Of a stretch of DNA of 64,000 nt, positions 1-64,000 are shown in pieces. The stretch comes from Hoeflea marina (GTDB lineage: Bacteria > Pseudomonadota > Alphaproteobacteria > Rhizobiales > Rhizobiaceae): contig NZ_QGTR01000001.1 of NCBI RefSeq assembly GCF_003182275.1, positions 658,130-722,129 on the forward strand, given 5' to 3'. A program made the position numbers and the translations under genes. Position 1 is the first letter of the stretch; every line of letters starts with the position of its first letter. Below the pieces are notes generated by a model. That model was given only the letters and a program-made list of their open reading frames with translations. It was not told the origin of the DNA and ran no database searches.

Positions 1-348
1 CTGCAGCACGTCGACATGCGGAGCGACAATGGCGCAGTGCTCCTCGGAATGGATGTCGGTGAGCACCGGCAAACCAAGCTGACTGCGCAGATCGTCGAAC
101 ACAGGCATGGCCGCGTCTAGCCCGGCGCCGCGGGTGCTGGTGAGCGAGGTGCGGTTGGCCTTGTCGTAGCTCGACTTGTAGACGAGCCCCAGGCCGAGGC
201 CGGCGCACAATTCCTTGAGCGCGCCCGCCATGTCGAAGGCATGGTCGCGGGATTCGAACTGGCAGGGGCCGGCGATCAGGGTGAGCGGCCCGGAATTGGC
301 GAATACCGCGTTGCCGACGGTGACGGTGGAGTTGGCGGGGTGGTTCAT
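1..348 (-). CDS. kdsA: 3-deoxy-8-phosphooctulonate synthase (KDO-8-P synthase), 5' part only
   Basis: This is the N-terminal 116 residues of KdsA, cut by the window edge. The enzyme condenses phosphoenolpyruvate with arabinose 5-phosphate to make KDO-8-phosphate for lipopolysaccharide, in the cytoplasm. Visible family motifs are LIAGPCQFESRDHA (about residues 23-36), YKSSYDKANRTS and TRGAGLD, then VLTDIHSEEH, all typical of the TIM-barrel start of this family (usual length about 280). The ATG at 348-346 overlaps the stop of the upstream glyoxalase-like gene in an ATGA, so the two are translationally coupled. Identification is from family motifs; the missing C-terminal part cannot be judged. 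Confidence 0.95.
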   Translation of the reverse strand, partial: MNHPANSTVTVGNAVFANSGPLTLIAGPCQFESRDHAFDMAGALKELCAGLGLGLVYKSSYDKANRTSLTSTRGAGLDAAMPVFDDLRSQLGLPVLTDIHSEEHCAIVAPHVDVLQ

Positions 349-1238
349 CGGATTTCCTCGAATGCGTAAATGGCGCCCTGCCCCGGCGCCTCGTCGACGA
401 GCAGCCGCCCGGCGATGGTTCTTGTCGCGACACCGCGGCCCTCGAGCATCGATCTCGTGGCGGCAAGGTCGCCGACGCGATAAACGATGGCGCGGCCGCG
501 CAGGCCGCGGGAATGGGTCGAGGCTTTGCGGCCGTACCAGGCCTGCATGCCGGCGGGATTGAGCACCGTCACCCGCGTCTCCGCCAGCTCGATGGTCATG
601 CCGAAGGAATGCGCGTCGACCTCGCGGTTGTTGCACAGCTCCTGGACGAAATACTGGAAATCGGTCGGATTGGGCTCCGACAGCACCAGCTCGGCGATGC
701 CCGCGACCCCGTTGTCGTGCGCGGTCAGCGCCGTGCGGTCGACCGCCGGCACGTTGAGCCGCTGCACGGTGAAGCCGAAGAAATCCGGCGAGCGCAGGTC
801 TGCGGCAAAGGCGAGCCTGAAGCTGGCGTTGCTTTCGACGCCGTCCGGCGACCGCATCGGCCGTGAAAACTCCAGAATCTCGCCGCCCGACATGCCGAGG
901 GCGCGAAAATGCGCGTCATCGGCCGCCGCATCGGACGATCCGGCAACGAAGGCGCTGAAGCCGTTGTCGCCCTGGCGGAAGCGGTAGGCCTGATCACGGG
1001 CGACGAAGACATTGCCAGCGATCGCCGCCGCTTCGCAGTCCTCGCGGCCGGCGACGGCCAGCGGCTCGAGATAGGAGTTGTCGGCGAAGAACACGCAGGC
1101 ATTCTCCGTGCCGAACGGGTGCAGCGCATCCGGCGCCACGGTGAAGCCGAGCGCTGCATGCCGGGCGCGAGCCATGGCGAGGTCGGGAACCGGCAGCACG
1201 ACATGGTCAAGCGGGCGGGGTGTGCGCGGTGACGGCAT
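345..1238 (-). CDS. VOC / glyoxalase-3-like domain protein
   Basis: A 297-residue protein of the vicinal-oxygen-chelate superfamily, glyoxalase-3-like type (LDHVVLPVPDLAMARARHAALGF near the start is the first beta-alpha-beta unit). The substrate is unknown. The start was chosen at 1238 because AGGAGG lies eight bases upstream; the frame is open for 45 more codons upstream, but those are arginine-rich and unlike the family. Its stop overlaps the kdsA start by four bases, so it is the first gene of a kdsA transcript. From memory this gene pair is common beside kdsA in rhizobia, which is family knowledge and not shown by this sequence. A link to lipopolysaccharide synthesis is only contextual. 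Confidence 0.85.
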   Translation of the reverse strand: MPSPRTPRPLDHVVLPVPDLAMARARHAALGFTVAPDALHPFGTENACVFFADNSYLEPLAVAGREDCEAAAIAGNVFVARDQAYRFRQGDNGFSAFVAGSSDAAADDAHFRALGMSGGEILEFSRPMRSPDGVESNASFRLAFAADLRSPDFFGFTVQRLNVPAVDRTALTAHDNGVAGIAELVLSEPNPTDFQYFVQELCNNREVDAHSFGMTIELAETRVTVLNPAGMQAWYGRKASTHSRGLRGRAIVYRVGDLAATRSMLEGRGVATRTIAGRLLVDEAPGQGAIYAFEEIR

Positions 1239-1458
1239 GGAACAGGCCTCCTTGCGGCGCGCCACCACCGGCGCGCCCGAATGCCTGCCCATACCAGCAA
1301 GACCCGAGCCGGCGCAACCGGGCCGATGGCCCGCGGCGCGGCGGAGCCGCGCGGCGCGGCGAAGCTTGTGCAAGTCTTCCCATCATCTCCTGCCCGCCCT
1401 TGCACAATCCCGGCGGTCGTTTTATGCCGGTGCTGACCTCAGTCCGGGAAGATGATCC

Positions 1459-2322
1459 TTGCAACTCAAGCCATTTGTCACCAGCCGCACTGTCCTGGGC
1501 CTTGTCCTGGCGTCAGTCCTGTTCGCCGTCAGCGCGTGTTCGACCACGGAATCGCTCGATCTGCGCGCCAACCAGGTGGCACCGGTCCCGACCAAATACG
1601 CGGCCATCGTCGTCGATGTCAAAACCGGAGAGGCACTCTACTCCTCCAATGCCAACGCGCCCCGCTATCCGGCGTCGCTGACCAAGATGATGACGCTGTT
1701 CATGCTTTTCGAGGCGATGCAGCAGGGCCGCGTCAACCGCGACTCGCTGATTCCGATTTCGGCGAATGCGGCACGGCAGCCGCCCTCGAAGATCGGACTG
1801 AAACCCGGCCAGACGATCCCGGTCGACACCGCCATCCGCGCCCTTGTGGTCAAGTCCGGCAACGACGTTGCCACCGCGGTCGGCGAATATCTCGCCGCCG
1901 GATCGGAACAGCGCTTTGCCGAGATGATGACGGCGCGGGCCCGGTCTCTGGGCATGAGCAGCACGACCTTCCGCAATGCGTCGGGCCTGCCCGATCCGGG
2001 CCAGGTGACGACGGCGACCGACATGGCGCGGCTCGCAATCGCGCTCCGACGCAATTTCCCGCAGTATTACGGCTATTTCAGCCAGCGCGAAATGAGCATC
2101 GCCGGCCGCCAGATCAAGGGCCACAACCGGGCGATGGACATGATTCCCGGCGCCGACGGGATCAAGACAGGCTACACGCGTGCCTCGGGTTTCAACCTGA
2201 CCACGTCCGTGCAGCGCGGCGGTCACTCCGTGGTCGGGGTCGTCATGGGCGAGGATACCGCCAAGATCCGCGACGCGCGCATGGCCGAACTGATCGCGGC
2301 CGCCATCATCCGCGCGAAGTGA
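1459..2322 (+). CDS. D-alanyl-D-alanine carboxypeptidase (peptidase S11), lipoprotein
   Basis: A 287-residue penicillin-binding-protein-like serine peptidase that trims D-alanine from peptidoglycan stem peptides in the periplasm. All three active-site motifs are present: SLTK (73-76, catalytic Ser73), SGN (133-135) and KTG (236-238). The N-terminus has a hydrophobic segment ending in a lipobox, V-S-A-C with Cys27, so it is probably a lipoprotein. The start is a TTG directly after an in-frame stop, with GGGAAG seven bases upstream; no ATG in frame leaves the signal peptide intact. At this length it holds essentially the catalytic domain only and lacks the C-terminal membrane-anchoring domain of DacA/DacC. 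It is divergent from the kdsA operon across about 220 bases. Confidence 0.92.
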   Translation: MQLKPFVTSRTVLGLVLASVLFAVSACSTTESLDLRANQVAPVPTKYAAIVVDVKTGEALYSSNANAPRYPASLTKMMTLFMLFEAMQQGRVNRDSLIPISANAARQPPSKIGLKPGQTIPVDTAIRALVVKSGNDVATAVGEYLAAGSEQRFAEMMTARARSLGMSSTTFRNASGLPDPGQVTTATDMARLAIALRRNFPQYYGYFSQREMSIAGRQIKGHNRAMDMIPGADGIKTGYTRASGFNLTTSVQRGGHSVVGVVMGEDTAKIRDARMAELIAAAIIRAK

Positions 2323-2433
2323 ACTCCCTCCGCGGGGCCGCAATGACGCTTCCGCTCCGGCGACGCGGCGTCCCGCCGCGGCCGTCTCGTGCATCTCGCC
2401 CGAAAATATGCCTTCGATTGCGAAAGACCGACG

Positions 2434-3579
2434 ATGACCGATGACAAGCACCTCGCCTCCTCCACCATTGCAGCCCAGGCCGGCGGCGCCATCGATCATC
2501 CCAGCGGCGGCGTGGTGCCGCCGATCCAGCCCTCGACGACCTTTGTCCGCGACGAGGACTATGCGCTGGTGCGGCCCGACAACATCTATTCGCGCGACAA
2601 TTCGGACATCGTGCGGCTCGCCGAATCGATCCTGACGCGACTTGAGCACGCAGCCGACTCGCTGCTGTTTCCGTCCGGCATGGCGGCCATCGCCGCCGTT
2701 TTCCGCGCGCTGCCGCAGGGCTCGAGCGTGCTGCTGCAATCGGGCATCTACTGGGGTACGACCAAATGGGTGCGGGATTTCTGCGCCCGCCGCCAGATGC
2801 GGCTGCACGAAGTCGATGCCGGCGACGGCGCGGCGCTGCAAGCCGCCTGTGCCGAGCACAAGCCCGACCTGGTGTTCATCGAGACGCCCTCCAATCCGTG
2901 GCTGAAGACGGTCGACATCAGGCTTGCCGCCCGCCTGGCCAAGGCGGCCGGCGCCATTCTGGTGGTCGATTCCACCGCTGCCACGCCTGTGCTCAGCCAG
3001 CCGCTCGACCTCGGCGCCGACATCGTCATGCATTCCGCCACCAAGGGCATCAACGGCCATTCCGACGTGCTGGCGGGACTGCTGGCCGTCGCCGACAGGG
3101 AGTCCGCCATCTGGGCCGCGATCCGGGCGGACCGTCATGACGCCGGCGCGGTGCTGGGACCCTTCGAGGCCTGGCTGCTGGTGCGCGGCATGCGCACGCT
3201 GCCCCTGCGCGTCGAGCGCATGAGCCGGAACGCGCAGGCAATTGCCGAGTATCTTGCGGCCCATGCCATGGTCGAGGATGTCTACTACCCCGGGCTGCCA
3301 AGCCATCCCGGCCACGAAGTGGCCAGGACGCAGATGAGCGGCGGTTTCGGCTGCCTGATGTCTTTCCTGGTGCGCGGCGACATGGCCGCCACGTTGAAGG
3401 TGGTGGGCAGGCTCAGCCTGTTCCACCGGGCGACCTCGCTCGGCGGCGTCGAAAGCCTGGTCGAGCACCGCTACACCATCGAGCCGCACACCGGCATCCC
3501 GCAGAACCTCATCCGCGTGTCCGTCGGCATCGAGGATGCCGACGACCTGATCGCCGATCTCGCCCAGGCACTGGGCTAG
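2434..3579 (+). CDS. Trans-sulfuration family PLP enzyme (cystathionine gamma-synthase / beta-lyase type)
   Basis: A 381-residue Cys/Met-metabolism PLP-dependent enzyme. The PLP lysine is in SATKGINGHSDVLAG, and the family pattern YSRDNSD...LEHA...FPSGMAAIAAV near the N-terminus is clear. Members cleave or form cystathionine in methionine biosynthesis; the sequence does not let me decide between a MetC-type beta-lyase and another gamma-synthase-family role, though tyrosine-rich substrate motifs and the ending LIRVSVGIEDADDLIADL are typical. The ATG at 2434 (MTDDKHLASST) fits the family start; an upstream in-frame ATG at 2389 would add 15 unusual residues. It is 111 bases downstream of the carboxypeptidase gene and may have its own promoter. 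No SAM riboswitch is seen upstream. Confidence 0.9.
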   Translation: MTDDKHLASSTIAAQAGGAIDHPSGGVVPPIQPSTTFVRDEDYALVRPDNIYSRDNSDIVRLAESILTRLEHAADSLLFPSGMAAIAAVFRALPQGSSVLLQSGIYWGTTKWVRDFCARRQMRLHEVDAGDGAALQAACAEHKPDLVFIETPSNPWLKTVDIRLAARLAKAAGAILVVDSTAATPVLSQPLDLGADIVMHSATKGINGHSDVLAGLLAVADRESAIWAAIRADRHDAGAVLGPFEAWLLVRGMRTLPLRVERMSRNAQAIAEYLAAHAMVEDVYYPGLPSHPGHEVARTQMSGGFGCLMSFLVRGDMAATLKVVGRLSLFHRATSLGGVESLVEHRYTIEPHTGIPQNLIRVSVGIEDADDLIADLAQALG

Positions 3580-3911
3580 TGCTTTTGCGGACGGGGTGAA
3601 TTTCACGCCGTCGAAGGATAAGGCAACAACCGGGGTCCATGGGATTGCTCGGACTCAAGCTGAGCGCGACCGTAAGCTACCACGTACCGAATGCGTAAGC
3701 CGACACGCACGCATTGCGAACTTCCGTGCGGCATGCCCCTATTGCAATAATGAGGATTCTGAACACACGTCGATGGCGATCACCGCGCTTAACTGCGTTA
3801 ACACGCTGAAATTGCTCCCTCTCCCACCAAGGGAGAGGGGTTCCGGATGCATCCGAATATGCCTAAGCTGCAATTTCTGTCGCGCGATTGCACCAAAGCG
3901 CCTGCCTGCCC
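3580..3911. other. Intergenic stretch without a gene
   Basis: About 330 bases between two converging genes. I see no convincing coding frame: an open frame at 3596-4060 on the plus strand runs into the mmsB antisense strand and has no family features. The stretch holds two small inverted repeats (AATGCGT/ACGCATT around 3690-3715 and TTAAC-tgc-GTTAA near 3790) and a perfect 9-bp hairpin listed separately. Base composition is lower in GC than the flanks, which is usual for intergenic DNA. Confidence 0.5.
3817..3839. repeat. REP-like hairpin, CCCTCTCCC / GGGAGAGGG
   Basis: A perfect 9-bp inverted repeat with loop ACCAA, about 70 bases beyond the mmsB stop. The C-rich/G-rich palindrome with flanking TTGCT and TTCCGG looks like a member of the short palindromic repeats scattered in alphaproteobacterial intergenic DNA; related G-rich hairpins occur at 20620 and 20738. 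It could also act as a transcript 3' end for the mmsA-mmsB operon, but there is no T-run. Confidence 0.5.
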
Positions 3912-4784
3912 CTATCTGCGGCCCTTGCCCATCAGGTGCGGCAGCATGGCGGAGAAATCCATGCCCTTGCCCTCGCCGGCCACGAAGTCGGCATAGAGTT
4001 CGGTGGCGCGCTGGCCCATCGGGGTGGCCGCGTCGACGCTTTCGGCCGCCTGCTGGCTGAGCTTGAGATCCTTGAGCATCAGGTCGGCGGCGAAGCCAGG
4101 CTTGTAGCCGTTGTCGGCGGGGCTTTTCGGGCCGATGCCCGGTGCAGGGCAATAGGTGTTGACCGACCAGCACGAGCCCGACGAGGTGGAGACCACGTCG
4201 AACAGGCTCTGGCGGTCGAGGCCGAGCTTGTCCGCCAGCGCGAAGGCCTCGCAGACGCCGATCATCGAGATGCCGAGGATCATGTTGTTGCAGATCTTCG
4301 CCGACTGGCCAGCGCCCGCCTCGCCGCAATGCACAGTCTTGCCGCCCATCACCTCGAACAGCGGCAACGCCTTGGCGAAAGCCTCCTCCGAGCCGCCGGC
4401 CATGAAGGTCAGCGTGCCGGCCGCGGCACCGCCGATGCCGCCCGAAACCGGTGCGTCCACGGAGAGCAGGCCCGCCGCTTTCGCCATCTCGTGCGCCGCC
4501 CGGGCGCTATCGACATCGACGGTGGAGCAGTCGATGAATACCGCGCCCGCCTCGCCCGCCGGGACGATCTCGGCATAGACCGAGCGCAGGATATCGCCAT
4601 TGGGCAGCATGGTGATCACTGCATCCTGGCCGCGCGCCGTCTCGGCCGCGGAGCCGGCCATGGCAACGCCTTCGACAGTCACGCCCGCCACGTCGAAGCC
4701 GGTGACCTGATGGCCGGCCTTGACCAGATTGGCCGCCATCGGCGCGCCCATATTGCCCAGTCCGATGAATCCGATCCTGCTCAT
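3912..4784 (-). CDS. mmsB: 3-hydroxyisobutyrate dehydrogenase
   Basis: A 290-residue NAD-dependent beta-hydroxyacid dehydrogenase that oxidises 3-hydroxyisobutyrate to methylmalonate semialdehyde in valine breakdown. The Rossmann motif IGFIGLGNMGAPMAANL opens the protein, APVSGGIGGAAAGTLTFMAGG is the family substrate-binding signature, and the catalytic lysine is in GAGQSAKICNN. Length matches the family. The ATG at 4784 has GGGAGGT seven bases upstream; a TTG one codon earlier is less likely. It is the last gene of the operon mmsA - acyl-CoA dehydrogenase - hydrolase - VOC - mmsB, which supplies all enzymes from isobutyryl-CoA to propionyl-CoA. Confidence 0.95.
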   Translation of the reverse strand: MSRIGFIGLGNMGAPMAANLVKAGHQVTGFDVAGVTVEGVAMAGSAAETARGQDAVITMLPNGDILRSVYAEIVPAGEAGAVFIDCSTVDVDSARAAHEMAKAAGLLSVDAPVSGGIGGAAAGTLTFMAGGSEEAFAKALPLFEVMGGKTVHCGEAGAGQSAKICNNMILGISMIGVCEAFALADKLGLDRQSLFDVVSTSSGSCWSVNTYCPAPGIGPKSPADNGYKPGFAADLMLKDLKLSQQAAESVDAATPMGQRATELYADFVAGEGKGMDFSAMLPHLMGKGRR

Positions 4785-4808
4785 CAAAATACCTCCCGGT
4801 TGTGGCCG

Positions 4809-5192
4809 TCACCGCAAGAGTTGCGCGAAGGCAATGTCCTGGTCATCCAGGTCCTGGATGCCGAATTCGAGCGCGCCATAGGGTGCGTGGTAGAGCTCCC
4901 AGTCGATCAGCGCGCCGCGCTCGACCAGTTCCTCGTAGAGCGCCCGTGCGTCCTCGACCCAGATGAAGACATTCGATGTCTTCTCGCTGAGCCGCCAGTT
5001 GGGAACAATCGGTTTGCCCGCAACGACCTGCTGCAGCATCAGGGCGACGCCATCGCGCCGCAAGATTGCCAACAGAGGCGCGGCCTCGAAGGTCTCGACC
5101 GCAAAGCCGACCTTGTCGCGCCAGTAGGCGATGCTGGCGCTGATGTTCGACACCATGAGCACGGGTGCGATCGCCTTGAGATTGCCAGCCAT
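4809..5192 (-). CDS. VOC superfamily (glyoxalase-like) protein in valine operon
   Basis: A 127-residue single-domain VOC protein: APVLMVSNISASIAYWRDKVGF at the start, then FIWVEDARALYEELVERGA and a closing QDLDDQDIAFAQ. It resembles the bleomycin-resistance/glyoxalase I group of small dimeric proteins; the substrate is unknown. It lies between the hydrolase (10 bases) and mmsB (24 bases), so it is surely cotranscribed with valine catabolism. A role there is inference only, since no VOC enzyme is a standard member of the pathway. Several unrelated VOC genes occur in this window, so position alone is weak evidence. The start at 5192 (MAGNLKAIAPV) has a GAGG about twelve bases upstream. Confidence 0.8.
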   Translation of the reverse strand: MAGNLKAIAPVLMVSNISASIAYWRDKVGFAVETFEAAPLLAILRRDGVALMLQQVVAGKPIVPNWRLSEKTSNVFIWVEDARALYEELVERGALIDWELYHAPYGALEFGIQDLDDQDIAFAQLLR

Positions 5193-5202
5193 CCGCTTTG
5201 CC

Positions 5203-6255
5203 TCAAACCTCAATGTCGCCGCCGGGCGGCACGGCCAGCATCTCGGCCACATCGGCCGGATGGACCGCGCCGATGCCGCGATGGCGCCATTGCGGAGTCC
5301 GGTCCTTGTCGATGACGGCGGCGCGGATGCCCTCCAGGAAGTCGCCATGCTGCATGCAGCGCGAGACATAGCGGTATTCGTGCCGGAGCGCGGTCCCAAG
5401 CTCGCCGCTCGCGCGCGCGTCGCGGATCAGTTGCAGGGTGCAGGCGAGCGACAGCGGCGAGCCGTGATTGAGGGCCTTCAGCGTTGCCTGCGCCCAGCCG
5501 CCGGGATCGGGTTTGAGCAGTTCGACCATGTCGGCGACCGTGTCGGCGGCAAAGATGCGGTCGATGCGGTCGAGATCCTTGCCGAGCTTGCCTTCCGGCG
5601 CATCCTCGGCAAACCTCGTGATGCTCTCGGGGTCGCCGCTCTCAATCAACGTCTCGATGACCCGGCCGAGACGGTCGGAGGGCACGAAGACATCGGCAAA
5701 ACCGGCCAATATTGCATCTGCAGCCACGAGCCTCGTGCCGGTGAGCCCCAGATATTCGCCGAGGAAACCCGGCGCTTCGGCCAGCAAATGCGTGCCGCCG
5801 ACATCGGGGACCAGGCCTATCGAGCATTCCGGCATCGCCAGCATGGTGCGCTCGGTGACCATGCGGTGCGAGCCGTGCGCCGATATGCCGACGCCTCCCC
5901 CCATGACAATGCCGTCCATCAGCGCCACATAGGGCTTGGGATAGCGCGCAATCTTCAGGTTGAGCCGATATTCATCGGCCCAGAACCGTCGGCCGTAATC
6001 GAGGTCGCCGGATCTGCCGGTGTGATAGAGCGTCTGGATGTCGCCGCCGGCGCAGAAGGCGCGATCCCCCGCCGCGTCGATCAGCACCATGGAGACGTCG
6101 GGATCGGCAGCCCAGCCGTCGAGCGCCTGCTCCAGCGCCAGCGCCATGTGGTAGGTGAGCGCATTGAGCGCCTGCGGCCGGTCAAGCGTCGCGTGGCCGA
6201 CCCGCCCCTCGACCCGGAGATGGATGTCGGCGCTCGTCGCCGCGTCCACGTTCAC
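5203..6255 (-). CDS. 3-hydroxyisobutyryl-CoA hydrolase (enoyl-CoA hydratase family)
   Basis: A 350-residue crotonase-fold protein. The block MGGGVGISAHGSHRMVTERTMLAMPE followed by CSIGLVPDVGGTHLL carries the oxyanion glycines and the glutamate and aspartate typical of 3-hydroxyisobutyryl-CoA hydrolase rather than plain enoyl-CoA hydratase; length (about 350) also fits that group. It would release 3-hydroxyisobutyrate from its CoA ester in valine degradation. The start is a GTG at 6255-6253 that overlaps the stop of the acyl-CoA dehydrogenase as GTGA, so translation is coupled. The step before it (hydration of methacrylyl-CoA) has no dedicated gene here and may use a general enoyl-CoA hydratase elsewhere. 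Confidence 0.9.
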   Translation of the reverse strand: MNVDAATSADIHLRVEGRVGHATLDRPQALNALTYHMALALEQALDGWAADPDVSMVLIDAAGDRAFCAGGDIQTLYHTGRSGDLDYGRRFWADEYRLNLKIARYPKPYVALMDGIVMGGGVGISAHGSHRMVTERTMLAMPECSIGLVPDVGGTHLLAEAPGFLGEYLGLTGTRLVAADAILAGFADVFVPSDRLGRVIETLIESGDPESITRFAEDAPEGKLGKDLDRIDRIFAADTVADMVELLKPDPGGWAQATLKALNHGSPLSLACTLQLIRDARASGELGTALRHEYRYVSRCMQHGDFLEGIRAAVIDKDRTPQWRHRGIGAVHPADVAEMLAVPPGGDIEV

Positions 6256-7400
6256 CGGTCCCGCTCCGCCAGAAGCGCCCGGCTGATGATCACCCGCATG
6301 ATCTCGTTGGTGCCCTCGAGAATCTGGTGCACGCGCAGGTCGCGGACAATCTTCTCGATGCCGTAATCGGCCAGATAGCCGTAGCCGCCGAAGAGCTGCA
6401 GCGCCTGGTTGGCGACATCGAAGGCGGTGTCGGTGACGAAGCGCTTGGCCATGGCGCAGTGCTTGCCTGCGTCGGGCGCCTTCTGGTCGAGCTTCCAGGC
6501 CGCCTGGCGCAGGAACACGCGCGCGGCCTGCAATTCGGTCTCCATGTCGGCGACCTTGAACTGCAGCGCCTGGAACTGGTCGATCGGTCTGCCGAAGGCC
6601 TGCCGCTCGCCCATATAGGCGAGCGCCTTGTCGAGCGCGGTCTGCGCCCCGCCAAGCGCCGAGGCAGCGATGTTGAGCCGGCCGCCGTCGAGCCCCGCCA
6701 TGGCATAGCGGAAGCCCGCGCCCTCCTCGCCCAGCAATTGCGAGGCCTCGACCTTGCAGTCGTCGAACTGCACCTGGGTCGTCGGCTGCGAGCGCCAGCC
6801 CATCTTGTCCTCGAGCGCGCCGAAGCTCAGCCCCTGCGTGCCGTTTTCGACCAGCAGCGTGGAAATGCCCTTCGGGCCGTCGGCGCCGGTGCGGCACATG
6901 ACGACATAAAGGTCGGAGAATCCTCCGCCGGAGATGAAGGCCTTGGCGCCGTCGAGCGTGTAACCCTCGTTGGAGCGCGTCGCGCGGGTGCGCAGCGCCG
7001 CGGCATCCGAGCCGGAGCCCGGCTCGGTCAGGCAGTAGGAGGCGATGCGCTCCATGGAGATCAGCGACGGCAGGTATTTCGCCTTGAGCTCGTCCGAGCC
7101 GTAGTTCGCCACCATGCCGGTGCACATGTTGTGGATCGAGAGAAACGCCGCCACCGAGGGACAGGCCATGGCCAGCGCCTCGAACACCAGAACCGCGTCG
7201 AGCCGGGTCAACCCCGAACCGCCCTGGTCTTCCGGCACATAGATCGCCGCAAGCCCGAGTGCGGCTGCCTCCTCGAGTACCTCGCGCGGGATTCCGCCGG
7301 CCTTCTCCCACTCCCGGGCGTGCGGCGCGATTTTCTCCGCGCCGAACTCCCGGGCCATGTCGAAGACCGCCTGTTGCTCCTCGGTCAGTCCGAAATCCAC
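6252..7400 (-). CDS. Acyl-CoA dehydrogenase, isobutyryl-CoA dehydrogenase type
   Basis: A 382-residue flavoprotein dehydrogenase. Family signatures are CLTEPGSGSDAAALRT (flavin binding), FGALEDKMGWRSQPTTQVQFDDCKV and QLFGGYGYLADYGIEKIVRDLRV; the catalytic base is the glutamate of ILEGTNEIMR (near residue 362). The position in the mmsA-mmsB operon and similarity in layout to ACAD8 point to oxidation of isobutyryl-CoA to methacrylyl-CoA. It starts 42 bases after mmsA ends and overlaps the hydrolase by four bases. Other short branched acyl-CoAs cannot be excluded as substrates. Confidence 0.92.
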   Translation of the reverse strand: MDFGLTEEQQAVFDMAREFGAEKIAPHAREWEKAGGIPREVLEEAAALGLAAIYVPEDQGGSGLTRLDAVLVFEALAMACPSVAAFLSIHNMCTGMVANYGSDELKAKYLPSLISMERIASYCLTEPGSGSDAAALRTRATRSNEGYTLDGAKAFISGGGFSDLYVVMCRTGADGPKGISTLLVENGTQGLSFGALEDKMGWRSQPTTQVQFDDCKVEASQLLGEEGAGFRYAMAGLDGGRLNIAASALGGAQTALDKALAYMGERQAFGRPIDQFQALQFKVADMETELQAARVFLRQAAWKLDQKAPDAGKHCAMAKRFVTDTAFDVANQALQLFGGYGYLADYGIEKIVRDLRVHQILEGTNEIMRVIISRALLAERDR

Positions 7401-7442
7401 CGCCTCGCCTCCTCTGCCGGTGCCGTCACTTTGCCGGTCTCG

Positions 7443-8942
7443 TCACCCCATGGTGGGGATGGAGAAGTCCGCGCCATCCTTGATGCCCGACGGCCAGCGC
7501 GCCGTCACCGTCTTGGTGCGGGTGTAGAAACGGAACGAGTCCGGTCCGTGCTGGTTGAGGTCGCCGAAGCCGGATTTCTTCCAGCCGCCAAAGGTGTGAT
7601 AGGCCAGCGGCACCGGGATCGGCACGTTGACGCCGACCATGCCGATGTTGATGCGGCTGACGAAGTCGCGGGCCGCGTCGCCATCGCGGGTGTAGATGGC
7701 GGCACCGTTGCCGTATTCATGCTCCATCGGGTAGCTCAGCGCTTCCTCGTAGTTGGCCGCGCGAACCACGGACAGCACCGGGCCGAAGATCTCCTGGGTG
7801 TAGATGTCCATGTCGCGTGTGACATGATCGAACAGGCAGCCGCCCATGAAATTGCCGTTCTCGTAGCCCTGCAGCTTGAAGTCGCGGCCGTCGACGACCA
7901 GCTTGGCGCCCTGCTCGACGCCGGAATTGACCAGCCCGAGCACCCTGTCGCGGGCCTGGCGGGTGACCAGCGGGCCGAAATCGACATCGTTGCCGGCGGT
8001 GTAGGGGCCGATCCTGAGTGCCTCCACGCGCGGGGCGAGCTTGGCCACCAGCCGGTCGGCGGTGTCCTTGCCGACGGGGACGGCGACCGAGATCGCCATG
8101 CAGCGTTCGCCGGCCGCACCGTAACCGGCGCCGACCAGCGCGTCGACCGCCTGGTCCATGTCGGCGTCGGGCATGATGATCATGTGGTTCTTCGCGCCGC
8201 CGAAGCACTGCACCCGCTTGCCGTTGGAGCAGCCGCGGCCGTAGATGTACTGGGCGATCGGGGTCGAGCCGACAAAGCCGATGGCCTGGATGACGTCATG
8301 GTCGAGAATGGCGTCGACGGCTTCCTTGTCGCCGTTGACCACCTGCAGGATGCCGTCCGGCAGGCCTGCCTCGCTCATCAATTCGGCGAGCATCAGCGGC
8401 ACGGAGGGATCGCGCTCCGACGGCTTGAGGATGAAGGCGTTGCCGGCGGCGATCGCCGGGCAGAACTTCCACATCGGGATCATGGCCGGAAAGTTGAACG
8501 GGGTGATGCCGGCCACCACGCCGAGCGGCTGGCGCAGCGAGTACATGTCGATGCCGGGCCCGGCACCCTCGGTGAACTCGCCCTTGAGCAGGTGCGGCGC
8601 GCCGAAGGTGAACTCCGCCACCTCGAGGCCGCGCATGATGTCACCCTTGGCGTCGGGGATGGTCTTGCCGTGTTCGCGCGACAGCGCCTCGGCGAGCTTT
8701 TCCATGTCGCGGTGCAAGAGATCAACGAACTTCATCATCACCCGCGCCCGGCGCTGCGGGTTGGTGGCGCCCCAGGCCGGCTGGGCGGCCGCGGCGACCT
8801 GTACGGCCTGGTCCATCTCAGCGCTTGAGGCGAGCGGCACGCGGGCCTGGACTTCTCCGGTGGCTGGATTGAACACGTCCGCAAAGCGGCCCGAAGTTCC
8901 CTTGACGTGCTTGCCGCCGATATAGTGGGTCAGTTCGTTCAT
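7443..8942 (-). CDS. mmsA: Methylmalonate-semialdehyde dehydrogenase (CoA-acylating)
   Basis: A 499-residue aldehyde dehydrogenase-superfamily enzyme that converts methylmalonate semialdehyde plus CoA and NAD to propionyl-CoA, the last step of valine (and myo-inositol/thymine) degradation. The start MNELTHYIGGKHV, the block PFNFPAMIPMWKFCPAIA (Asn150) and the catalytic cysteine in GERCMAISVAV (Cys281) are characteristic of MmsA; unlike ordinary aldehyde dehydrogenases the usual general-base glutamate region reads GGAKNHM, as expected for the CoA-acylating group. It is the first gene of the leftward operon. No regulator gene is adjacent; 112 bases separate it from the neighbouring SDR gene. 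Confidence 0.96.
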   Translation of the reverse strand: MNELTHYIGGKHVKGTSGRFADVFNPATGEVQARVPLASSAEMDQAVQVAAAAQPAWGATNPQRRARVMMKFVDLLHRDMEKLAEALSREHGKTIPDAKGDIMRGLEVAEFTFGAPHLLKGEFTEGAGPGIDMYSLRQPLGVVAGITPFNFPAMIPMWKFCPAIAAGNAFILKPSERDPSVPLMLAELMSEAGLPDGILQVVNGDKEAVDAILDHDVIQAIGFVGSTPIAQYIYGRGCSNGKRVQCFGGAKNHMIIMPDADMDQAVDALVGAGYGAAGERCMAISVAVPVGKDTADRLVAKLAPRVEALRIGPYTAGNDVDFGPLVTRQARDRVLGLVNSGVEQGAKLVVDGRDFKLQGYENGNFMGGCLFDHVTRDMDIYTQEIFGPVLSVVRAANYEEALSYPMEHEYGNGAAIYTRDGDAARDFVSRINIGMVGVNVPIPVPLAYHTFGGWKKSGFGDLNQHGPDSFRFYTRTKTVTARWPSGIKDGADFSIPTMG

Positions 8943-9054
8943 TTAGGCTTCTCCCAATTTGCTGGGACCGTTTTGCGCCTTCCGAACTTGAAGCGCAAGG
9001 CGCGGGTCCGCTCATCCGTTGTGCGCCAGCTGTAGCCCGCGCCCATGGCTGGGG

Positions 9055-9834
9055 TCAGCAGGCGGTCAATCCGCCATCGACATGGATCGCCTGGCCGGTG
9101 ACGAAACTGTTGGCCGGATCGGCGAGATACACAAGGCCCGCCATCACTTCGGAGACCTCCGCCAGGCGCCCCATCGGAATTGCCCGCACCAGCCTGGCTT
9201 CTGCATCCGCCCGGTGCTCCGCTCCGGCCCTGTCGATGAAATCGGTCGCCATCGGGGTGCGGGCGAAGGATGGGCACAGCGCATTGATGCGGATGCCGCG
9301 CTGCGCGTTTTCGATGGCAGCCGACTTGGTCAGCCCGATGACGCCGTGCTTGGCCGCCGCATAGACGCCGAGCATCGGGGCGCCGACCACGCCGGCGATC
9401 GAGGCGACATTGACGATCGATCCGGTGACGCCGTCTTTCCTGAAGCGGCTGCTCATCGCCGGGATCTGCGCCTTCATGGCGTAGAAGACGCCCATCAGGT
9501 CGATGTCGATGACCCGGCGGGCCACCCCGTCGGCGATGCTTTGCAGCGGCATCATGTCATGAGCGATGCCGGCATTGTTGACCGCGATGTCGAGATGGCC
9601 GAAGCGGTCGATGGCGGTCCGGACCAGCTGCGCGGACAGCGCCGGGTCGCTGATGTCGCCGGCCTGGACCGCGTGGTCCCCCGGCAGGCCGCCGGCGAGC
9701 GCGGAGAGACCGTCCGCGCTGATGTCGCTCAACACGAGATGCGCCCCTGCCGCGGCGAACAGTGCCGCGGCGGCTGCGCCGAAGCCGCCGGCGGCACCGG
9801 TGATGATGACGACGCGTCCGCTGAAGTCCGCCAT
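9055..9834 (-). CDS. SDR family oxidoreductase (acyl-CoA locus)
   Basis: A 259-residue classical short-chain dehydrogenase: GAAGGFGAA cofactor loop, NNAGIAHD, catalytic serine region NVASIAG and YAAAKHG (Tyr/Lys). It ends GQAIHVDGGLTAC, the usual SDR close. It follows the APH-type kinase gene with a two-base gap (stop 9837, ATG 9834), so it is the third gene of a three-gene leftward operon. In comparable loci such SDRs act on beta-hydroxyacyl-CoA intermediates, but the substrate is not shown by the sequence. A TTG two codons upstream is a possible alternative start. Confidence 0.88.
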   Translation of the reverse strand: MADFSGRVVIITGAAGGFGAAAAALFAAAGAHLVLSDISADGLSALAGGLPGDHAVQAGDISDPALSAQLVRTAIDRFGHLDIAVNNAGIAHDMMPLQSIADGVARRVIDIDLMGVFYAMKAQIPAMSSRFRKDGVTGSIVNVASIAGVVGAPMLGVYAAAKHGVIGLTKSAAIENAQRGIRINALCPSFARTPMATDFIDRAGAEHRADAEARLVRAIPMGRLAEVSEVMAGLVYLADPANSFVTGQAIHVDGGLTAC

Positions 9835-9836
9835 GC

Positions 9837-10862
9837 TCAAGCCCTGCCGTCGATGACGTCGTTGGCCATCGACACCAGCAGCGGCACCGCCTTGCCGATC
9901 TGTCGCGCGCGCTCCGGGTTGGAGGCATTGCCGTCGAGCGAGCGCTTGAAGACGCCCTGCAGGATGGCGGCCAGCCGGAAGAACGAGAAGGCCAGGCAGA
10001 AGGACCAGTTCTCGATCTTCGTCCCCGAGCGCTCCGCGTAGAGCGCCACGTAGTCGGCCTCCGTCGGCAGGCCAAGCGCGGCGCGGTCCAGCCCGCCCAG
10101 CCCGCGAAATCCGCTGTCATGGGGCAGGCGCCACTGCATGCACTGATAGGCGAGATCGGCGAGCGGATTGCCGAGCGTCGACAGCTCCCAGTCGATCAGC
10201 GCCTCGACCCTGGGCTTGTCGTGATTGAAGATGATGTTGTCGAGCCGGTAGTCGCCATGCACCACCGAGATGCGGCCGTCGTCGTCGGCGACATGCTCGC
10301 CGAGCCAGGCCATCAGCCGGTCGATGTCCGGATTTTCGCCGGTCTTGCTGGCGAGATACTGCTCGCTCCAGCGCTTGATCTGGCGGCTGAAATAATTGCC
10401 CGGACGGCCAAAATCGGCAAGTCCCGCCTCCGCCGGCTCGACGCTGTGAAGCTTGGCGAGCGCCGCGTTCATGGCATCATAGATGCCGCCGCGCTCGGCC
10501 TTCGAAAGCTCCGGAAGCGACGGATCCCAGAAGATGCGGCCCTCGACCAGTTCCATGACGAAATACATCCGGCCGATGGCGCTGTCCTCGCCGGTGAGCG
10601 CCAGCACCTTCGGCACCGGCACGCCCATCGCGCCCAGCGCCTTCATCACCCGGTATTCTCGGTCGACCTGGTGGGCCGACTTGAGCAGCACCCCTGGCGG
10701 CTTGGCGCGCAGCACATAGCTGCCGCTGTCGGCCTCGACCCGGAAGGTCGGGTTGGACTGGCCGGTGGAGAATTTTTCCACCGCATGCAGGCCGGAGAAG
10801 CCGGGCACGATTTCGTGCAGCTCGTCGGCCAGCTTCTCGAGATCGATCGGTTCCATTTCCAT
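9837..10862 (-). CDS. APH-type phosphotransferase (ACAD10/11-like or LvaA-like kinase)
   Basis: A 341-residue protein-kinase-like phosphotransferase of the aminoglycoside/choline kinase fold. Motifs: LRAKPPG (ATP lysine), VVHGDYRLDNIIFN (Brenner/catalytic loop) and ALIDWELSTLGNPLADLAY (metal-binding aspartate). This DYRLDN...DWELSTLGDP form is the one found at the N-terminus of eukaryotic ACAD10/11 and in bacterial stand-alone partners of acyl-CoA dehydrogenases, such as LvaA of Pseudomonas putida, which phosphorylates 4-hydroxyacyl-CoA. Here an ACAD gene of the matching type lies divergently at 12543. The ATG at 10862 shares one base with the upstream SDR stop (TGATG). The function is inferred from family and context. 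Confidence 0.88.
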   Translation of the reverse strand: MEMEPIDLEKLADELHEIVPGFSGLHAVEKFSTGQSNPTFRVEADSGSYVLRAKPPGVLLKSAHQVDREYRVMKALGAMGVPVPKVLALTGEDSAIGRMYFVMELVEGRIFWDPSLPELSKAERGGIYDAMNAALAKLHSVEPAEAGLADFGRPGNYFSRQIKRWSEQYLASKTGENPDIDRLMAWLGEHVADDDGRISVVHGDYRLDNIIFNHDKPRVEALIDWELSTLGNPLADLAYQCMQWRLPHDSGFRGLGGLDRAALGLPTEADYVALYAERSGTKIENWSFCLAFSFFRLAAILQGVFKRSLDGNASNPERARQIGKAVPLLVSMANDVIDGRA

Positions 10863-11698
10863 CAATGCGCATCCTTGAACAGGGTCACGGAATGCTGGAC
10901 CGTCATTCCGCCATCGATCGGCAGGATCGCGCCGGTGATGTAGGATCCGGCGCGGCTGCAAAGATACAGCGCCGCGCCGGCCACGTCATCCGGTCTGCCG
11001 ATGCGCCCGAGCGGCACGCCGGAGCCGACCCGCTCGACCTGGTCGTCGCGGGCGGTGGCAAAGGCCGTCATCTTGCTCTGGAACGGGCCCGGGGCAAAGG
11101 CGTTGACGGTGATGTGGCGCGCGGCGAATTCCTCGGCGAGGATGCGCGTCAGGTGGTGCACGGCCGCCTTCGACGCCGAATAGGAGTAGGCCCGGTCGGC
11201 GAGCGGCACCGTGCCCATTACCGAACCGAGATTGATCACCCGCGCCGGATCGTCGACCGATCCCGAGGCCGAGAGCATCGGCGTGAGATCCCGGGTCAGC
11301 GTGAAGAGCGCCGCGACATTGACATTCATCACCTTCTGCCAGGCAGAATGCGGGAATGTCTCGAAATCGGCGCCCCAGGAGATGCCGGCATTGTTGACGA
11401 GGATGTCGAGCTTGTCCGTGCGCTCGTGAAGTGCTGCAACGAGGGCTGCAAGCCCCTCTTCCGTGCTGACGTCGCCGGCGAACCCTTCCGCCCTGCCCGC
11501 CCCGCCCAGGCCGTTGATCTCCTCGGCCGCCCGGGCGCAGTCGGCGCCCTTGCGCGATGCGATCAGCACCCTCGCCCCGCCGCGCACCAGGCCGGTGGCG
11601 ACCATGCGGCCGATGCCGGTGGCGCCTCCCGTCACCAGGGCGGTTTTCCCGTCGAGGCCGAACAGCCCCGCCAGATAGGTGTTGCGATCATCACTCAC
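10862..11698 (-). CDS. SDR family oxidoreductase, first gene of leftward operon
   Basis: A 278-residue short-chain dehydrogenase: GGATGIGRM cofactor motif, NNAGISWG, catalytic region NLGSVMG with YSYSASKAAVH (Tyr-X3-Lys), and TGAILPIDGGM at the end. I placed the start at the GTG at 11698 because a perfect AGGAGG lies six bases upstream; an ATG ten codons further up would put that AGGAGG inside the gene. It is divergent from the TetR regulator, and an operator-like palindrome lies in the gap. It probably handles a hydroxyacyl-CoA or related alcohol in the pathway built around the adjacent kinase and dehydrogenase. Confidence 0.88.
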   Translation of the reverse strand: MSDDRNTYLAGLFGLDGKTALVTGGATGIGRMVATGLVRGGARVLIASRKGADCARAAEEINGLGGAGRAEGFAGDVSTEEGLAALVAALHERTDKLDILVNNAGISWGADFETFPHSAWQKVMNVNVAALFTLTRDLTPMLSASGSVDDPARVINLGSVMGTVPLADRAYSYSASKAAVHHLTRILAEEFAARHITVNAFAPGPFQSKMTAFATARDDQVERVGSGVPLGRIGRPDDVAGAALYLCSRAGSYITGAILPIDGGMTVQHSVTLFKDAH

Positions 11699-11751
11699 GG
11701 CGAACCTCCTCAGGCATTGTTCCATCAATGACGCCGGATGCGCCGATTGAC

Positions 11752-11771
11752 AACATACCCGACAGTATGTT
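11752..11771. promoter_or_regulatory. TetR-type operator, AACATAC-N6-GTATGTT
   Basis: A perfect 7-bp inverted repeat with a 6-base spacer, lying between the start codons of the leftward SDR operon (11698) and the rightward tetR gene (11843). A TTGACA hexamer (11747-11752) abuts it on the plus strand. Size, symmetry and position are those of a TetR-family self-regulatory site controlling both directions. That the TetR protein binds here is inference. Confidence 0.75.
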
Positions 11772-11842
11772 CAAGTTCGCGGCAATCGCAAGGGGCCGGC
11801 GGAGAGATTTCCCGGACATCGCGGCAGGGACGGAGCCGGCCA

Positions 11843-12520
11843 ATGCAGACCACGACCGGAATGATGGCGGCGGCGCAACCGTCGAAATACAGGCGGCAGG
11901 CCGATGCCGGGCTGTCCCGCATGGAAATCATGGAGGGCGCGGCGCTGTGCTTCGAGGAGCGCGGCTTCGCCGCCACCAGCCTCGACCACGTGGCGGCGCG
12001 GATCCGGTCCACCAAGGGCCGCATCTACCATCACTACGGCTCCAAGGCGGAGCTTTTCCTCGATGTCTTCCGCGCCGGCATGATGATGAACTTCGCAGCC
12101 ATCGAGCCGATTCTCGCGGCCGACATGCCGGCGATCGACAGGCTCAAGGCGCTGGTCAAGGCGCATGTCCTTTCGGTGATCCGCACCAAGCCGTTCCAGA
12201 ACGTGGTCTGGGAGGGTGTCGACATGCTGCGGCAGGGCGCCATGCGCGACCGCGAGCATGACGAGCTCACCGATCTGGCGCGGCTGCGCGACGACTACGC
12301 GGTGCATTTCCAAGAGGTCCTGGACCGGGCGCGCGAGGCCGGCGACATCCGCTACCGCACCGTCAAGATCGCGCTCAACACGCTGTTCATGTGCATGAAC
12401 GGCCCGATCATCTGGTTCACGCCGCGCGATGGCCAGGGTGAGGACGAAATCGAGGCCATTGCCGACGAGTGTGTGCTCTACGCCATGCGCCTTCTCAACT
12501 ATGCGGGCGACCTGCCCTGA
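11843..12520 (+). CDS. TetR family transcriptional regulator
   Basis: A 225-residue TetR regulator. The N-terminal HTH is clear: ALCFEERGFAATSLDHVAARIRSTKGRIYHHYGSKAELF (roughly residues 32-72). The C-terminal half is a typical helical ligand domain ending in VLYAMRLLNYAGDLP. The start at 11843 is chosen as the ATG closest to a GGGACGGAG stretch; ATGs at 11861 and 11864 are alternatives. It is followed after 22 bases by the acyl-CoA dehydrogenase gene, so it is the first gene of the rightward unit. It probably senses an acyl-CoA and represses both directions through the palindrome at 11752-11771. Confidence 0.9.
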   Translation: MQTTTGMMAAAQPSKYRRQADAGLSRMEIMEGAALCFEERGFAATSLDHVAARIRSTKGRIYHHYGSKAELFLDVFRAGMMMNFAAIEPILAADMPAIDRLKALVKAHVLSVIRTKPFQNVVWEGVDMLRQGAMRDREHDELTDLARLRDDYAVHFQEVLDRAREAGDIRYRTVKIALNTLFMCMNGPIIWFTPRDGQGEDEIEAIADECVLYAMRLLNYAGDLP

Positions 12521-12542
12521 TGCTTCCTGCGAGGAGAAAGAC

Positions 12543-13799
12543 ATGCTGACGAAAAACGGGCTGCCACAGACCATGGATCTGGGCGTCACCAGACGCCTCG
12601 AGCCGATTCTAGAGGCCGTGCGCACCATGGTGCAGGACGAGATCATGCCGCTCGACGAGGAATTTCTCGCCGAAGTCGGCCGCGAGGGCGACCGCTGGGC
12701 CTATACCGCCAGGCAGACCGAAATCCTCGAAGGCCTCAAGCGCAAGGCCCGCGACAAGGGCCTGTGGAACCTCTGGCGCACCCAGGCCGAAGGCGGGCTG
12801 ACGACCGTGGAATACGCCTATCTCGCCGAGGAGATGGGCAAGGCGCATCTCGGCGCCGAGACCTTCAACTGCTCCGCCCCAGACACCGGCAACATGGAGG
12901 TGCTCGACAAGTACGGCACGCCCGAGCAGCAGAAGCGCTGGCTCGAGCCGTTGCTGGCGGGCCGGATCCGCTCCGCCTATCTGATGACCGAGCCGGACGT
13001 CGCCTCCTCGGACGCCACCAACATTGCCTTCTCCTGCGTCCGCGACGGCGACTCCTGGGTGCTGAACGGCGAGAAATGGTGGGCCTCGGGTGCCGGCGAC
13101 CCGCGCTGCGCCATCTACATCGTCATGGTCCGCACCGGAAACGAGGACGCTCCCAGGCACCAGCGCCACTCGATGATCCTGGTGCCCTCGGACACCGCGG
13201 GCATCACCCGTCTGAGGCCGATGCAGGTCTACGGCCAGGACGACGCCCCGCACGGCCATTACCATATCCGCTTCGAGAATGTGCGGGTTCCGTTCGACTC
13301 CATCGTGCTCGGCGAGGGCCGCGGCTTCGAGATCTCGCAGGGCCGGCTCGGACCGGGCCGCATCCACCACTGCATGCGCGCCATCGGCCAGGCGGAGACG
13401 GCGCTGGACCTGATGTGCAAGCGCTCGCTCCGCCGCGAGGCCTTCGGCAAGCCGCTGGCGCAGCTCGGCGCCAATTTCGACATCATCGCCGAGTGCCGTA
13501 TGGAGATCGAGATGGCGCGGCTTCTCTGCCTCAAGGCCGCCTGGATGATGGATCAGGGAGACGCCCGCGCCGCAGCCCCCTGGATCAGCCAGATCAAGGT
13601 GGTGGCCCCGCGCATGGCGCTGAAGGTCACCGACGAGGCGGTGCAGATGTTCGGCGCCCAGGGGATTTCCCAGGACACGCCGCTGGCGCGGCAGTGGACG
13701 CATCTGCGCACGCTGCGGCTCGCCGACGGCCCCGACGCGGTGCACCGCCGCCAGGTGGCCCGCGCCGAACTCAATCGCCACACCCAGGAAAAGATCTGA
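12543..13799 (+). CDS. Acyl-CoA dehydrogenase, ACAD10/11-like
   Basis: A 418-residue acyl-CoA dehydrogenase. Features: LMTEPDVASSDATNIAFSC (flavin region, with the DVASSDATNI variant typical of the ACAD10/11 group), WVLNGEKWWASGAGDPRC, RIHHCMRAIGQAETALDLM and QMFGAQGISQDTPLARQW. In place of the EGT glutamate of short/medium-chain enzymes the C-terminus reads RLADGPDAVHRRQVAR, as in ACAD10/11 and LvaC. Its family is known to act on 4-hydroxyacyl-CoAs together with an APH-type kinase, which is exactly the gene at 9837. AGGAGA lies seven bases upstream of the ATG. The next gene starts one base after its stop. Confidence 0.92.
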   Translation: MLTKNGLPQTMDLGVTRRLEPILEAVRTMVQDEIMPLDEEFLAEVGREGDRWAYTARQTEILEGLKRKARDKGLWNLWRTQAEGGLTTVEYAYLAEEMGKAHLGAETFNCSAPDTGNMEVLDKYGTPEQQKRWLEPLLAGRIRSAYLMTEPDVASSDATNIAFSCVRDGDSWVLNGEKWWASGAGDPRCAIYIVMVRTGNEDAPRHQRHSMILVPSDTAGITRLRPMQVYGQDDAPHGHYHIRFENVRVPFDSIVLGEGRGFEISQGRLGPGRIHHCMRAIGQAETALDLMCKRSLRREAFGKPLAQLGANFDIIAECRMEIEMARLLCLKAAWMMDQGDARAAAPWISQIKVVAPRMALKVTDEAVQMFGAQGISQDTPLARQWTHLRTLRLADGPDAVHRRQVARAELNRHTQEKI

Positions 13800-13800
13800 C

Positions 13801-14769
13801 ATGAAGGCCATCATCTGCCGCGGCTTTGGCGCCATCAGCGAGCTCGATTATGCCGACATGCCCGATCCGGTGGCGGCCGATGACGGCGTGGTCGTCCGCG
13901 CCGCGGCCATCGGGGTCAATTTTCCCGATGGCCTGCTGGTGCAGGGTCTCTACCAGCTCCAGCCCGGCTTCCCCTTCGTGCCGGGCATGGAGATGGCCGG
14001 CGTGGTCGAGTCGGTCGGCGCCTCGGTGACCGGCTTCAGGCCGGGAGACCGGGTGGTGGCGCTCGGCACGCTCGGCGGCTACGCCGAGAAGATGGCTGCA
14101 CCGGCGGGTTCGGTGATCGCGCTCCCCGACTCGATGCCCTATGCCGACGCCTGCGCGCTGCTCTGCGCCTGGGGCACCGCGCACCACGCCCTCAGGCAGC
14201 GGGCGCGGCTCGAGCCCGGCGAGACGCTCGTCGTGCTGGGAGCCGCGGGCTCCACCGGCATTGCCGCCATCCAGATCGGCAAGGCCATGGGCGCGCGCGT
14301 TGTCGCGGTCGCGTCGAGCGAGGACAAGCGCCAGGCCTGCCTCAAGGCCGGTGCCGACGCCGTGCTGCCCTACGACGATCTGAGGGACGCGATCCGGCAG
14401 GCGACCGGCGGCAAGGGCGCCGACGTGGTCTTCGATCCGGTCGGTGGCTCGGCCTTCGACGCGGCAAGCCGCGCGATGGCGCGAAACGGCAGGCTGCTGG
14501 TGATCGGCTTCGCCTCGGGCGAGATTCCGAAATTTCCCGTCAATCTGGCGCTGCTGAAGGAGTACGCCGTGGTCGGTGTCTTCTGGGGCGGCTTCACCCG
14601 CGCCGAGCCCGAGGTCTTTGCGGACAACATGGCCGAGCTGTTTGCCTGGCATGGCCAGGGCCGCATCCGGCCGCTGATTGACGGCGAGTACCGGCTCGCC
14701 GACGCCGCTTCGGTGCTCGACCGGGTTCTCGGCCGCGGTGCCATAGGCAAGCCGATCCTGCTGCCCTGA
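13801..14769 (+). CDS. NADPH:quinone oxidoreductase family protein (MDR superfamily)
   Basis: A 322-residue zinc-independent medium-chain dehydrogenase. The GroES-like N-terminus ends in PFVPGMEMAGVVESVGASVTGFRPGDRV, and the nucleotide motif is VLGAAGSTGIAAIQIGKAMGARV. No catalytic zinc ligands are seen, as expected of the quinone oxidoreductase group. Members reduce quinones or enoyl compounds with NADPH. It starts one base after the ACAD gene stops, so the two are cotranscribed. In this locus it might act as an enoyl-CoA or enone reductase, which is inference. Confidence 0.88.
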   Translation: MKAIICRGFGAISELDYADMPDPVAADDGVVVRAAAIGVNFPDGLLVQGLYQLQPGFPFVPGMEMAGVVESVGASVTGFRPGDRVVALGTLGGYAEKMAAPAGSVIALPDSMPYADACALLCAWGTAHHALRQRARLEPGETLVVLGAAGSTGIAAIQIGKAMGARVVAVASSEDKRQACLKAGADAVLPYDDLRDAIRQATGGKGADVVFDPVGGSAFDAASRAMARNGRLLVIGFASGEIPKFPVNLALLKEYAVVGVFWGGFTRAEPEVFADNMAELFAWHGQGRIRPLIDGEYRLADAASVLDRVLGRGAIGKPILLP

Positions 14770-14959
14770 ACGCATCAGCCGTTCGCTGCGGCAGGCAGCC
14801 GACGCCGCCCGGACCGGCAGGTCCGGCTCGACCGGGGTCCCGGTCGGGGCCCGTTCCCTTCAAACCCCTGTCCCGCTCACGCAAATGTGTCCCCCGGGCG
14901 GGGATTGAAACTTTTCCGGCCCGCCCATCGTCCTATGATGGTGCAACGGAGGACATCGC

Positions 14960-15394
14960 ATGCGCATTCTGTTCCGCCTTCCCGCCCTGATGGTCGTGCT
15001 CGCGCTTGCCGCCCTGCCGAATGCCGCGGCACGGGCCGGCGACATCGCGGCGGAAGGCCGGGTCGTCATCGAGAGCCAGATCAACGCCTTCCTCAACGAT
15101 GACATGGCCACCGCCTACTCCTTCGCCTCGCCGTCGATCAAGGCGATCTACCCCGACGAGGCCCGCTTCTTCGACATGGTCAAGCGCGGCTACCAGCCGG
15201 TCTACCGCCCCGGCAACTTTGCCTTCGGCCGCGCCAAGCCAGCCGACGACGGCTCCGGCATCGTCCAGGAGGTGCTCATCCACGGCCCCGACGGCCAGGA
15301 CTGGACGGCGCTCTATTCGCTCATCCGCCAGCCCGACGGCTCGCTCAAGATCAACGGCGTGCAGATGATCAAGGCCGCGATCCCGCAGACGTGA
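14960..15394 (+). CDS. DUF4864 secreted protein
   Basis: A 144-residue protein with a signal peptide (RLPALMVVLALAALPNAAARAG) and a DUF4864 body: IESQINAFLNDDMATAYSFASPSIKAIYPD, then FFDMVKRGYQPVYRPGNFAFG and a beta-rich end. DUF4864 proteins have a cystatin/NTF2-like fold and are common in alphaproteobacteria; none has a function I can name. CGGAGG lies ten bases upstream of the ATG. It stands alone between two unrelated units. Confidence 0.85.
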   Translation: MRILFRLPALMVVLALAALPNAAARAGDIAAEGRVVIESQINAFLNDDMATAYSFASPSIKAIYPDEARFFDMVKRGYQPVYRPGNFAFGRAKPADDGSGIVQEVLIHGPDGQDWTALYSLIRQPDGSLKINGVQMIKAAIPQT

Positions 15395-15663
15395 CGACAC
15401 CGGTGGCTCCACCCTCGCCCTTCCAGGACCGCTTCGCGACCGCGTCAGGATGAGGATGGCGATGCCGCGCCTCACCATGTCCCTCGTCTCCATCCGCGCG
15501 GCGGTCGCCCGGGACAACACCGCCATCGCGGAACCAAGCAGGCGGCCTCGCGTTGTCGCGATCTCGGGTTGCCATTGGTGGTGGCCCGGCATCATTGTAT
15601 GATTGGACGAGAAGGGACGGCGGTCATTGCTCCTGCCGGCCCGATCGCCTGAACGGAGTTTGC

Positions 15664-16185
15664 ATGAGCGTCGCCTTCACCAAGGAAGAAAGTTCGGAAA
15701 CCGCGTCGGAGACGATGCTGCCGGATCGGCCTATCTCGGAGCACCCCAACCTGGTGACCGAGGCCGGGCTCAGGGCGCTGGAAGCGCAGCTGGCCGAAGC
15801 GCGCGCCGCCTACGAGGCGACATCCGGGATCGAGGACGTCAACGAAAAACGCCGCCAGGCGGCCGGCCCGCTGCGCGACGCGCGTTATTTCGCCGAACGG
15901 CTTCGCACCGCCGAACCGATGCCCGATCCCGCCTCCCATGACACGGTCGCCTTCGGCTCGACCGTCACTTACATCCGCGACGAGCGCGCCGAGCAGAGCT
16001 ACCGCATCGTCGGCGAGGACGAGGCCGACCCCAGGGCCGGCACCATCTCGTTCGCCTCCCCCGTGGCCCGAGCGCTGATGGGCAAGGCGGTGGGCGACGT
16101 GGTCGAGGTCGGCGGCGCCGAGATCGAGATTGTGCGGATCGGCGCGGCGTCTGCGGTCGGGCGTCGGGGTCAGGCGGGTAGCTGA
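15664..16185 (+). CDS. GreA/GreB-type elongation factor-like protein
   Basis: A 173-residue protein with the GreA/GreB layout: N-terminal coiled-coil helix pair (LVTEAGLRALEAQLAEARAAYE ... RRQAAGPLRDARYFAERLRTAEP) and a C-terminal FKBP-like domain (DTVAFGSTVTYIRDERAEQSYRIVGEDEADPRAGTISFASPVARALMGKAVGDVVEV). The acidic tip of true GreA (two acidic residues between the helices) is replaced by GIEDVNEKRRQ, so transcript-cleavage activity is uncertain. It is a second, accessory GreA-like copy type common in rhizobia. Start at 15664 with CGGAG seven bases upstream. Confidence 0.85.
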   Translation: MSVAFTKEESSETASETMLPDRPISEHPNLVTEAGLRALEAQLAEARAAYEATSGIEDVNEKRRQAAGPLRDARYFAERLRTAEPMPDPASHDTVAFGSTVTYIRDERAEQSYRIVGEDEADPRAGTISFASPVARALMGKAVGDVVEVGGAEIEIVRIGAASAVGRRGQAGS

Positions 16186-16260
16186 TCCCGCGCCGAGACC
16201 GGAGCCTCGCGGCGAAAATCGCGAGGCGGGCGCCAGTGTTGGAACGCCCGCCAGTTTCCT

Positions 16261-17457
16261 TCAGGCAGGCACGGCCACCGGTACCCGCACACGTACGCCG
16301 GCGAAAATGCTCAGCGCCGCCGCGACCAGCACTAGGCCGCTCGCCGCCATGGTGCCGAAGCCGCCGGCTATGTCGAAGATCGCTCCGCCGAGACCCGCGC
16401 CGAGTGCGATGGCGAGATTGATCGCGGCCACAAACAGGCCGCCGGCGCTTTCGGTCTCGTCGGGCACGGTGCGGGCAATCCAGCTCGACCAGGCCACCGG
16501 CACGGCGCCAAAGCACAGGCCCCACAGCACCACGGCAACGATGTCGACGAGCGGCGACGCTCCTCCGCTGGAGGCGAGCACCAGCGCCAGGGTGGCCATC
16601 GCCAGCGGTCCGGCCACCAGCGTCAGCCGAAGGCTTTTCTCGATGATGCGGCCGGCCATCAGCGTGCCGATGAAATTGGCCACGCCGAAGCCGAGCAGGA
16701 TCGCCGAGATGGCGCCGATGGCAAAGCCGCTGCCCAATTCGAGATAGGCGCGCAGATAGGTGAAGAAGACGAAGTGGCCGGCAAACACCAGCAGCACCGC
16801 CAGCATGCCGAGCCCGATGCCGGGCCGGGCCAGCACATCGACCAGCGTCCTGAGTCTTGTCACATGGGTCGGGCGCATGGCCGGCAGCGCCCGCCACTGC
16901 ACGAACAGCGTGACCGCGCCGAGCGCCGCGGCAAGCAGGAAGACGGCGCGCCAGCCGAACAGGTCGCCGAGATAGCTGCCCACGGGCGCTGCCAGCACGG
17001 TCGCGGCCGAGACGCCGCTCATCAGGATCGACAGCGCCCTGGGGATCGAGGCTGGCGGCACCAGTCGCATGGTCACCGCCGTCGACATCGACCAGAAGCC
17101 GCCCAGCGCCACGCCGAGCAGCACCCGGCCGACGAGCAGCGCCGGCAGGCCCGGCGCCAGCGCCACCATCAGGTTGGAGAGGATCAGCAACACGGAAAAG
17201 AACATCAGCAGCCTGCGCCGGTCGGTGCCGCGCGCCGCCGCCGTGATCAGCAGGCTGGTGAGAAAGCCGAACAGCGCCGTCGTCGTCACCGCCTGGCCGG
17301 CTGCGCCCTCGCTGATCGAAAGTTCGGTTGCAATCGGCGTGAGCAGGCTCGCGGGCAGGAATTCCGCCGTCACGAGGCCGAAGACGCCGAGCGTCATCGA
17401 GGCGACCGCGCCCCAGGCGGGTGCCTGGGAGCGTTCGGATTGAATGTGGGAGGTCAT
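16261..17457 (-). CDS. MFS transporter, DHA1 family (AraJ/NepI-like)
   Basis: A 398-residue major-facilitator protein with twelve predicted membrane helices, drug:H+ antiporter-1 type. The loop 2-3 region reads AARGTDRRRLLMFF and the antiporter motif region VGRVLLGVALGGFWSMS in helix 5 matches the sugar/purine-nucleoside efflux group (AraJ, NepI). The start at 17457 has AAGGA nine bases upstream; an ATG 23 codons earlier would add a polar, unusual extension. It is divergent from an AraC-type regulator across about 107 bases containing a perfect palindrome. The exported compound is unknown. Confidence 0.88.
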   Translation of the reverse strand: MTSHIQSERSQAPAWGAVASMTLGVFGLVTAEFLPASLLTPIATELSISEGAAGQAVTTTALFGFLTSLLITAAARGTDRRRLLMFFSVLLILSNLMVALAPGLPALLVGRVLLGVALGGFWSMSTAVTMRLVPPASIPRALSILMSGVSAATVLAAPVGSYLGDLFGWRAVFLLAAALGAVTLFVQWRALPAMRPTHVTRLRTLVDVLARPGIGLGMLAVLLVFAGHFVFFTYLRAYLELGSGFAIGAISAILLGFGVANFIGTLMAGRIIEKSLRLTLVAGPLAMATLALVLASSGGASPLVDIVAVVLWGLCFGAVPVAWSSWIARTVPDETESAGGLFVAAINLAIALGAGLGGAIFDIAGGFGTMAASGLVLVAAALSIFAGVRVRVPVAVPA

Positions 17458-17536
17458 CGGGTCGAATCCTTGATGGAAATGTCGGCTTCCAGATAGGCTG
17501 GACGGCCTGGACGATCCATGCCACAAACTCCGGCAT

Positions 17537-17548
17537 GATTGATCAATC
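17537..17548. promoter_or_regulatory. Perfect palindrome GATTGATCAATC between MFS and araC genes
   Basis: A 12-bp perfect palindrome in the divergent promoter region of the MFS transporter (starts 17457) and its AraC-type regulator (starts 17565). AraC proteins usually bind direct repeats, so a second regulator or chance is possible. Recorded because of position and perfect symmetry. Confidence 0.4.
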
Positions 17549-17564
17549 GTCCGGAACTGAGATC

Positions 17565-18566
17565 ATGAACCAGACCCCGATCCACACCGACCTGGTCAGC
17601 GAACTGCTCTCAGGCATGCGCCTCGTCGGCATCGACTATCGCCGCATCGAACTTGCCCCACCCTTTTCGGTGAGCTTTGGCGAGAATGATGCGCGCGGCA
17701 AATTCCTCTTTGTGGCCGGCGGCAGCATCTCGCTCACCAGCCCCGACGGGGCGACGCACGCCATGCACACCGGCGACGCGGCACTGCTGCCGCGTGGCGG
17801 CCTGCACCGCATTGCCTCGTCCGATGAGCCCGGCTGCGCCTGCCGCGACCTGTCGACCTTCAAGACGGCACCGCTCTGCCCGATGGTGAGCGAGATCCGA
17901 GTGCCCGACGCCGCGGCCGCCGGCCCGGATCGCACCGCCGACGATGCCGCGGCGGGCGATCGGGTGGTGTTGTTTTCGGCCTGCATGGATTTCGAGCTCG
18001 GCAGCATGCACCCGCTGATCGGCCTGATGCCTGCGGTGATGCGGGTCGGCACCCTGATTGACCGCTATCCGGAGATCCTGCCAATGCTGGAAGCGATGGA
18101 GCGGGAGGCAAGGCACGCCCGCGCCGGCTATGCCGGCATCCTCTCGCGCCTCGCCGATGTGGTTGCCGCCTCGATCGTCCGTGGCTGGGTCGAATGCGGC
18201 TGCGGCGACGCCACCGGCTGGATCGCCGCCCTGCGCGATCCGCGCCTCGGCCGCGTGCTGCTGGCGCTGCACCGCGACCCCGGCCGCGCCTGGACGGTGG
18301 CGGAACTGGCAAGCCAGATGGGTGCGTCGCGCTCGGTCTTCGCCGAGCGTTTCCTGGAAGTGACCGGCGTCACCCCGGTGCGCTATCTCACCGAGCTGCG
18401 CATGCGGCTTGCCTCCGACTGGATTGCCCGGGATCGCATGCCCATCGACACCGCGGCCCAGAAGCTCGGCTATGCCTCGCATGCCGCCTTCTCCCGAGCC
18501 TTCAAGCGCATCATGGGTCATCCCCCCGGCCGTGCCGCGGTCCTGCAGGCGTCACGGGTGGCGTGA
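17565..18566 (+). CDS. AraC family regulator with cupin_6 domain
   Basis: A 333-residue AraC-type activator. The N-terminal cupin-like sensor has the AraC_binding/cupin_6 features FSVSFGENDARGKFLFVAGGS and GDAALLPRGGLHRI; the two C-terminal HTH motifs are VAELASQMGASRSVFAERFLEVTGVTPVRYL and IDTAAQKLGYASHAAFSRAFKRIMGHPPG. This class usually sits divergently beside a drug or metabolite exporter and activates it, as here. The ATG at 17565 has GGAACTGAG upstream; an ATG at 17535 would have no ribosome site. Confidence 0.9.
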   Translation: MNQTPIHTDLVSELLSGMRLVGIDYRRIELAPPFSVSFGENDARGKFLFVAGGSISLTSPDGATHAMHTGDAALLPRGGLHRIASSDEPGCACRDLSTFKTAPLCPMVSEIRVPDAAAAGPDRTADDAAAGDRVVLFSACMDFELGSMHPLIGLMPAVMRVGTLIDRYPEILPMLEAMEREARHARAGYAGILSRLADVVAASIVRGWVECGCGDATGWIAALRDPRLGRVLLALHRDPGRAWTVAELASQMGASRSVFAERFLEVTGVTPVRYLTELRMRLASDWIARDRMPIDTAAQKLGYASHAAFSRAFKRIMGHPPGRAAVLQASRVA

Positions 18567-18649
18567 AGGGAGCGGCGGGCATCTCTGCAGGGCGCGCCCC
18601 TCATCCGTGCTCATGGCCCGAGGACAACGCCTCGCAGGGATGCCTGCGC

Positions 18650-19849
18650 TCAGGACTTTGAGACCAGGGCCTCGGGCATCCAGTGCACCTCGCGGCGGCT
18701 GGCCTTGAAGAAGCACTTGCCGTACTTCTTCAACTGATCTTGGTCGATCTCGATGCCGAGGCCCGGCGTCTGCGGCATGTCGAACCAGCCGCGATCATGC
18801 AGCCACGGGGATTTCAGGATCGCGTCGCGGCCTTCGGGAACCCAGCCCGGCTCGTTGAGCGGGTATTCGAACACCATCTCCCTGGCAAAACCGCTGGCGG
18901 CGAACACATGCGCGTTGATGATGAAGCCGAAGCCGTTGGTCCAGGTGTGCGACGAGAACTTCACCCCCTCTTCGCGACAGAGCTTTGCGATCGCCAGGCT
19001 CTGCTTGACGCCGCCGGTCCACATCGTGTCGGGCTGGTAGATGTTGTAGCAGCGCATTTTGATCATCCGCGCCAGTTCGTGATAGCCCATCAGGTGCAGT
19101 TCGCCGCCGGCCACCGGAACGCGGGAATAGGCCGTCAGTTTCGCCATCTCCTCGTGCCATTCGCCGAACAGCGGTTCTTCCACCCAGGCAAGCCCCACGT
19201 CGGCCGCCGCGTCGACGAAGCGCTTGGCGCGGTCGAGCGACCACAGCGGCGCGTCGCGATTGGCCGTCAGGCGGAAGGCCTGGTTGCAGTCCACCGCGAT
19301 CTTCATCCGGCCCTGCATGTGGGTGGCGACATCGGAAATGTGCTCGATGTCGACCGCCTCGTCCCAGTCGTGGACGCGGATCTTCATCGTGTCGAAGCCT
19401 TCGGAGAAGCGCTTCTCCGCCTCTTCGCGCCGCGCCATCGGCTCGCGCAGTTCGCCCGAGGAGGCGTAGAGCCGGAGCCGGTCATCGGTGCCGCCGAGCA
19501 GCTTGTAGAGCGGCAGGCCGGCATTCTTCGCCTTGATGTCCCAGAAGGCTGGCTCCAGCCACCAGTTGAAATTGCCGCCGACGGCCATGATGTGGATGCG
19601 CTCGCCGAGCTTCTCGATGTCTTCCGGGTCCTGGCCGAGGAACAGATCGGCCAGCGTCTGGCCGAGACCGGCGCGCTCGTGGCCTGCGCCGGTGAACGCG
19701 CTCCAGCCTTCCACGCCGTCATCGGTGACGAAGCGGACGAGATAGAAGGTCACCGTGGTGCGGACCGTGCCGGGAATCCAGGACGGCGAAAACGGCGCCG
19801 GCAGCGGCGCGCTGACATGGTAGAGTTCAAGACCGTCGATAACCTGCAT
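18650..19849 (-). CDS. Enolase-superfamily sugar-acid dehydratase (mandelate racemase group)
   Basis: A 399-residue enolase-superfamily enzyme. Catalytic features: K-X-R at 156-158 (MKIRVH), metal ligands Asp187 (AVDCNQ), Glu224/225 (WVEEPLF) and Glu250 (AGGELH), and an Asp274/His301 dyad (YQPDTMW, SSHTWTNG), the arrangement of the mandelate-racemase subgroup. Members dehydrate aldonic or aldaric acids. The KXR instead of KXK form is that of several acid-sugar dehydratases; the actual substrate cannot be read off. It stands alone with 350 bases of upstream DNA that contains two operator-like palindromes. Confidence 0.88.
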   Translation of the reverse strand: MQVIDGLELYHVSAPLPAPFSPSWIPGTVRTTVTFYLVRFVTDDGVEGWSAFTGAGHERAGLGQTLADLFLGQDPEDIEKLGERIHIMAVGGNFNWWLEPAFWDIKAKNAGLPLYKLLGGTDDRLRLYASSGELREPMARREEAEKRFSEGFDTMKIRVHDWDEAVDIEHISDVATHMQGRMKIAVDCNQAFRLTANRDAPLWSLDRAKRFVDAAADVGLAWVEEPLFGEWHEEMAKLTAYSRVPVAGGELHLMGYHELARMIKMRCYNIYQPDTMWTGGVKQSLAIAKLCREEGVKFSSHTWTNGFGFIINAHVFAASGFAREMVFEYPLNEPGWVPEGRDAILKSPWLHDRGWFDMPQTPGLGIEIDQDQLKKYGKCFFKASRREVHWMPEALVSKS

Positions 19850-20200
19850 GTTCCGTCCCTTTCACAAGTGAATCTGCCCGCGGGAGCCGCGACGGCCGTC
19901 CGCCAGCGCTGTCGAGAGCTGGACCCGACGACGCAAAAGACCGCCGCGCCAGCACTGTGTGTGGCGAGGAGGCCCGCCCGGTTTGTGACAGCAGGCTACG
20001 GTTGAATTGGCTGGATCTGCATAGCCAATACGATAATTTCACCAGACCAGTCTGGCCGGCGGCCGGGATCGCGCATCCGCCGGCGCGCCGCCGCCGGTTC
20101 CGTCGAAGTCATTTTGCATTGACGCGGAATGCGCTATGAGGACTCCGGCGGCTGCAGGCAGCCGTCACTGATTCCAGCGATTTCCGGGGAAATGTCGACC
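19850..20200. other. Intergenic region upstream of dehydratase gene
   Basis: About 350 bases between divergent genes, with no coding frame I can support. It contains two inverted repeats: ATTGGCT-N10-AGCCAAT (20005-20028) and CCAGAC-CA-GTCTGG (20042-20055). The second has the size and compactness of a GntR-family operator. Both lie about 155-205 bases upstream of the dehydratase start, so they more likely mark the true promoter position of that gene than noise, but no regulator gene is adjacent. Confidence 0.5.
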
Positions 20201-20533
20201 ATGCGCGTCCGCCTTGCCATCCTGTCCGTCCTTGCCGCGGCGCTTGCCGCCTGCAACACCACCGCCGTGCCGTCGAATCCGCTGCAGGCGCGCTGGAACG
20301 GCAAGTCCGCCGACGTCTTCTTTGCCGCCTACGGACCCCCGATCGCCGACCGGCCGGCGTCCGGCGGGGCGACTTTCTACAGCTGGCGCGGCGGCTTCAC
20401 CGGCGGAAAGTCGTGCACGGTCGAACTGACGGTGAACAAGGCCTACACCATCACCTCGATCCGCGCCGTCTCCGACCGCGTCGATCCCAAGGGCGGCCCG
20501 ACCCACTGCGAGAAGACGCTGGACGCCGGCTGA
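20201..20533 (+). CDS. Small putative lipoprotein
   Basis: A 110-residue protein I do not recognise by name. The N-terminus MRVRLAILSVLAAALAACN is a signal sequence with lipobox L-A-A-C, so it is probably a lipoprotein. The mature part has ARWNGKSADVFFAAYGPP and TFYSWRGGF then a pair of cysteines (KSCTVELTV, GPTHCEKTL) that could form a disulfide. This resembles small secreted SmpA/BamE-like or DUF-type proteins of rhizobia with an N-W-x-G-x-x-x-x-x-x-F-x-x-x-Y-G-x-P pattern. GGGGAA lies nine bases upstream of ATG 20201; an ATG at 20192 is in frame but too close to that site. Confidence 0.75.
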   Translation: MRVRLAILSVLAAALAACNTTAVPSNPLQARWNGKSADVFFAAYGPPIADRPASGGATFYSWRGGFTGGKSCTVELTVNKAYTITSIRAVSDRVDPKGGPTHCEKTLDAG

Positions 20534-20619
20534 AGATCGGAGGCAGAGGGCTGGGTCGGGGCACCGTGACCACCTAGACCTTTCCCTTGGCGGCCAGACG
20601 CCGCATCCGCCGCAACCTG

Positions 20620-20660
20620 GGATACCCCCACCCCTGACCCCTCCCCTCAAGGGGGAGGGG
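20620..20660. repeat. G/C-rich palindromic repeat, copy 1
   Basis: Contains ATACCCCCACCC followed by a 9-bp hairpin (CCCCTCCCC / GGGGAGGGG, loop TCAAG). A second copy in opposite orientation lies at 20738-20780. This ATACCCCCACCC...CTCAAGGGGGAGGG pattern looks like one of the dispersed palindromic elements common in alphaproteobacterial intergenic DNA. It may also serve as transcript end for the lipoprotein gene. Confidence 0.65.
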
Positions 20661-20737
20661 AACATGCGCATCGCGCTTGCATCGTCACGTCAATCGACCA
20701 GGCACAGGCACGGCGCCGCCAGCTATGCGGGGCGTAT

Positions 20738-20780
20738 CCTCCCTCCCCCTTGAGGGCAGGGATCGAGGGTGGGGGTATTC
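20738..20780. repeat. G/C-rich palindromic repeat, copy 2 (inverted)
   Basis: Reverse-strand copy of the element at 20620: read on the minus strand it gives GAATACCCCCACCCT ... CCCTCAAGGGGGAGGGAGG. The hairpin arms are less perfect than in copy 1. It is 40 bases downstream of the tgt stop, so in the cell it lies at the 3' end of the queuosine operon transcript. The two copies enclose about 77 bases with no gene. Confidence 0.65.
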
Positions 20781-20819
20781 TCGCCAACGCAGATGGCGCA
20801 GTTTCAGTGTCGGGCGGGG

Positions 20820-21953
20820 TCACCCCAGCGGCGGAATATCGCCCCTCGCCCACATCTCCTGCGTCTCGGCGGAGAAATCCGCAAACCGCTGCGCCTCGAT
20901 CGAGGCGCGGATGCCGGACATCAGGTCCTGGTAGTAGGAGAGGTTGTTCCAGGTCACCAGCATCATGCCGAGGATCTCGTTGGAGCGCACCAGATGGTGC
21001 AGATAGGCGCGGGAATAGTCGCGCGCAGCCGGGCATGAACTCTCCTCGTCGAGCGGCCGGTGGTCCTCGGCGTGGCGGGCGTTCTTCAGGTTGATCTTGC
21101 CGTGGCGGGTGAACGCCAGGCCGTGGCGCCCGGCGCGGGTGGGCATGACGCAGTCGAACATGTCGATGCCGCGGCCCACCGATTTCAGCAGGTCGTCGGG
21201 CGTGCCCACGCCCATCAGATAGCGCGGCTTTTCCGAAGGCAGAATCGGACAGGTGACGTCGAGCATGTCGAGCATCACCTCCTGCGGCTCGCCGACCGCC
21301 AGGCCGCCCACCGCATAGCCCTTCAGATCCAGCGCCTTGAGGCCATGGGCCGAACGCTCGCGCAATGTCGGAATGTCGCCGCCCTGGACGATGCCGAACA
21401 TCGCCTTGCCCGGCTGCTCGCCGAAGGCGACGCGGCAGCGCTCGGCCCATCTCAGCGACATCTCCATGGCCCGCTCGATCTCTGTGGGCGTGGCCGGCAG
21501 GCGGACGCATTCGTCGAGCTGCATCTGGATGTCGGAGCCGAGCAGGCCCTGGATCTCGATCGAGCGCTCCGGGCTCATCTCGTGGCGCGAGCCGTCGATA
21601 TGCGACTGGAAGGTGACGCCCTGCTCGGTGAGCTTGCGCAGGCCCGACAGCGACATCACTTGGAAACCGCCGGAATCGGTGAGGATCGGCCGGTTCCATC
21701 CGGCGAAACGGTGCAGGCCGCCGAGCCGCGCCATCCGCTCGGCGCCCGGCCGCAGCATCAGGTGATAAGTGTTGCCGAGAATGATGTCGGCGCCGGTGCC
21801 GCGCACCTGGTCCATATACATGGCCTTGACCGTGCCGCCGGTGCCCACGGGCATGAAGGCCGGGGTGCGGATGCTCCCGCGCGGCATGGAAATCTCGCCG
21901 CGCCGCGCCTGGCCGTCGGTGGCAATCAGCTTGAACTCGAAGGTCTCGGTCAT
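20820..21953 (-). CDS. tgt: tRNA-guanine transglycosylase
   Basis: A 377-residue TGT that exchanges guanine 34 for preQ1 in tRNAs with GUN anticodons, the step before QueA in queuosine formation. Catalytic aspartates are in [12 protein letters not shown] and in [14 protein letters not shown]; the substrate loop [10 protein letters not shown] is intact. The usual C-terminal zinc site C-X-C-X2-C...H is changed: the region reads [39 protein letters not shown], so only one cysteine and later histidines remain, which I believe is common in alphaproteobacterial TGTs. The ATG at 21953 overlaps the histidine phosphatase stop by four bases. Confidence 0.96.
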
Positions 21954-22549
21954 GGAGTGCTCGCCTCGGCGGAATGGGTGAGGCTCTCCATCGGCTGCCA
22001 GCCATGGATGAGCGTGTGCGAGAGCCGCGCAAAGGCGAAGACATTGCCGCCGCCGGCAGCCTGGTCGTGGCTGCGATGGATCGCCATGCGGCCGACATGG
22101 CACATCAGCAGCGTGCCGACGGCGCCGTGGCCGACCAGAAGCACGTCGCCCTCGGGCGCTTCGTGAATCGCCGCCATGGCTTCGGCGACGATCCGCGCCT
22201 GCGCGTCGACCGCGCGCTCCCATCCGCGCACCGACAGGTCGGGCGTGGCGAAGAAGCGGTCGGCGACGGCCTCGAACTCCTCCGGCACCAGGAAGCCGGT
22301 GGCGGTGCGGTCGTTCTCGTGCATCTTCTCGCGCACGACCAGCTTGAGCCCGAGCGCATCGGCAATCGGTTGCGCCGTCTCGATCGCCTTGGTCTCGGCG
22401 CTGGAGATAACAGAGCGTGTGCCGCGCAGCGCCGGCGCCCTGGCGATCGAAGCGACACGTGCGCGCCCGACATCGTTCAGGCCCCAGCGATCGACCTGCT
22501 TGTCCGGCTCGATGAGCACCTGCGGATGGGTGAGATAGCGCACCGTCAT
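21950..22549 (-). CDS. Histidine phosphatase family protein inside the queuosine operon
   Basis: A 199-residue phosphoglycerate mutase-like (histidine phosphatase) protein. The catalytic-histidine motif at the N-terminus reads YLTHPQV instead of the usual RHG/RHA, so the first active-site arginine is missing; the later motifs [15 protein letters not shown] and [12 protein letters not shown] are present. The gene overlaps queA upstream and tgt downstream, each as ATGA, which makes it a fixed middle gene of the operon. No queuosine role is known to me for such a protein. It may dephosphorylate a small metabolite or be a regulatory remnant. Confidence 0.85.
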
Positions 22550-23631
22550 TCGGCCGACTCCCGGGGCCGGAACAGCAGCGAGGAATCGCCATAGGAATAG
22601 AAGCGGTAGCCGGTGTCGATCGCCCGGCGGTAGGCCACCACCATGGTCTCGTAGCCGGAAAAGGCCGAGACCAGCATGAACAGGGTCGAGCGCGGCAGGT
22701 GGAAATTGGTCATCAGCACGTCGACGGCGCGAAACCGATAGCCGGGCGTGATGAAGATCGAGGTGGCCCCCGTCCAGGGCGCGATCACCCCGTCCGCGCC
22801 GGTGGCGCTTTCCAAGAGCCTGAGCGACGTGGTGCCGACCGAGACGATGCGGCCGCCGCGCGCATGCACCGCATTGAGGGCGTCGGCCGTCTCGGGGCTG
22901 ACCTGACCGATCTCGGCATGCATCTTGTGGTCAGCGGTGTCATCGACCTTGACCGGCAGGAAGGTGCCGGCGCCGACATGCAGGGTGACGAAATGGCTCG
23001 AGACGCCGCGGGCTTCGAGCCGGGCGAAGAGATCGGGCGTGAAATGCAGGCCCGCGGTGGGAGCCGCCACGGCGCCATCCTCGCGGGCATAGATCGTCTG
23101 GTAGTCCAGCCGGTCGCGCTCGTCCTCGCCGCGCTTGGACGCGATATAGGGCGGCAGCGGAATGTGCCCGACACCGGCGATGGCCTCGTCGAGCGCCGGA
23201 CCGGAGAGATCGAAGATCAGCTCGATCTCGCCCGCCTCGCCGCGCGCGCCGATGCTGGCGTCGAGCCGGCCTGCGAGACAGGCATTGGCGGTGCCGCCGA
23301 ACTCGACGCGGTCGCCCTCCCTGACCCGCTTGGCCGGACGCACGAACGCCTTCCAGCGATCGGGCCCGGTGCGCATGTGCAGCGTCGCCGACATGCCGGC
23401 GCGGTTCTCGCCGCGCACGCGGAACCCCTCCAGCTGGGCCGGAATGACGCGGGTGTCGTTGAACACCAGCGCGTCGCCGGGCTCGAGCAGGTCGGGCAGG
23501 TCGGTGACGGTGAAATCGGAGAATTGGCCACCGGCATCGACGCGCAGCATGCGGGCGGCGTCGCGCGGGCTCGCGGGTCTCAGCGCGATGCGCTCGTCGG
23601 GCAGGTCGAAATCGAACAGGTCAACGCGCAT
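22546..23631 (-). CDS. queA: S-adenosylmethionine:tRNA ribosyltransferase-isomerase
   Basis: A 361-residue QueA, which transfers and isomerises the ribose of SAM onto preQ1 at tRNA position 34 to give epoxyqueuosine. The family start [29 protein letters not shown] is present, along with [28 protein letters not shown] and the ending region [19 protein letters not shown]. Start at ATG 23631 with AAGGAA seven bases upstream; an in-frame GTG six codons earlier is less likely. Four-base overlap with the next gene shows coupling to the phosphatase and tgt. Confidence 0.96.
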
Positions 23632-23691
23632 CGGGCAGTTCCTTGACACCGGCGCGAAAGGACCCTGCCCTCCGCGCCGGCGGTTTCAGTG

Positions 23692-24201
23692 TCAGGCGTC
23701 GGCTGCAACCTTGACCGAGACGATGGTGTCGGGATCCGGCACCGGCTCGCCGCGCTTGATCTTGTCGACATTGTCCATGCCTTCGATGACCTGGCCCCAG
23801 ACCGTGTACTGGCGGTTGAGGAAGGCGGCGTCGTCGAAGCAGATGAAGAACTGCGAATTGGCCGAATTCGGGCTCTGCGAGCGCGCCATCGAGCAGGTGC
23901 CGCGACCGTGGTTCATGTTGGAGAACTCGGCCTTCAGGTCCGGCTTGTCGGAGCCGCCCATTCCGGCGCGCGACGGATTGAAGTCCTTGCCGCCGGACTT
24001 GCCGAACTTGACATCGCCGGTCTGGGCCATGAAGCCGTCGATGACGCGGTGGAAGACCACGCCGTCATAGGCACCTTCGCGCGCCAGTTCCTTGATGCGC
24101 GACACATGGCCCGGCGCCAGGTCGGGGAACAGTTCGATGGTCACCTGGCCCTTCGAGGTCTGCATGATGAGGGTGTTTTCGGGATCCTTGATCTCCGCCA
24201 T
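23692..24201 (-). CDS. ppiB: Cytoplasmic peptidyl-prolyl cis-trans isomerase (cyclophilin)
   Basis: A 169-residue cyclophilin without signal peptide. The catalytic region FHRVIDGFMAQTGD holds the arginine and phenylalanine of the active site, and the SQFFICF segment and WGQVIEGMDNVDKI match the bacterial PpiB type. It catalyses proline isomerisation in folding proteins. It lies 33 bases after its secreted paralogue and 60 bases before queA in the conserved coaD-ppi-ppi-queA-tgt order of rhizobia. Confidence 0.94.
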   Translation of the reverse strand: MAEIKDPENTLIMQTSKGQVTIELFPDLAPGHVSRIKELAREGAYDGVVFHRVIDGFMAQTGDVKFGKSGGKDFNPSRAGMGGSDKPDLKAEFSNMNHGRGTCSMARSQSPNSANSQFFICFDDAAFLNRQYTVWGQVIEGMDNVDKIKRGEPVPDPDTIVSVKVAADA

Positions 24202-24234
24202 GGTCGTCTCCTTATTGAGGGTTGGTCTTCGGGA

Positions 24235-24798
24235 TCAGCTGCCGCTTTTCACCGAAATCATTTCGTCGGGTTCGCTCACTTCGCCGTTTCCGCCCTCGCC
24301 GCGCTTGATGGCGTCGACATTCTCCATGCCCGAGACCACGTGGCCGACGATCGTGTACTGGCCGTTGAGAGAAGGATACTCGGTGAACATGATGAAGAAC
24401 TGCGAGTTGGCAGAATTCGGGTCGCTGGACCGTGCCATGCCCACGGTGCCGCGGACGAAGGGTTCATCGGTGAACTCGGCCGGAAGGTCGGGCTTGTCCG
24501 AGCCGCCGGTGCCGGCGCGGCGCTGGTCATAGCCGCTCTTGCTGTTGCCGAACTGGACATCGCCTGTCTGGGCCATGAAGCCGTCGATGACGCGGTGGAA
24601 GACGACGCCGTCATAGGCGCCGGCATCGGCCAGTTCCTTGAGCCGCGCGGCGTGCTTTGGCGCGCTGTCGGTTGCCAGTTCGATCACCACCGGGCCGGAC
24701 TTGAGTTCGATGGTGACGGTGTCGGCGGCCGAGGCGGCGCTGGCGGTCATCAGTCCGGCGGCAAACAGAGCCGAGACGATCAGGGTTCTAAGGCGCAT
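24235..24798 (-). CDS. Periplasmic peptidyl-prolyl cis-trans isomerase (cyclophilin)
   Basis: A 187-residue cyclophilin with a signal peptide (LRTLIVSALFAAGLMTASAASAADT, cleavage after A-S-A). The body repeats the same active-site motif as the downstream gene, FHRVIDGFMAQTGD, and SQFFIMF. The pair arose by duplication with one copy exported. The ATG at 24798 has GGAG five bases upstream; upstream frame is open but lysine/arginine-rich. An insertion RRAGTGGSDKPDLPAEF is shared with its cytoplasmic paralogue. Confidence 0.93.
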   Translation of the reverse strand: MRLRTLIVSALFAAGLMTASAASAADTVTIELKSGPVVIELATDSAPKHAARLKELADAGAYDGVVFHRVIDGFMAQTGDVQFGNSKSGYDQRRAGTGGSDKPDLPAEFTDEPFVRGTVGMARSSDPNSANSQFFIMFTEYPSLNGQYTIVGHVVSGMENVDAIKRGEGGNGEVSEPDEMISVKSGS

Positions 24799-24893
24799 GG
24801 GAGCTCCATATTCTGGGCGCGTCGACCGTTTCGGGCCGCGCGGGCGCTTGCGTTTGGCATACTGACACCGGATTGGCAACGCCAAACCGGCGG

Positions 24894-25391
24894 TCAATGC
24901 GCCCTGGACCGGGCGGCGAGCGCGTCGAGAACCACCTTGGGTACGAATGACCCGACATTGCCGCCCATGCCGGCGATCTGCCTGACAAGCGTGGCGGTGA
25001 TGTGGCGGTTGGCGGGCGATGCGGGCACGAACACGGTCTGCAGCCCCGGCGCCATGACGCCGTTCATGCCGGCCATCTGCATTTCATAATCGAAATCGGT
25101 GCCGTCACGCAGGCCGCGCACCATGATCGTGGCGCCGGCCTCGCGCGCCACATCGACCACCAGGCCCGAGAAGGATTGCACGATGACATCGCCTGCCCTG
25201 TCCGGCATCACTTCGCGCAGCGCCGCGCCGATGAGAGACGCGCGCTCGTCAAACGAGAACATCGGCGTCTTGGAGGCCTGCACCCCGATTCCCACCACGA
25301 GCCGGTCACAGAGACCGAGCGCCTGCAACAGCACGTCCAGGTGACCATTGGTCATCGGGTCGAACGACCCGGCATAATAGGCAATTTTCAT
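24894..25391 (-). CDS. coaD: Phosphopantetheine adenylyltransferase
   Basis: A 165-residue nucleotidyltransferase for the fourth step of coenzyme A synthesis. Family features: [16 protein letters not shown] (with the T/H-X-G-H motif as TNGH), [20 protein letters not shown] and [19 protein letters not shown], the last corresponding to the ISSTLVR motif of the E. coli enzyme. The start at 25391 fits the family; the open frame continues 30 codons upstream without similarity. First gene of the leftward housekeeping unit. Confidence 0.96.
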
Positions 25392-25503
25392 GTGCGGCCC
25401 CGATTGAGCCGCCTTTGTCTCACGCCACGGCAGCCGCATCAAGCGCGGGATCGTCACCCCGTTAAGCAATTTCTCCCCCAAATGTTGAGGTCGTTAAGCA
25501 AAT

Positions 25504-25522
25504 CCGTTCAGTCGCCGTTCAG
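25504..25522 (+). promoter_or_regulatory. Tandem direct repeat CCGTTCAG, 11-base period
   Basis: Two exact copies of CCGTTCAG with starts 11 bases apart, one helical turn, ending 52 bases before the ATG of the small membrane protein. Head-to-tail octamers at 10-11 base spacing are typical of OmpR-type response-regulator sites. Which regulator is unknown. Confidence 0.5.
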
Positions 25523-25574
25523 CTTCCATCCGCATACTGACCTCGCGATCAAGTTTTCGGTATCGGAGAACGTC

Positions 25575-25703
25575 ATGATTGAAGCGCTTGCCTTGTTTGT
25601 CGCCCTTTTCGTCCTGCTGTTCGGCGGCCTGACTGTGGGCGCGCTGCGCGCCTCCGACCGCGAGGCCGGCCAAGTCGACGCGCGCCCGGCGGTCCGCCGC
25701 TGA
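25575..25703 (+). CDS. Small single-helix membrane protein, 42 residues
   Basis: A 42-residue frame with GGAG eight bases upstream of its ATG. Residues 3-24 (EALALFVALFVLLFGGLTVGAL) form one hydrophobic helix, followed by a polar tail RASDREAGQVDARPAVRR. It lies on the plus strand between the divergent coaD operon and a leftward VOC gene. The direct repeat at 25504-25522 upstream supports a real, regulated transcript. No family is recognised; a chance frame remains possible. Confidence 0.5.
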   Translation: MIEALALFVALFVLLFGGLTVGALRASDREAGQVDARPAVRR

Positions 25704-25801
25704 CGGGGTTCCCGCGCTGCCGCACATCGTCGGCGCTGCGACCGGGACACGCGGCCCCGGTTCCGACATTTTCAAGTTAAAAGAGACGGCGCTCGGTACG
25801 C

Positions 25802-26173
25802 TCACTTCGCCGGACGCGAAAACACCCGCAGCCGGTGACCATCGGGATCGAGCGCGACGAAAGTGCGGCCGAAATCCATGGTGGTCGGCACCTGGGCCAT
25901 CTTCACCCCGCGCTGCAGCCAGTCCGTGTACATGGCATCGACCGCTGCCGCATCGCTCACCCCGAAACCGATCTCGTTGCCGCCGGGTGCAGATTCGGGA
26001 GCGGGCTCGACGGTGTCCTGCTTCCACAGGCCGAGCATCACCCCTCCGCCCAGCGGCAGCATGCAGAAGCTGTCGCTCGACTCGATCACCGGACTGTCGA
26101 GGAACCCGGAGTAGAACACGGCGCTCGCCGCAGGATCGGCGACATATTGCAGGACGAAATTGAAGTCGGACAT
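25802..26173 (-). CDS. VOC family protein partnered with WYL regulator
   Basis: A 123-residue VOC protein of the PhnB/glyoxalase type: MSDFNFVLQYVADPAASAVFYSGFL at the start and FVALDPDGHRLRVFSRP at the end, the HRLRVF histidine region being a usual metal-ligand strand. AAGGAG lies seven bases upstream of the ATG at 26173 (an ATG two codons earlier is too close to it). A YafY-type regulator gene ends 56 bases upstream, and an inverted repeat covers that gene's end. The pair probably forms a detoxification or stress unit with unknown ligand. Confidence 0.82.
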   Translation of the reverse strand: MSDFNFVLQYVADPAASAVFYSGFLDSPVIESSDSFCMLPLGGGVMLGLWKQDTVEPAPESAPGGNEIGFGVSDAAAVDAMYTDWLQRGVKMAQVPTTMDFGRTFVALDPDGHRLRVFSRPAK

Positions 26174-26229
26174 TTTCATTCTCCTTGATGACCAGGCCCC
26201 GTTCGGGCACGAGTGGAGAATAGAGGCAG

Positions 26230-26943
26230 CTACTGACATTTTTTGTCAGTATTCTCATGCCGATCCCTGCCGCGCTGTTCCCGCCACGCCTTCTGCAGCA
26301 CGGCGCGGCGCTCGGGGTAGCGGGCCGCCTGGACTTCCAGACCGATGATCCGGTCAGTGCGGAAATTGCGGAAATCCTGCCTCAGCTCACACCAGGCCAC
26401 GACGATGCGAACGCGGTCGAAGAAGGCCAGCGCGATCGGCCAGATGATGCGCTCGGTGGTGTTGCCGGCCTGGTCGGCATAGGAAATGCAGAGCTTGCGC
26501 TCGCGCCGGATCGACTCGCGGATCGACGGCAGATCGGCATCGCCCGCCGAAATCCGGTCGCCGGGACCGATCATCAGCGAGGAGGCGTCAAGACCCTCGC
26601 GGAGATCGGGCGGCAGCACCGCGGCGATCTTGGCCAGCGCATTGCGCGCAGCCTGGCCGAGGGGCTGGTCGGCGCGTTCCGACACCCAGCGCGAGCCGAG
26701 CACCAGCGCCTCGATCTCGTCCTCGGTGAACATCAGCGGCGGCAGCATGAAGCCGGGACGCAGGACATAGCCGACGCCGGCTTCGCCGTCGATCGACGCG
26801 CCCTGCCCGCGCAACGTGTCGATGTCGCGGTAGATCGTGCGAAGCGCCACGCCGAGTTCGGCGGCAAGCGACGCACCGCTGACCGGATGGCGGTGGCGGC
26901 GAAACACCTGGATCAGGTCAAGCAGGCGCTGGGCACGGGACAA
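26230..26943 (-). CDS. YafY-type HTH-WYL transcriptional regulator
   Basis: A 237-residue regulator: N-terminal HTH_11 domain (RAQRLLDLIQVFRRHRHPVSGASLAAELGVALRTIYRDIDTLRGQGA) and a C-terminal WYL-type ligand domain (ISYADQAGNTTERIIWPIALAFFDRVRIVVAWCELRQDFRNFRTDRI). The start is set at the TTG at 26943 because GGAG lies six bases upstream and the HTH begins directly after; no ATG is close. The last seven codons lie inside the operator-like repeat at 26233-26249. A matching repeat is upstream of its own start, so it probably controls itself and the VOC gene. Confidence 0.87.
   Translation of the reverse strand: MSRAQRLLDLIQVFRRHRHPVSGASLAAELGVALRTIYRDIDTLRGQGASIDGEAGVGYVLRPGFMLPPLMFTEDEIEALVLGSRWVSERADQPLGQAARNALAKIAAVLPPDLREGLDASSLMIGPGDRISAGDADLPSIRESIRRERKLCISYADQAGNTTERIIWPIALAFFDRVRIVVAWCELRQDFRNFRTDRIIGLEVQAARYPERRAVLQKAWREQRGRDRHENTDKKCQ
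26233..26249. promoter_or_regulatory. Inverted repeat CTGACA-N5-TGTCAG, site 1
   Basis: A perfect 6-5-6 inverted repeat (7-bp arms if the outer A/T pair is counted) that overlaps the last codons of the WYL regulator and lies 60 bases upstream of the VOC start codon. The same architecture recurs at 26990-27006 upstream of the regulator itself. Probable binding site of the WYL regulator. Confidence 0.65.
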
Positions 26944-26989
26944 GGCAGGCTCCGGATCGGATGGCGTCCCCGCAGCATAGCAGACAATC

Positions 26990-27006
26990 CTGCCAGAATC
27001 TGTCAG
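26990..27006. promoter_or_regulatory. Inverted repeat CTGCCA-N5-TGTCAG, site 2
   Basis: Same 6-5-6 layout as site 1 with one mismatch in the left arm, located 46 bases upstream of the WYL regulator start. Sharing of both arms and spacer length by two sites around one regulator gene is strong circumstantial evidence for autoregulation. Confidence 0.65.
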
Positions 27007-27056
27007 GTATGGTTGAGGTCGAGGTTCCTGTTGCGAGCAGGCGCGCCATCCGCCCT

Positions 27057-29153
27057 TCATCCCAGGCGGCGTGCTCGCGGACCGGACTTGAACGCCTTCG
27101 GTTCACCGCCGGACAGATTTCCGCCGGGCTTGGCGACGATGTGGCCTTCATCCAGCAGCTGCTGCAGGGGCGCCGGGCGGCCGAGCAGAAAGCCCTGCGC
27201 CTCGTCACAGCCTTCCAGCCGCAGCAGTTCCAATTGCCCTGCGGTCTCGATGCCCTCAGCCAGCACCGGGATTGACAGGCTCTTGCCGAGCGCCAGCACG
27301 GCGCGGATGATCGCCTTGGCTTGCGGACTGGATTCCACTTCGCTCATGAAGGAGCGGTCGAGCTTGATCTTGTCGAACGGAAATGACCGCAGCGTGTCGA
27401 GAGAGGAGTATCCGGTGCCGAAATCGTCGAGCGCGATGCTCACGCCCAGCGCCCGGATCTGGCGCAGCATGTGCAGAGAGCGGTCCCGGTCGGCGAAAAT
27501 CGTCGTTTCCGTCAGCTCCAGCTCCAGCTGCGACGGCGACAGCCCGGAAGCGAGCAGCGCTTCCACCACGAGTTTGGGCAGGTCCGAATGGGCGAACTGT
27601 ACCGGCGAGAGATTGATCGCCACCTTGTAGGGCGGCTCCCAGCTCGCCGCGCGAAGGCAGGCCTCCGTCAACACCCAGGCGCCAAGCTTGAGGATCAGTC
27701 CGCTTTCCTCGGCCAGCGGAATGAATTCGGCGGGGGAGATATTACCGAGCCGCGGATGCCGCCACCGCAGCAGTGCCTCGTAGCCGGTGATCTGCCCTGT
27801 CGAGATCGAAGTCTGCACCTGGTAATGGATGTCGAGTTCCCTGTTCTCCAGCGCTTCTCGCAGGTCGCTTGCGAGATGACGCCGCGCCCTCACCGTCTCG
27901 TCCATGACCTGATCATAGAAGCACACCGCCGACGTGATGTCGGCCTTTGCCCGGTACATGGCGAGGTCGGCATTGCCGATCAGGCTTTGCAGGTCATCGG
28001 CGTTCTCGGGGTAGACAGCGACGCCCAGGCTCGCGCCGGGAATGATTTCGAAGTCATCGATTTGGATCGGCGTGGACAGGGCACTTTCGATCCGATCGAG
28101 AAAGTCCAGCAGTCCGGCCTGATCCCGCATCGGCTGGATGGCGGCGAACTCGTCGCCACCCAGCCGTGCAACGAACTCGCCATCCTGAAGCAGGCCCTGC
28201 ATCCGCGCGGCCAGCGCCTCCAGCACCTTGTCGCCGGCGGCATGGCCGCGCACATCGTTGATTTCCTTGAAGCGGTTGAGGTCGATCCCCACCAGCGCCA
28301 CCCTGCTTCCGGCAGCATCGGCCTCGGTGAGGCTACTGGCGAGGCGGTCATTGAAGCTGGCCCGGTTGGGAAGTCCGGTCAGGTTGTCGTTCATGGCCAT
28401 GTAACGCAGGCGTTCGACGGATTCGCCGCGCGCGCTCTTGTCGATGACCCAGCTGGCAAAGCCCGCGCCGACGACCAGCAGCGCCACGCCGGCAACCACC
28501 ACCGCCAGCGCCTGCATCGCGGCCGGGTTGGAATAGGAGCCGTCGATCGTCATCGGCACCACCGAGAAGGCGGCCATGCCGGTGAAATGCAGGGTGACGA
28601 TCGCCAGCACCAGCACACTGGCTGCGAGCATTTTCCTGCTCGGATGCACGGCGCGCAAGGCAATGTGGATCGCAGCCGCCGCCAGCATGACGCAGAGCAG
28701 GACGGAGGCGGTCAGGAACGTCGGATTCCAGGAGATGATCCCCTGCGGACGGTAGGCGGCCATGCCTGCATAATGCATCACGGCGACAGACAGCCCGACG
28801 ACACCGCCGCCGATGCCCGGCGCGGACCGGCCCGATCCGCTGGTCGCCACGAAGAAGCCGAAGCCCGCGCCGCCAACGGCGATCAGCAGTGAAATGATGG
28901 TGAGTACCGGGTCGAAGCCGACGGGTACGCCGGGCTCATAGGCCAGCATGGCGATGAAATGGGTGCACCAGATTGCCGCGCCCGAGGCCAGCGCGGTCAG
29001 AAACAGCCATCCGGCGCGCTGCAGACCCGAGGTGCCGCTGGCCCGGTCGAACAGGCCGAGCACGTTCCAGGAGCCTAGCGCGCAGACCAGCGCCGCCACC
29101 AGAACCAACCAGATATTGTGGTCATTTTCAATGCAACCGAGAACCGTGAACAT
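27057..29153 (-). CDS. MHYT-GGDEF-EAL c-di-GMP protein
   Basis: A 698-residue membrane protein for cyclic-di-GMP turnover. The N-terminal MHYT sensor has seven hydrophobic helices (about residues 10-225) with three H-containing motifs, CTHFIAM, VMHYAGM and TLHFTGM, thought to bind a metal and sense O2, CO or NO. The GGDEF domain (about 255-415) keeps an intact LGGDEFAA, and the EAL domain (about 425-670) keeps EALLRW, ELTET, DDFGTGYSSL, KLDRSF and LAEGIET, so both cyclase and phosphodiesterase could be active. GGAAG is six bases upstream of ATG 29153. It ends in a basic tail. Confidence 0.92.
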   Translation of the reverse strand: MFTVLGCIENDHNIWLVLVAALVCALGSWNVLGLFDRASGTSGLQRAGWLFLTALASGAAIWCTHFIAMLAYEPGVPVGFDPVLTIISLLIAVGGAGFGFFVATSGSGRSAPGIGGGVVGLSVAVMHYAGMAAYRPQGIISWNPTFLTASVLLCVMLAAAAIHIALRAVHPSRKMLAASVLVLAIVTLHFTGMAAFSVVPMTIDGSYSNPAAMQALAVVVAGVALLVVGAGFASWVIDKSARGESVERLRYMAMNDNLTGLPNRASFNDRLASSLTEADAAGSRVALVGIDLNRFKEINDVRGHAAGDKVLEALAARMQGLLQDGEFVARLGGDEFAAIQPMRDQAGLLDFLDRIESALSTPIQIDDFEIIPGASLGVAVYPENADDLQSLIGNADLAMYRAKADITSAVCFYDQVMDETVRARRHLASDLREALENRELDIHYQVQTSISTGQITGYEALLRWRHPRLGNISPAEFIPLAEESGLILKLGAWVLTEACLRAASWEPPYKVAINLSPVQFAHSDLPKLVVEALLASGLSPSQLELELTETTIFADRDRSLHMLRQIRALGVSIALDDFGTGYSSLDTLRSFPFDKIKLDRSFMSEVESSPQAKAIIRAVLALGKSLSIPVLAEGIETAGQLELLRLEGCDEAQGFLLGRPAPLQQLLDEGHIVAKPGGNLSGGEPKAFKSGPRARRLG

Positions 29154-29461
29154 GCCATGCTTCCATCTAAATGCTGCACAGCAGATAGCCGTCAACATTT
29201 ACAGAGTGCTTAAGATGAACGGACGAAAAGCTGAAATTCAGCAGATAGATAGAGGTTGCGCTCAAGCGTTGATTGACGCCGGTCCTGCAACCGCACGGCA
29301 CTGGAAAAAGCGAGATCCTGACTGTCGCACGCCTCCAAGTCGCGGCAACATACCCACCCATGCCGGCCGGATGGAACAGAGGGACTTAGCACTGTATGCA
29401 CGGCACTCGCCCGAGGGGGAGTCGGTGGCGCGGAGAGGCCAACGCATGGAGCGCGAGCAGC
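29154..29461. other. Intergenic region between MHYT protein and gyrA
   Basis: About 310 bases of lower GC with no supported gene; both flanking genes run leftward, so it should contain the promoter of the c-di-GMP protein. A TTGACG hexamer near 29190 on the minus strand could be its -35. I see no RNA-like structure beyond the gyrA terminator at its right edge. Confidence 0.45.
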
Positions 29462-29485
29462 AAAAAACCGGGGATCTCTCCCCGG
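29462..29485 (-). terminator. Rho-independent terminator of gyrA
   Basis: On the minus strand: stem CCGGGGA / TCCCCGG (7 bp, loop GAGA) followed directly by TTTTTT. It lies about 29 bases beyond the gyrA stop codon. Classic intrinsic terminator. Confidence 0.88.
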
Positions 29486-29513
29486 CTTTCATCCTGTGCA
29501 CGCTGTTTGACAA

Positions 29514-32387
29514 TCAGCCCTGCGGGTCTTCCTCGATGCCGTCATCCGGCAGATCCGCGGACGGTGAAGCATGGTCGCCGGCACCCGTGTCATCGCCTTC
29601 GGTAATCGCCGCGTCGGGTGCCGCAGCTCCCGCCTCGACCGCTTCCTCGACGGCGCTTTCCAAGTCCTCTTCCGTCTCCGGCTCGCTGATGCGGTCGACC
29701 GAGACCACGCGCTCGTCGGCGGCGGTGTTGAAGATGGTCACGCCCTTGGTGGCACGTCCGGCCATGCGGATGCCGCCGACCGGAACCCGGATCAGCGTGC
29801 CGCGATCCGACACCAGCATGATCTGGTCTCCCTGGTCGACCGGGAAGGCGGCGATCAGCGGGCCGATCTCGCCGGTCTTCGAGGTATCGGTGGCGCGGAT
29901 GCCCTTGCCGCCGCGTCCCGAGATGCGGAACTCGTAGCTCGACGAGCGCTTGCCGTAACCTTTTTCACTGACGGTGAGGATGAATTGCTCGCGCGCCTTC
30001 ATCTCCTCGTAGCGGCCGTCGTCAAGATCGGCGACCTCTGTCGGAGCGTCCTCGCCGACCAGCGCCACCTCCTCGATCTCCTCGCCGGTGACCGCCCTGC
30101 GCTCGGCCATGGCGCGCTTGAGATAGGCGGCGCGTTCGGCGGCCTCCGCGTCGACATGGTGGACGATGGTCATGGAGATGATCGAGTCGTCGCGGCCGAG
30201 CGTCATGCCCCGCACGCCGATCGAGTTGCGGCCGGCGAAGACGCGCACGTCATCGACCCGGAAGCGGATGCACTGGCCGAGCGCGGTCGTGAGCAGCACG
30301 TCGTCGAACTCGTTGCAGGTCTCGACATTGAGGATGGCGTCGCCTTCCTCGTCGAGCTTCATGGCGATCTTGCCGTTGCGGTTGACCTGGATGAAATCCG
30401 ACAGCTTGTTGCGCCGCACGGTGCCGCGCGTGGTGGCGAACATCACGTCGAGATTGGCCCAGCTGTCCTCGTCCTCGGGCAGCGGCATGATCGAGGTGAT
30501 GCGCTCACCCTTTTCAAGCGGCAGCATGTTGATGAGCGCCTTGCCCTTCGAGGTTGGCGTGCCGATCGGCAGCCGCCAGACCTTTTCCTTGTAGACGATG
30601 CCGCGCGAGGAGAAGAACAGCACCGGCGTGTGGGTGTTGGCGACGAACAGGCGGGTGACGAAATCCTCGTCGCGCGTCTGCATGCCGGAGCGGCCCTTGC
30701 CGCCGCGGCGCTGAGCCCGGTAGGTGTGAAGCGGCACGCGCTTGATGTAGCCGGCGTGGGAGACGGTGACCACCATGTCCTCGCGGGCGATCAGGTCCTC
30801 GTCTTCCATCTCCGGACCGCCCTCGACGATCTCGGTGCGCCGCGGCACGCCGAATTCGTCGCGCACGGCGATCAGCTCGTCCTTGACGATCTGCTGCACG
30901 CGAATGCGCGAACCGAGGATTTCCAGATAGTCGCGGATCTCCGCGCCGATCGTGTTGAGCTCGTCGCCGATCTCGTCGCGACCCAGCGCGGTCAGGCGGG
31001 CAAGGCGCAGTTCGAGAATGGCGCGCGCCTGCTCCTCGGAGAGGTTGTAGGTGCCGTCCTCGTTGATGCGGTGGCGCGGATCGTCGATCAGCAGGATCAG
31101 CGATTCCACGTCCATCGCCGGCCAGCGGCGCGTCATCAGTTCCTCGCGCGCGGTCGCCGGATCCGGCGCCTTGCGGATGAGCGCGATGATCTCGTCGATA
31201 TTGGCAACCGCAATGGCGAGACCAACCAAGACATGGGCGCGGTCGCGCACCTTGCGCAGCAGGAACTTGGTGCGCTTGGTCACCACTTCCTCGCGGAAGG
31301 CGATGAAGGCCTTGAGCATGTCGATGAGCGTCATCAGCTCCGGCTTGCCGCCGTTGAGCGCCACCATGTTGACCCCGAACGAGGTCTGCAGCGGCGTGTA
31401 GCGGTAGAGCTGATTGATGATGACGTCGGTGTTGGCGTCGCGCTTGAGCTCGATGACCACCCGGTAGCCCTGGCGATCGGATTCGTCGCGCAGGTCGGAA
31501 ATGCCCTCGATGCGCTTTTCGCGCACCAGTTCGGCCATTTTCTCGATCATCGACGCCTTGTTCACCTGATAGGGAACTTCGGTGATGATGATGGCTTCGC
31601 GGTCATTGCGCATTGGCTCGACATGGACGCGGCCGCGCATGACCACCGAGCCGCGGCCGGTCTCGAAGGCCTGGCGGATGCCGGCGCGGCCGAGAATGAG
31701 GCCGTTGGTCGGGAAGTCCGGACCCTTGATGATCTGCATCAGGTCGATGAGGTCCATCGCCGGATTGTCCATCAGCGCCATGCAGCCGTCGGCGATCTCG
31801 ATGAGATTGTGCGGCGGGATGTTGGTGGCCATGCCGACCGCGATGCCGCCGGCGCCGTTGACCAGCAGGTTGGGAAAGCGGGTCGGCAGGACCTTCGGCT
31901 CGCTGCCCGAGGCATCGTAGGTATCCTGGAAGTCGACCGTCTCCTTGTCGATGTCCTCGATCATCGCATGCGCGACCTTGGCCATGCGCGATTCCGTGTA
32001 TCGCATGGCAGCCGGAGGATCGCCGTCGATGGAGCCGAAATTGCCCTGGCCGTCGACCAGCATCAGGCTCATCGACCAGTGCTGCGCCAGCCGCACCATG
32101 GCGTCGTAGATCGACTGGTCGCCGTGCGGGTGATATTTGCCCATCGTGTCGCCGACGATGCGCGACGATTTCACGTAACGCCGGTTCCAGTGGTAGCCGC
32201 CCTCGTGCATGGCATGCAGGATGCGGCGGTGGACGGGCTTCAATCCGTCGCGGACATCGGGAAGCGCGCGACTGACGATCACGCTCATGGCATAATCGAG
32301 ATAGGACCGCTGCATCTCGGTGATGATGTTCACCGGCTCGATGCCGGGGGTCAGCGGTCCGCTGCCGGGTGTTTTCTGGTCTGTCAA
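29514..32387 (-). CDS. gyrA: DNA gyrase subunit A
   Basis: A 957-residue GyrA, the DNA-breaking subunit of gyrase. Signatures: [30 protein letters not shown], catalytic tyrosine Tyr130 (AAMRYTES), and the gyrase-specific GyrA box QRRGGKG that allows supercoiling. In the quinolone-resistance region the sequence [13 protein letters not shown] places Gln91 at the position of E. coli Ser83, while Asp95 (E. coli Asp87) is kept. Length exceeds E. coli GyrA (875), with an acidic extended tail rich in E, D and A. Upstream 204 bases are shared with divergent marC-family gene; a strong terminator follows. Confidence 0.97.
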
Positions 32388-32591
32388 CTTGGCTCACAAT
32401 CAATGCCGGGAATCACTGCCGCCTGTATAGCGGAAACACTGCGCAACTGCCAATTTTCGAGCTGGTTTTACCCGCTCCGCGGCAGGTTTTCCCGCATTTC
32501 CGTGCCCCGGCGGGGGTTTCTCTTTCCTCCCGCCTCGTCTATGCCTCGAATTGAGACAATTCGGCGCGCTTGGCCGCCGGGGAGCCGCCCG

Positions 32592-33221
32592 ATGACCCTC
32601 GACCTGATCATCAACGCCTTCGTGACCATCATCGTCATGTTCGACCCGCCCGGCCTTGCGGCGATCTTTCTCGGCCTGACGGTGGGCATGACCCGGGGCC
32701 AACGCATCCAGGTGGCGTTTCGCGGCACGGTGACGGCAGCGGCGATCCTGATCGTGGTGGCGCTGGCGGGAGCCGCCATCCTGAGCGTGCTCGGGATCAC
32801 ACTCGGCGCCTTCCGCATCGCGGGCGGCATTCTCTTGTTCTGGATCGCCTTCGAGATGATCTTTGAAAAACGCCACGAGCGCCAGGAGAAGAGCGCCGAG
32901 GTGGCCATCACCAAGGACCACATTTCCAACATCGCGGTGTTTCCGCTGGCCATCCCGCTGATTGCCGGTCCGGGCGCCATTTCCGCCATCATCCTGCTCG
33001 CCGGCTCGTTCGCCTCGCCGGTCGATCGGGCGGGACTGATCGGCGTCATCATCGGGGCATCCGTCGTCCTGTTCGGCACCCTGGTCCTCGCCGACTGGCT
33101 CGACCGCTATCTGGGCGCCACCGGCCGTGTCATCCTCACCCGGCTGCTCGGCGTGGTGCTGGCCGCGCTCTCGGTGCAGTTCGTTGTCGACGGCATCAAG
33201 CATGTCTTCATCGCCGGTTGA
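32592..33221 (+). CDS. MarC/YhgN family membrane protein
   Basis: A 209-residue inner-membrane protein with six predicted helices. Family features are FVTIIVMFDPPGLAAIFLGLT at the N-terminus, FRIAGGILLFWIAFEMIF, and FPLAIPLIAGPGAISAIILLAGS. MarC proteins have no proven transport substrate; an old link to antibiotic resistance was withdrawn. GGGGAG is eight bases upstream of the ATG. It is divergent from gyrA, an order common in rhizobia. Confidence 0.92.
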   Translation: MTLDLIINAFVTIIVMFDPPGLAAIFLGLTVGMTRGQRIQVAFRGTVTAAAILIVVALAGAAILSVLGITLGAFRIAGGILLFWIAFEMIFEKRHERQEKSAEVAITKDHISNIAVFPLAIPLIAGPGAISAIILLAGSFASPVDRAGLIGVIIGASVVLFGTLVLADWLDRYLGATGRVILTRLLGVVLAALSVQFVVDGIKHVFIAG

Positions 33222-33249
33222 GGCGGCGCCGTCACAAACAACGCCCTGT

Positions 33250-33512
33250 GGCCTTCTCTCGCCTTTCGAGGCGTCCCGCAGAGCACTCTCCACACCGTCA
33301 CCCTGGCCCCCGAGCTGCGGTCCAGCCACCGCGCGTCCGCGCGGTGAGAGGCTCCCTTCCTGCGGACGGTCCGATAGAGCCTCCCGGCTCGCGGACGCTC
33401 GCCCGCTGGATGCCTGATCAAGTCCGGCATGACGGCGGAGAGGGCAGCGTCCCCCTCCACCCGCATCCCGTGGCGGCCGCGCCGGCGGCCCTCGAAGGGC
33501 GAGGGTGAAGCC
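33250..33512. repeat. Composite inverted intergenic element
   Basis: A gene-free stretch whose two ends are imperfect inverted copies: left end reads GGCCTTCTCTCGCCTTTCGAGGC, and the right end on the minus strand reads GGCTTCACCCTCGCCCTTCGAGG. Inside are further C/G-rich palindromes (CACCGCGCG-tc-CGCGCGGTG) and a GATGCCTGATCAAGTCCGGCATGAC core. Such cores are dispersed in many alphaproteobacterial genomes. The whole looks like two repeat units in opposite orientation between marC and a VOC gene. Confidence 0.55.
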
Positions 33513-33589
33513 ACCAGGCGGGGCCGGGCACAATGATGCCTGCCCGCCCCCACGCCCTGAGGGCGAGGCGGCGGCGCTGATCGCCCTGG

Positions 33590-34030
33590 TCAGGCCCGGG
33601 TCACCGGCTCCAGCGGCGCGAATGCCATCGGGTGATCGGCGGCAAACTGCACCAGGTCCCACAGATTGCCATAGAGATCGGAAAACACCGCAACAGTGCC
33701 GTAATCATAGGTGGCGGGAGGGCGGATGAACTCGACGCCCTTTTCCGTCATCGCCGCATGGTCGCGCCAGAAATCGTCGGTGGAGAGAAACAGGAACACC
33801 CGGCCGCCGGACTGGTGGCCGATGAAAGCCTCCTGCTCCGGCTTTGACGCACGCGCCAGCAGGATCGCGGTGCCGGCAGATCCGGGCGGCGCAACCACCA
33901 CCCAGCGCTTGTTCTGGGCCGGTTGCGCGGTGTCCTCGACCAGCGTGAAGCCGAGCACGCCGGTGTACCAGGCAATCGCCTCGTCATAATCGCGCACCAC
34001 CAGCGCCATGTGGCTTATCGTCTGTCGCAT
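33590..34030 (-). CDS. VOC family protein (glyoxalase-like)
   Basis: A 146-residue VOC protein: ISHMALVVRDYDEAIAWYTGVLGFTLVED is a textbook first half, and AVFSDLYGNLWDLVQF the matching second metal-ligand region. The central HQSGGRVFLFLSTDDFWRDHAAMTEKGVEF follows the dioxygenase/glyoxalase pattern. Ligand unknown. It sits alone between a repeat element and a small membrane protein gene and is not part of the conserved gyrA-ssb-uvrA synteny. Confidence 0.86.
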   Translation of the reverse strand: MRQTISHMALVVRDYDEAIAWYTGVLGFTLVEDTAQPAQNKRWVVVAPPGSAGTAILLARASKPEQEAFIGHQSGGRVFLFLSTDDFWRDHAAMTEKGVEFIRPPATYDYGTVAVFSDLYGNLWDLVQFAADHPMAFAPLEPVTRA

Positions 34031-34216
34031 CGCACCGAGTTTCCCCTGATCATGGAAAGAACCGGATCTGCATCAACCCGCCGCCGAATTCCCGGATCAC
34101 CGCGCCTCCGCTTTTCGGTGATCGGCACACGCGCCGAACCGTCCGGCTTCGCGCGCTGTCCCGCGACGGGCAAATTTCGCTTCGCCCGCATATGCTCACA
34201 TCTGGTGGGCTCACAT

Positions 34217-34474
34217 CTAGCGCGCCTTGAGAATCCGCTGCCAGATGGTGCCGCCGAGATATTTTCCGCCAATCCAGAAATAGGCGACGATCAGCGCAAA
34301 ACACAGCAGTGCCGGTGCTCCGCTCAGGCTGAAGCCGTTGTCGGTAAGGCCGCCGAAAAGCGCGCCGACGATATAGCCAAGCATGAAGAACGCGGTGAGG
34401 AAGTCGAGAATCGCGGCCAGCACAATGCGCCAGTTCGATGGTCGTGCCGCCGGCGTCGCTGAAGTGTCGTCCAT
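34217..34474 (-). CDS. Small RDD-like membrane protein
   Basis: An 85-residue protein with two hydrophobic helices (VLAAILDFLTAFFMLGYIVGALFGGL and ALLCFALIVAYFWIGGKYLGGTI). The WRIVLAAILDFLTAFF ... YFWIGGKYLGGTIWQRIL pattern resembles a minimal RDD-domain protein (R-x-x-A-x-x-x-D, then G-x-T-x-G/W-x-R). No function is known. It lies 101 bases upstream of the ssb terminator on the same strand as ssb, probably separately transcribed. Confidence 0.7.
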   Translation of the reverse strand: MDDTSATPAARPSNWRIVLAAILDFLTAFFMLGYIVGALFGGLTDNGFSLSGAPALLCFALIVAYFWIGGKYLGGTIWQRILKAR

Positions 34475-34542
34475 TCGCCATCCCCCAAATCACACAGATT
34501 GTGAGCCAGTCGGCTTTGCGCGCAACCCGCCGAACGCGAAAT

Positions 34543-34569
34543 GGCCCGCAAGCTTTGCGCCTGCGGGCC
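34543..34569 (-). terminator. Hairpin downstream of ssb
   Basis: Perfect 8-bp inverted repeat GGCCCGCA / TGCGGGCC with an 11-base loop, seven bases beyond the ssb stop; on the minus strand it is followed by ATTTCG, so the U-tract is weak. Likely ssb transcript end. Confidence 0.6.
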
Positions 34570-34575
34570 TGATGA

Positions 34576-35094
34576 TCAGAACGGAATATCGTCGTCGAGA
34601 TCGCGGGACGAACCGCCGCCGCCGGACGGGCGTCCACCGCCACCCGATGAGCCGCCATAGTCGCCGCCGTAGTCGGGACCCGATGAGCCGCCGCCGGAGA
34701 CGCGGCCACCGCCGCCGCCGCCACCACCGCCGCCGCCTTCACCGCGGCCGTCGAGCATGGTCAGGTTCCCGTTGAAGCCCTGCAGCACCACTTCGGTGGA
34801 ATACTTGTCCACGCCCGACTGGTCGGTCCATTTCCGGGTCTGCAACTGGCCCTCGATGTAAACCTTGGCGCCCTTCTTCAGGTAGTTCTCGGCGATTTTG
34901 CAGAGGCCTTCGTTGAAGATCACCACCCGGTGCCACTCGGTCTTCTCGCGCCGCTCACCGGAATTCTTGTCGCGCCAGCTTTCCGATGTCGCAATCGACA
35001 GATTGGCGATCGGGCGACCGTCCTGGGTGCGCTTGATATCGGGATCGGCCCCGAGGTTGCCGATCAGAATGACTTTGTTGACGCTTCCCGCCAT
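34576..35094 (-). CDS. ssb: Single-stranded DNA-binding protein
   Basis: A 172-residue SSB. The OB fold ([19 protein letters not shown] ... [30 protein letters not shown] ... [16 protein letters not shown]) is followed by a glycine/serine-rich linker with long Gly runs and the acidic tip DDDIPF that recruits repair proteins. Start ATG 35094 gives the normal family N-terminus; a further ATG seven codons upstream is unlikely. It is divergent from uvrA and a SOS box lies between, 124 bases from this start. Confidence 0.96.
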
Positions 35095-35217
35095 GATGTT
35101 CACCTTCCATAACAATTCAGGCGCGAGAGTTGCCGCGCCCCGTCCAGAGCTGTCGCCACACTACAGGATCGGTTCCATCGCATGCGATGGGTCCATGCCA
35201 ATCCACAGGTGTTTTTT

Positions 35218-35232
35218 GTTCTTTATTTGTTC
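35218..35232. promoter_or_regulatory. Alphaproteobacterial SOS (LexA) box, GTTC-N7-GTTC
   Basis: Exact match to GTTC-N7-GTTC (GTTC, seven bases TTTATTT, GTTC), the LexA site established for rhizobia. It lies in the divergent region between ssb and uvrA and probably controls uvrA, which is SOS-regulated in Sinorhizobium; an effect on ssb is possible. Confidence 0.88.
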
Positions 35233-35420
35233 TAGTTTGTTGCTAAGCTCTTGTCAAGAGATTCGCTCGTCAAGGCGGACCCTCGCTCCCGATGGCCGTG
35301 ATCAGTGTGGGCCGACACTCGACATTGAGCACCGGACCATTATCTAATGGCCGTGCCCGCGCTCGCTCCCACCTGCGCGCGGCATCGTCATGACGCAATT
35401 TCCATCCAATCGGCAGAGCT

Positions 35421-38338
<2,918 letters not shown>

Positions 38339-38342
<4 letters not shown>

Positions 38343-38842
38343 ATGAAGACGACCTTTGTCGGCTTTTCGCAGAGAAAATGGCAGCTTCAGAGGATTTCAA
38401 GAACTGGGTGCTCAGTCAGACGACGTTTGGCCAGCACCGCTTTGCGTCCCGCGTCTTGAAAGACGCGCAAATTCTGGCCCGTCCGAAAGTCAAACCGGAG
38501 AATTGGTGGCGGCATTGGTACTGGCAAATTCCCGAACTGGAAAAGGAACATGAAACCGATATTTTCCTTGTCTTGAAGAATACCGATTCCGGCGAATACT
38601 TTGCTCTGCACATCGAGAACAAGCTGAATAGCAAGTTGAGGCCCGGCCAAGCGGCAAGTTATAAGCCAAGGTCACTGCATGTGGCCGCGTTCGACACCCG
38701 CCTGCCGCATCGTGAAGCCACCACCATTCTACTGGCTCCGGCTCGTCTCTTCCAAGCGTGCTCGGAAGACGTTGCATTGTTCGACAGCGCAATTTCACAC
38801 GAACAGGTCGCCGTCTTCATCAGCGAATTCGAAACCGGGTAG
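38339..38842 (+). CDS. PD-(D/E)XK nuclease-like hypothetical protein
   Basis: A 167-residue protein of unnamed family. The central pattern [11 protein letters not shown] ... [25 protein letters not shown] fits the PD-(D/E)XK nuclease core: an aspartate on the first strand (ETD), E-N-K on the second (E-X-K) and a following Q-X3-Y helix. The start is a GTG overlapping the uvrA stop (GTGA) with GGAGG seven bases upstream, so it is translated with uvrA. The gene is visibly poorer in GC than uvrA, suggesting recent arrival. Function (repair, or defence) is unproven. Confidence 0.75.
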
Positions 38843-38857
38843 CACGGAAGGCTTACA

Positions 38858-39245
38858 TTACCACACTGCCTGAACCGAGAACGCCGCGAATGCCGGATCA
38901 TTGCTAACCAGCACCATGCCCTCGATTTCCGCTTGTGCCGCAAGCAGCCGATCGAAGGGATCGCGGTGTTTACCTGGCATGAGGCCAGCAAGAACGGCAT
39001 GCGCCGCTGAGATGTCCACAACCGGATAGCCGAGTGACGTGAGGGTCGCCTCAAATGAAGTTGCGAAAGGACCGATATCGTTCCACTTACCAATCCGATA
39101 TTTGGTTGCCGCCTCAAAGGCGGAGACCGCACTTGCAAACACGTCATTGTCAGGATCGGCGATCAGGTCACGGGCGCGACTGGGAAGATGCGGATCGTCG
39201 AGAAGCCACCCTGCAAGCGCATGGGGTATCGAGCAACAGCCTCAT
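38858..39245 (-). pseudogene. Frameshifted VapC-like PIN-domain toxin
   Basis: A PIN-domain ribonuclease broken by one extra base. The ATG at 39245-39243 gives MRLLLDT, then the frame is lost; in the next frame the protein continues HALAGWLLDDPHLPSRARDL ... SAFEAATKYRIGKW ... DPFDRLLAAQAEIEG ... LVSNDPAF, which is a normal PIN domain with its acidic residues (LDT, E in SAFEA, DPFDR, ND). Four Gs at 39223-39226 on the plus strand replace the three needed. The last part can still be read as a 94-residue frame. Either a natural inactivation or a homopolymer sequencing error. The start shares one base with the antitoxin stop (TGATG). Confidence 0.82.
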
Positions 39246-39820
39246 CAGGACTTCTTAAAGTCGGATGTCTCACCCTGCCCTTTCTCGGCATCGAAGGAAC
39301 AGGAGCCCTCCCACGCCAGCAGTTCCGCTTCGGGCAAGGGATGGAAAAAGCTTTCGGGCAAGGTGAACTGGCCTTTGAGCGCACCGGGAATGCGCGGTCG
39401 TTTGGACTGGCTGGTCATTGGCACGACCCGGGCGACCGGCATTCCGTCCCGCGTAATGATGAATTCCCTGTTCGCACGGATCGATTCCGGCAATCCGTCG
39501 AGTTCGAGTGGACCGTCTTCCGCGAAGCCACCGCCGGACCAGGATTGCCGATTGATCCGATGACTGCGTCCAAGGTCGTCTTCATTCAGATTGCGCCCAG
39601 GAGAATGCGTCAGCCGATCGCCACCTTTCAGACCCTTAAGCAAACGCCCGAGCTCGCCCGGTCGGCGCGGATTGCGGGACTTGCCTTGTGGGGAGCCGGC
39701 AGAAACAAGTTTGGCTGTGGGCCCCCTGCCACGCGAAATCACCACCTCCTCACCGGCTTCCGCCCGGGCGACGAGCTGGTCGAGATCGGCCTTGGCCTGT
39801 TTGATTGTGACAGTAACCAT
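39245..39820 (-). CDS. Composite Phd/YefM-type antitoxin
   Basis: A 191-residue protein about twice the normal antitoxin size. Residues 1-42 (VTVTIKQAKADLDQLVARAEAGEEVVISRG) are a Phd/YefM DNA-binding N-terminus; residues about 105-175 (LDGLPESIRANREFIITRDGMPVARVVPM ... RPRIPGALKGQFTLPESFF ... PEAELLAWEG) repeat the end of such a domain plus the toxin-neutralising tail. The middle is unlike either. It looks like a fusion of two tandem antitoxins or a decayed duplication. Its stop overlaps the PIN toxin start, the usual antitoxin-toxin order. Confidence 0.72.
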   Translation of the reverse strand: MVTVTIKQAKADLDQLVARAEAGEEVVISRGRGPTAKLVSAGSPQGKSRNPRRPGELGRLLKGLKGGDRLTHSPGRNLNEDDLGRSHRINRQSWSGGGFAEDGPLELDGLPESIRANREFIITRDGMPVARVVPMTSQSKRPRIPGALKGQFTLPESFFHPLPEAELLAWEGSCSFDAEKGQGETSDFKKS

Positions 39821-39914
39821 GATCGAAATTTAGCCAGTTTCGAAGCCGGCATCAAGCAGACAGCGGAAGTCCCGTTCAGGAGCCGCAGCGTCCCCGCCTG
39901 CCCCTGAGCCGGCC

Positions 39915-40871
39915 CTACGGATCGCGTCCCGTCGGATGGCGGCCGATGCCGACGGCGGCGATCAGGCCGGAGGATGCCGAACCGGTCTTGTCGTCCTGGC
40001 AGTCGTTGCATTCGATCAATTGCACGCTGGCGATGTCGTGGATCTCGTTGTGCTGGTGGCTGGAATCAGTGACCCATCGGCCGGTCAGGGTCATGATGCA
40101 GCCCTTGGTGATGGCCTCGCCCTGCTCGTCGAAATCGCTCAGTTCGTCGGCGATCCAGCCGATGACGCCGCCGACTGCGGTGCCGGCCACGCCGCCCACC
40201 GCCGCGCCGACGAGGATGGCGATCGCCACCGCCAGCAGGCACAGGGCGGCGCCGATGCCGAAGGTCGCGAGACCCAGCGCCACGCAGATGGCGGCGCCGA
40301 TCGCGGCCCCCGCCACCGCGCCGGCCACCGACCCGGCGGCGCCGCCGACGGCGGCATAATCGCCGATGTGCGAGCCGATCTCGCAATGCAGGCAGGGCTG
40401 CTTGGTGGCAGGATCGACGGTGGTCTCGGCCGGTCCGGCGCCGGGCGCGTCGCGGGTGCGGATCTCCTGCACGTCGAGGCCGGCGATGATCGGGCTGAGC
40501 AGCGCCAGCATCGACCCGCCGAGATTGAAGGTCCAGTCGTTGTCATGGAAGGGCGGCACCCCGCTGTTCTTGCCGGCGCAGAGGATGCAGCCGCTCATGG
40601 TGATGGTGCTCGGGTCCTGCACATGCAGCCGGTCGAACCAGTTGACCGCCCAGCCGACGAAAAATCCCACCACCGCGCCGGCAAGGGCCGCGATCAGGAT
40701 GGCGGCAAAGGCCACGGCGAGCGCGCCGCCGACCAGGCCGGCAAGGCCGGCAGCTTCGAGAAAGGCGGCCAACCCGAAGGCTCCGGCGCCGCCGAAGACC
40801 CAGCCCAGAACCCGTCCGACGGCGGCATCGTTGTCGCCGGCGCCGTCATGCTCGGTGTCGCAGCCAGCCAT
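39915..40871 (-). CDS. Unrecognised Gly/Ala-rich membrane protein with cysteine pairs (PAAR-like layout)
   Basis: A 318-residue protein I cannot assign. It has a hydrophobic block at about residues 25-80 (ending VVGFFVGWAVNWFDRLH), a soluble segment TITMSGCILCAGKNSGVPPFHDNDWTFN and PCLHCEIGSHIGDYAAVGG, a second glycine-zipper-like hydrophobic block (about 175-245), and a C-terminal module ITKGCIMTLTGRWVTDSSHQHNEIHDIASVQLIECNDC. Cysteine pairs C-X2-C recur. The alternation of hydrophobic hairpins and short C/H-rich segments recalls PAAR-like or polymorphic-toxin carrier proteins, but that is a guess. It starts one base after the upstream gene stops (TGA-G-ATG). Confidence 0.6.
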   Translation of the reverse strand: MAGCDTEHDGAGDNDAAVGRVLGWVFGGAGAFGLAAFLEAAGLAGLVGGALAVAFAAILIAALAGAVVGFFVGWAVNWFDRLHVQDPSTITMSGCILCAGKNSGVPPFHDNDWTFNLGGSMLALLSPIIAGLDVQEIRTRDAPGAGPAETTVDPATKQPCLHCEIGSHIGDYAAVGGAAGSVAGAVAGAAIGAAICVALGLATFGIGAALCLLAVAIAILVGAAVGGVAGTAVGGVIGWIADELSDFDEQGEAITKGCIMTLTGRWVTDSSHQHNEIHDIASVQLIECNDCQDDKTGSASSGLIAAVGIGRHPTGRDP

Positions 40872-40872
40872 C

Positions 40873-42069
40873 TCAGCCTCCCGTGGTGACGGTCAGGGTG
40901 ACACCGCCGCTGGGCACTCCACCCTGCCAGACATTGACGTTGAAATGTCCGTCCGGCCCGGCGTCGTCCGGCGCATCGACCTCGAGCAGAACGTCGCGAT
41001 AGGCCTCTCCCGGCTGGAAAACGAAGCTTGACGGCGTCACCCGGGCGTTCCACAGCGGGCCCACGCCGGTGAACGCGGTCATGGGATCGAAATCCTTGCC
41101 GGTCTTGTCCTCGAACCGGTAGGAATCGACCTCGATGCGCACGAGGTGGCAGTCGGTCCGGTCGGTGCGCGGGTCGCGGGCGCGGCGGGCATTGGAGCGC
41201 CGGCGGATCCAGGCGTAGACCGATTCCACCAGCAGTCCGAGCACTGCGCCCGCCGCATAGCCCACCGCCATCATCGCCAGGCCCCGCAGCGGCACCGCCA
41301 GTGCGGTCGTGGGCTGGGCCATGTCGGCGTGGCTCCCGCCGGCATGGGTCGCCAGCAGGGCCGCCACCGCGCCGATCACCGCCCAGCCGAGAAACACCCG
41401 GTGCGGCCTGAGCCAGGGGCCGCCGCCCTCCTCCACCTTCGGACAGTCACCGGGATAGCGGTTGAAGATGCGGACGTCGCGCGCCACCGGCGACTGCGCG
41501 GCGTAGACCTGGGTGTTGTTCCAGCCGCGGTTGTTGGAGGGATTGCCATCGTCGGGATGGCTGAGCTCGACCTCGATGCAGTAGTGGCCGGGCGTGTCCG
41601 GCGTGGTCCATTTCGTCGTCACCACATCCGTCCCCGGCCAGACCGGCACGTTTGCGGCGGCCACGGCGATGAGGTGCCTGACCTGGCCGCCGGCGCCGAA
41701 CTCGATCCAGCGGATGTCGACCGCCGTGCCGTTGGCTGGCTTGTCGCGGGAGGAATTGTGCACCGTCACCTCGACATCGTAGGTCGTGCCGACTGTCAGA
41801 TTGTAGGTGTACTGCTCGACGCCGTTGAGAAAGATCCGCACATCCGGATTGTCCCAGGTGACCGGCTTGCCGAGCTGCATCAGCAGGAACTGGTCATAGA
41901 TGCAGGGATCAGGCTTGCGGGCGATGTGCCCAGGGATGACGACGCAGGGATCGCCCTCCGGCGTCTTTTCGCGCTCGAGGATCTCCCAGATCCTGCATAG
42001 GACGCAGCCGGGCCAGCGGCGCTTTGCCGCCACCGCGCCGGAGTCCTTCCTTCCGCCACAACATCCCAT
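40873..42069 (-). CDS. Unrecognised membrane protein with two Ig-like (CARDB-type) domains
   Basis: A 398-residue protein beginning MGCCGGRKDSG, with GGAGG six bases upstream of that ATG. An N-terminal cysteine-rich part (CCGG, CVLCRIW, DPC) leads to a beta-sandwich of CARDB type: VRIFLNGVEQYTYNLTVGTTYDVEVTVHNSS ... HYCIEVELSHPDDGNPSNNRGWNNTQV. Two membrane helices follow (VFLGWAVIGAVAALLATHAG; LAMMAVGYAAGAVLGLLVESVYAW), then an R-rich loop and a second beta domain ending HFNVNVWQGGVPSGGVTLTVTTGG. It is the first gene of a tight pair with the 318-residue protein. No signal peptide is seen. The N-terminal GCC could be a lipid-attachment or metal site. Confidence 0.62.
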   Translation of the reverse strand: MGCCGGRKDSGAVAAKRRWPGCVLCRIWEILEREKTPEGDPCVVIPGHIARKPDPCIYDQFLLMQLGKPVTWDNPDVRIFLNGVEQYTYNLTVGTTYDVEVTVHNSSRDKPANGTAVDIRWIEFGAGGQVRHLIAVAAANVPVWPGTDVVTTKWTTPDTPGHYCIEVELSHPDDGNPSNNRGWNNTQVYAAQSPVARDVRIFNRYPGDCPKVEEGGGPWLRPHRVFLGWAVIGAVAALLATHAGGSHADMAQPTTALAVPLRGLAMMAVGYAAGAVLGLLVESVYAWIRRRSNARRARDPRTDRTDCHLVRIEVDSYRFEDKTGKDFDPMTAFTGVGPLWNARVTPSSFVFQPGEAYRDVLLEVDAPDDAGPDGHFNVNVWQGGVPSGGVTLTVTTGG

Positions 42070-42205
42070 GATCGACCTCCGCGCCGGGGGATGAGAAAGC
42101 CGAATGCCATTTGCGGCCGCCAATCGTTCGACGGGCCTTGATCCTGACATCGTCCGGCATCAGTCTGCGCAAAGCGGGTGGCGGATTCGCCTCCGTCCGG
42201 CGATT

Positions 42206-42311
42206 GCTAAATCACATCGCGGGAATTCGGATTCACGCGATGTGCTTTAGCTTTTTACAAATATGCATGTCGTGATGCCGAAACCGCTGCACACTTTCGG
42301 GCGACATGCAT
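42206..42311. repeat. Compound palindromic intergenic element
   Basis: Two hairpins in series. The first: GCTAAA-t-CACATCGCG (42206-42221) pairing with CGCGATGTG-c-TTTAGC (42236-42251), one mismatch, followed by TTTTT. The second: ATGCATGTCG (42263-42272) with CGACATGCAT (42302-42311), and an inner CCGAAA / TTTCGG pair. From memory, an element of this composition (GCATGTCGT...CCGAAACCG...GACATGCA) is repeated many times in rhizobial genomes. It ends exactly at the stop codon of the small gene on the minus strand and may act as its terminator. Confidence 0.8.
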
Positions 42312-42460
42312 TAGAAACGTCTCCGCCGGAAAACCCTTGCAAGCCGACGCCGTGCAAGAAATGCCACAACCACCACGACCAGAAGCAGGATATAGAGAGC
42401 CTCGGTCGCGCCGCTGCCGCCATCTGGAGAAATGCCGAAAATTCGCTCGATGAAATCCAC
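42311..42460 (-). CDS. Small single-helix basic-tailed membrane protein, 49 residues
   Basis: A 49-residue frame starting at GTG 42460 with GGAGG five bases upstream. Sequence layout: short polar start MDFIERIFGISPDGGSGATE, one helix ALYILLLVVVVVAFLA and a strongly basic tail RRRLARVFRRRRF. No family is recognised. The good ribosome site and the palindromic element right at its end support a real gene. An ATG 33 codons upstream would give a longer, less plausible product. Confidence 0.55.
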   Translation of the reverse strand: MDFIERIFGISPDGGSGATEALYILLLVVVVVAFLARRRLARVFRRRRF

Positions 42461-42613
42461 GGGACCCTCCGCGCACAAGAAACACCAAGTATCGATGAAA
42501 ATATACAATAGTTTTACTTGCTTTTCAATATGAACAACGCGCATGGATGGACACTTCAATTCATTGCAGGCAAATCACTGAAAAATACACGTGAAAACAA
42601 TGGAGAGATTGGA

Positions 42614-43414
42614 ATGATCAAATCCGCCACCATCCGCGCCGGCATTGGCGGCTGGACCTTCGATGCCTGGGAGGGCACGTTCTATCCCGATGATCTGCCA
42701 AAGAAGCGGCAGCTCGAATACGCCTCGTCAAAGCTCGCCACCATCGAGGTCAACGGCACCTACTACCGCGGCCAGACGCCGGCGACGTTTGCCAAATGGG
42801 CCGAGGAGAGCCCCGACGGCTTCGTCTTCGCCATCAAGGGCAACCGCTTCGTCACCAACAAGAAGGTGCTGGCCGAGGCCGGCGAATCCATGGGCAAGTT
42901 CTTTGCGCAAGGCATAGAGGAACTGGGTCCGAAACTCGGGCCGATCGTCTGGCAGTTCGCGCCGACCAAGAAGTTCGAGCCCGAGGATTTCGAGGGCTTT
43001 CTCAAGCTTCTGCCGGAAACCCATGCCGGGCTGAAACTGCGCCACGTGCTGGAGGTCCGCAACGACAGTTTTTTCACCCCGGAGTTTCCGCCGCTGGCGC
43101 GCAAATACAACGCCGCCATCTGCTACGCGCACCATCACGACTATCCCGAGATCGCCGACGTGACCGCCGACTTCGTCTATGGCCGCCTGCAGAAGGGCGA
43201 TGACGACATCGCCACCGCCTATTCCGAGTCCGATCTCGATGCCTGGGCCAGGCGGGCGAAGCTCTGGGCCGAGGGCGGCCAGCCGGACGACCTGCCGCTC
43301 GCCGAGCCGGACCACAAGCCGAAGGCCGAGCCGCGCGACGTCTTCCTCTACATCATCCACGAAGGCAAGATCCGCGCGCCACAGGGCGCCATAGCCCTGC
43401 AGGAACGGGTGTGA
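42614..43414 (+). CDS. DUF72 domain protein (YecE family)
   Basis: A 266-residue TIM-barrel protein of the DUF72/YecE family. Signatures are IRAGIGGWTFDAWEGTFYPDDLPKKRQLEYASSKLATIEVNGTYY at the start, FVFAIKGNRFVTN, and LRHVLEVRNDSFF. Function of the family is unknown. GGAGAG lies eight bases upstream of the ATG at 42614. The last four bases overlap the PfkB kinase start (GTGA), so the two are coupled. Confidence 0.92.
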   Translation: MIKSATIRAGIGGWTFDAWEGTFYPDDLPKKRQLEYASSKLATIEVNGTYYRGQTPATFAKWAEESPDGFVFAIKGNRFVTNKKVLAEAGESMGKFFAQGIEELGPKLGPIVWQFAPTKKFEPEDFEGFLKLLPETHAGLKLRHVLEVRNDSFFTPEFPPLARKYNAAICYAHHHDYPEIADVTADFVYGRLQKGDDDIATAYSESDLDAWARRAKLWAEGGQPDDLPLAEPDHKPKAEPRDVFLYIIHEGKIRAPQGAIALQERV

Positions 43415-44340
43415 GCGCGTCCAAGACATCTCCCGTGCCCCGAACAATCCTCTGCGTCGGCGCGCTCACCATGGACACCATTTTCCGGCTGGAAACCCTG
43501 CCGCTGACGGCCGGAAAATTCATCCCGCTTGACGCCGTCGAGGTGGCCGAGGGCATGGCCAGCGCGCAGGCGGCGAGCATTGTCCGGCTCGGCGGATCGG
43601 CACGGCTGTGGGCCTCGGCGGGCGACGATGTCATCGGCGACCGGCTGGTCGCGGAACTCTCCGCGGAGGGCGTCGACTGCCGCTCGGTGCGACGCGTCGC
43701 CGGCACCCGCTCGGCCTTTTCATCGATCTTCGTGGACATGGCGGGCGAGCGCATCATCGTGCCGCATTATGACCCTGCGCTGCGGGCGGCGCCGGACGCC
43801 CTGCCCGATCTCGACGGTGTCGATGTTGTCAGCGTCGATGCCCGCTGGCCGGAGGCCGCCGAAATGGCGCTGCGCGAGGCCTCCGCGCGCGGCATCCCCG
43901 GTGTGCTCGATGCGGACGTCGCGGCGGTGGCCGTGCTCGACCGTCTCTGCCCGCTGGCCTCGCACATCGTCGCATCGGAACCCGCGTGCCGGCTCCTCAC
44001 CGGTGCGGACGATCCTGCGGATGGCTTGAAGAACCTCGCATCCCGCCATCCGGGTTTTGTCGCCGTCACCGCCGGAGAAAGGGGCTGCTTCTGGCATGAC
44101 CGCCGCGAGCGGACCGTCCGCCATCAGCCGGCGCCGATGATCACGGCAATCGACACGCTGGCGGCCGGCGATGTGTTTCACGGCGCCTTCGCTCTGGGGC
44201 TCGCCGAGGGTCTGGAAACTGCTGAACTGATCCGCCGGGCCTCGGCTGCGGCGGCCATCAAATGCACCCGCTTCGGCGGCAGGCTCGGTGCGCCCAGCCG
44301 CGCCGAACTTGACGCCTTCCTGGCGGCGACCGGCATCTAG
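43411..44340 (+). CDS. PfkB family carbohydrate kinase
   Basis: A 309-residue ribokinase-fold sugar kinase. N-terminal ILCVGALTMDTIFRLETLP and the substrate stretch with ASAQAASIVRLGGSARLWASAGDD are typical. The C-terminal signature reads DTLAAGDVFHGAFALGLAEG: the DTxGAGD motif has alanine in place of the first glycine of the anion hole, with the catalytic Asp kept. Start GTG overlaps the DUF72 stop. The sugar is unknown; sulfofructose or tagatose-like kinases are close in length. Confidence 0.88.
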   Translation: MSASKTSPVPRTILCVGALTMDTIFRLETLPLTAGKFIPLDAVEVAEGMASAQAASIVRLGGSARLWASAGDDVIGDRLVAELSAEGVDCRSVRRVAGTRSAFSSIFVDMAGERIIVPHYDPALRAAPDALPDLDGVDVVSVDARWPEAAEMALREASARGIPGVLDADVAAVAVLDRLCPLASHIVASEPACRLLTGADDPADGLKNLASRHPGFVAVTAGERGCFWHDRRERTVRHQPAPMITAIDTLAAGDVFHGAFALGLAEGLETAELIRRASAAAAIKCTRFGGRLGAPSRAELDAFLAATGI

Positions 44341-44393
44341 CGCGGCTTCCGCCCTCCCCGCGACTTCCGCGCCGCCGCGCCATCCCCCCCTGA

Positions 44394-44407
44394 TTGATCG
44401 GCATCAA
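44394..44407 (+). promoter_or_regulatory. FNR/FixK box TTGAT-N4-ATCAA
   Basis: Perfect consensus anaerobox (TTGAT, CGGC, ATCAA) 62 bases before the SDR start codon. A -10-like TAGAAT at 44429-44434 sits at the distance expected for a class II FNR-type promoter (box centred near -41.5). A very similar layout occurs before hsp20 at 47590. Confidence 0.75.
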
Positions 44408-44469
44408 GGCGGGCCCTCCCGCCGGAGCTAGAATGAGCCACCATGATCAACCAGTCACGGGAGTGCATA

Positions 44470-45240
44470 ATGGCAATGTTCTCAGGAAAGACCGCATTGA
44501 TCACCGGCTCGGGTGCCGGTATCGGGCGGGCCACCGCGCTGAAATTCGCAGCCGAAGGCGCCAACGTCGTCGTCTCCGACATTCATGCCGCCGGCGGCGA
44601 GGAAACGGTGGCAATGATCCACAAGGCCGGCGGCCGGGCAATGTTCCAGCTCGCCGATGTGTCCGATTCTGCCGATGTGGCGGCCCTCGTGGCGGGAGCC
44701 GTCGATGAATATGGTCGGCTCGACTGCGCCGTCAACAATGCCGGTATCGAGGGCAGGATCGCCCCGTTGGGCGACCAGACCGAGGCCAATTACGATGCCA
44801 TCATGGCGATCAACGCCAAGGGCACGTTCCTGTGCCTGCGGGAAGAGATCCGCCACATGCTGGCCGAAGGCGGCGGCGCCATCGTCAACCTCTCATCAGT
44901 GGCGGGACTGATCGGCTTTCCCGGCCTGTCGCCCTATGTCGCCTCCAAACACGCAGTCATCGGAATGACCAGGAACGCCGCGCTCGAATATGGCAAGGCC
45001 GGGATCCGCGTCAACGCCGTCTGCCCCGGCGGCATCGACACGCGCATGCTCGATTCGCTGGCCGATCAGGCGACCGGCGGCTCGCGGAGCAGCCAGCAGA
45101 TGATGGACCCGTTGCATCCCATCGGTCATATCGGCACGCCCGAGGAAGTGGCCAACCTGATCGTCTGGCTGTGTTCGCCGGAAGCGTCCTTCATGCTCGG
45201 CGCAGTCATTCCCGTGGACGGCGGCTTCGTCGCCCAATGA
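44470..45240 (+). CDS. SDR family oxidoreductase under FNR-like control
   Basis: A 256-residue classical SDR: GSGAGIGRATA cofactor loop, NNAGIEGR, LSSVAGLIG and YVASKHA catalytic Tyr-Lys, ending GAVIPVDGGFVAQ. GGGAG lies six bases upstream of ATG 44470 (a second ATG two codons later is possible; one nine codons earlier lacks a site). It probably oxidises or reduces a small alcohol or quinone-like substrate. The perfect FNR/FixK box upstream suggests induction under low oxygen. Confidence 0.9.
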   Translation: MAMFSGKTALITGSGAGIGRATALKFAAEGANVVVSDIHAAGGEETVAMIHKAGGRAMFQLADVSDSADVAALVAGAVDEYGRLDCAVNNAGIEGRIAPLGDQTEANYDAIMAINAKGTFLCLREEIRHMLAEGGGAIVNLSSVAGLIGFPGLSPYVASKHAVIGMTRNAALEYGKAGIRVNAVCPGGIDTRMLDSLADQATGGSRSSQQMMDPLHPIGHIGTPEEVANLIVWLCSPEASFMLGAVIPVDGGFVAQ

Positions 45241-45271
45241 TGCGGTGCCCCCAAGAGGTGTCGCGTGCGGA

Positions 45272-46543
45272 CTAGGCCGGGTTCTTCGGCTCCTGCGGCA
45301 GGAAGATCGTCAGCAGCCCGAGGAACGGCAGATAGGAGCAGATGGCGTAGACATATTCGATGCCCTTGATGTCCGCCACCTGGCCCAGCACGGCGGCGGC
45401 GATGCCGCCCATGCCGAAGGCGAAACCGAAGAACATGCCGGCGACCAGACCGACCCGGCCCGGAAGCATCTCCTGGGCGAAAACGACGATGGCCGGGAAT
45501 GCCGAGGACAGCACCATGCCGATGATCACGGTCAGCACCGCGGTCCAGAACAGGTCGGCATAGGGCAGCATCAGCGTGAACGGCAACACGCCGAGGATCG
45601 ACACCCAGATCACCGCCTTGGTGCCGATGCGGTCGCCGATCGGCCCGCCCGCAATGGTACCCACGGCGGCGGCGCCCAGAAACAGGAACAGCAACAGCTG
45701 CGCGTCCTGCACCGAAACGTTGAACCTCTCGATCACGTAGAAGGTGTAATAGCTTGAAAAGCTGGCCATATAGATGTTCTTGGTGAAGACCAGCAGCGCC
45801 AGCACGCCGAGCGTGAACACCACCCGGCCGCGCGTGTGCCTGAGCACCGTCGAGACCGCCGGCCGGCTGGCGGCGGCGCGACGCCAGTTGCCATACCAGC
45901 GGCTGACCCAGGTCAGGATCACCATCCCGGCGAGAGCGGCAAGGCAGAACCAGGCGACACTGCCCTGCCCGCCCGGCACCACGATGAAGGCGGCCAGCAG
46001 CGGACCCGACGCGGTGCCGAAATTGCCGCCGAGCTGGAAGATCGACTGCGCCGTACCGTGCTTCCCCCCGGAGGCAAGCCGGGCGATGCGCGAGGATTCC
46101 GGGTGAAACACGGCGGAGCCGAGCCCAACCAGCGAGGCGGCAGCGAGCAGCAGCCAGTAGTGGCCCGCCACGGCCAGCAGCATCAGTCCGACCATGGTGA
46201 ACCCCATGCCCACGGGCAGCGCATAGCCGATCGGGCGCTTGTCCGTATAGGCGCCGATCGCAGGCTGAAGCAGCGAGGCTGTGAACTGGAAGGTGAAGGT
46301 CAGCAGCCCGATCTGGCCGAAGGTCAGTGCGTAGTTTTCCTTCAGCATCGGATAGATCGCCGAGAGCATCGACTGCATGGTGTCGTTGAGGAAGTGACAC
46401 AGGCTGAGCGCCACCACCACAGAGAAGGCCGCCGAGGTGGCTGCGGCACTCGCCGCCGGCGCACCGGTTGACAGCGCGGCCGGCGCCGCAGGCATAGTGC
46501 CGGCTGGAGGCAGTTTGGCGGAATTTTCGGGCGTCATGTCCAT
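45272..46543 (-). CDS. MFS transporter, fosmidomycin-resistance (Fsr) type
   Basis: A 423-residue twelve-helix MFS protein. SLCHFLNDTMQSMLSAIYPMLKENYALTFGQIGLLTFTFQFTASLLQPAIGAYTD is the hallmark of the Fsr family, with VFHPESSRIARLASGGKHGTAQSIFQLGGNFGTASGP in helix 4-5. The N-terminal 40 residues form an alanine/proline-rich cytoplasmic tail. AAGGA is eight bases upstream of ATG 46543. It is divergent from an AraC regulator, so it is probably an inducible efflux pump with unknown natural substrate. Confidence 0.92.
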   Translation of the reverse strand: MDMTPENSAKLPPAGTMPAAPAALSTGAPAASAAATSAAFSVVVALSLCHFLNDTMQSMLSAIYPMLKENYALTFGQIGLLTFTFQFTASLLQPAIGAYTDKRPIGYALPVGMGFTMVGLMLLAVAGHYWLLLAAASLVGLGSAVFHPESSRIARLASGGKHGTAQSIFQLGGNFGTASGPLLAAFIVVPGGQGSVAWFCLAALAGMVILTWVSRWYGNWRRAAASRPAVSTVLRHTRGRVVFTLGVLALLVFTKNIYMASFSSYYTFYVIERFNVSVQDAQLLLFLFLGAAAVGTIAGGPIGDRIGTKAVIWVSILGVLPFTLMLPYADLFWTAVLTVIIGMVLSSAFPAIVVFAQEMLPGRVGLVAGMFFGFAFGMGGIAAAVLGQVADIKGIEYVYAICSYLPFLGLLTIFLPQEPKNPA

Positions 46544-46674
46544 CACTTATATCCTTGGCCGGGCTGCACGGAAGATCCCGCGCCGCTTACCGCTGTGTTG
46601 AATGAGTGATACATCGCTTGTTTTCAGCCCGCTTTCGTGGTGTGGTCTATTTCTTACGCGAATGGGCCAAAGCC

Positions 46675-47508
46675 ATGACAGATTTCTCACCGCCCGAAGG
46701 CTTCTTGGACACCCACCTTGAAACCGAAGACGAGCGCGCGCTGCGTCATGCCGCCATTGACTCCGCCGATGAACCGGCGGTGGCCTTTGCCTTTTGCTAC
46801 GATGCCGTCCGGCACATCGCAGAACACGAGCACAAGCGGGCGCAGCTGCTGCATCTGCTAAGCGGCGTGCTTTCGGTGACCACGCGCGCCGGACGCTGGA
46901 TCATGCCGCGCGACCACGCGCTGTGGATTCCGGCCGGGGTCCGCCATGCCGTCGATACGGTGGGCCGCGTCGACATGCAATCGGTCTATGTGCGCTCCGG
47001 CGCCATTGCCGGCCTGCCCGACCAGTTGCAGGTGACCGGCATGACGCCGCTGATGCGCGGGCTGATCAGCGAGGCGGTGCAGATCGGCACCGATACGGGC
47101 GGCGCGCGCGCCAAATTCATCCTCGGCGCCATGCTGCATGAAATCCCGCTGCTGCAGAAACGACCGCTCGGCCTGCCGTTTCCGGCCCACCGGCGGCTGG
47201 CGCAATTGTGCCGCGAATTCGTCGCCATGCCCTCGGCGCATCTGGAGATTGACCATTGGGCCGATGCCGCGGGCCTGAGCCGGCGCAGCTTTACCCGCGT
47301 CTTCCGGCGCGAGACCGGACTGAGCCTTTCGACCTGGCGCCAGCAGGCTTGCCTGATGGCGGCAATTCCACGGCTGTCGGCAGGTGAATCGGTGACCGCG
47401 GTGGCGCTCGATCTCGGCTATGACAGCGTGCCCGCCTTCACCACCATGTTCTGCCGCATGCTGGGCACGCCGCCGAAGACCTATCTGCGCAGCCAGAAAG
47501 GCGCATGA
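46675..47508 (+). CDS. AraC family transcriptional regulator (MFS partner)
   Basis: A 277-residue AraC protein with an N-terminal cupin (HKRAQLLHLLSGVLSVTTRAGRWIMPRDHALWIPAGVRHAV) and C-terminal double HTH (LEIDHWADAAGLSRRSFTRVFRRETGLSLSTWR; VTAVALDLGYDSVPAFTTMFCRMLGTPPKTY). This cupin-AraC type normally activates a divergent MFS exporter, here the Fsr-type gene 131 bases away. The start is placed at ATG 46675; an upstream in-frame ATG would add 23 non-conserved residues. Confidence 0.9.
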   Translation: MTDFSPPEGFLDTHLETEDERALRHAAIDSADEPAVAFAFCYDAVRHIAEHEHKRAQLLHLLSGVLSVTTRAGRWIMPRDHALWIPAGVRHAVDTVGRVDMQSVYVRSGAIAGLPDQLQVTGMTPLMRGLISEAVQIGTDTGGARAKFILGAMLHEIPLLQKRPLGLPFPAHRRLAQLCREFVAMPSAHLEIDHWADAAGLSRRSFTRVFRRETGLSLSTWRQQACLMAAIPRLSAGESVTAVALDLGYDSVPAFTTMFCRMLGTPPKTYLRSQKGA

Positions 47509-47589
47509 GCGGCCCCAGACCAGCTTGGGCCTGCCGCCCGACGGTCTTGAAACTGCCCGGGGCAATCACGATTTCAGGCCGCGCAATTG

Positions 47590-47603
47590 TTCATCAGAAT
47601 CAA
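47590..47603 (+). promoter_or_regulatory. FNR/FixK-like box before hsp20 (one mismatch)
   Basis: TTCAT-CAGA-ATCAA matches TTGAT-N4-ATCAA in 9 of 10 positions. It lies 66 bases before the hsp20 ATG. The following bases AAGGCGG...GCCGGAG repeat those after the perfect box at 44394, which suggests two promoters of one regulon. Confidence 0.55.
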
Positions 47604-47669
47604 GGCGGCCTTTGCGCGCCGGAGGGACATTCATTCATCCCCGCAGTTCGGGAAGGAAAGGAGAAACCC

Positions 47670-48170
47670 ATGACCGACAAATCAGTGACCAAGTCATCAC
47701 CCGCCGCGCCATCGATCTGGTCGAGTGGCCTTTTCGGTGAGTTTCGCAAGGAAATGGACACGATGCTGGAGCGCTTCTTCGGCGACAGCGGCACACTGGC
47801 TGCCCGCAGCGGACTGCCCTCGCTGGACATGAGCGGCGCGCTCAGGCCGGCCATCGACGTCACCGAGAGCGACAGGGCCATCACTGTCACCGCTGAACTC
47901 CCGGGCCTGACGGAAGACCAGGTGGATCTCAGCATCTCGGAGGGCATGCTGACGCTCAGGGGCGAGAAGCAGGTCGACCACGAATCGAAACAGGACGACC
48001 GGCATCTGGTGGAGCGCAGCTATGGCAGCTTCCTGCGCCAGTTCCCGGTACCCGAGCGGGTCGATGTCGATGCGATCTCGGCCAAGTTCGACCGCGGCGT
48101 TCTGGTGGTGACGATGCCGAAGAAGCCCGGCGCGGCGCAGTCACGGCGCAAGATCGCCATCGGCGGCTAG
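47670..48170 (+). CDS. Small heat-shock protein, Hsp20/alpha-crystallin family
   Basis: A 166-residue Hsp20 holdase chaperone. The alpha-crystallin domain runs from LRPAIDVTESDRAITVTAELPGLTEDQVDLSISEGMLTLRGEK to FDRGVLVVTMPKKP, with the RSYGSFLRQFPVPERVD segment in the middle; the C-terminal I-X-I-type anchor is KIAIGG. AAAGGAG lies seven bases upstream of the ATG. The leader shows no ROSE-type RNA thermometer that I can fold; an FNR-like box upstream hints at low-oxygen rather than, or besides, heat control. Confidence 0.94.
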   Translation: MTDKSVTKSSPAAPSIWSSGLFGEFRKEMDTMLERFFGDSGTLAARSGLPSLDMSGALRPAIDVTESDRAITVTAELPGLTEDQVDLSISEGMLTLRGEKQVDHESKQDDRHLVERSYGSFLRQFPVPERVDVDAISAKFDRGVLVVTMPKKPGAAQSRRKIAIGG

Positions 48171-48192
48171 GCCAGCAGGAAATCGGTCGGGC

Positions 48193-49668
48193 TCAAACGG
48201 CTGGCGGTCGCACGAGCCCGGCCAGATCCTCCGCCGTCATTCCCGGTCCCGCCTGGCTGGCAGCCGCGCCATGCAGGGCGACGCCGGCGCAGGCAGCCTC
48301 GAATATCGGCATTGATTGCGCCAGCAGGCCGCCGATCACCCCCGACAGAACATCACCAGACCCCGCCGTCGCCAGCCATGGCGGGGCGTCGGCGTTGATG
48401 GCGGCGCGGCCATCGGACGCGGCAATCACCGTGTCGGCGCCCTTGTAGACCACGACGGCGTTGAGCAAGGCCGCCGCCTGGCGGGCACGATCCACCTTGG
48501 ACAGGGTCTCGTCCTCGGCAATCGCCGGAAATAGCCGCCTGAACTCGCCCTCATGCGGGGTGATCACCAGCCTTGTCTCACCGGCGAACATGTCACCCAG
48601 TTCACCGGTGCGACCCGCGAAGGCTGTCAGCCCGTCGGCGTCAAGCACCAGGTATCGCCGCGCATTGGCCAGAACCTTCGCATAGTCCCGTGCCTTTTCG
48701 AGATCGCCGAAGCCGGGCCCGAGGACCAGGGCCGACAGCCGCGGGTCCGACAACCACGCCGCCAGGTCCGCGCTGCTCCCGACCCTGTGCTGCATGATGG
48801 CCGTCAGATGCGCCGATTGCGCCATCACCGCGCCTGGCGGCGTGCCGAGCGTCACCAGGCCCGCGCCGATGCGGAGTCCCGCCATGGCGCTCAACCGGGC
48901 GGCACCCCCCGAAATCAACGGTCCGGACATCACCGCCAGATGGCCGCGGCTGTATTTGTGGTCGGCCGCCTCTCGCCGCGGCAAGGTCGGTCCGTAGAGA
49001 TGCGGCCCGTTGATCCAGAGCGGATCGTCGCTTGCGACCAGCCGTGCCGGCATGCCGATATCCGCGAGCGTCGTCACGCCGCAGAGTTCGCGCCCTGGCA
49101 TCAGCACATGGCCGGGCTTGAGGCCCGCGAAGGTCACCGTCCGCTCGGCCGAGATAACCGGGCCGGTCGGCCGTCCGGTGCGGCCCGAGAGGCCGGAAGG
49201 GAGATCGATGGCCAGCACGGGCGTGCCGGCTTCGGCAATCCGGCCGATGACCGCCGCCACTTCGGCACCCACCGCGCGGTCGAGACCGGCGCCGAAGAGC
49301 GCATCGATGACCACATCGCCGGCCAGCGGCCTGTAGTCGCCAAGCGGCAGGATGGCGTGCTCGCAGGTAGCGCTGGCCGCCGCCGCGTCGGTTCCTGACC
49401 TCGGCGCATAGCCGTGCCGGAGGACCGGCACCCCGAATGCTGCAAGCAACGATGCGGCGATGTGGCCGTCGCCGCCATTGTTGCCCGGCCCGCACAGCAC
49501 CACCGCGCGCGCCACGTTGGGCCAGCTGGAAAGGAGGCAGGCCACGACCGAGGCGCCGGCGGCGCGCATCAGCTCCGGCCCCGGTATGCCGGATGCAATG
49601 ACGCGGGCGTCCACCTTCGCCATGGCCTCCGGAGTGAACAGCAGGGTTGTGTTGATCGCCATCGCCAT
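48193..49668 (-). CDS. nnrD: Bifunctional NAD(P)H-hydrate epimerase / ADP-dependent dehydratase
   Basis: A 491-residue fused repair enzyme for damaged NAD(P)HX. The N-terminal epimerase (NnrE, about residues 1-210) has LCGPGNNGGDGHIAA and AIDLPSGLSG; the C-terminal dehydratase (NnrD, about 220-485) has YSRGHLAVMSG, VLGPGFG, LDADGLTAF, ITPHEGEF and the ATP-site WLATAGSGDVLSGVIGGLLAQ. The start is uncertain: ATGs at 49698, 49668 and 49662 are in frame and none has a good ribosome site. It is divergent from glnB, as in other rhizobia. Confidence 0.94.
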   Translation of the reverse strand: MAMAINTTLLFTPEAMAKVDARVIASGIPGPELMRAAGASVVACLLSSWPNVARAVVLCGPGNNGGDGHIAASLLAAFGVPVLRHGYAPRSGTDAAAASATCEHAILPLGDYRPLAGDVVIDALFGAGLDRAVGAEVAAVIGRIAEAGTPVLAIDLPSGLSGRTGRPTGPVISAERTVTFAGLKPGHVLMPGRELCGVTTLADIGMPARLVASDDPLWINGPHLYGPTLPRREAADHKYSRGHLAVMSGPLISGGAARLSAMAGLRIGAGLVTLGTPPGAVMAQSAHLTAIMQHRVGSSADLAAWLSDPRLSALVLGPGFGDLEKARDYAKVLANARRYLVLDADGLTAFAGRTGELGDMFAGETRLVITPHEGEFRRLFPAIAEDETLSKVDRARQAAALLNAVVVYKGADTVIAASDGRAAINADAPPWLATAGSGDVLSGVIGGLLAQSMPIFEAACAGVALHGAAASQAGPGMTAEDLAGLVRPPAV

Positions 49669-49876
49669 GGCGTGCCATGGCTGCGGCATGCGGGTCAAGC
49701 TGCCGGCGGTCCGGCTCCAGCCGAAGCGTCTGCGCGTTCAAGCGAACGCCGCGCCTCCCTCACATAGGATGGCGCAGTATTAAGCCTTTTGCCTATGTTT
49801 TAATCAACCTTGCCTGCCCAAACAATCATCACCGGCGCCAACAATCGGCGACCAGGCGGCGCAATCCGGGCGAGAT

Positions 49877-49895
49877 CTGCTCCATTCCGGTGCAG
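49877..49895 (+). promoter_or_regulatory. Possible NtrC enhancer site
   Basis: CTGCTCC ... CGGTGCAG resembles the NtrC dyad (TGCACC-N-GGTGCA) in 6 of 8 paired positions and is about 85 bases upstream of the sigma-54 promoter of glnB, a normal enhancer distance. Imperfect, so only suggestive. Confidence 0.45.
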
Positions 49896-49899
49896 TTGA

Positions 49900-50406
<507 letters not shown>

Positions 50407-50458
50407 CCTCAAGCGCCGGACTCAAAGGCGCAAATCAACTAGGACAGGGAAGTTCGCG

Positions 50459-51868
50459 ATGACGACTGCCAATGAAATTCTGAAGCAAATCAAGGATAAC
50501 GACGTAAAGTTCGTCGATCTGCGATTCACCGATCCCAAGGGCAAGATGCAGCATGTCACCATGGACATCTGCTGCGTCGACGAGGACATGTTCGCCGATG
50601 GCGTGATGTTCGACGGCTCCTCGATCGCCGGCTGGAAGGCCATCAACGAATCCGACATGGTGCTGATGCCCGATACGGCGACCGCCCATATCGACCCTTT
50701 CTTCGCCCAGTCGACCATGGTCCTCATCTGCGACGTTCTCGATCCGGTCTCCGGCGAGGCCTACAACCGCGACCCGCGCACCACGGCCAAGAAGGCCGAA
50801 GCCTATCTGCAGGCCTCGGGAATCGGCGACACCGTCTTTGTCGGTCCGGAAGCAGAATTCTTCGTCTTCGACGACGTCAAGTACAAGGCCGACCCTTACA
50901 ACACCGGCTTCAAGCTTGACTCCACCGAACTGCCGTCCAACGACGACACCGACTACGAGACCGGCAACATGGGCCATCGTCCGCGCGTCAAGGGCGGTTA
51001 CTTTCCGGTGCCGCCGATCGATTCGGCCCAGGACATGCGCTCGGAAATGCTCACCGTGCTCACGGAAATGGGCGTCACGGTGGAAAAGCACCACCACGAG
51101 GTGGCGGCAGCCCAGCACGAGCTCGGCATCAAGTTCGACACGCTGACCCGCAACGCCGACAAGATGCAGATCTACAAATACGTCGTCCATCAGGTCGCCA
51201 ATGCCTATGGCAAGACGGCCACCTTCATGCCGAAGCCGATCTTCGGCGACAACGGCTCGGGCATGCATGTGCACCAGTCGATCTGGAAGGGCGGAAAGCC
51301 GACCTTCGCGGGCGACGAATATGCGGGCCTGTCGGAAAGCTGCCTGTTCTACATCGGCGGCATCATCAAGCACGCCAAGGCGCTGAACGCCTTCACCAAC
51401 CCGTCGACCAATTCCTACAAGCGTCTGGTCCCGGGTTATGAAGCCCCCGTGCTGCTGGCCTATTCCGCCCGCAACCGCTCGGCCTCGTGCCGCATTCCGT
51501 TCGGCACCTCGCCGAAGGCCAAGCGCGTCGAAGTCCGCTTCCCGGATCCGATGGCCAACCCCTATCTCTGCTTTGCCGCCATGCTGATGGCCGGCCTCGA
51601 CGGCATCAAGAACAAGATCCATCCCGGCAAGGCCATGGACAAGGATCTCTACGACCTGCCGCCGAAGGAACTAAAAAAGATCCCGACCGTCTGCGGTTCC
51701 CTGCGCGAAGCGCTGGAAAGCCTCGACAAGGATCGCAAGTTCCTGACCGCCGGCGGCGTTTTCGACGACGACCAGATCGACGCCTATCTGGAACTCAAGA
51801 TGATCGAAGTCATGCGCTACGACATGACGCCGCATCCGGTCGAGTACGACATGTACTATTCGGCCTGA
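50459..51868 (+). CDS. glnA: Glutamine synthetase type I
   Basis: A 469-residue GSI that forms glutamine from glutamate, ammonium and ATP. Signatures: [62 protein letters not shown], and adenylylation site Tyr398 in DKDLYDLPP, so GlnE control is expected. AGGACAGGGA upstream of ATG 50459 provides the ribosome site. A strong terminator 53 bases after the stop closes the glnBA operon. Confidence 0.97.
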
Positions 51869-51920
51869 TCCTGGCCGATCTGCGTCCGCCCGCGAGGCGC
51901 ATGAAGGCCCGATGAACCAG

Positions 51921-51947
51921 AACCCCGGTGGCGACACCGGGGTTTTT
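51921..51947 (+). terminator. Rho-independent terminator of glnA
   Basis: Perfect 10-bp stem AACCCCGGTG / CACCGGGGTT with tetraloop GCGA and a run of five T (51943-51947). It begins 53 bases after the glnA stop. Confidence 0.92.
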
Positions 51948-52003
51948 CAATATGGGGGGATTGCCACCCTCCTCCCGCCCCGATTGCTTCGGGCGCCTTG
52001 GCC

Positions 52004-52030
52004 GTTTAACCATTTGCCGAGTTTAACCAT
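52004..52030 (+). promoter_or_regulatory. Direct repeat GTTTAACCAT, 17-base period (CtrA half-site-like)
   Basis: Two exact copies of GTTTAACCAT with starts 17 bases apart, just upstream of the membrane protein gene. TTAACCAT resembles the CtrA half-site of alphaproteobacteria, but the spacing differs from the TTAA-N7-TTAA consensus. Possible cell-cycle control; unproven. Confidence 0.4.
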
Positions 52031-52055
52031 GCTGCTTAGCACTTTTGCCAAAAGT

Positions 52056-53789
52056 ATGAGCTACATCCAAGTCATGACAAGCAAGTCCTTCTCCATTGCA
52101 CCGGGCCATGCGGCCCCCCACCGCCTCCGCACGGCCACCGCGATCCTGCTTGCCCTCTTCGGCTTCTGCGCCTTCTGCGTGCTGCTGTTGATCCTGCCGA
52201 TCAGCGTCCCGATCGGGCCGATGTACTGGGACACCTTCATCTATTACGACGGCATCAACCGCGTGCTTGACGGGCAGATCCCGGCCATTGATTTCGAGGC
52301 CCCGGTGGGTGCGCTGAATTATTATCTCGCAGCCCTCATGCACCTGGTCTTCCCGCATGGCCAGCCGCTGCTGCTGATCCATTTTTCGTTCCTCGTCGTG
52401 TCGGTGCCGCTCGTGGCCGTCATCGGCCTGCAGGCAGCCAGGCAGTCGGCCATGGCGGCCTGGGGAGTGGTGCTGCCGTTCCTGTTCTTTGCCGCCCTGC
52501 CCTTCGATACGATCGACGTCTACCCGTTTCCCGGCGTCGACGGTTTCGGCTACTACAACCGCCACGCCGCAGCGCTGATGTATCTGGCCAGCGCTTCGGT
52601 CTTCTTCATTCCGAAGCGGCGGGTGCAGTCGGCCGTGCTGGCCGTCATCATGCTTGCCCTGTTCTTCTCCAAGGTGACCGCCTTCTTTTCGATCGGGCTG
52701 GTGCTGGCTTTCGGCCTGCTCGCCGGCCTGATCGCACCGATCACGGCGTTGACGGTGGCCTCGGTCTTCGTCGCGGCGCTGGGGCTCGCCGAATGGTCCA
52801 CCGGCATTGTCAGTGCCTATCTTCACGACATCCTCTTCCTGGTGGCGGAGAACCAGGGTGGTCTGCTGCCGCGCTTCCTCACCGCCTTGTCGCTGCGCTT
52901 CGACGTGGCGGTTGCAGGCGGCCTGCTGGTTGTCGTGCTGGCCGCCTCCCAGTTCCGCTCCCGCTGGCCCGCGCCGCTGCATGTGAACGGTCGCGTGCTG
53001 TCGCGCACGCTGCAGCGGACGGCCGACAATGACTGGCTGGCCATCGGCATCTGTCTTCTCGCCGGTCTCGTCTTCGAGACCCAGAACACGGGATCGCATG
53101 CCTATCTGCTGGTCTGGCCACCGATGCTCCGGATGCTGCTGCGGCTGCGCGGCGCGACGGTCGCCCATCGCACGGCCATCCTGGTGCTCGTCGCGCTGGC
53201 GACGCTGCCGACGCTCACCAAGACCGGCCACCGGGCCGCCCGGGCCGCAATCAGCGGAGTGGGCTATGACCAGTTGCAGACGCGCAATCTGGGCACGCTG
53301 GGCCGGGTAACGGCCCGGGAGCAGTTCCTCCGCCGCGCCGACCTGTTGCGCGAGTTCTACCCGACGGCCGAACTGCCCCACATGATGGCGGACCGCGGCG
53401 AATGGCTGTCCGCGCTGACGCCGTCGGAGCCGGATTTCCAGCTGCTCTGGCTCAAGACCGCCGACGAGGCCATCGATGCCATCCGCTCCCTTGAAGACCA
53501 GCGCGGCCGTCGCTTCGACACCATCTTCACGCTGGATTTCACCAATCCGTTTCCCTTCCTGCTCGACCGGCATGGCCCCAGGGGCGTGGCGATCGGCGCC
53601 GATCCGTCGCGCACGGTCCCCGATATGGGTGATCTGGCCAGGACAGCGCTCTCCGGACCCGGCCTGGTCCTGCTGCCGACCTGCCCCGACATGATCGCGC
53701 GCCGCCGCCTTTACGATATATACGCACCGGCTCTGCGCGGTCACGAGCGCATTCGCCTCACACAATGTTACGATGCATTCCTGAAATAG
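52056..53789 (+). CDS. Polytopic membrane protein, GT-C glycosyltransferase-like
   Basis: A 577-residue membrane protein with about ten hydrophobic helices in its first 370 residues and a soluble C-terminal domain of about 180. The first periplasmic loop, GPMYWDTFIYYDGINRVLDGQIPAIDFEAPVGALNYYLAALMHLVFP, has the acidic D...Y...G...P...DF...P pattern of lipid-sugar-dependent GT-C transferases. No family name is certain. The frame opens at 51912 inside the terminator, so the start must be later; 52029, 52056 and 52074 are candidate ATGs without clear ribosome sites. It faces the polyprenyl-sugar genes across a shared terminator region, and could be the transferase using their product. Confidence 0.7.
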   Translation: MSYIQVMTSKSFSIAPGHAAPHRLRTATAILLALFGFCAFCVLLLILPISVPIGPMYWDTFIYYDGINRVLDGQIPAIDFEAPVGALNYYLAALMHLVFPHGQPLLLIHFSFLVVSVPLVAVIGLQAARQSAMAAWGVVLPFLFFAALPFDTIDVYPFPGVDGFGYYNRHAAALMYLASASVFFIPKRRVQSAVLAVIMLALFFSKVTAFFSIGLVLAFGLLAGLIAPITALTVASVFVAALGLAEWSTGIVSAYLHDILFLVAENQGGLLPRFLTALSLRFDVAVAGGLLVVVLAASQFRSRWPAPLHVNGRVLSRTLQRTADNDWLAIGICLLAGLVFETQNTGSHAYLLVWPPMLRMLLRLRGATVAHRTAILVLVALATLPTLTKTGHRAARAAISGVGYDQLQTRNLGTLGRVTAREQFLRRADLLREFYPTAELPHMMADRGEWLSALTPSEPDFQLLWLKTADEAIDAIRSLEDQRGRRFDTIFTLDFTNPFPFLLDRHGPRGVAIGADPSRTVPDMGDLARTALSGPGLVLLPTCPDMIARRRLYDIYAPALRGHERIRLTQCYDAFLK

Positions 53790-53898
53790 TGCCCGCATGT
53801 TCGGCGCGCGCGGTTTCCGCCCCGGTGCCATGCGACGGGTGCGATTGTCCGGATCCATTGCTTGCGTGACATGCGCCCCTGCGCTGAGACAGCAAGAA

Positions 53899-53920
53899 GC
53901 CCGACGCTGTCGCGCCGGGC
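53899..53920. terminator. Hairpin between convergent genes
   Basis: GCCCGACGC / GCGCCGGGC pair with one mismatch and loop TGTC; on the minus strand it is followed by TTCTTGC. It lies between the stops of the membrane protein (53789) and the aminotransferase (53945), probably ending the leftward operon. Confidence 0.55.
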
Positions 53921-53944
53921 CCAATTCCGTCATGATGCGGCGGC

Positions 53945-55411
53945 TCAGGCCTTCGAAGCCACCTGGCTGCCGATGAAGTCGCGAACGATGCGGGCGATGC
54001 CGCGACCGAGCACGGCGTCGAGCGCCGCGATGAACCGGTCGACATGTTCGCGGCCGCAGATCAGCGGCGGCTCCAGCCGGATGACGTTTCGGTTGTACTC
54101 GGTGAAGGCGACCAGCACGTCGTGATCGCGCAGCAGTTCGGCGCCGACAAAGCCCGACAGCGACCCCTTCAGCTTTTCGTCCAGCATGCCGACCATCGGC
54201 CTCAGCAGCGCCGGCAGGGTCTGGCTGAAATCCTGGAACTCCAGCCCGACCATGAAGCCCTGGCCGCGCACCTCCTTGATGATCTGCGGATATTTTGCCT
54301 TCAGTCCCTCGAGCTGCTCCAGAAGGTACCCGCCCGTGCGTTCGGCATTGCCGATCAGGTCCTCGTCATACAGGACGTTGAGGCCCTCGATGGCGGTGAT
54401 GCAGGCTTCGCCGATGCCGCCGAACGTGGCCTGGGCGTGGATCATGGCGGTCTTCGGCGTGCCGTAGGCCTTCATGTAGACCTTGCGCGACGCCACCATG
54501 GCCGCCATGGCGCATTTGCCGCCGCCGAGTGATTTGGCGAGCGCCGTGACGTCGGGGACGACGCCGGCATGCTCGAAGGCGTAGAAGCGGCCCGAACGGC
54601 CCATGCCGCACTGCACCTCGTCGGCGATCCAGAGCACCCCATGCTTGTCGCACAGCGCGCGCAGCTGCTGCCAGAACGCCACCGGGGCCTGGACGATGCC
54701 GCCGCCGCCCTGGATGGTCTCGAGCACGATCACGCCGATGGCCGGATCGGCCTCGAAGGCGTTGCGAATGGCGTCGATGTCGCCGAACGGCACCTTGACG
54801 GTGTTGTCAACGAGCCTGAATTCGCCGCGGTAAAGCGGAGAGTCTGTGAGCGACAGCACGCCCTTGGTCTTGCCGTGGAACGAATTCTCGGCATAGACGA
54901 TCTTCGGCCGCGCCGGACCGGCGGCCCGTTCGGCCACCTTGATTGCCGCTTCCATGGCTTCCGAGCCGGACGAGCCGAGGAATACCATGTCCAGATCGCC
55001 CGGCGAAATTGCCGCAAGGTTCCTGGCCAGGGCGGAGGCGTACTGGCTCATGAAAGCGATGGCGATTTCATGCCTGTCCTCGTCCTGGAACTGCTGGCGG
55101 GCGGCGATGATGCGCGGATGATTGTGACCGAATGCGAGCGAGCCGAATCCGCCAAAGAAATCTAGGATCTTGCGGCCGTTCTGGTCCGTATAGTACATCC
55201 CCTCGGCGCGCTCGATCTTGACCTTGTGGAAACCCAACAGCTTCATGAAATGCAGCTGACCCGGATTGATGTGATCCTTGAACAGCTCCGTCATTTCGGC
55301 CAGGCTCATCGCTTTCGCGTCGGCCACCGACAGCAGTCGTGGTCGGACGGCCAGCTTCTCGTCCGACAAGGGCGGTGCTTCCGTCGTCATGCGGGTTGGC
55401 GTGTCAAGCAT
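53945..55411 (-). CDS. Class III PLP aminotransferase in polyprenyl-sugar cluster
   Basis: A 488-residue fold-type I aminotransferase. PLP lysine is Lys293 (ALAKSLGGGK), the cofactor aspartate Asp264 (WIADEVQCGMGRSG), and SSGSEAMEAAIKVA and YAENSFHGKTKG are the phosphate-cup motifs. The N-terminal part GFHKVKIERAEGMYYTDQNGRKILDFFGGFGSLAFGHNHP recalls the subgroup containing the hopanoid aminotransferase HpnO, from memory only. GGGGAG lies seven bases upstream of ATG 55411. It is the last gene of the leftward set UbiA fusion - oxidase - transporter - aminotransferase. Substrate unknown; a 2-keto sugar or an acyl aldehyde are options. Confidence 0.85.
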   Translation of the reverse strand: MLDTPTRMTTEAPPLSDEKLAVRPRLLSVADAKAMSLAEMTELFKDHINPGQLHFMKLLGFHKVKIERAEGMYYTDQNGRKILDFFGGFGSLAFGHNHPRIIAARQQFQDEDRHEIAIAFMSQYASALARNLAAISPGDLDMVFLGSSGSEAMEAAIKVAERAAGPARPKIVYAENSFHGKTKGVLSLTDSPLYRGEFRLVDNTVKVPFGDIDAIRNAFEADPAIGVIVLETIQGGGGIVQAPVAFWQQLRALCDKHGVLWIADEVQCGMGRSGRFYAFEHAGVVPDVTALAKSLGGGKCAMAAMVASRKVYMKAYGTPKTAMIHAQATFGGIGEACITAIEGLNVLYDEDLIGNAERTGGYLLEQLEGLKAKYPQIIKEVRGQGFMVGLEFQDFSQTLPALLRPMVGMLDEKLKGSLSGFVGAELLRDHDVLVAFTEYNRNVIRLEPPLICGREHVDRFIAALDAVLGRGIARIVRDFIGSQVASKA

Positions 55412-55546
55412 GTCTGTACTCCCCATTTTCAGTCTGCCTTCGACGCGGCGGTTGTGTCGTCCGCTCATTGCGCCGCCGGCGTAGCCGGTACAATTGATCT
55501 GGTTGCGTCGGCCCCGGCGGGGACGGCGCAGCGTTGGTTCAGCGTG

Positions 55547-55984
55547 TCATTCGCCGGCGCCTTCATGCAGCGCCGACAACTGGGCCGTGTTCTGCGGTCT
55601 GACGTCCTTCGTGTCAGTGCCGGACCGTGCCACGAGGATGGTGCCAAGGCAGATGAAGCCGATGCCGGCGATGCGCCAGGCATTTAGATCCTCGGCGAAG
55701 ATGAAGTAGCCGAAGACGACGACCACCACATAGGCCAGGCTCAGGAACGGATAGGCAAACGAGAGTTCGACCTTCGAGAGCACGAACAGGTGCGAGGCAA
55801 GCGAAGCCACGAACAGCACGATGCCGGCGAAGATCCAGGGGTTGAACACCACCTGGAAGATCCGGGCGACCGCGGTCTCCAGCGTGAAGGTCAGCGGTCC
55901 CATGGTCATCATCCCCTGCTTGAGCATCAGCTGGGCGATGGCGTTGGTCAGGACCGTGAACAGGATAAAGACAATGTATTTCAT
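55547..55984 (-). CDS. Four-helix DMT/EamA-type membrane protein
   Basis: A 145-residue protein with four membrane helices (YIVFILFTVLTNAIAQLMLKQGM; IFAGIVLFVASLASHLFVLS; AYPFLSLAYVVVVVFGYFIF; IAGIGFICLGTILVAR). NAIAQLMLKQGM and E-L-S-F-A-Y-P are typical of the small multidrug/ArnE-ArnF group. ArnE/F-like proteins flip lipid-linked aminoarabinose; that would fit the surrounding genes. It lies 53 bases after the DprE1-like oxidase and 135 bases before the aminotransferase, all leftward. Confidence 0.82.
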   Translation of the reverse strand: MKYIVFILFTVLTNAIAQLMLKQGMMTMGPLTFTLETAVARIFQVVFNPWIFAGIVLFVASLASHLFVLSKVELSFAYPFLSLAYVVVVVFGYFIFAEDLNAWRIAGIGFICLGTILVARSGTDTKDVRPQNTAQLSALHEGAGE

Positions 55985-56037
55985 CGAAGACTCCGCGGCA
56001 CATCTGCCGTTCTAGCGAAAGGACGCCAACATCCGGT

Positions 56038-57441
56038 TCAGACAGGCATGTGCATTTGGTTCAAATTGTCTGCAGTCCCGCTTTGATCCGGATCGGCCAG
56101 CTCTGACCGGGCAGCGACTCCGCCGCGGGTGTCGGGCAGCAGCATCGCGGTGCGGCGCCAGAAGTCGGACTGGATGTTCGGGTCGCGGCAGGCTTCGAGA
56201 TCGCGCCAGTTCGGAAACGAAGCCTCGAACATCGATGGCCGCATGCGCTGGTCCTTGTACGGGTTGAGCGCCCCGCCGGCCGCAAGCACGATGTCGTCAA
56301 GCGCATCCAGCATGGCCACCGTGCGCCTGCCGAGATTGGCGAAATCGAGCGTCAGTGTGAAACCCGGCCGCGGAAACGACATCATGCCCGGAGACACCAC
56401 CGCCCCGAAACGCTTGAGCACGGTCAGGAACGAGGCGTGGCCATGGCGGCGGGCGCACTCGAGCAGCCTGAGCGTCGTGTCGCGGGCATCGGCCTCAGGA
56501 TAGACGCTCTGGTGCTGGTAGAGCCCCCGCGGGCCATAGAGACGGTTCCAGTTGCCGATCGCGTCGAGGGGATGAAAGAAGCCCTGCCAGGGCACGATCG
56601 AAACCGTCGGCCGGCTCGGCGCCCACCCGTAGTACAGCCCGTTGAATGCCGACAGCGTCAGGCCGTTGAGCACATTGACCGGCAGCACGAAAGGAACGGA
56701 GAGGCGCGGCGGCCGCGGCAGCCGTGCGGGTCCGCCGTCCTCGGCATGATCGCCGGCCATCAGCACGCCTCGGCCGGTCCTGGCGCCGGTGGCCAACTGG
56801 TCAATCCAGGCAACCGAATATTCGTGGCTGGCGTCTATGGCCTCGATCGCGTCGAAATAGCCGTCGATATGGGAGAACCGTTGTGTCATCTGGCGGATAT
56901 TGGCCGAAGGCACCCGCATCAGCTGGATGCGCGCGGTCAGGATGAAGCCGGTCAGCCCCATGCCGCCGATGGTGGCGGCAAACAGACGCGGGTTTTCCAT
57001 CGGCGAGCAAGTGCGCGGTACCCCGTCCCCCGTGAGCAGCACAAAGGAGCGCACCGAGCGGCCGAAACTGCCGCGCAGATGGTGGTTCTTGCCGTGCACA
57101 TCGTTGGCGATGGCCCCGCCGAGGGTTACCTGTGCGGTCCCCGGCGTGACCTCTAGAAAATACCCCTCCGGGATCACCCGCATCAGGATCTCCGACAGCA
57201 GCACGCCGGCATCGGCCTCAAGCACGCCGGTGTCCGCGTCGAAGGAGCGGATCCGGGCCCCCGGCTGCATCGGCACGATGCGGCCACGGTCGTTGTGGCA
57301 GGAATCGCCGTAGGATCGGCCATTGCCGAAGGGCAGGAACCCGGCGCCGGGACCGCTGGCGAGGAACTCCCCGGTGCTGCCGGTGCGTCGGCGGACCCGG
57401 CGCACCCTGCCCCAGCTTTCGTGGTCAGGCTTGACGCTCAC
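56038..57441 (-). CDS. DprE1-like FAD-dependent oxidase (decaprenylphosphoryl-ribose 2'-oxidase family)
   Basis: A 467-residue VAO-fold flavoprotein closely patterned on mycobacterial DprE1. FGNGRSYGDSC (39-48) and GGAIANDVHGKNHHLRGSFG (108-127, His116/Lys118) bind FAD; QGFFHPLDAIGNWNRLYGPRGLYQHQSV and the lysine of PYKDQRM (Lys396, DprE1 Lys418) line the substrate site. The residue matching Cys387 is threonine (FTLTLDF, Thr364), so covalent benzothiazinone trapping would not occur. It would oxidise the 2'-hydroxyl of polyprenyl-phosphoryl-ribose. Its ATG overlaps the UbiA-fusion stop by four bases. Confidence 0.88.
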   Translation of the reverse strand: MSVKPDHESWGRVRRVRRRTGSTGEFLASGPGAGFLPFGNGRSYGDSCHNDRGRIVPMQPGARIRSFDADTGVLEADAGVLLSEILMRVIPEGYFLEVTPGTAQVTLGGAIANDVHGKNHHLRGSFGRSVRSFVLLTGDGVPRTCSPMENPRLFAATIGGMGLTGFILTARIQLMRVPSANIRQMTQRFSHIDGYFDAIEAIDASHEYSVAWIDQLATGARTGRGVLMAGDHAEDGGPARLPRPPRLSVPFVLPVNVLNGLTLSAFNGLYYGWAPSRPTVSIVPWQGFFHPLDAIGNWNRLYGPRGLYQHQSVYPEADARDTTLRLLECARRHGHASFLTVLKRFGAVVSPGMMSFPRPGFTLTLDFANLGRRTVAMLDALDDIVLAAGGALNPYKDQRMRPSMFEASFPNWRDLEACRDPNIQSDFWRRTAMLLPDTRGGVAARSELADPDQSGTADNLNQMHMPV

Positions 57442-58877
57442 GGCTGCACCGCCGCGGCCATCACCAGTGCCACGCCGGCCATCATCACAAGCTGGCTGCG
57501 CCAGTCGCGCATGATGAACACCACCGGATCATCATGCATCAGCGAACGGCTGGCGAGCACCCAGATGCGGATCTGCATGTACAGGATCAGCGGGCACAGC
57601 GGCCACAACAGCCAGGGATGGGTGTACATCGAGCTGATCTGGGCGCTGTCGAGATAGAGCGCCAGAACCAGTGCCGCGGAGAAGGCCGAAGCGATGCCGG
57701 CCTGCCCGATCATGTCCCGGTCGGATGAGAGATAGCCGCGGCCGACCAGCTTGGACCCCTCCTCGACGATCTGCTCGGACAGCTCGACATAGCGCTTGAC
57801 CAGCGCCAGGCTGAGAAAGAAGAAGATCGAAAAGGCCAGCAACCAGAACGACAGCGCCACGCCGGTTGCGGCTGCACCCGCAAGAATGCGCAGTGTGTAG
57901 AGACCGGCAAGCGTGAAGACATCGACAAGCAGCTTGCGCTTGAGCAGCAGCGTGTAGGTGGTCGTTACCAGACCGTAGACCACCATCACGCCCCAGAACG
58001 CCGGCGGCAGCAGGCTGGCCAAGCCCAGCGATGCGAGAATCAGCGCCACGGTCATCGCTGCCGCCAGCAGGATTGACACATCACCGCTGGCCAGCGGCCG
58101 CAGGCGCTTGCGCGGATGCATCCTGTCGTTGCTCAGATCGGCGATGTCATTGATGACATACACGGCCGAGGCGAGGAAACTGAAGGAGAAGAATGCCACC
58201 ACCACCGCCAGCATGTGCGGCAGGTTGTCAAGTTCGTGGTTGAGCACCAGCGGAACGCCCAGCAGCAGGTTCTTGAGCCACTGGTGGACACGGATCGCCT
58301 TGAATGGCGCCAGCAGCGAGACTGCCCGCACTGCCAGCAATTCGGCCGATCCGCGCCCCGGCCAGCGCCGGGCCGATCGGTCCGGTGCCACCATGATGGT
58401 CCGCCTGGCGGCGTCGAAGAGCGGAATGTCGTCGCGGCTGTTGCCGGCATAGTCGAAACCGCCCTCCCCGCATTCGCGGATCAGCAGGTCGCGCTTGCGA
58501 TCGGACGTCAGGTTGATCTCGTCGGTCGAATGCAGCACCCTGTCGAACAGGCCGAGATGAGCCGCGATATCCTGAGCCGTGCTGGCGGCGGCGCCGGTGA
58601 CAAGCCAGACCTGGCGGCCGGCGGTCCGTTCGGCGGCAATGCGCTCGAGCACCTCGGGGCGGTACGGCCATTGCTCGGCGGTGCGGCCGCAGCGCGCGGC
58701 CACTTCACGCTTGAGAACATGCTTGCCGCGCATGGCCCACAGCACGGCTGCGCAGATCAGCCATGGCTGCCTGATGAGCAGCACCGCGAGGCCCTCCCAC
58801 AGGCTGTCGGCGGCAATGAGGGTGCCGTCGAGATCCACACACAGCGGAAAATGCTGCTTATCGCTGCGAGCATCCAT
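57438..58877 (-). CDS. HAD phosphatase - UbiA prenyltransferase fusion (DPPR synthase-like)
   Basis: A 479-residue two-domain membrane protein. Residues 1-190 form a HAD-type phosphatase: VDLDGTL (Asp15, Asp17), VTGAAAST and YAGNSRDDIPLF. Residues about 190-479 form a UbiA prenyltransferase with RVHQWLKNLLLGVPL, NDIADLSNDRMHPRKRLRPLASG (Asn243-Asp251) and YTLLLKRKLLVDVFTLAGLYTLRILAG, closest in pattern to decaprenyl-phosphate phosphoribosyltransferase (Rv3806c of M. tuberculosis). The fusion would make polyprenyl-phosphoryl-5-phosphoribose and remove its phosphate. It is the first gene of the leftward cluster and overlaps the oxidase as ATGA. Confidence 0.88.
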   Translation of the reverse strand: MDARSDKQHFPLCVDLDGTLIAADSLWEGLAVLLIRQPWLICAAVLWAMRGKHVLKREVAARCGRTAEQWPYRPEVLERIAAERTAGRQVWLVTGAAASTAQDIAAHLGLFDRVLHSTDEINLTSDRKRDLLIRECGEGGFDYAGNSRDDIPLFDAARRTIMVAPDRSARRWPGRGSAELLAVRAVSLLAPFKAIRVHQWLKNLLLGVPLVLNHELDNLPHMLAVVVAFFSFSFLASAVYVINDIADLSNDRMHPRKRLRPLASGDVSILLAAAMTVALILASLGLASLLPPAFWGVMVVYGLVTTTYTLLLKRKLLVDVFTLAGLYTLRILAGAAATGVALSFWLLAFSIFFFLSLALVKRYVELSEQIVEEGSKLVGRGYLSSDRDMIGQAGIASAFSAALVLALYLDSAQISSMYTHPWLLWPLCPLILYMQIRIWVLASRSLMHDDPVVFIMRDWRSQLVMMAGVALVMAAAVQP

Positions 58878-59097
58878 TGCCGGCTCCCTGATTGCCTGAC
58901 CTCAGCGACTTCGGGCCGCATCGATTCACACGGAACCGATGTCCCGTTGGCAAAACCTGCCGGAAAGACCTTGAAAAAATGCAAAGCGGGCAACCCGGAT
59001 GCCTGCTTTTGGGCCTGTTGGTTAGGGAATGCTTAAGATGGCGTGGTGCGCCGGTGCTTGCGCGCGACAGTCTGGTTCCCGCGCCGGCCGCTGCGGC

Positions 59098-59982
59098 TCA
59101 TCGCCGGGGCGTGTTGGCGAAGATCCAGTTGAGCACGTCCTTCCAGTCTGTCATCCGGATCGGCGTGCCGTGGCTGCCTGATTGAAACAGCACGAAACGG
59201 GTCGGATAGGTGCCGCCTCCGGCCCGAACCCGGTCGAACACACGTTTCTGGGTCTCCCAGGAATAGGTTTCGTCGGCGCTGCCATGGGTGAAGACCACGG
59301 GCACGCGCGCTTTCACGAGCGCGGTGTCGGCCAGGTCGCCATCCGGCGCCCCGCCCAGCAGCACCATGCCCGCTAGGCGCGCGACGCTCTCGCTGTCCCG
59401 CGCCACCGCCGAGCACACCATCGCTCCCATCGATCCGCAGGCCAGCACGATCGGAGCGCCGGGAGACGCCGCCCGCAGGCTGGCGATGATCGCCGCCACA
59501 TCGGCCCTGCCTTCGGCGTCGAAGGTCTTGACCGTCGGCGCCACATAGACGCCGCCATTGCGGACTGCCAGATTTTTCAGCCGGTTGAAATTGCCGCCGA
59601 ACCGACGATCGTCCATGCCCAGCCTCCGGTCGCCGGCACGGCCATGCACGAAGATGACGGCAAACCGCGCATTGGCCGGCGTGCCGGCCTCGCCGATCTC
59701 GACCCTGCGGCCCGCGGCTTCAAGCACCCGCATCCGGCTGGCCGTGCCAGGCAGGGCGGTGACATAGCGGCTGTTGACGCGCCGCTCGGGCTCGTCGTCT
59801 CGGCCGTTGATGTCGCGCATCTCATCATAGTCGACGACGAAGAAGGCGCGGTCGGGTCCGATGGAAAGCACCTTCGGCCATGCGAACAGCGCATCCTTGC
59901 TGCCTTCGATCCGCAGCGCCTCGGCGGGCGTCGCCGCAAATGCCACGCACACTGCCAAAATGGCTGCAAAGAATGGGCGCAA
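59098..59982 (-). CDS. Secreted alpha/beta hydrolase
   Basis: A 294-residue protein with a signal peptide (PFFAAILAVCVAFAATPAEA, cut after A-E-A) and an alpha/beta-hydrolase fold: oxyanion region VIFVHGRAGDRR, nucleophile elbow ACGSMGAMVCS, acid in FTHGSADETYSW and histidine in FQSGSHGTPI. Natural substrate unknown. It is divergent from parE across 96 bases. The region 58878-59097 beyond its stop holds no gene. Confidence 0.84.
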   Translation of the reverse strand: MRPFFAAILAVCVAFAATPAEALRIEGSKDALFAWPKVLSIGPDRAFFVVDYDEMRDINGRDDEPERRVNSRYVTALPGTASRMRVLEAAGRRVEIGEAGTPANARFAVIFVHGRAGDRRLGMDDRRFGGNFNRLKNLAVRNGGVYVAPTVKTFDAEGRADVAAIIASLRAASPGAPIVLACGSMGAMVCSAVARDSESVARLAGMVLLGGAPDGDLADTALVKARVPVVFTHGSADETYSWETQKRVFDRVRAGGGTYPTRFVLFQSGSHGTPIRMTDWKDVLNWIFANTPRR

Positions 59983-60078
59983 GCGGTGTATACCTCCGTG
60001 CAGCGGTCGCCTGAACGGTCTGATTCTGGCAAACTCCCGCTGATTCGCAAACCAGATTACACCGAGATTGACCTGAGC

Positions 60079-62172
60079 ATGGACGATTCCAACGATCTGT
60101 TTTCAACCGTGGGCAGCCCTGCCGCCAAAACCGTTGCCGCCGCGGCGCCGAAAGCGCCGGCCAAGCTGCAGCCGCCGCTGGCAAGGCCCGCCGAATCGGC
60201 TGCCGAGCCCCGCGCGACGAAGAGCACCGTCCTGAAGACCGATTCCGGCGACTACAATGCCTCGACCATCGAAGTCCTCGAAGGCCTCGAGCCGGTGCGA
60301 CGCCGCCCCGGCATGTATATCGGCGGCACCGACGAGCGCGCCCTTCACCACCTCTTCGCCGAGGTGATCGACAACTCGATGGACGAGGCCGTGGCCGGCC
60401 ATGCCAATTTCATCGAGGTCGAACTCGACGAGCACGGATATCTGTCGGTGACCGACAACGGCCGCGGCATCCCGGTCGAGAACCATCCCAAATATCCCGA
60501 CAAGTCGACGCTGGAAGTGATCATGACGGTGCTGCATGCCGGCGGCAAGTTCGACTCCAAGGTCTACGAGACTTCGGGCGGCCTGCACGGCGTGGGCGTT
60601 TCGGTGGTCAATGCGCTGTCCGACGATCTTGAAGTGGAAGTGGCTCGAAACCGCAAGCTCTACCGCCAGCGCTTTTCCCGCGGCATTCCCCAGGGCGGTC
60701 TGCAAGAACTGGGAGACGTCCACAACCGCCGCGGCACCAGGGTGCGCTTCCACCCCGATCCGCAGATCTTTGGTGCCGGTGCTCGTTTTGATCCGGGCCG
60801 GCTCTGCCGCATGGCGCGTTCCAAGGCCTATCTGTTCGGCGGCGTCGAGATCCGCTGGTCCTGCGCGCCATCTCTGGTCGAGGGCACGGAAACGCCGGAC
60901 AAGGCGGTCTTCCACTTCCCTGGAGGTCTCAAGGATTATCTCGAAGCGACGCTCGGCAAGGATCACCGCGTCAACCGTGACATCTTCGCCGGCAAGACCG
61001 AGAAGACGGGCGGACATGGCGCCATGGAATGGGCGGTGACCTGGTATGGCGGCGACACGTCGGTGCACTCCTATTGCAACACCATTCCGACGCCCGAAGG
61101 CGGCACCCACGAGGCGGGACTGCGCATTGCGCTGACCAAGGGGCTCAAGGCCTATGCGGAGCTCACCGGCAACAAGCGCGCCGCCGCGATCACCACCGAC
61201 GACGTGATGATCTCGGCCATCGGCATGCTCTCGGTGTTCATCCGCGAGCCTGAATTCGTCGGCCAGACCAAGGACAAGCTGGCGTCCGCCGAGGCCCAGC
61301 GGCTGGTCGAGAACGCGCTGCGCGATCCCTTCGACCATTTCCTCGCCGATTCGCCTGCCGAAGCCGACAAGCTTCTCGAATGGGTGATCGACCGGGCCGA
61401 CGAGCGTGTCGCCCGCCGGAAGGAGAAGGAGGTCAACCGCAAGACCGCCGTGCGCAAGTTGCGCCTGCCGGGCAAGCTGGCCGACTGTTCGCAGAACACC
61501 GCCGGCGGCGCCGAATTGTTCATCGTGGAAGGCGATTCGGCCGGCGGCTCGGCCAAGCAGGCGCGCAACCGCGCCAACCAGGCGATCCTGCCGTTGCGTG
61601 GCAAGATCCTCAACGTCGCCAGCGCGGGCAGGGAAAAGCTTGGCGCCAACCAGCAGATCGCCGATCTGGTCCAGGCTCTGGGCTGCGGGACGCGATCCAA
61701 ATACCGCGAGGAAGATCTACGTTACGAACGCATCGTCATCATGACCGATGCCGATGTCGACGGCGCCCATATCGCCTCGCTGCTGATTACCTTCTTCTAC
61801 CAGGAAATGCCCGAGCTCGTCCGCCAGGGCCATCTCTATCTGGCCGTGCCGCCGCTCTACAAGCTCAGCCAGGGAGCCAAGACCTTTTACGCCCGCGACG
61901 ACGCCCATCGCGTCGAACTGCTGGAGACGGAGTTTTCCGGCCGTGGCAAGGTGGAAATCAACCGATTCAAGGGACTTGGCGAGATGCTGCCGGCGCAGCT
62001 CAAGGAAACCACCATGGATCCGAAGAAGCGGACCCTGCTCAAGGTCGCCATCGACATATCCGATCCGGAATCCACTCGCGATGCCGTTGATGCCCTGATG
62101 GGGACGCGGGCCGATGCGCGCTTCCGCTTCATCCAGGAACATGCCGAATTCGCGGAGAATCTTGACATCTGA
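60079..62172 (+). CDS. parE: DNA topoisomerase IV subunit B
   Basis: A 697-residue GHKL-type ATPase subunit of topoisomerase IV. Features: EVIDNSMDEA and VTDNGRGIPV (ATP site), LHAGGKFDSKVYETSGGLHGVG, the TOPRIM motifs VEGDSAGGSAKQARN and MTDADVDGAHI, and the GLGEM element. The short C-terminus after QEHAEFAENLDI (not the GyrB insert) marks it as ParE. An alanine/proline-rich N-terminal extension of about 50 residues precedes the conserved part. ParC is not in the window. Confidence 0.95.
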   Translation: MDDSNDLFSTVGSPAAKTVAAAAPKAPAKLQPPLARPAESAAEPRATKSTVLKTDSGDYNASTIEVLEGLEPVRRRPGMYIGGTDERALHHLFAEVIDNSMDEAVAGHANFIEVELDEHGYLSVTDNGRGIPVENHPKYPDKSTLEVIMTVLHAGGKFDSKVYETSGGLHGVGVSVVNALSDDLEVEVARNRKLYRQRFSRGIPQGGLQELGDVHNRRGTRVRFHPDPQIFGAGARFDPGRLCRMARSKAYLFGGVEIRWSCAPSLVEGTETPDKAVFHFPGGLKDYLEATLGKDHRVNRDIFAGKTEKTGGHGAMEWAVTWYGGDTSVHSYCNTIPTPEGGTHEAGLRIALTKGLKAYAELTGNKRAAAITTDDVMISAIGMLSVFIREPEFVGQTKDKLASAEAQRLVENALRDPFDHFLADSPAEADKLLEWVIDRADERVARRKEKEVNRKTAVRKLRLPGKLADCSQNTAGGAELFIVEGDSAGGSAKQARNRANQAILPLRGKILNVASAGREKLGANQQIADLVQALGCGTRSKYREEDLRYERIVIMTDADVDGAHIASLLITFFYQEMPELVRQGHLYLAVPPLYKLSQGAKTFYARDDAHRVELLETEFSGRGKVEINRFKGLGEMLPAQLKETTMDPKKRTLLKVAIDISDPESTRDAVDALMGTRADARFRFIQEHAEFAENLDI

Positions 62173-62313
62173 GGTGTGCCACAGCGCCTCCGAAAATATC
62201 TTCGGCGGGACGCGCCCGCCCCTATGATTTTCGCTCCGCTCTGTCAGAGTGAACCGTTCGCCGCCGCAACGCCCGCACCGGGTGGCCGCGCGCCGGGCAG
62301 CAACGGGGGCAGC

Positions 62314-62691
62314 ATGACGACAGGCGGGCGATTTTTCGGTATGGCCATGATCGCGGTTGGATTGCTGATGCCGGCCTCCGGCGCTGCAGCGGCTGACAAT
62401 TACGGCGCCATTGCCTATTCACGAACCTCGGGCGCCCGCGCCTATTCGCACGATTATTCGACCCGTGCCGGCGCCGAAACCCGTGCGCTTGGCGAATGCC
62501 GCGCCCGAGGCCGGGGCTGCAAGATCGTCACATGGTACAGGAATGCCTGCGGCGCGCTTGCCTCCGGGCCGGATGGCTGGGGCGCCTCCTGGTCCAGTTC
62601 CCGGCGGGCGGCAGAGAACAAGGCACTGGCGAAATGTTCAACCTATTCCTACAGCTGCGGGGTGCTGGTCTGGAGCTGCACCACGCGCTGA
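62314..62691 (+). CDS. DUF4189 secreted protein
   Basis: A 125-residue protein with signal peptide (MTTGGRFFGMAMIAVGLLMPASGAAAAD) and one DUF4189 domain: YGAIAYSRTSGARAYSHDYSTRAGAETRALGECRARG and the cysteines of CKIVTWYRNACGAL, AKCSTYSYSCGVLVWSC, probably three disulfides. The domain is common in secreted proteins of alphaproteobacteria and function is unknown. A GGGGG stretch nine bases upstream of ATG 62314 can serve as ribosome site. It follows parE after 140 bases. Confidence 0.85.
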   Translation: MTTGGRFFGMAMIAVGLLMPASGAAAADNYGAIAYSRTSGARAYSHDYSTRAGAETRALGECRARGRGCKIVTWYRNACGALASGPDGWGASWSSSRRAAENKALAKCSTYSYSCGVLVWSCTTR

Positions 62692-62728
62692 CCCGCGATG
62701 GCCCGCGCCTCCAACGGAGTCACCTCGC

Positions 62729-63868
62729 TCATGCCGCCTGGGCAGCCAGCGCGGTAGCGTAGTCGCGCGAGCCCTGCCGGGTCCAGGCGTGCTGCATGGA
62801 TTCGACGAGGCGCAGCAGATCCCGGATCGCCGGCCGGTCTCGCGCAAAGTCGCCGTGGCGCGCGATGAGCCGTGCGGCGATGGCGCCGGCGTCTGCCGGG
62901 CCGCCCCTTCTCGAGGCTTCGCGCCACATCAGCGTCGCCGACACGAACACCGTCGCCAGATCGCCATCGAGACCGATCGCGCGGTACAGCGCCCGCATTC
63001 CTGTCTCGCGTCCGTCGACCAGAATGCCCCTAACCCGGTTCTCGCCGAGCCCCGACAGTGCCACGACGGCGGCAGCAAAGAAGTCGACATTGCCCGCGCA
63101 CAGGCCGTGCATCAGGAAGGCCGGCGTCAGCCGCCCGGTGATTCTGAGGTGTTCCACCAACGCAGGCAGTTCGGCGAGATCGACGGTTTCAGCGAGCCTC
63201 AGCGTCGCGTTCACGCAGGCCTCGTCCGTGACCATCAGCACCCGGTCGCTGCCGATGGCCGTGCGCACCAGACCGAAACCCGCAAGTGCCGCCCCGACCT
63301 TTTCCACCAGGCCCTGGCGGACGGCACATGGCAGATCCGGGCGTTCAAACAAAAGGCTGCGGATCTCGGCATTGTCACCGAAGCGTTCGGCGATTCGGCG
63401 CAGCGAAATCCTGGCGATGCTCGCCTCGGCGTTCTCCAGAAGATCGGCGACGGCCGCAGCCGAGCCGACCTCGGCAAGCGCCGCGCAGATCGACACGCCG
63501 AGCGGACGACGGAAGGCGACGATCTGCTGCAGCAGGGAGCGCCCGCCCGCGACCAGGTCGACGAGATCGCTCTCTGTCAGCACCGGCGACAGTGCGATCA
63601 CGCGGCTTGCAACCTCGATCTGGTCGCTGGCCAGGGCCAGGATGACACTTCTCGGCGCCCTGTCGCTGTGTGCCAACCCCTCGGCAAGGGCAATTCTAAC
63701 CTTCGGCGAGGGATCCTCAAGCAGGAAAGCGAGAGCCGCCGCCGCCGCCATCGCCTCGTTGCCCTGCATCCGTCCGTCGGAATAGGCCTGCGCCAGAGCG
63801 AAGGCCGCGCGCGCCCTGTCGCCGGTCTTGGCGGTTTCGGACCATTTGAGGAAGGACTGCACGATCAT
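62729..63868 (-). CDS. DUF2336 protein
   Basis: A 379-residue all-helical protein of the alphaproteobacterial DUF2336 family, with HEAT-like repeats: FLLEDPSPKVRIALAEGLAHSDRAPRSVILALASDQIEVASRVI at the start. No enzymatic motif or membrane segment is seen. Some DUF2336 proteins lie in general-stress or motility networks, which is family knowledge only. It converges with the DUF4189 gene (37 bases between stops). Confidence 0.88.
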   Translation of the reverse strand: MIVQSFLKWSETAKTGDRARAAFALAQAYSDGRMQGNEAMAAAAALAFLLEDPSPKVRIALAEGLAHSDRAPRSVILALASDQIEVASRVIALSPVLTESDLVDLVAGGRSLLQQIVAFRRPLGVSICAALAEVGSAAAVADLLENAEASIARISLRRIAERFGDNAEIRSLLFERPDLPCAVRQGLVEKVGAALAGFGLVRTAIGSDRVLMVTDEACVNATLRLAETVDLAELPALVEHLRITGRLTPAFLMHGLCAGNVDFFAAAVVALSGLGENRVRGILVDGRETGMRALYRAIGLDGDLATVFVSATLMWREASRRGGPADAGAIAARLIARHGDFARDRPAIRDLLRLVESMQHAWTRQGSRDYATALAAQAA

Positions 63869-64000
63869 GAGGGTACCCGGATCACAAAACTCTTGGGCCT
63901 CACGCTAGAGCCAAATGGTTTACGATCGGTTCACCATGTTTGTTAAGTCCGTCAAAACGATCCAGGACGGGGACTGGGGTGCTTGCGCCCTCGCCCGTCA
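63869..64000. other. Window end; no gene supported
   Basis: The last 132 bases are the promoter side of the DUF2336 gene. An ATG at 63936 on the plus strand opens a frame (MFVKSVKTIQDGDWG...) that runs off the window, but it has no ribosome site; it may be a gene start or a leader. Confidence 0.3.

What the first reader, a model, noticed from the sequence alone, without database searches (positions are those of the whole stretch)
39915..42069. Unrecognised two-gene membrane module with Ig-like and C/H-rich segments
Two adjacent genes (one-base gap) encode a CARDB-type Ig/two-helix protein starting MGCC and a Gly/Ala-rich protein with glycine-zipper hairpins, repeated C-X2-C and a GRWVTDSSHQHNEIHDI module. 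Neither matches a family I know. The combination suggests a surface or envelope complex, possibly PAAR-like delivery or a polymorphic system, in an accessory region.
Basis: inference. Interest (0 to 1): 0.6.

Follow-up and report, generated by a model that had tools for sequence, protein, structure and literature searches.

The report
Uncharacterised mobile two-gene membrane module
Two adjacent bacterial genes, found as a linked pair in scattered species of many phyla, appear to encode a membrane protein with a probable metal site and its Ig-like partner; no catalogued family we checked covers them and their job is unknown.

Summary
Genes A (40873-42069, 398 aa) and B (39915-40871, 318 aa), minus strand, lie one base apart. 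Neither reaches a Pfam or NCBIfam cut-off. The pair is conserved: a scan with A gave 39 loci in nine phyla (by record title), each with a B homologue at A, two of them incomplete. A search with B in 146 genomes of the Mesorhizobium genus gave 20 intact copies, 20 of 20 beside A, and one wreck without A. It is an insertion between uvrA and a DUF72 gene (names recalled): 12 of 12 same-genus genomes fetched (of 17) lack it there.

A holds a CARDB-type Ig domain and a second Ig-like domain. B is modelled as an OB-fold whose usual strand 3-4 helix is replaced by a membrane hairpin. Eight D/E/H residues are invariant in 31 of 31 aligned B proteins; I read them as a metal site. Proteins without the hairpins share B's motifs, so its domain belongs to a wider group.

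No third gene lies beside the pair across phyla, so PAAR delivery or a toxin-immunity system is not supported. Most likely: a membrane metalloprotein with an obligate Ig-like partner. Role unknown.

The parts
40873..42069 (-). Gene A, 398 aa, upstream gene of the pair (MGCC start)
   Evidence: homologues in L006 and L017-L055
41497..41871 (-). A residues 67-191: CARDB-type Ig domain
   Evidence: model m5e4c386751d5; 3idu_B Z 11.7, rmsd 3.2, 104 aligned
41182..41406 (-). A residues 222-296: two hydrophobic helices, window clade only (8 of 31 rows)
40888..41145 (-). A residues 309-394: second, C-terminal Ig-like domain (NEW3/NPCBM_assoc or Fn3-like in some relatives)
   Evidence: strands; NPCBM_assoc in 14 and fn3_5 in 3 of 31 A rows, not in the window protein
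39915..40871 (-). Gene B, 318 aa, downstream gene of the pair
   Evidence: homologue at A in 39 of 39 loci, two incomplete
40632..40826 (-). B residues 16-80: membrane hairpin 1
   Evidence: helices; hydrophobic in 30 of 31 rows, not L024 at the threshold used
40377..40628 (-). B residues 82-165: OB-fold strands 1-3
40536..40544 (-). Motif 1: D110-N-D112, both Asp invariant in 31 of 31 rows
40380..40388 (-). Motif 2: H162-C-E164, His and Glu invariant in 31 of 31 rows
40140..40367 (-). B residues 169-244: membrane hairpin 2, inserted between OB strands 3 and 4
   Evidence: hydrophobic in 31 of 31 rows
40008..40100 (-). B residues 258-288: OB-fold strands 4-5
40038..40082 (-). Motif 3: G264..D269..H272..E276-x-H278 (GRWVTDSSHQHNEIH); the five named residues invariant in 31 of 31 rows
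38343..42613 (.). Accessory stretch between uvrA and the DUF72 gene (names recalled) that holds the pair and a PIN/Phd pair
   Evidence: 12 of 12 fetched same-genus genomes (of 17) keep uvrA beside DUF72 without A or B at tblastn E 1e-10

Best explanation
A and B are the two subunits of one obligate, horizontally mobile membrane complex. B is held in the membrane by two helical hairpins and carries an OB-fold domain; the second hairpin stands where an OB-fold normally has the helix between strands 3 and 4. On that domain eight invariant acidic and histidine residues (D110, D112, H162, E164, D269, H272, E276, H278) form a metal-binding centre, probably catalytic, otherwise sensing. A, with membrane helices of its own in most rows, presents two Ig-like domains that bind B and/or its substrate. 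Shown: genetic linkage, co-inheritance, codon-level constraint, motif conservation, accessory insertion. Predicted by model: the folds. Inferred: complex formation, metal binding, catalysis or sensing, transfer between lineages. The biological role is open.
For: Linkage: a scan with A found 39 loci, 39 of 39 with a B homologue (L055 truncated, L037's B cut by the contig end). A search with B found 20 intact copies in 146 genomes of the Mesorhizobium genus, 20 of 20 beside A, and one wreck without A. The gap is -1 to 17 nt in 38 of 39 pairs measured. A and B distance matrices agree: Mantel r 0.867, 0 of 9999 permutations as high, 27 pairs; r 0.778 over 19 pairs without the window clade, again 0. 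Membrane: B hydrophobic in the second region in 31 of 31 rows and in the first in 30; A has an N-terminal hydrophobic stretch in 15 of 23 rows outside the window clade and an internal one in 7 of 8 inside it. Fold: B model pLDDT 81.4, pTM 0.76; OB-fold matches Z 8.7 (3f2b, rmsd 3.6, 92 aligned) and 8.6 (4apv, rmsd 3.2, 84 aligned). A's CARDB domain Z 11.7. Site: 8 of 11 invariant residues other than Met1 are D, E or H, binomial p 1.1e-5. L125 and L127, which lack the hairpins, keep D-x-D and D..H..E-x-H in alignment, and in L125 a short span stands in place of hairpin 2.
Against: No coordinates were available, so that the eight residues meet in space is not shown. Foldseek against PDB gave no B hit below E 0.001 (best 0.15), and Z near 8 can be a common arrangement (note). 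A's model is weak (pLDDT 71.7, pTM 0.50). Metal, substrate and partner contact were not tested. The invariant set has no Lys or Arg. The binomial ignores relatedness among rows. In L127 the second motif lacks the His. 8 of 23 A rows outside the window clade (one of them cut by a contig end) and L022 inside it show no hydrophobic segment at the threshold used. The B profile was seeded from loci of the same set, and the B search covers one genus, some of whose genomes are also among the 39 loci.
Confidence: 0.5

Rival explanations
1. A two-gene stress or anti-phage module: the OB domain senses a ligand and B's glycine-rich hairpins permeabilise the cell's own membrane, with A as regulator.
For: Patchy distribution, and a junction that in one relative holds a PIN/Phd pair instead; glycine-rich hairpins; no secretion or immunity partner found beside it.
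Against: No PADLOC match for the window proteins; of 31 B rows one hits LeoB at E 1.6e-5. PADLOC models were matched by at most 4 of 146 neighbouring ORFs, PglW and PD-T4-6 at the top, beside 3 Pfam protein kinases. Eight of the invariant residues lie in the OB domain, none in the second hairpin.
Confidence: 0.2
2. A metal or ion transporter or channel: the hairpins of several B copies form the path and the OB site gates it or loads the ion.
For: Two hairpins per B, conserved Gly48 and Gly226 and Cys196 in or beside them, and a candidate metal site on the attached domain.
Against: The second hairpin has no Lys, Arg, Asp or Glu in its middle that is conserved across rows. Proteins that share the motif without hairpins exist, so the site serves a purpose without a pore.
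Confidence: 0.15
3. A secreted two-component toxin or contact-dependent killer like the glycine-zipper bacteriocin Cdz, or an injected PAAR-type effector.
For: Glycine-rich hydrophobic hairpins and two linked proteins in an alphaproteobacterium; Cdz is a two-protein glycine-zipper system of Caulobacter (PMC5380434, passages).
Against: [quoted passage not shown] here 318 and 398 aa, no third family beside the pair across phyla, ABC_tran in 2 of 146 neighbours, no PAAR match in 31 B rows.
Confidence: 0.08

Closest known systems
CARDB domain (PF1109 CARDB of Pyrococcus furiosus, PDB 3idu and 2kl6)
   Same: A residues 67-191 superpose: 3idu_B Z 11.7, rmsd 3.2, 104 aligned; 2kl6 Z 11.2.
   Different: No Pfam CARDB match in any of 31 A rows at E 0.01; A has a fixed partner gene B.
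NEW3 / NPCBM_assoc and Fn3-like domains (Pfam PF10633, PF06280)
   Same: 14 and 3 of 31 A rows match, best E 1.6e-6 and 6.3e-7.
   Different: The window protein itself does not match; no enzyme domain is attached.
OB-fold proteins: PriB, SSB, PolC OB domain
   Same: Strand order of B's model; Z 8.6 to 4apv and 8.7 to 3f2b.
   Different: B has a membrane hairpin in place of the strand 3-4 helix and an invariant D/E/H set; no PDB sequence match of note.
Uncharacterised proteins that share B's motif (L122-L127)
   Same: DGD and D..H..E-x-H type motifs; hhalign probability 96.3 (L125, 32 columns) and 91.3 (L127, 30 columns).
   Different: No membrane hairpin seen in the motif domain; matched by the B profile only around motif 3, or hairpin end to motif 3 in L127.
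Cdz glycine-zipper bacteriocin of Caulobacter crescentus (PMC5380434, passages)
   Same: Two linked glycine-rich hydrophobic proteins in Alphaproteobacteria.
   Different: Proteins of 84 and 86 aa, type I secretion, immunity gene; none of these here.

Membership tests
CARDB domain | CARDB fold | tested here: met
   AlphaFold model plus VIA top hits 3idu_B Z 11.7 and 2kl6 Z 11.2
CARDB domain | Match to the Pfam CARDB profile | tested here: not met
   0 of 31 A rows at E 0.01
NEW3 / NPCBM_assoc domain | Match to PF10633 | tested here: inconclusive
   14 of 31 A rows match at E 0.01, best 1.6e-6; the window protein does not
OB-fold | Five-strand OB barrel | tested here: met
   Model; VIA Z 8.7 and 8.6 to OB domains, all top rows shown are OB-containing chains; Foldseek E only 0.15, so moderate support
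Metal-binding enzyme | Liganding residues that meet at one site; bound metal | not testable with these tools
   Eight invariant D/E/H; no coordinates are given by the prediction tool
PAAR protein | PAAR domain | tested here: not met
   No Pfam PAAR match in 31 B rows at E 0.01
Polymorphic toxin / contact-dependent system | Variable C-terminal toxin with an adjacent immunity gene | tested here: not met
   C-termini conserved; no third family beside the pair across phyla
Cdz glycine-zipper bacteriocin | Two proteins of about 85 aa with type I secretion and immunity genes | tested here: not met
   318 and 398 aa; no recurrent third gene; ABC_tran in 2 of 146 neighbours
Known anti-phage defence system | Match to a PADLOC model | tested here: not met
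   P0001 and P0002: none at E 1. Of 31 B rows one hits LeoB, E 1.6e-5; A rows other than P0002 were not scanned

The most novel reading that the evidence does not exclude
A previously undescribed cross-phylum mobile system: an OB-fold metalloenzyme embedded in the membrane, its canonical strand 3-4 helix turned into a transmembrane hairpin, that works only together with a dedicated two-Ig-domain partner and is the membrane branch of an uncharacterised superfamily also found in soluble and secreted proteins.
Probability: 0.35. Interest if true: 0.72.

Novelty: categorically new. Interest (0 to 1): 0.5.

Why it matters
It defines two linked protein families, spread over nine phyla by record title, that the curated libraries consulted here do not cover at family level. 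It gives eight residues to mutate and a clear partner to test. The layout, an OB-fold barrel whose connecting helix has become a membrane hairpin, is unusual as far as I know (recalled, not searched exhaustively), and it ties a membrane system to soluble and secreted-looking proteins with the same motif.

Tried and rejected
PAAR, polymorphic toxin and Cdz-type bacteriocin: see Membership tests. N-terminal MGCC as a lipobox: rejected, no signal region can precede it (sequence). Plasmid or phage origin: in plasmids no hit for P0001, P0002 and two other A proteins, L033 and L024; in phages only L033's A was tried, no hit; in viral contigs no confirmed relative for P0001, P0002, A2 and A4, and A3 could not be used. 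B's model had no viral structure hit below E 0.001. RNA, tRNA or expression signals: no Rfam hit in 38000-44000, no tRNA in the window, one promoter-like site about 430 bp upstream of A (0.3 expected) and 3 terminator-like sites (2.0 expected). Sequence matches to PDB: none below E 0.04.

Matches dropped: L005 (E 9.7e-5, a TGA inside), L008-L010 (a short C-terminal stretch of A in long ORFs), L013 (a glycine-rich protein of another kind), L014, and L015 (a TGA inside). L013 and L014 were read; L008-L010 and L015 were dropped on the table alone.

Papers: listings showed no description of this pair; two searches found no paper. The strings NEIHP, WNEIHP and VTWDNPD gave 5 papers, none on this. 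I saw passages of PMC7016017 (wolframin OB-fold; not related) and PMC5380434. Only an open-licence library was searched and the lists were capped, so absence from print is not shown.

The empty-site check used 12 of 17 same-genus genomes. Neighbouring ORFs come from my own simple gene caller, 146 of 162 listed (L036 and L048 left out), and only 25 of 140 Pfam and 25 of 71 PADLOC families were shown. Names of window genes other than PIN and Phd (uvrA, DUF72, SDR and so on) are recalled from their sequence, from no call.

Full report
What is there. The window proteins reach no Pfam or NCBIfam cut-off (best for A is DUF2484 at 16.9 bits against a cut-off of 25) and match no PADLOC model. PHROGs, which has no cut-offs, gave weak hits, for B best E 6.8e-5 to a tail-associated lysin over the second hydrophobic region. 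31 aligned B proteins and 31 aligned A proteins gave no NCBIfam match at E 0.001. In Pfam at E 0.01, 14 of 31 A rows matched NPCBM_assoc and 3 fn3_5, one each DUF2484 and TMEM100; B rows matched six models in 1 or 2 members each, C19orf12, glycine-zipper, Shadoo and a holin.

Scans. Among 60 relatives (B) and 17 same-genus genomes (A) only the window's own copy was found. Of 397 genomes of the order, A matched the window, G123 (71%), G141 (partly, 40%) and a match that I dropped; the B neighbours are 79% and 30% identical. Of 385 genomes of the class, A1 matched only the window and one genome with matches that I dropped. Of 398 genomes of the phylum, A2 matched the window, G141, G265 (a broken copy) and three genomes that I dropped. 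So the pair is rare.

A pair? A scan of the genome-contig collection with two peptide patterns from A gave 69 stretches, 39 of them confirmed as distinct loci, L017-L055. By record title they fall in Pseudomonadota, Actinomycetota, Acidobacteriota, Verrucomicrobiota, Bacteroidota, Cyanobacteriota, Planctomycetota, Chloroflexota and Myxococcota; many are metagenome bins, where stray contigs are possible. A profile of B found a homologue at A in 39 of 39. L055 holds only truncated pieces of A and B, L037's B runs off the contig, L040's A is cut by the contig start, and L050 has two tandem pairs. The profile was seeded from loci of the same set, so a search that starts from B is the better test. 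In 146 genomes of G141's genus (Mesorhizobium, since G141's contig matches L033's record in length and place) it gave 21 genomes: 20 with an intact B, each with A directly upstream, and G265, whose B is in two pieces and where no A was found. Some of these genomes are also among the 39 loci. In 13 genomes reached through the loci, the number of B matches was the number already known to lie in pairs. Further B searches hit only their centre in 246 genomes of the Mycolicibacterium genome's class, and only the centre over its length in 159 and 146 genomes of the phyla of L023 (Acidobacteriota) and L021 (Cyanobacteriota), besides partial hits described below.

Coupling. With start codons chosen by a fixed rule, the A-B gap is -1 to 17 nt in 38 of 39 pairs measured; the exception is L053, 51 nt, where A's last domain lies in another frame. 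Distances among A and among B agree (Mantel r 0.867, 0 of 9999 permutations as high, 27 pairs; 0.778 over 19 pairs without the window clade, again 0). Between the window and G123 most differences fall at third codon positions for B (113 of 206) and about half for A (150 of 308).

Mobility. In 12 of 12 fetched same-genus genomes (of 17) uvrA and the DUF72 gene (recalled names) are neighbours, 59 to 4064 bp apart, with no A or B in the fetched stretch; L085 has a PIN/Phd pair there, 43% and 36% identical to the window's. The A tree puts the window beside Pseudolabrys and Aurantimonas (95/92) and holds cyanobacterial, planctomycete and chloroflexi rows in the same group of eight (100/100). In L021 the pair has 55.9% GC in flanks of 41.6%; most other pairs are close to their flanks. 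This fits transfer but, given bins and long branches, does not prove it. Record searches found no plasmid or phage copy with the queries tried.

Anatomy of B. The model (31-row alignment; pLDDT 81.4, pTM 0.76) has helices 16-41 and 49-80, strands 82-101, 113-126 and 159-165, helices 169-203 and 207-244, and strands 258-269 and 274-288. Foldseek's best PDB hits are OB-fold proteins at poor E-values (0.15 and up); VIA gives Z 8.7 to PolC's OB domain and 8.6 to PriB. So read, the second hairpin stands where OB-folds carry the helix between strands 3 and 4. Twelve columns are invariant; without Met1, 8 of 11 are D, E or H (p 1.1e-5 by a binomial that ignores relatedness). They lie just before strand 2 (D110, D112), in strand 3 (H162, E164) and around the strand 4-5 turn (D269, H272, E276, H278). 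From memory these regions frame the usual OB ligand face; that the residues meet is inference.

Anatomy of A. The model is weaker (pLDDT 71.7, pTM 0.50), but residues 67-191 match CARDB structures at Z 11.7. A second Ig-like domain ends the protein. The window clade (8 of 31) has an internal hydrophobic segment, above threshold in 7 of 8; of the other 23 rows 15 have an N-terminal hydrophobic stretch above threshold. In 19 of 20 rows with such a stretch at a lower threshold (one of them L022 of the window clade) more Lys/Arg follow it than precede it, L052 being the exception. That count sets 25 residues after the helix against often only a few before it, so it is a hint, not a measurement, that the Ig domains face the cytoplasm.

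Wider family. In some searches the B profile also made five partial hits in five other genomes' worth of rows, L122-L127 being the loci: two in Acidobacteriota (L122, L123) and four in three cyanobacterial-phylum genomes (L124-L127), matched in the stretch from the end of hairpin 2 to just past motif 3. L124-L126 carry DGD, HCE and GRWT(Y/F)D.FH.GW.EIHP; L127 looks like a lipoprotein; L123 is a 647-aa frame; L122 is a large repeat protein with GRWVADMHQSWNELHP. hhalign with the B profile gives 96.3 for L125 (32 columns) and 91.3 for L127 (30 columns). In an alignment of L125 and L127 with five B proteins, two Asp of motif 1 and G, D, H, E, H of motif 3 are invariant. I did not look for an A gene beside L122-L127 beyond their short loci. 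B's domain is thus probably the membrane form of a broader group, which lowers the claim that its domain is unique and leaves the side of the membrane open.

Context. Single-linkage clustering of 995 flanking ORFs gave A and B in 32 loci each. The next largest cluster, nine loci including the window's SDR gene (recalled name), does cross phyla but lies 4 to 11 kb from the pair at varying places; the others printed are antisense frames of A or B, Mesorhizobium synteny or clusters away from the pair, and I did not follow all of them. Over 146 neighbouring ORFs of 20 loci no Pfam family was matched more than 3 times (Pkinase), and the list includes single hits such as PGK, glutamine synthetase and chorismate synthase.

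Verdict. A real, uncharacterised two-gene membrane module, accessory and probably mobile. I commit to a membrane metalloprotein with an Ig-like partner at 0.5; its role is unknown. I rate it categorically new because no known kind of system that I considered fits, with the caveat that an unnamed database family or a paper outside the open library could exist.

Noticed in passing
window 38858-39820 (-): A PIN-domain ORF of 94 aa that matches PIN positions 32-116 only, so its N-terminal part is not in this ORF, beside a 191-aa protein with two Phd/YefM stretches; L085 has a similar pair at the same junction.
   Followed up: partly
window 38343-42613: The uvrA-DUF72 junction looks like an insertion hotspot: 59 to 4064 bp between the two genes in 12 relatives.
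   Followed up: partly
window 38339-38842 (+): Uncharacterised 167-aa protein that overlaps the end of uvrA by four bases; weak PADLOC PDC-S26 match (E 0.0098) and a D..IENK segment that recalls restriction-type nucleases (recalled, not tested).
   Followed up: no
L122-L127: Proteins without membrane hairpins in the motif domain (soluble, lipoprotein-like, large repeat protein) that share B's DGD and EIHP-type motifs.
   Followed up: partly
L050 7378-12311: Mycolicibacterium stellerae carries two divergent A-B pairs in tandem.
   Followed up: no
L012, L106, L107 (genome G265): A decayed Mesorhizobium copy: B in two pieces and no A found, beside the same kind of upstream gene as the intact copy in G141.
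   Followed up: yes
L055 9839-10857: Myxococcales bin with only an N-terminal piece of A running into the later part of B in another frame.
   Followed up: no
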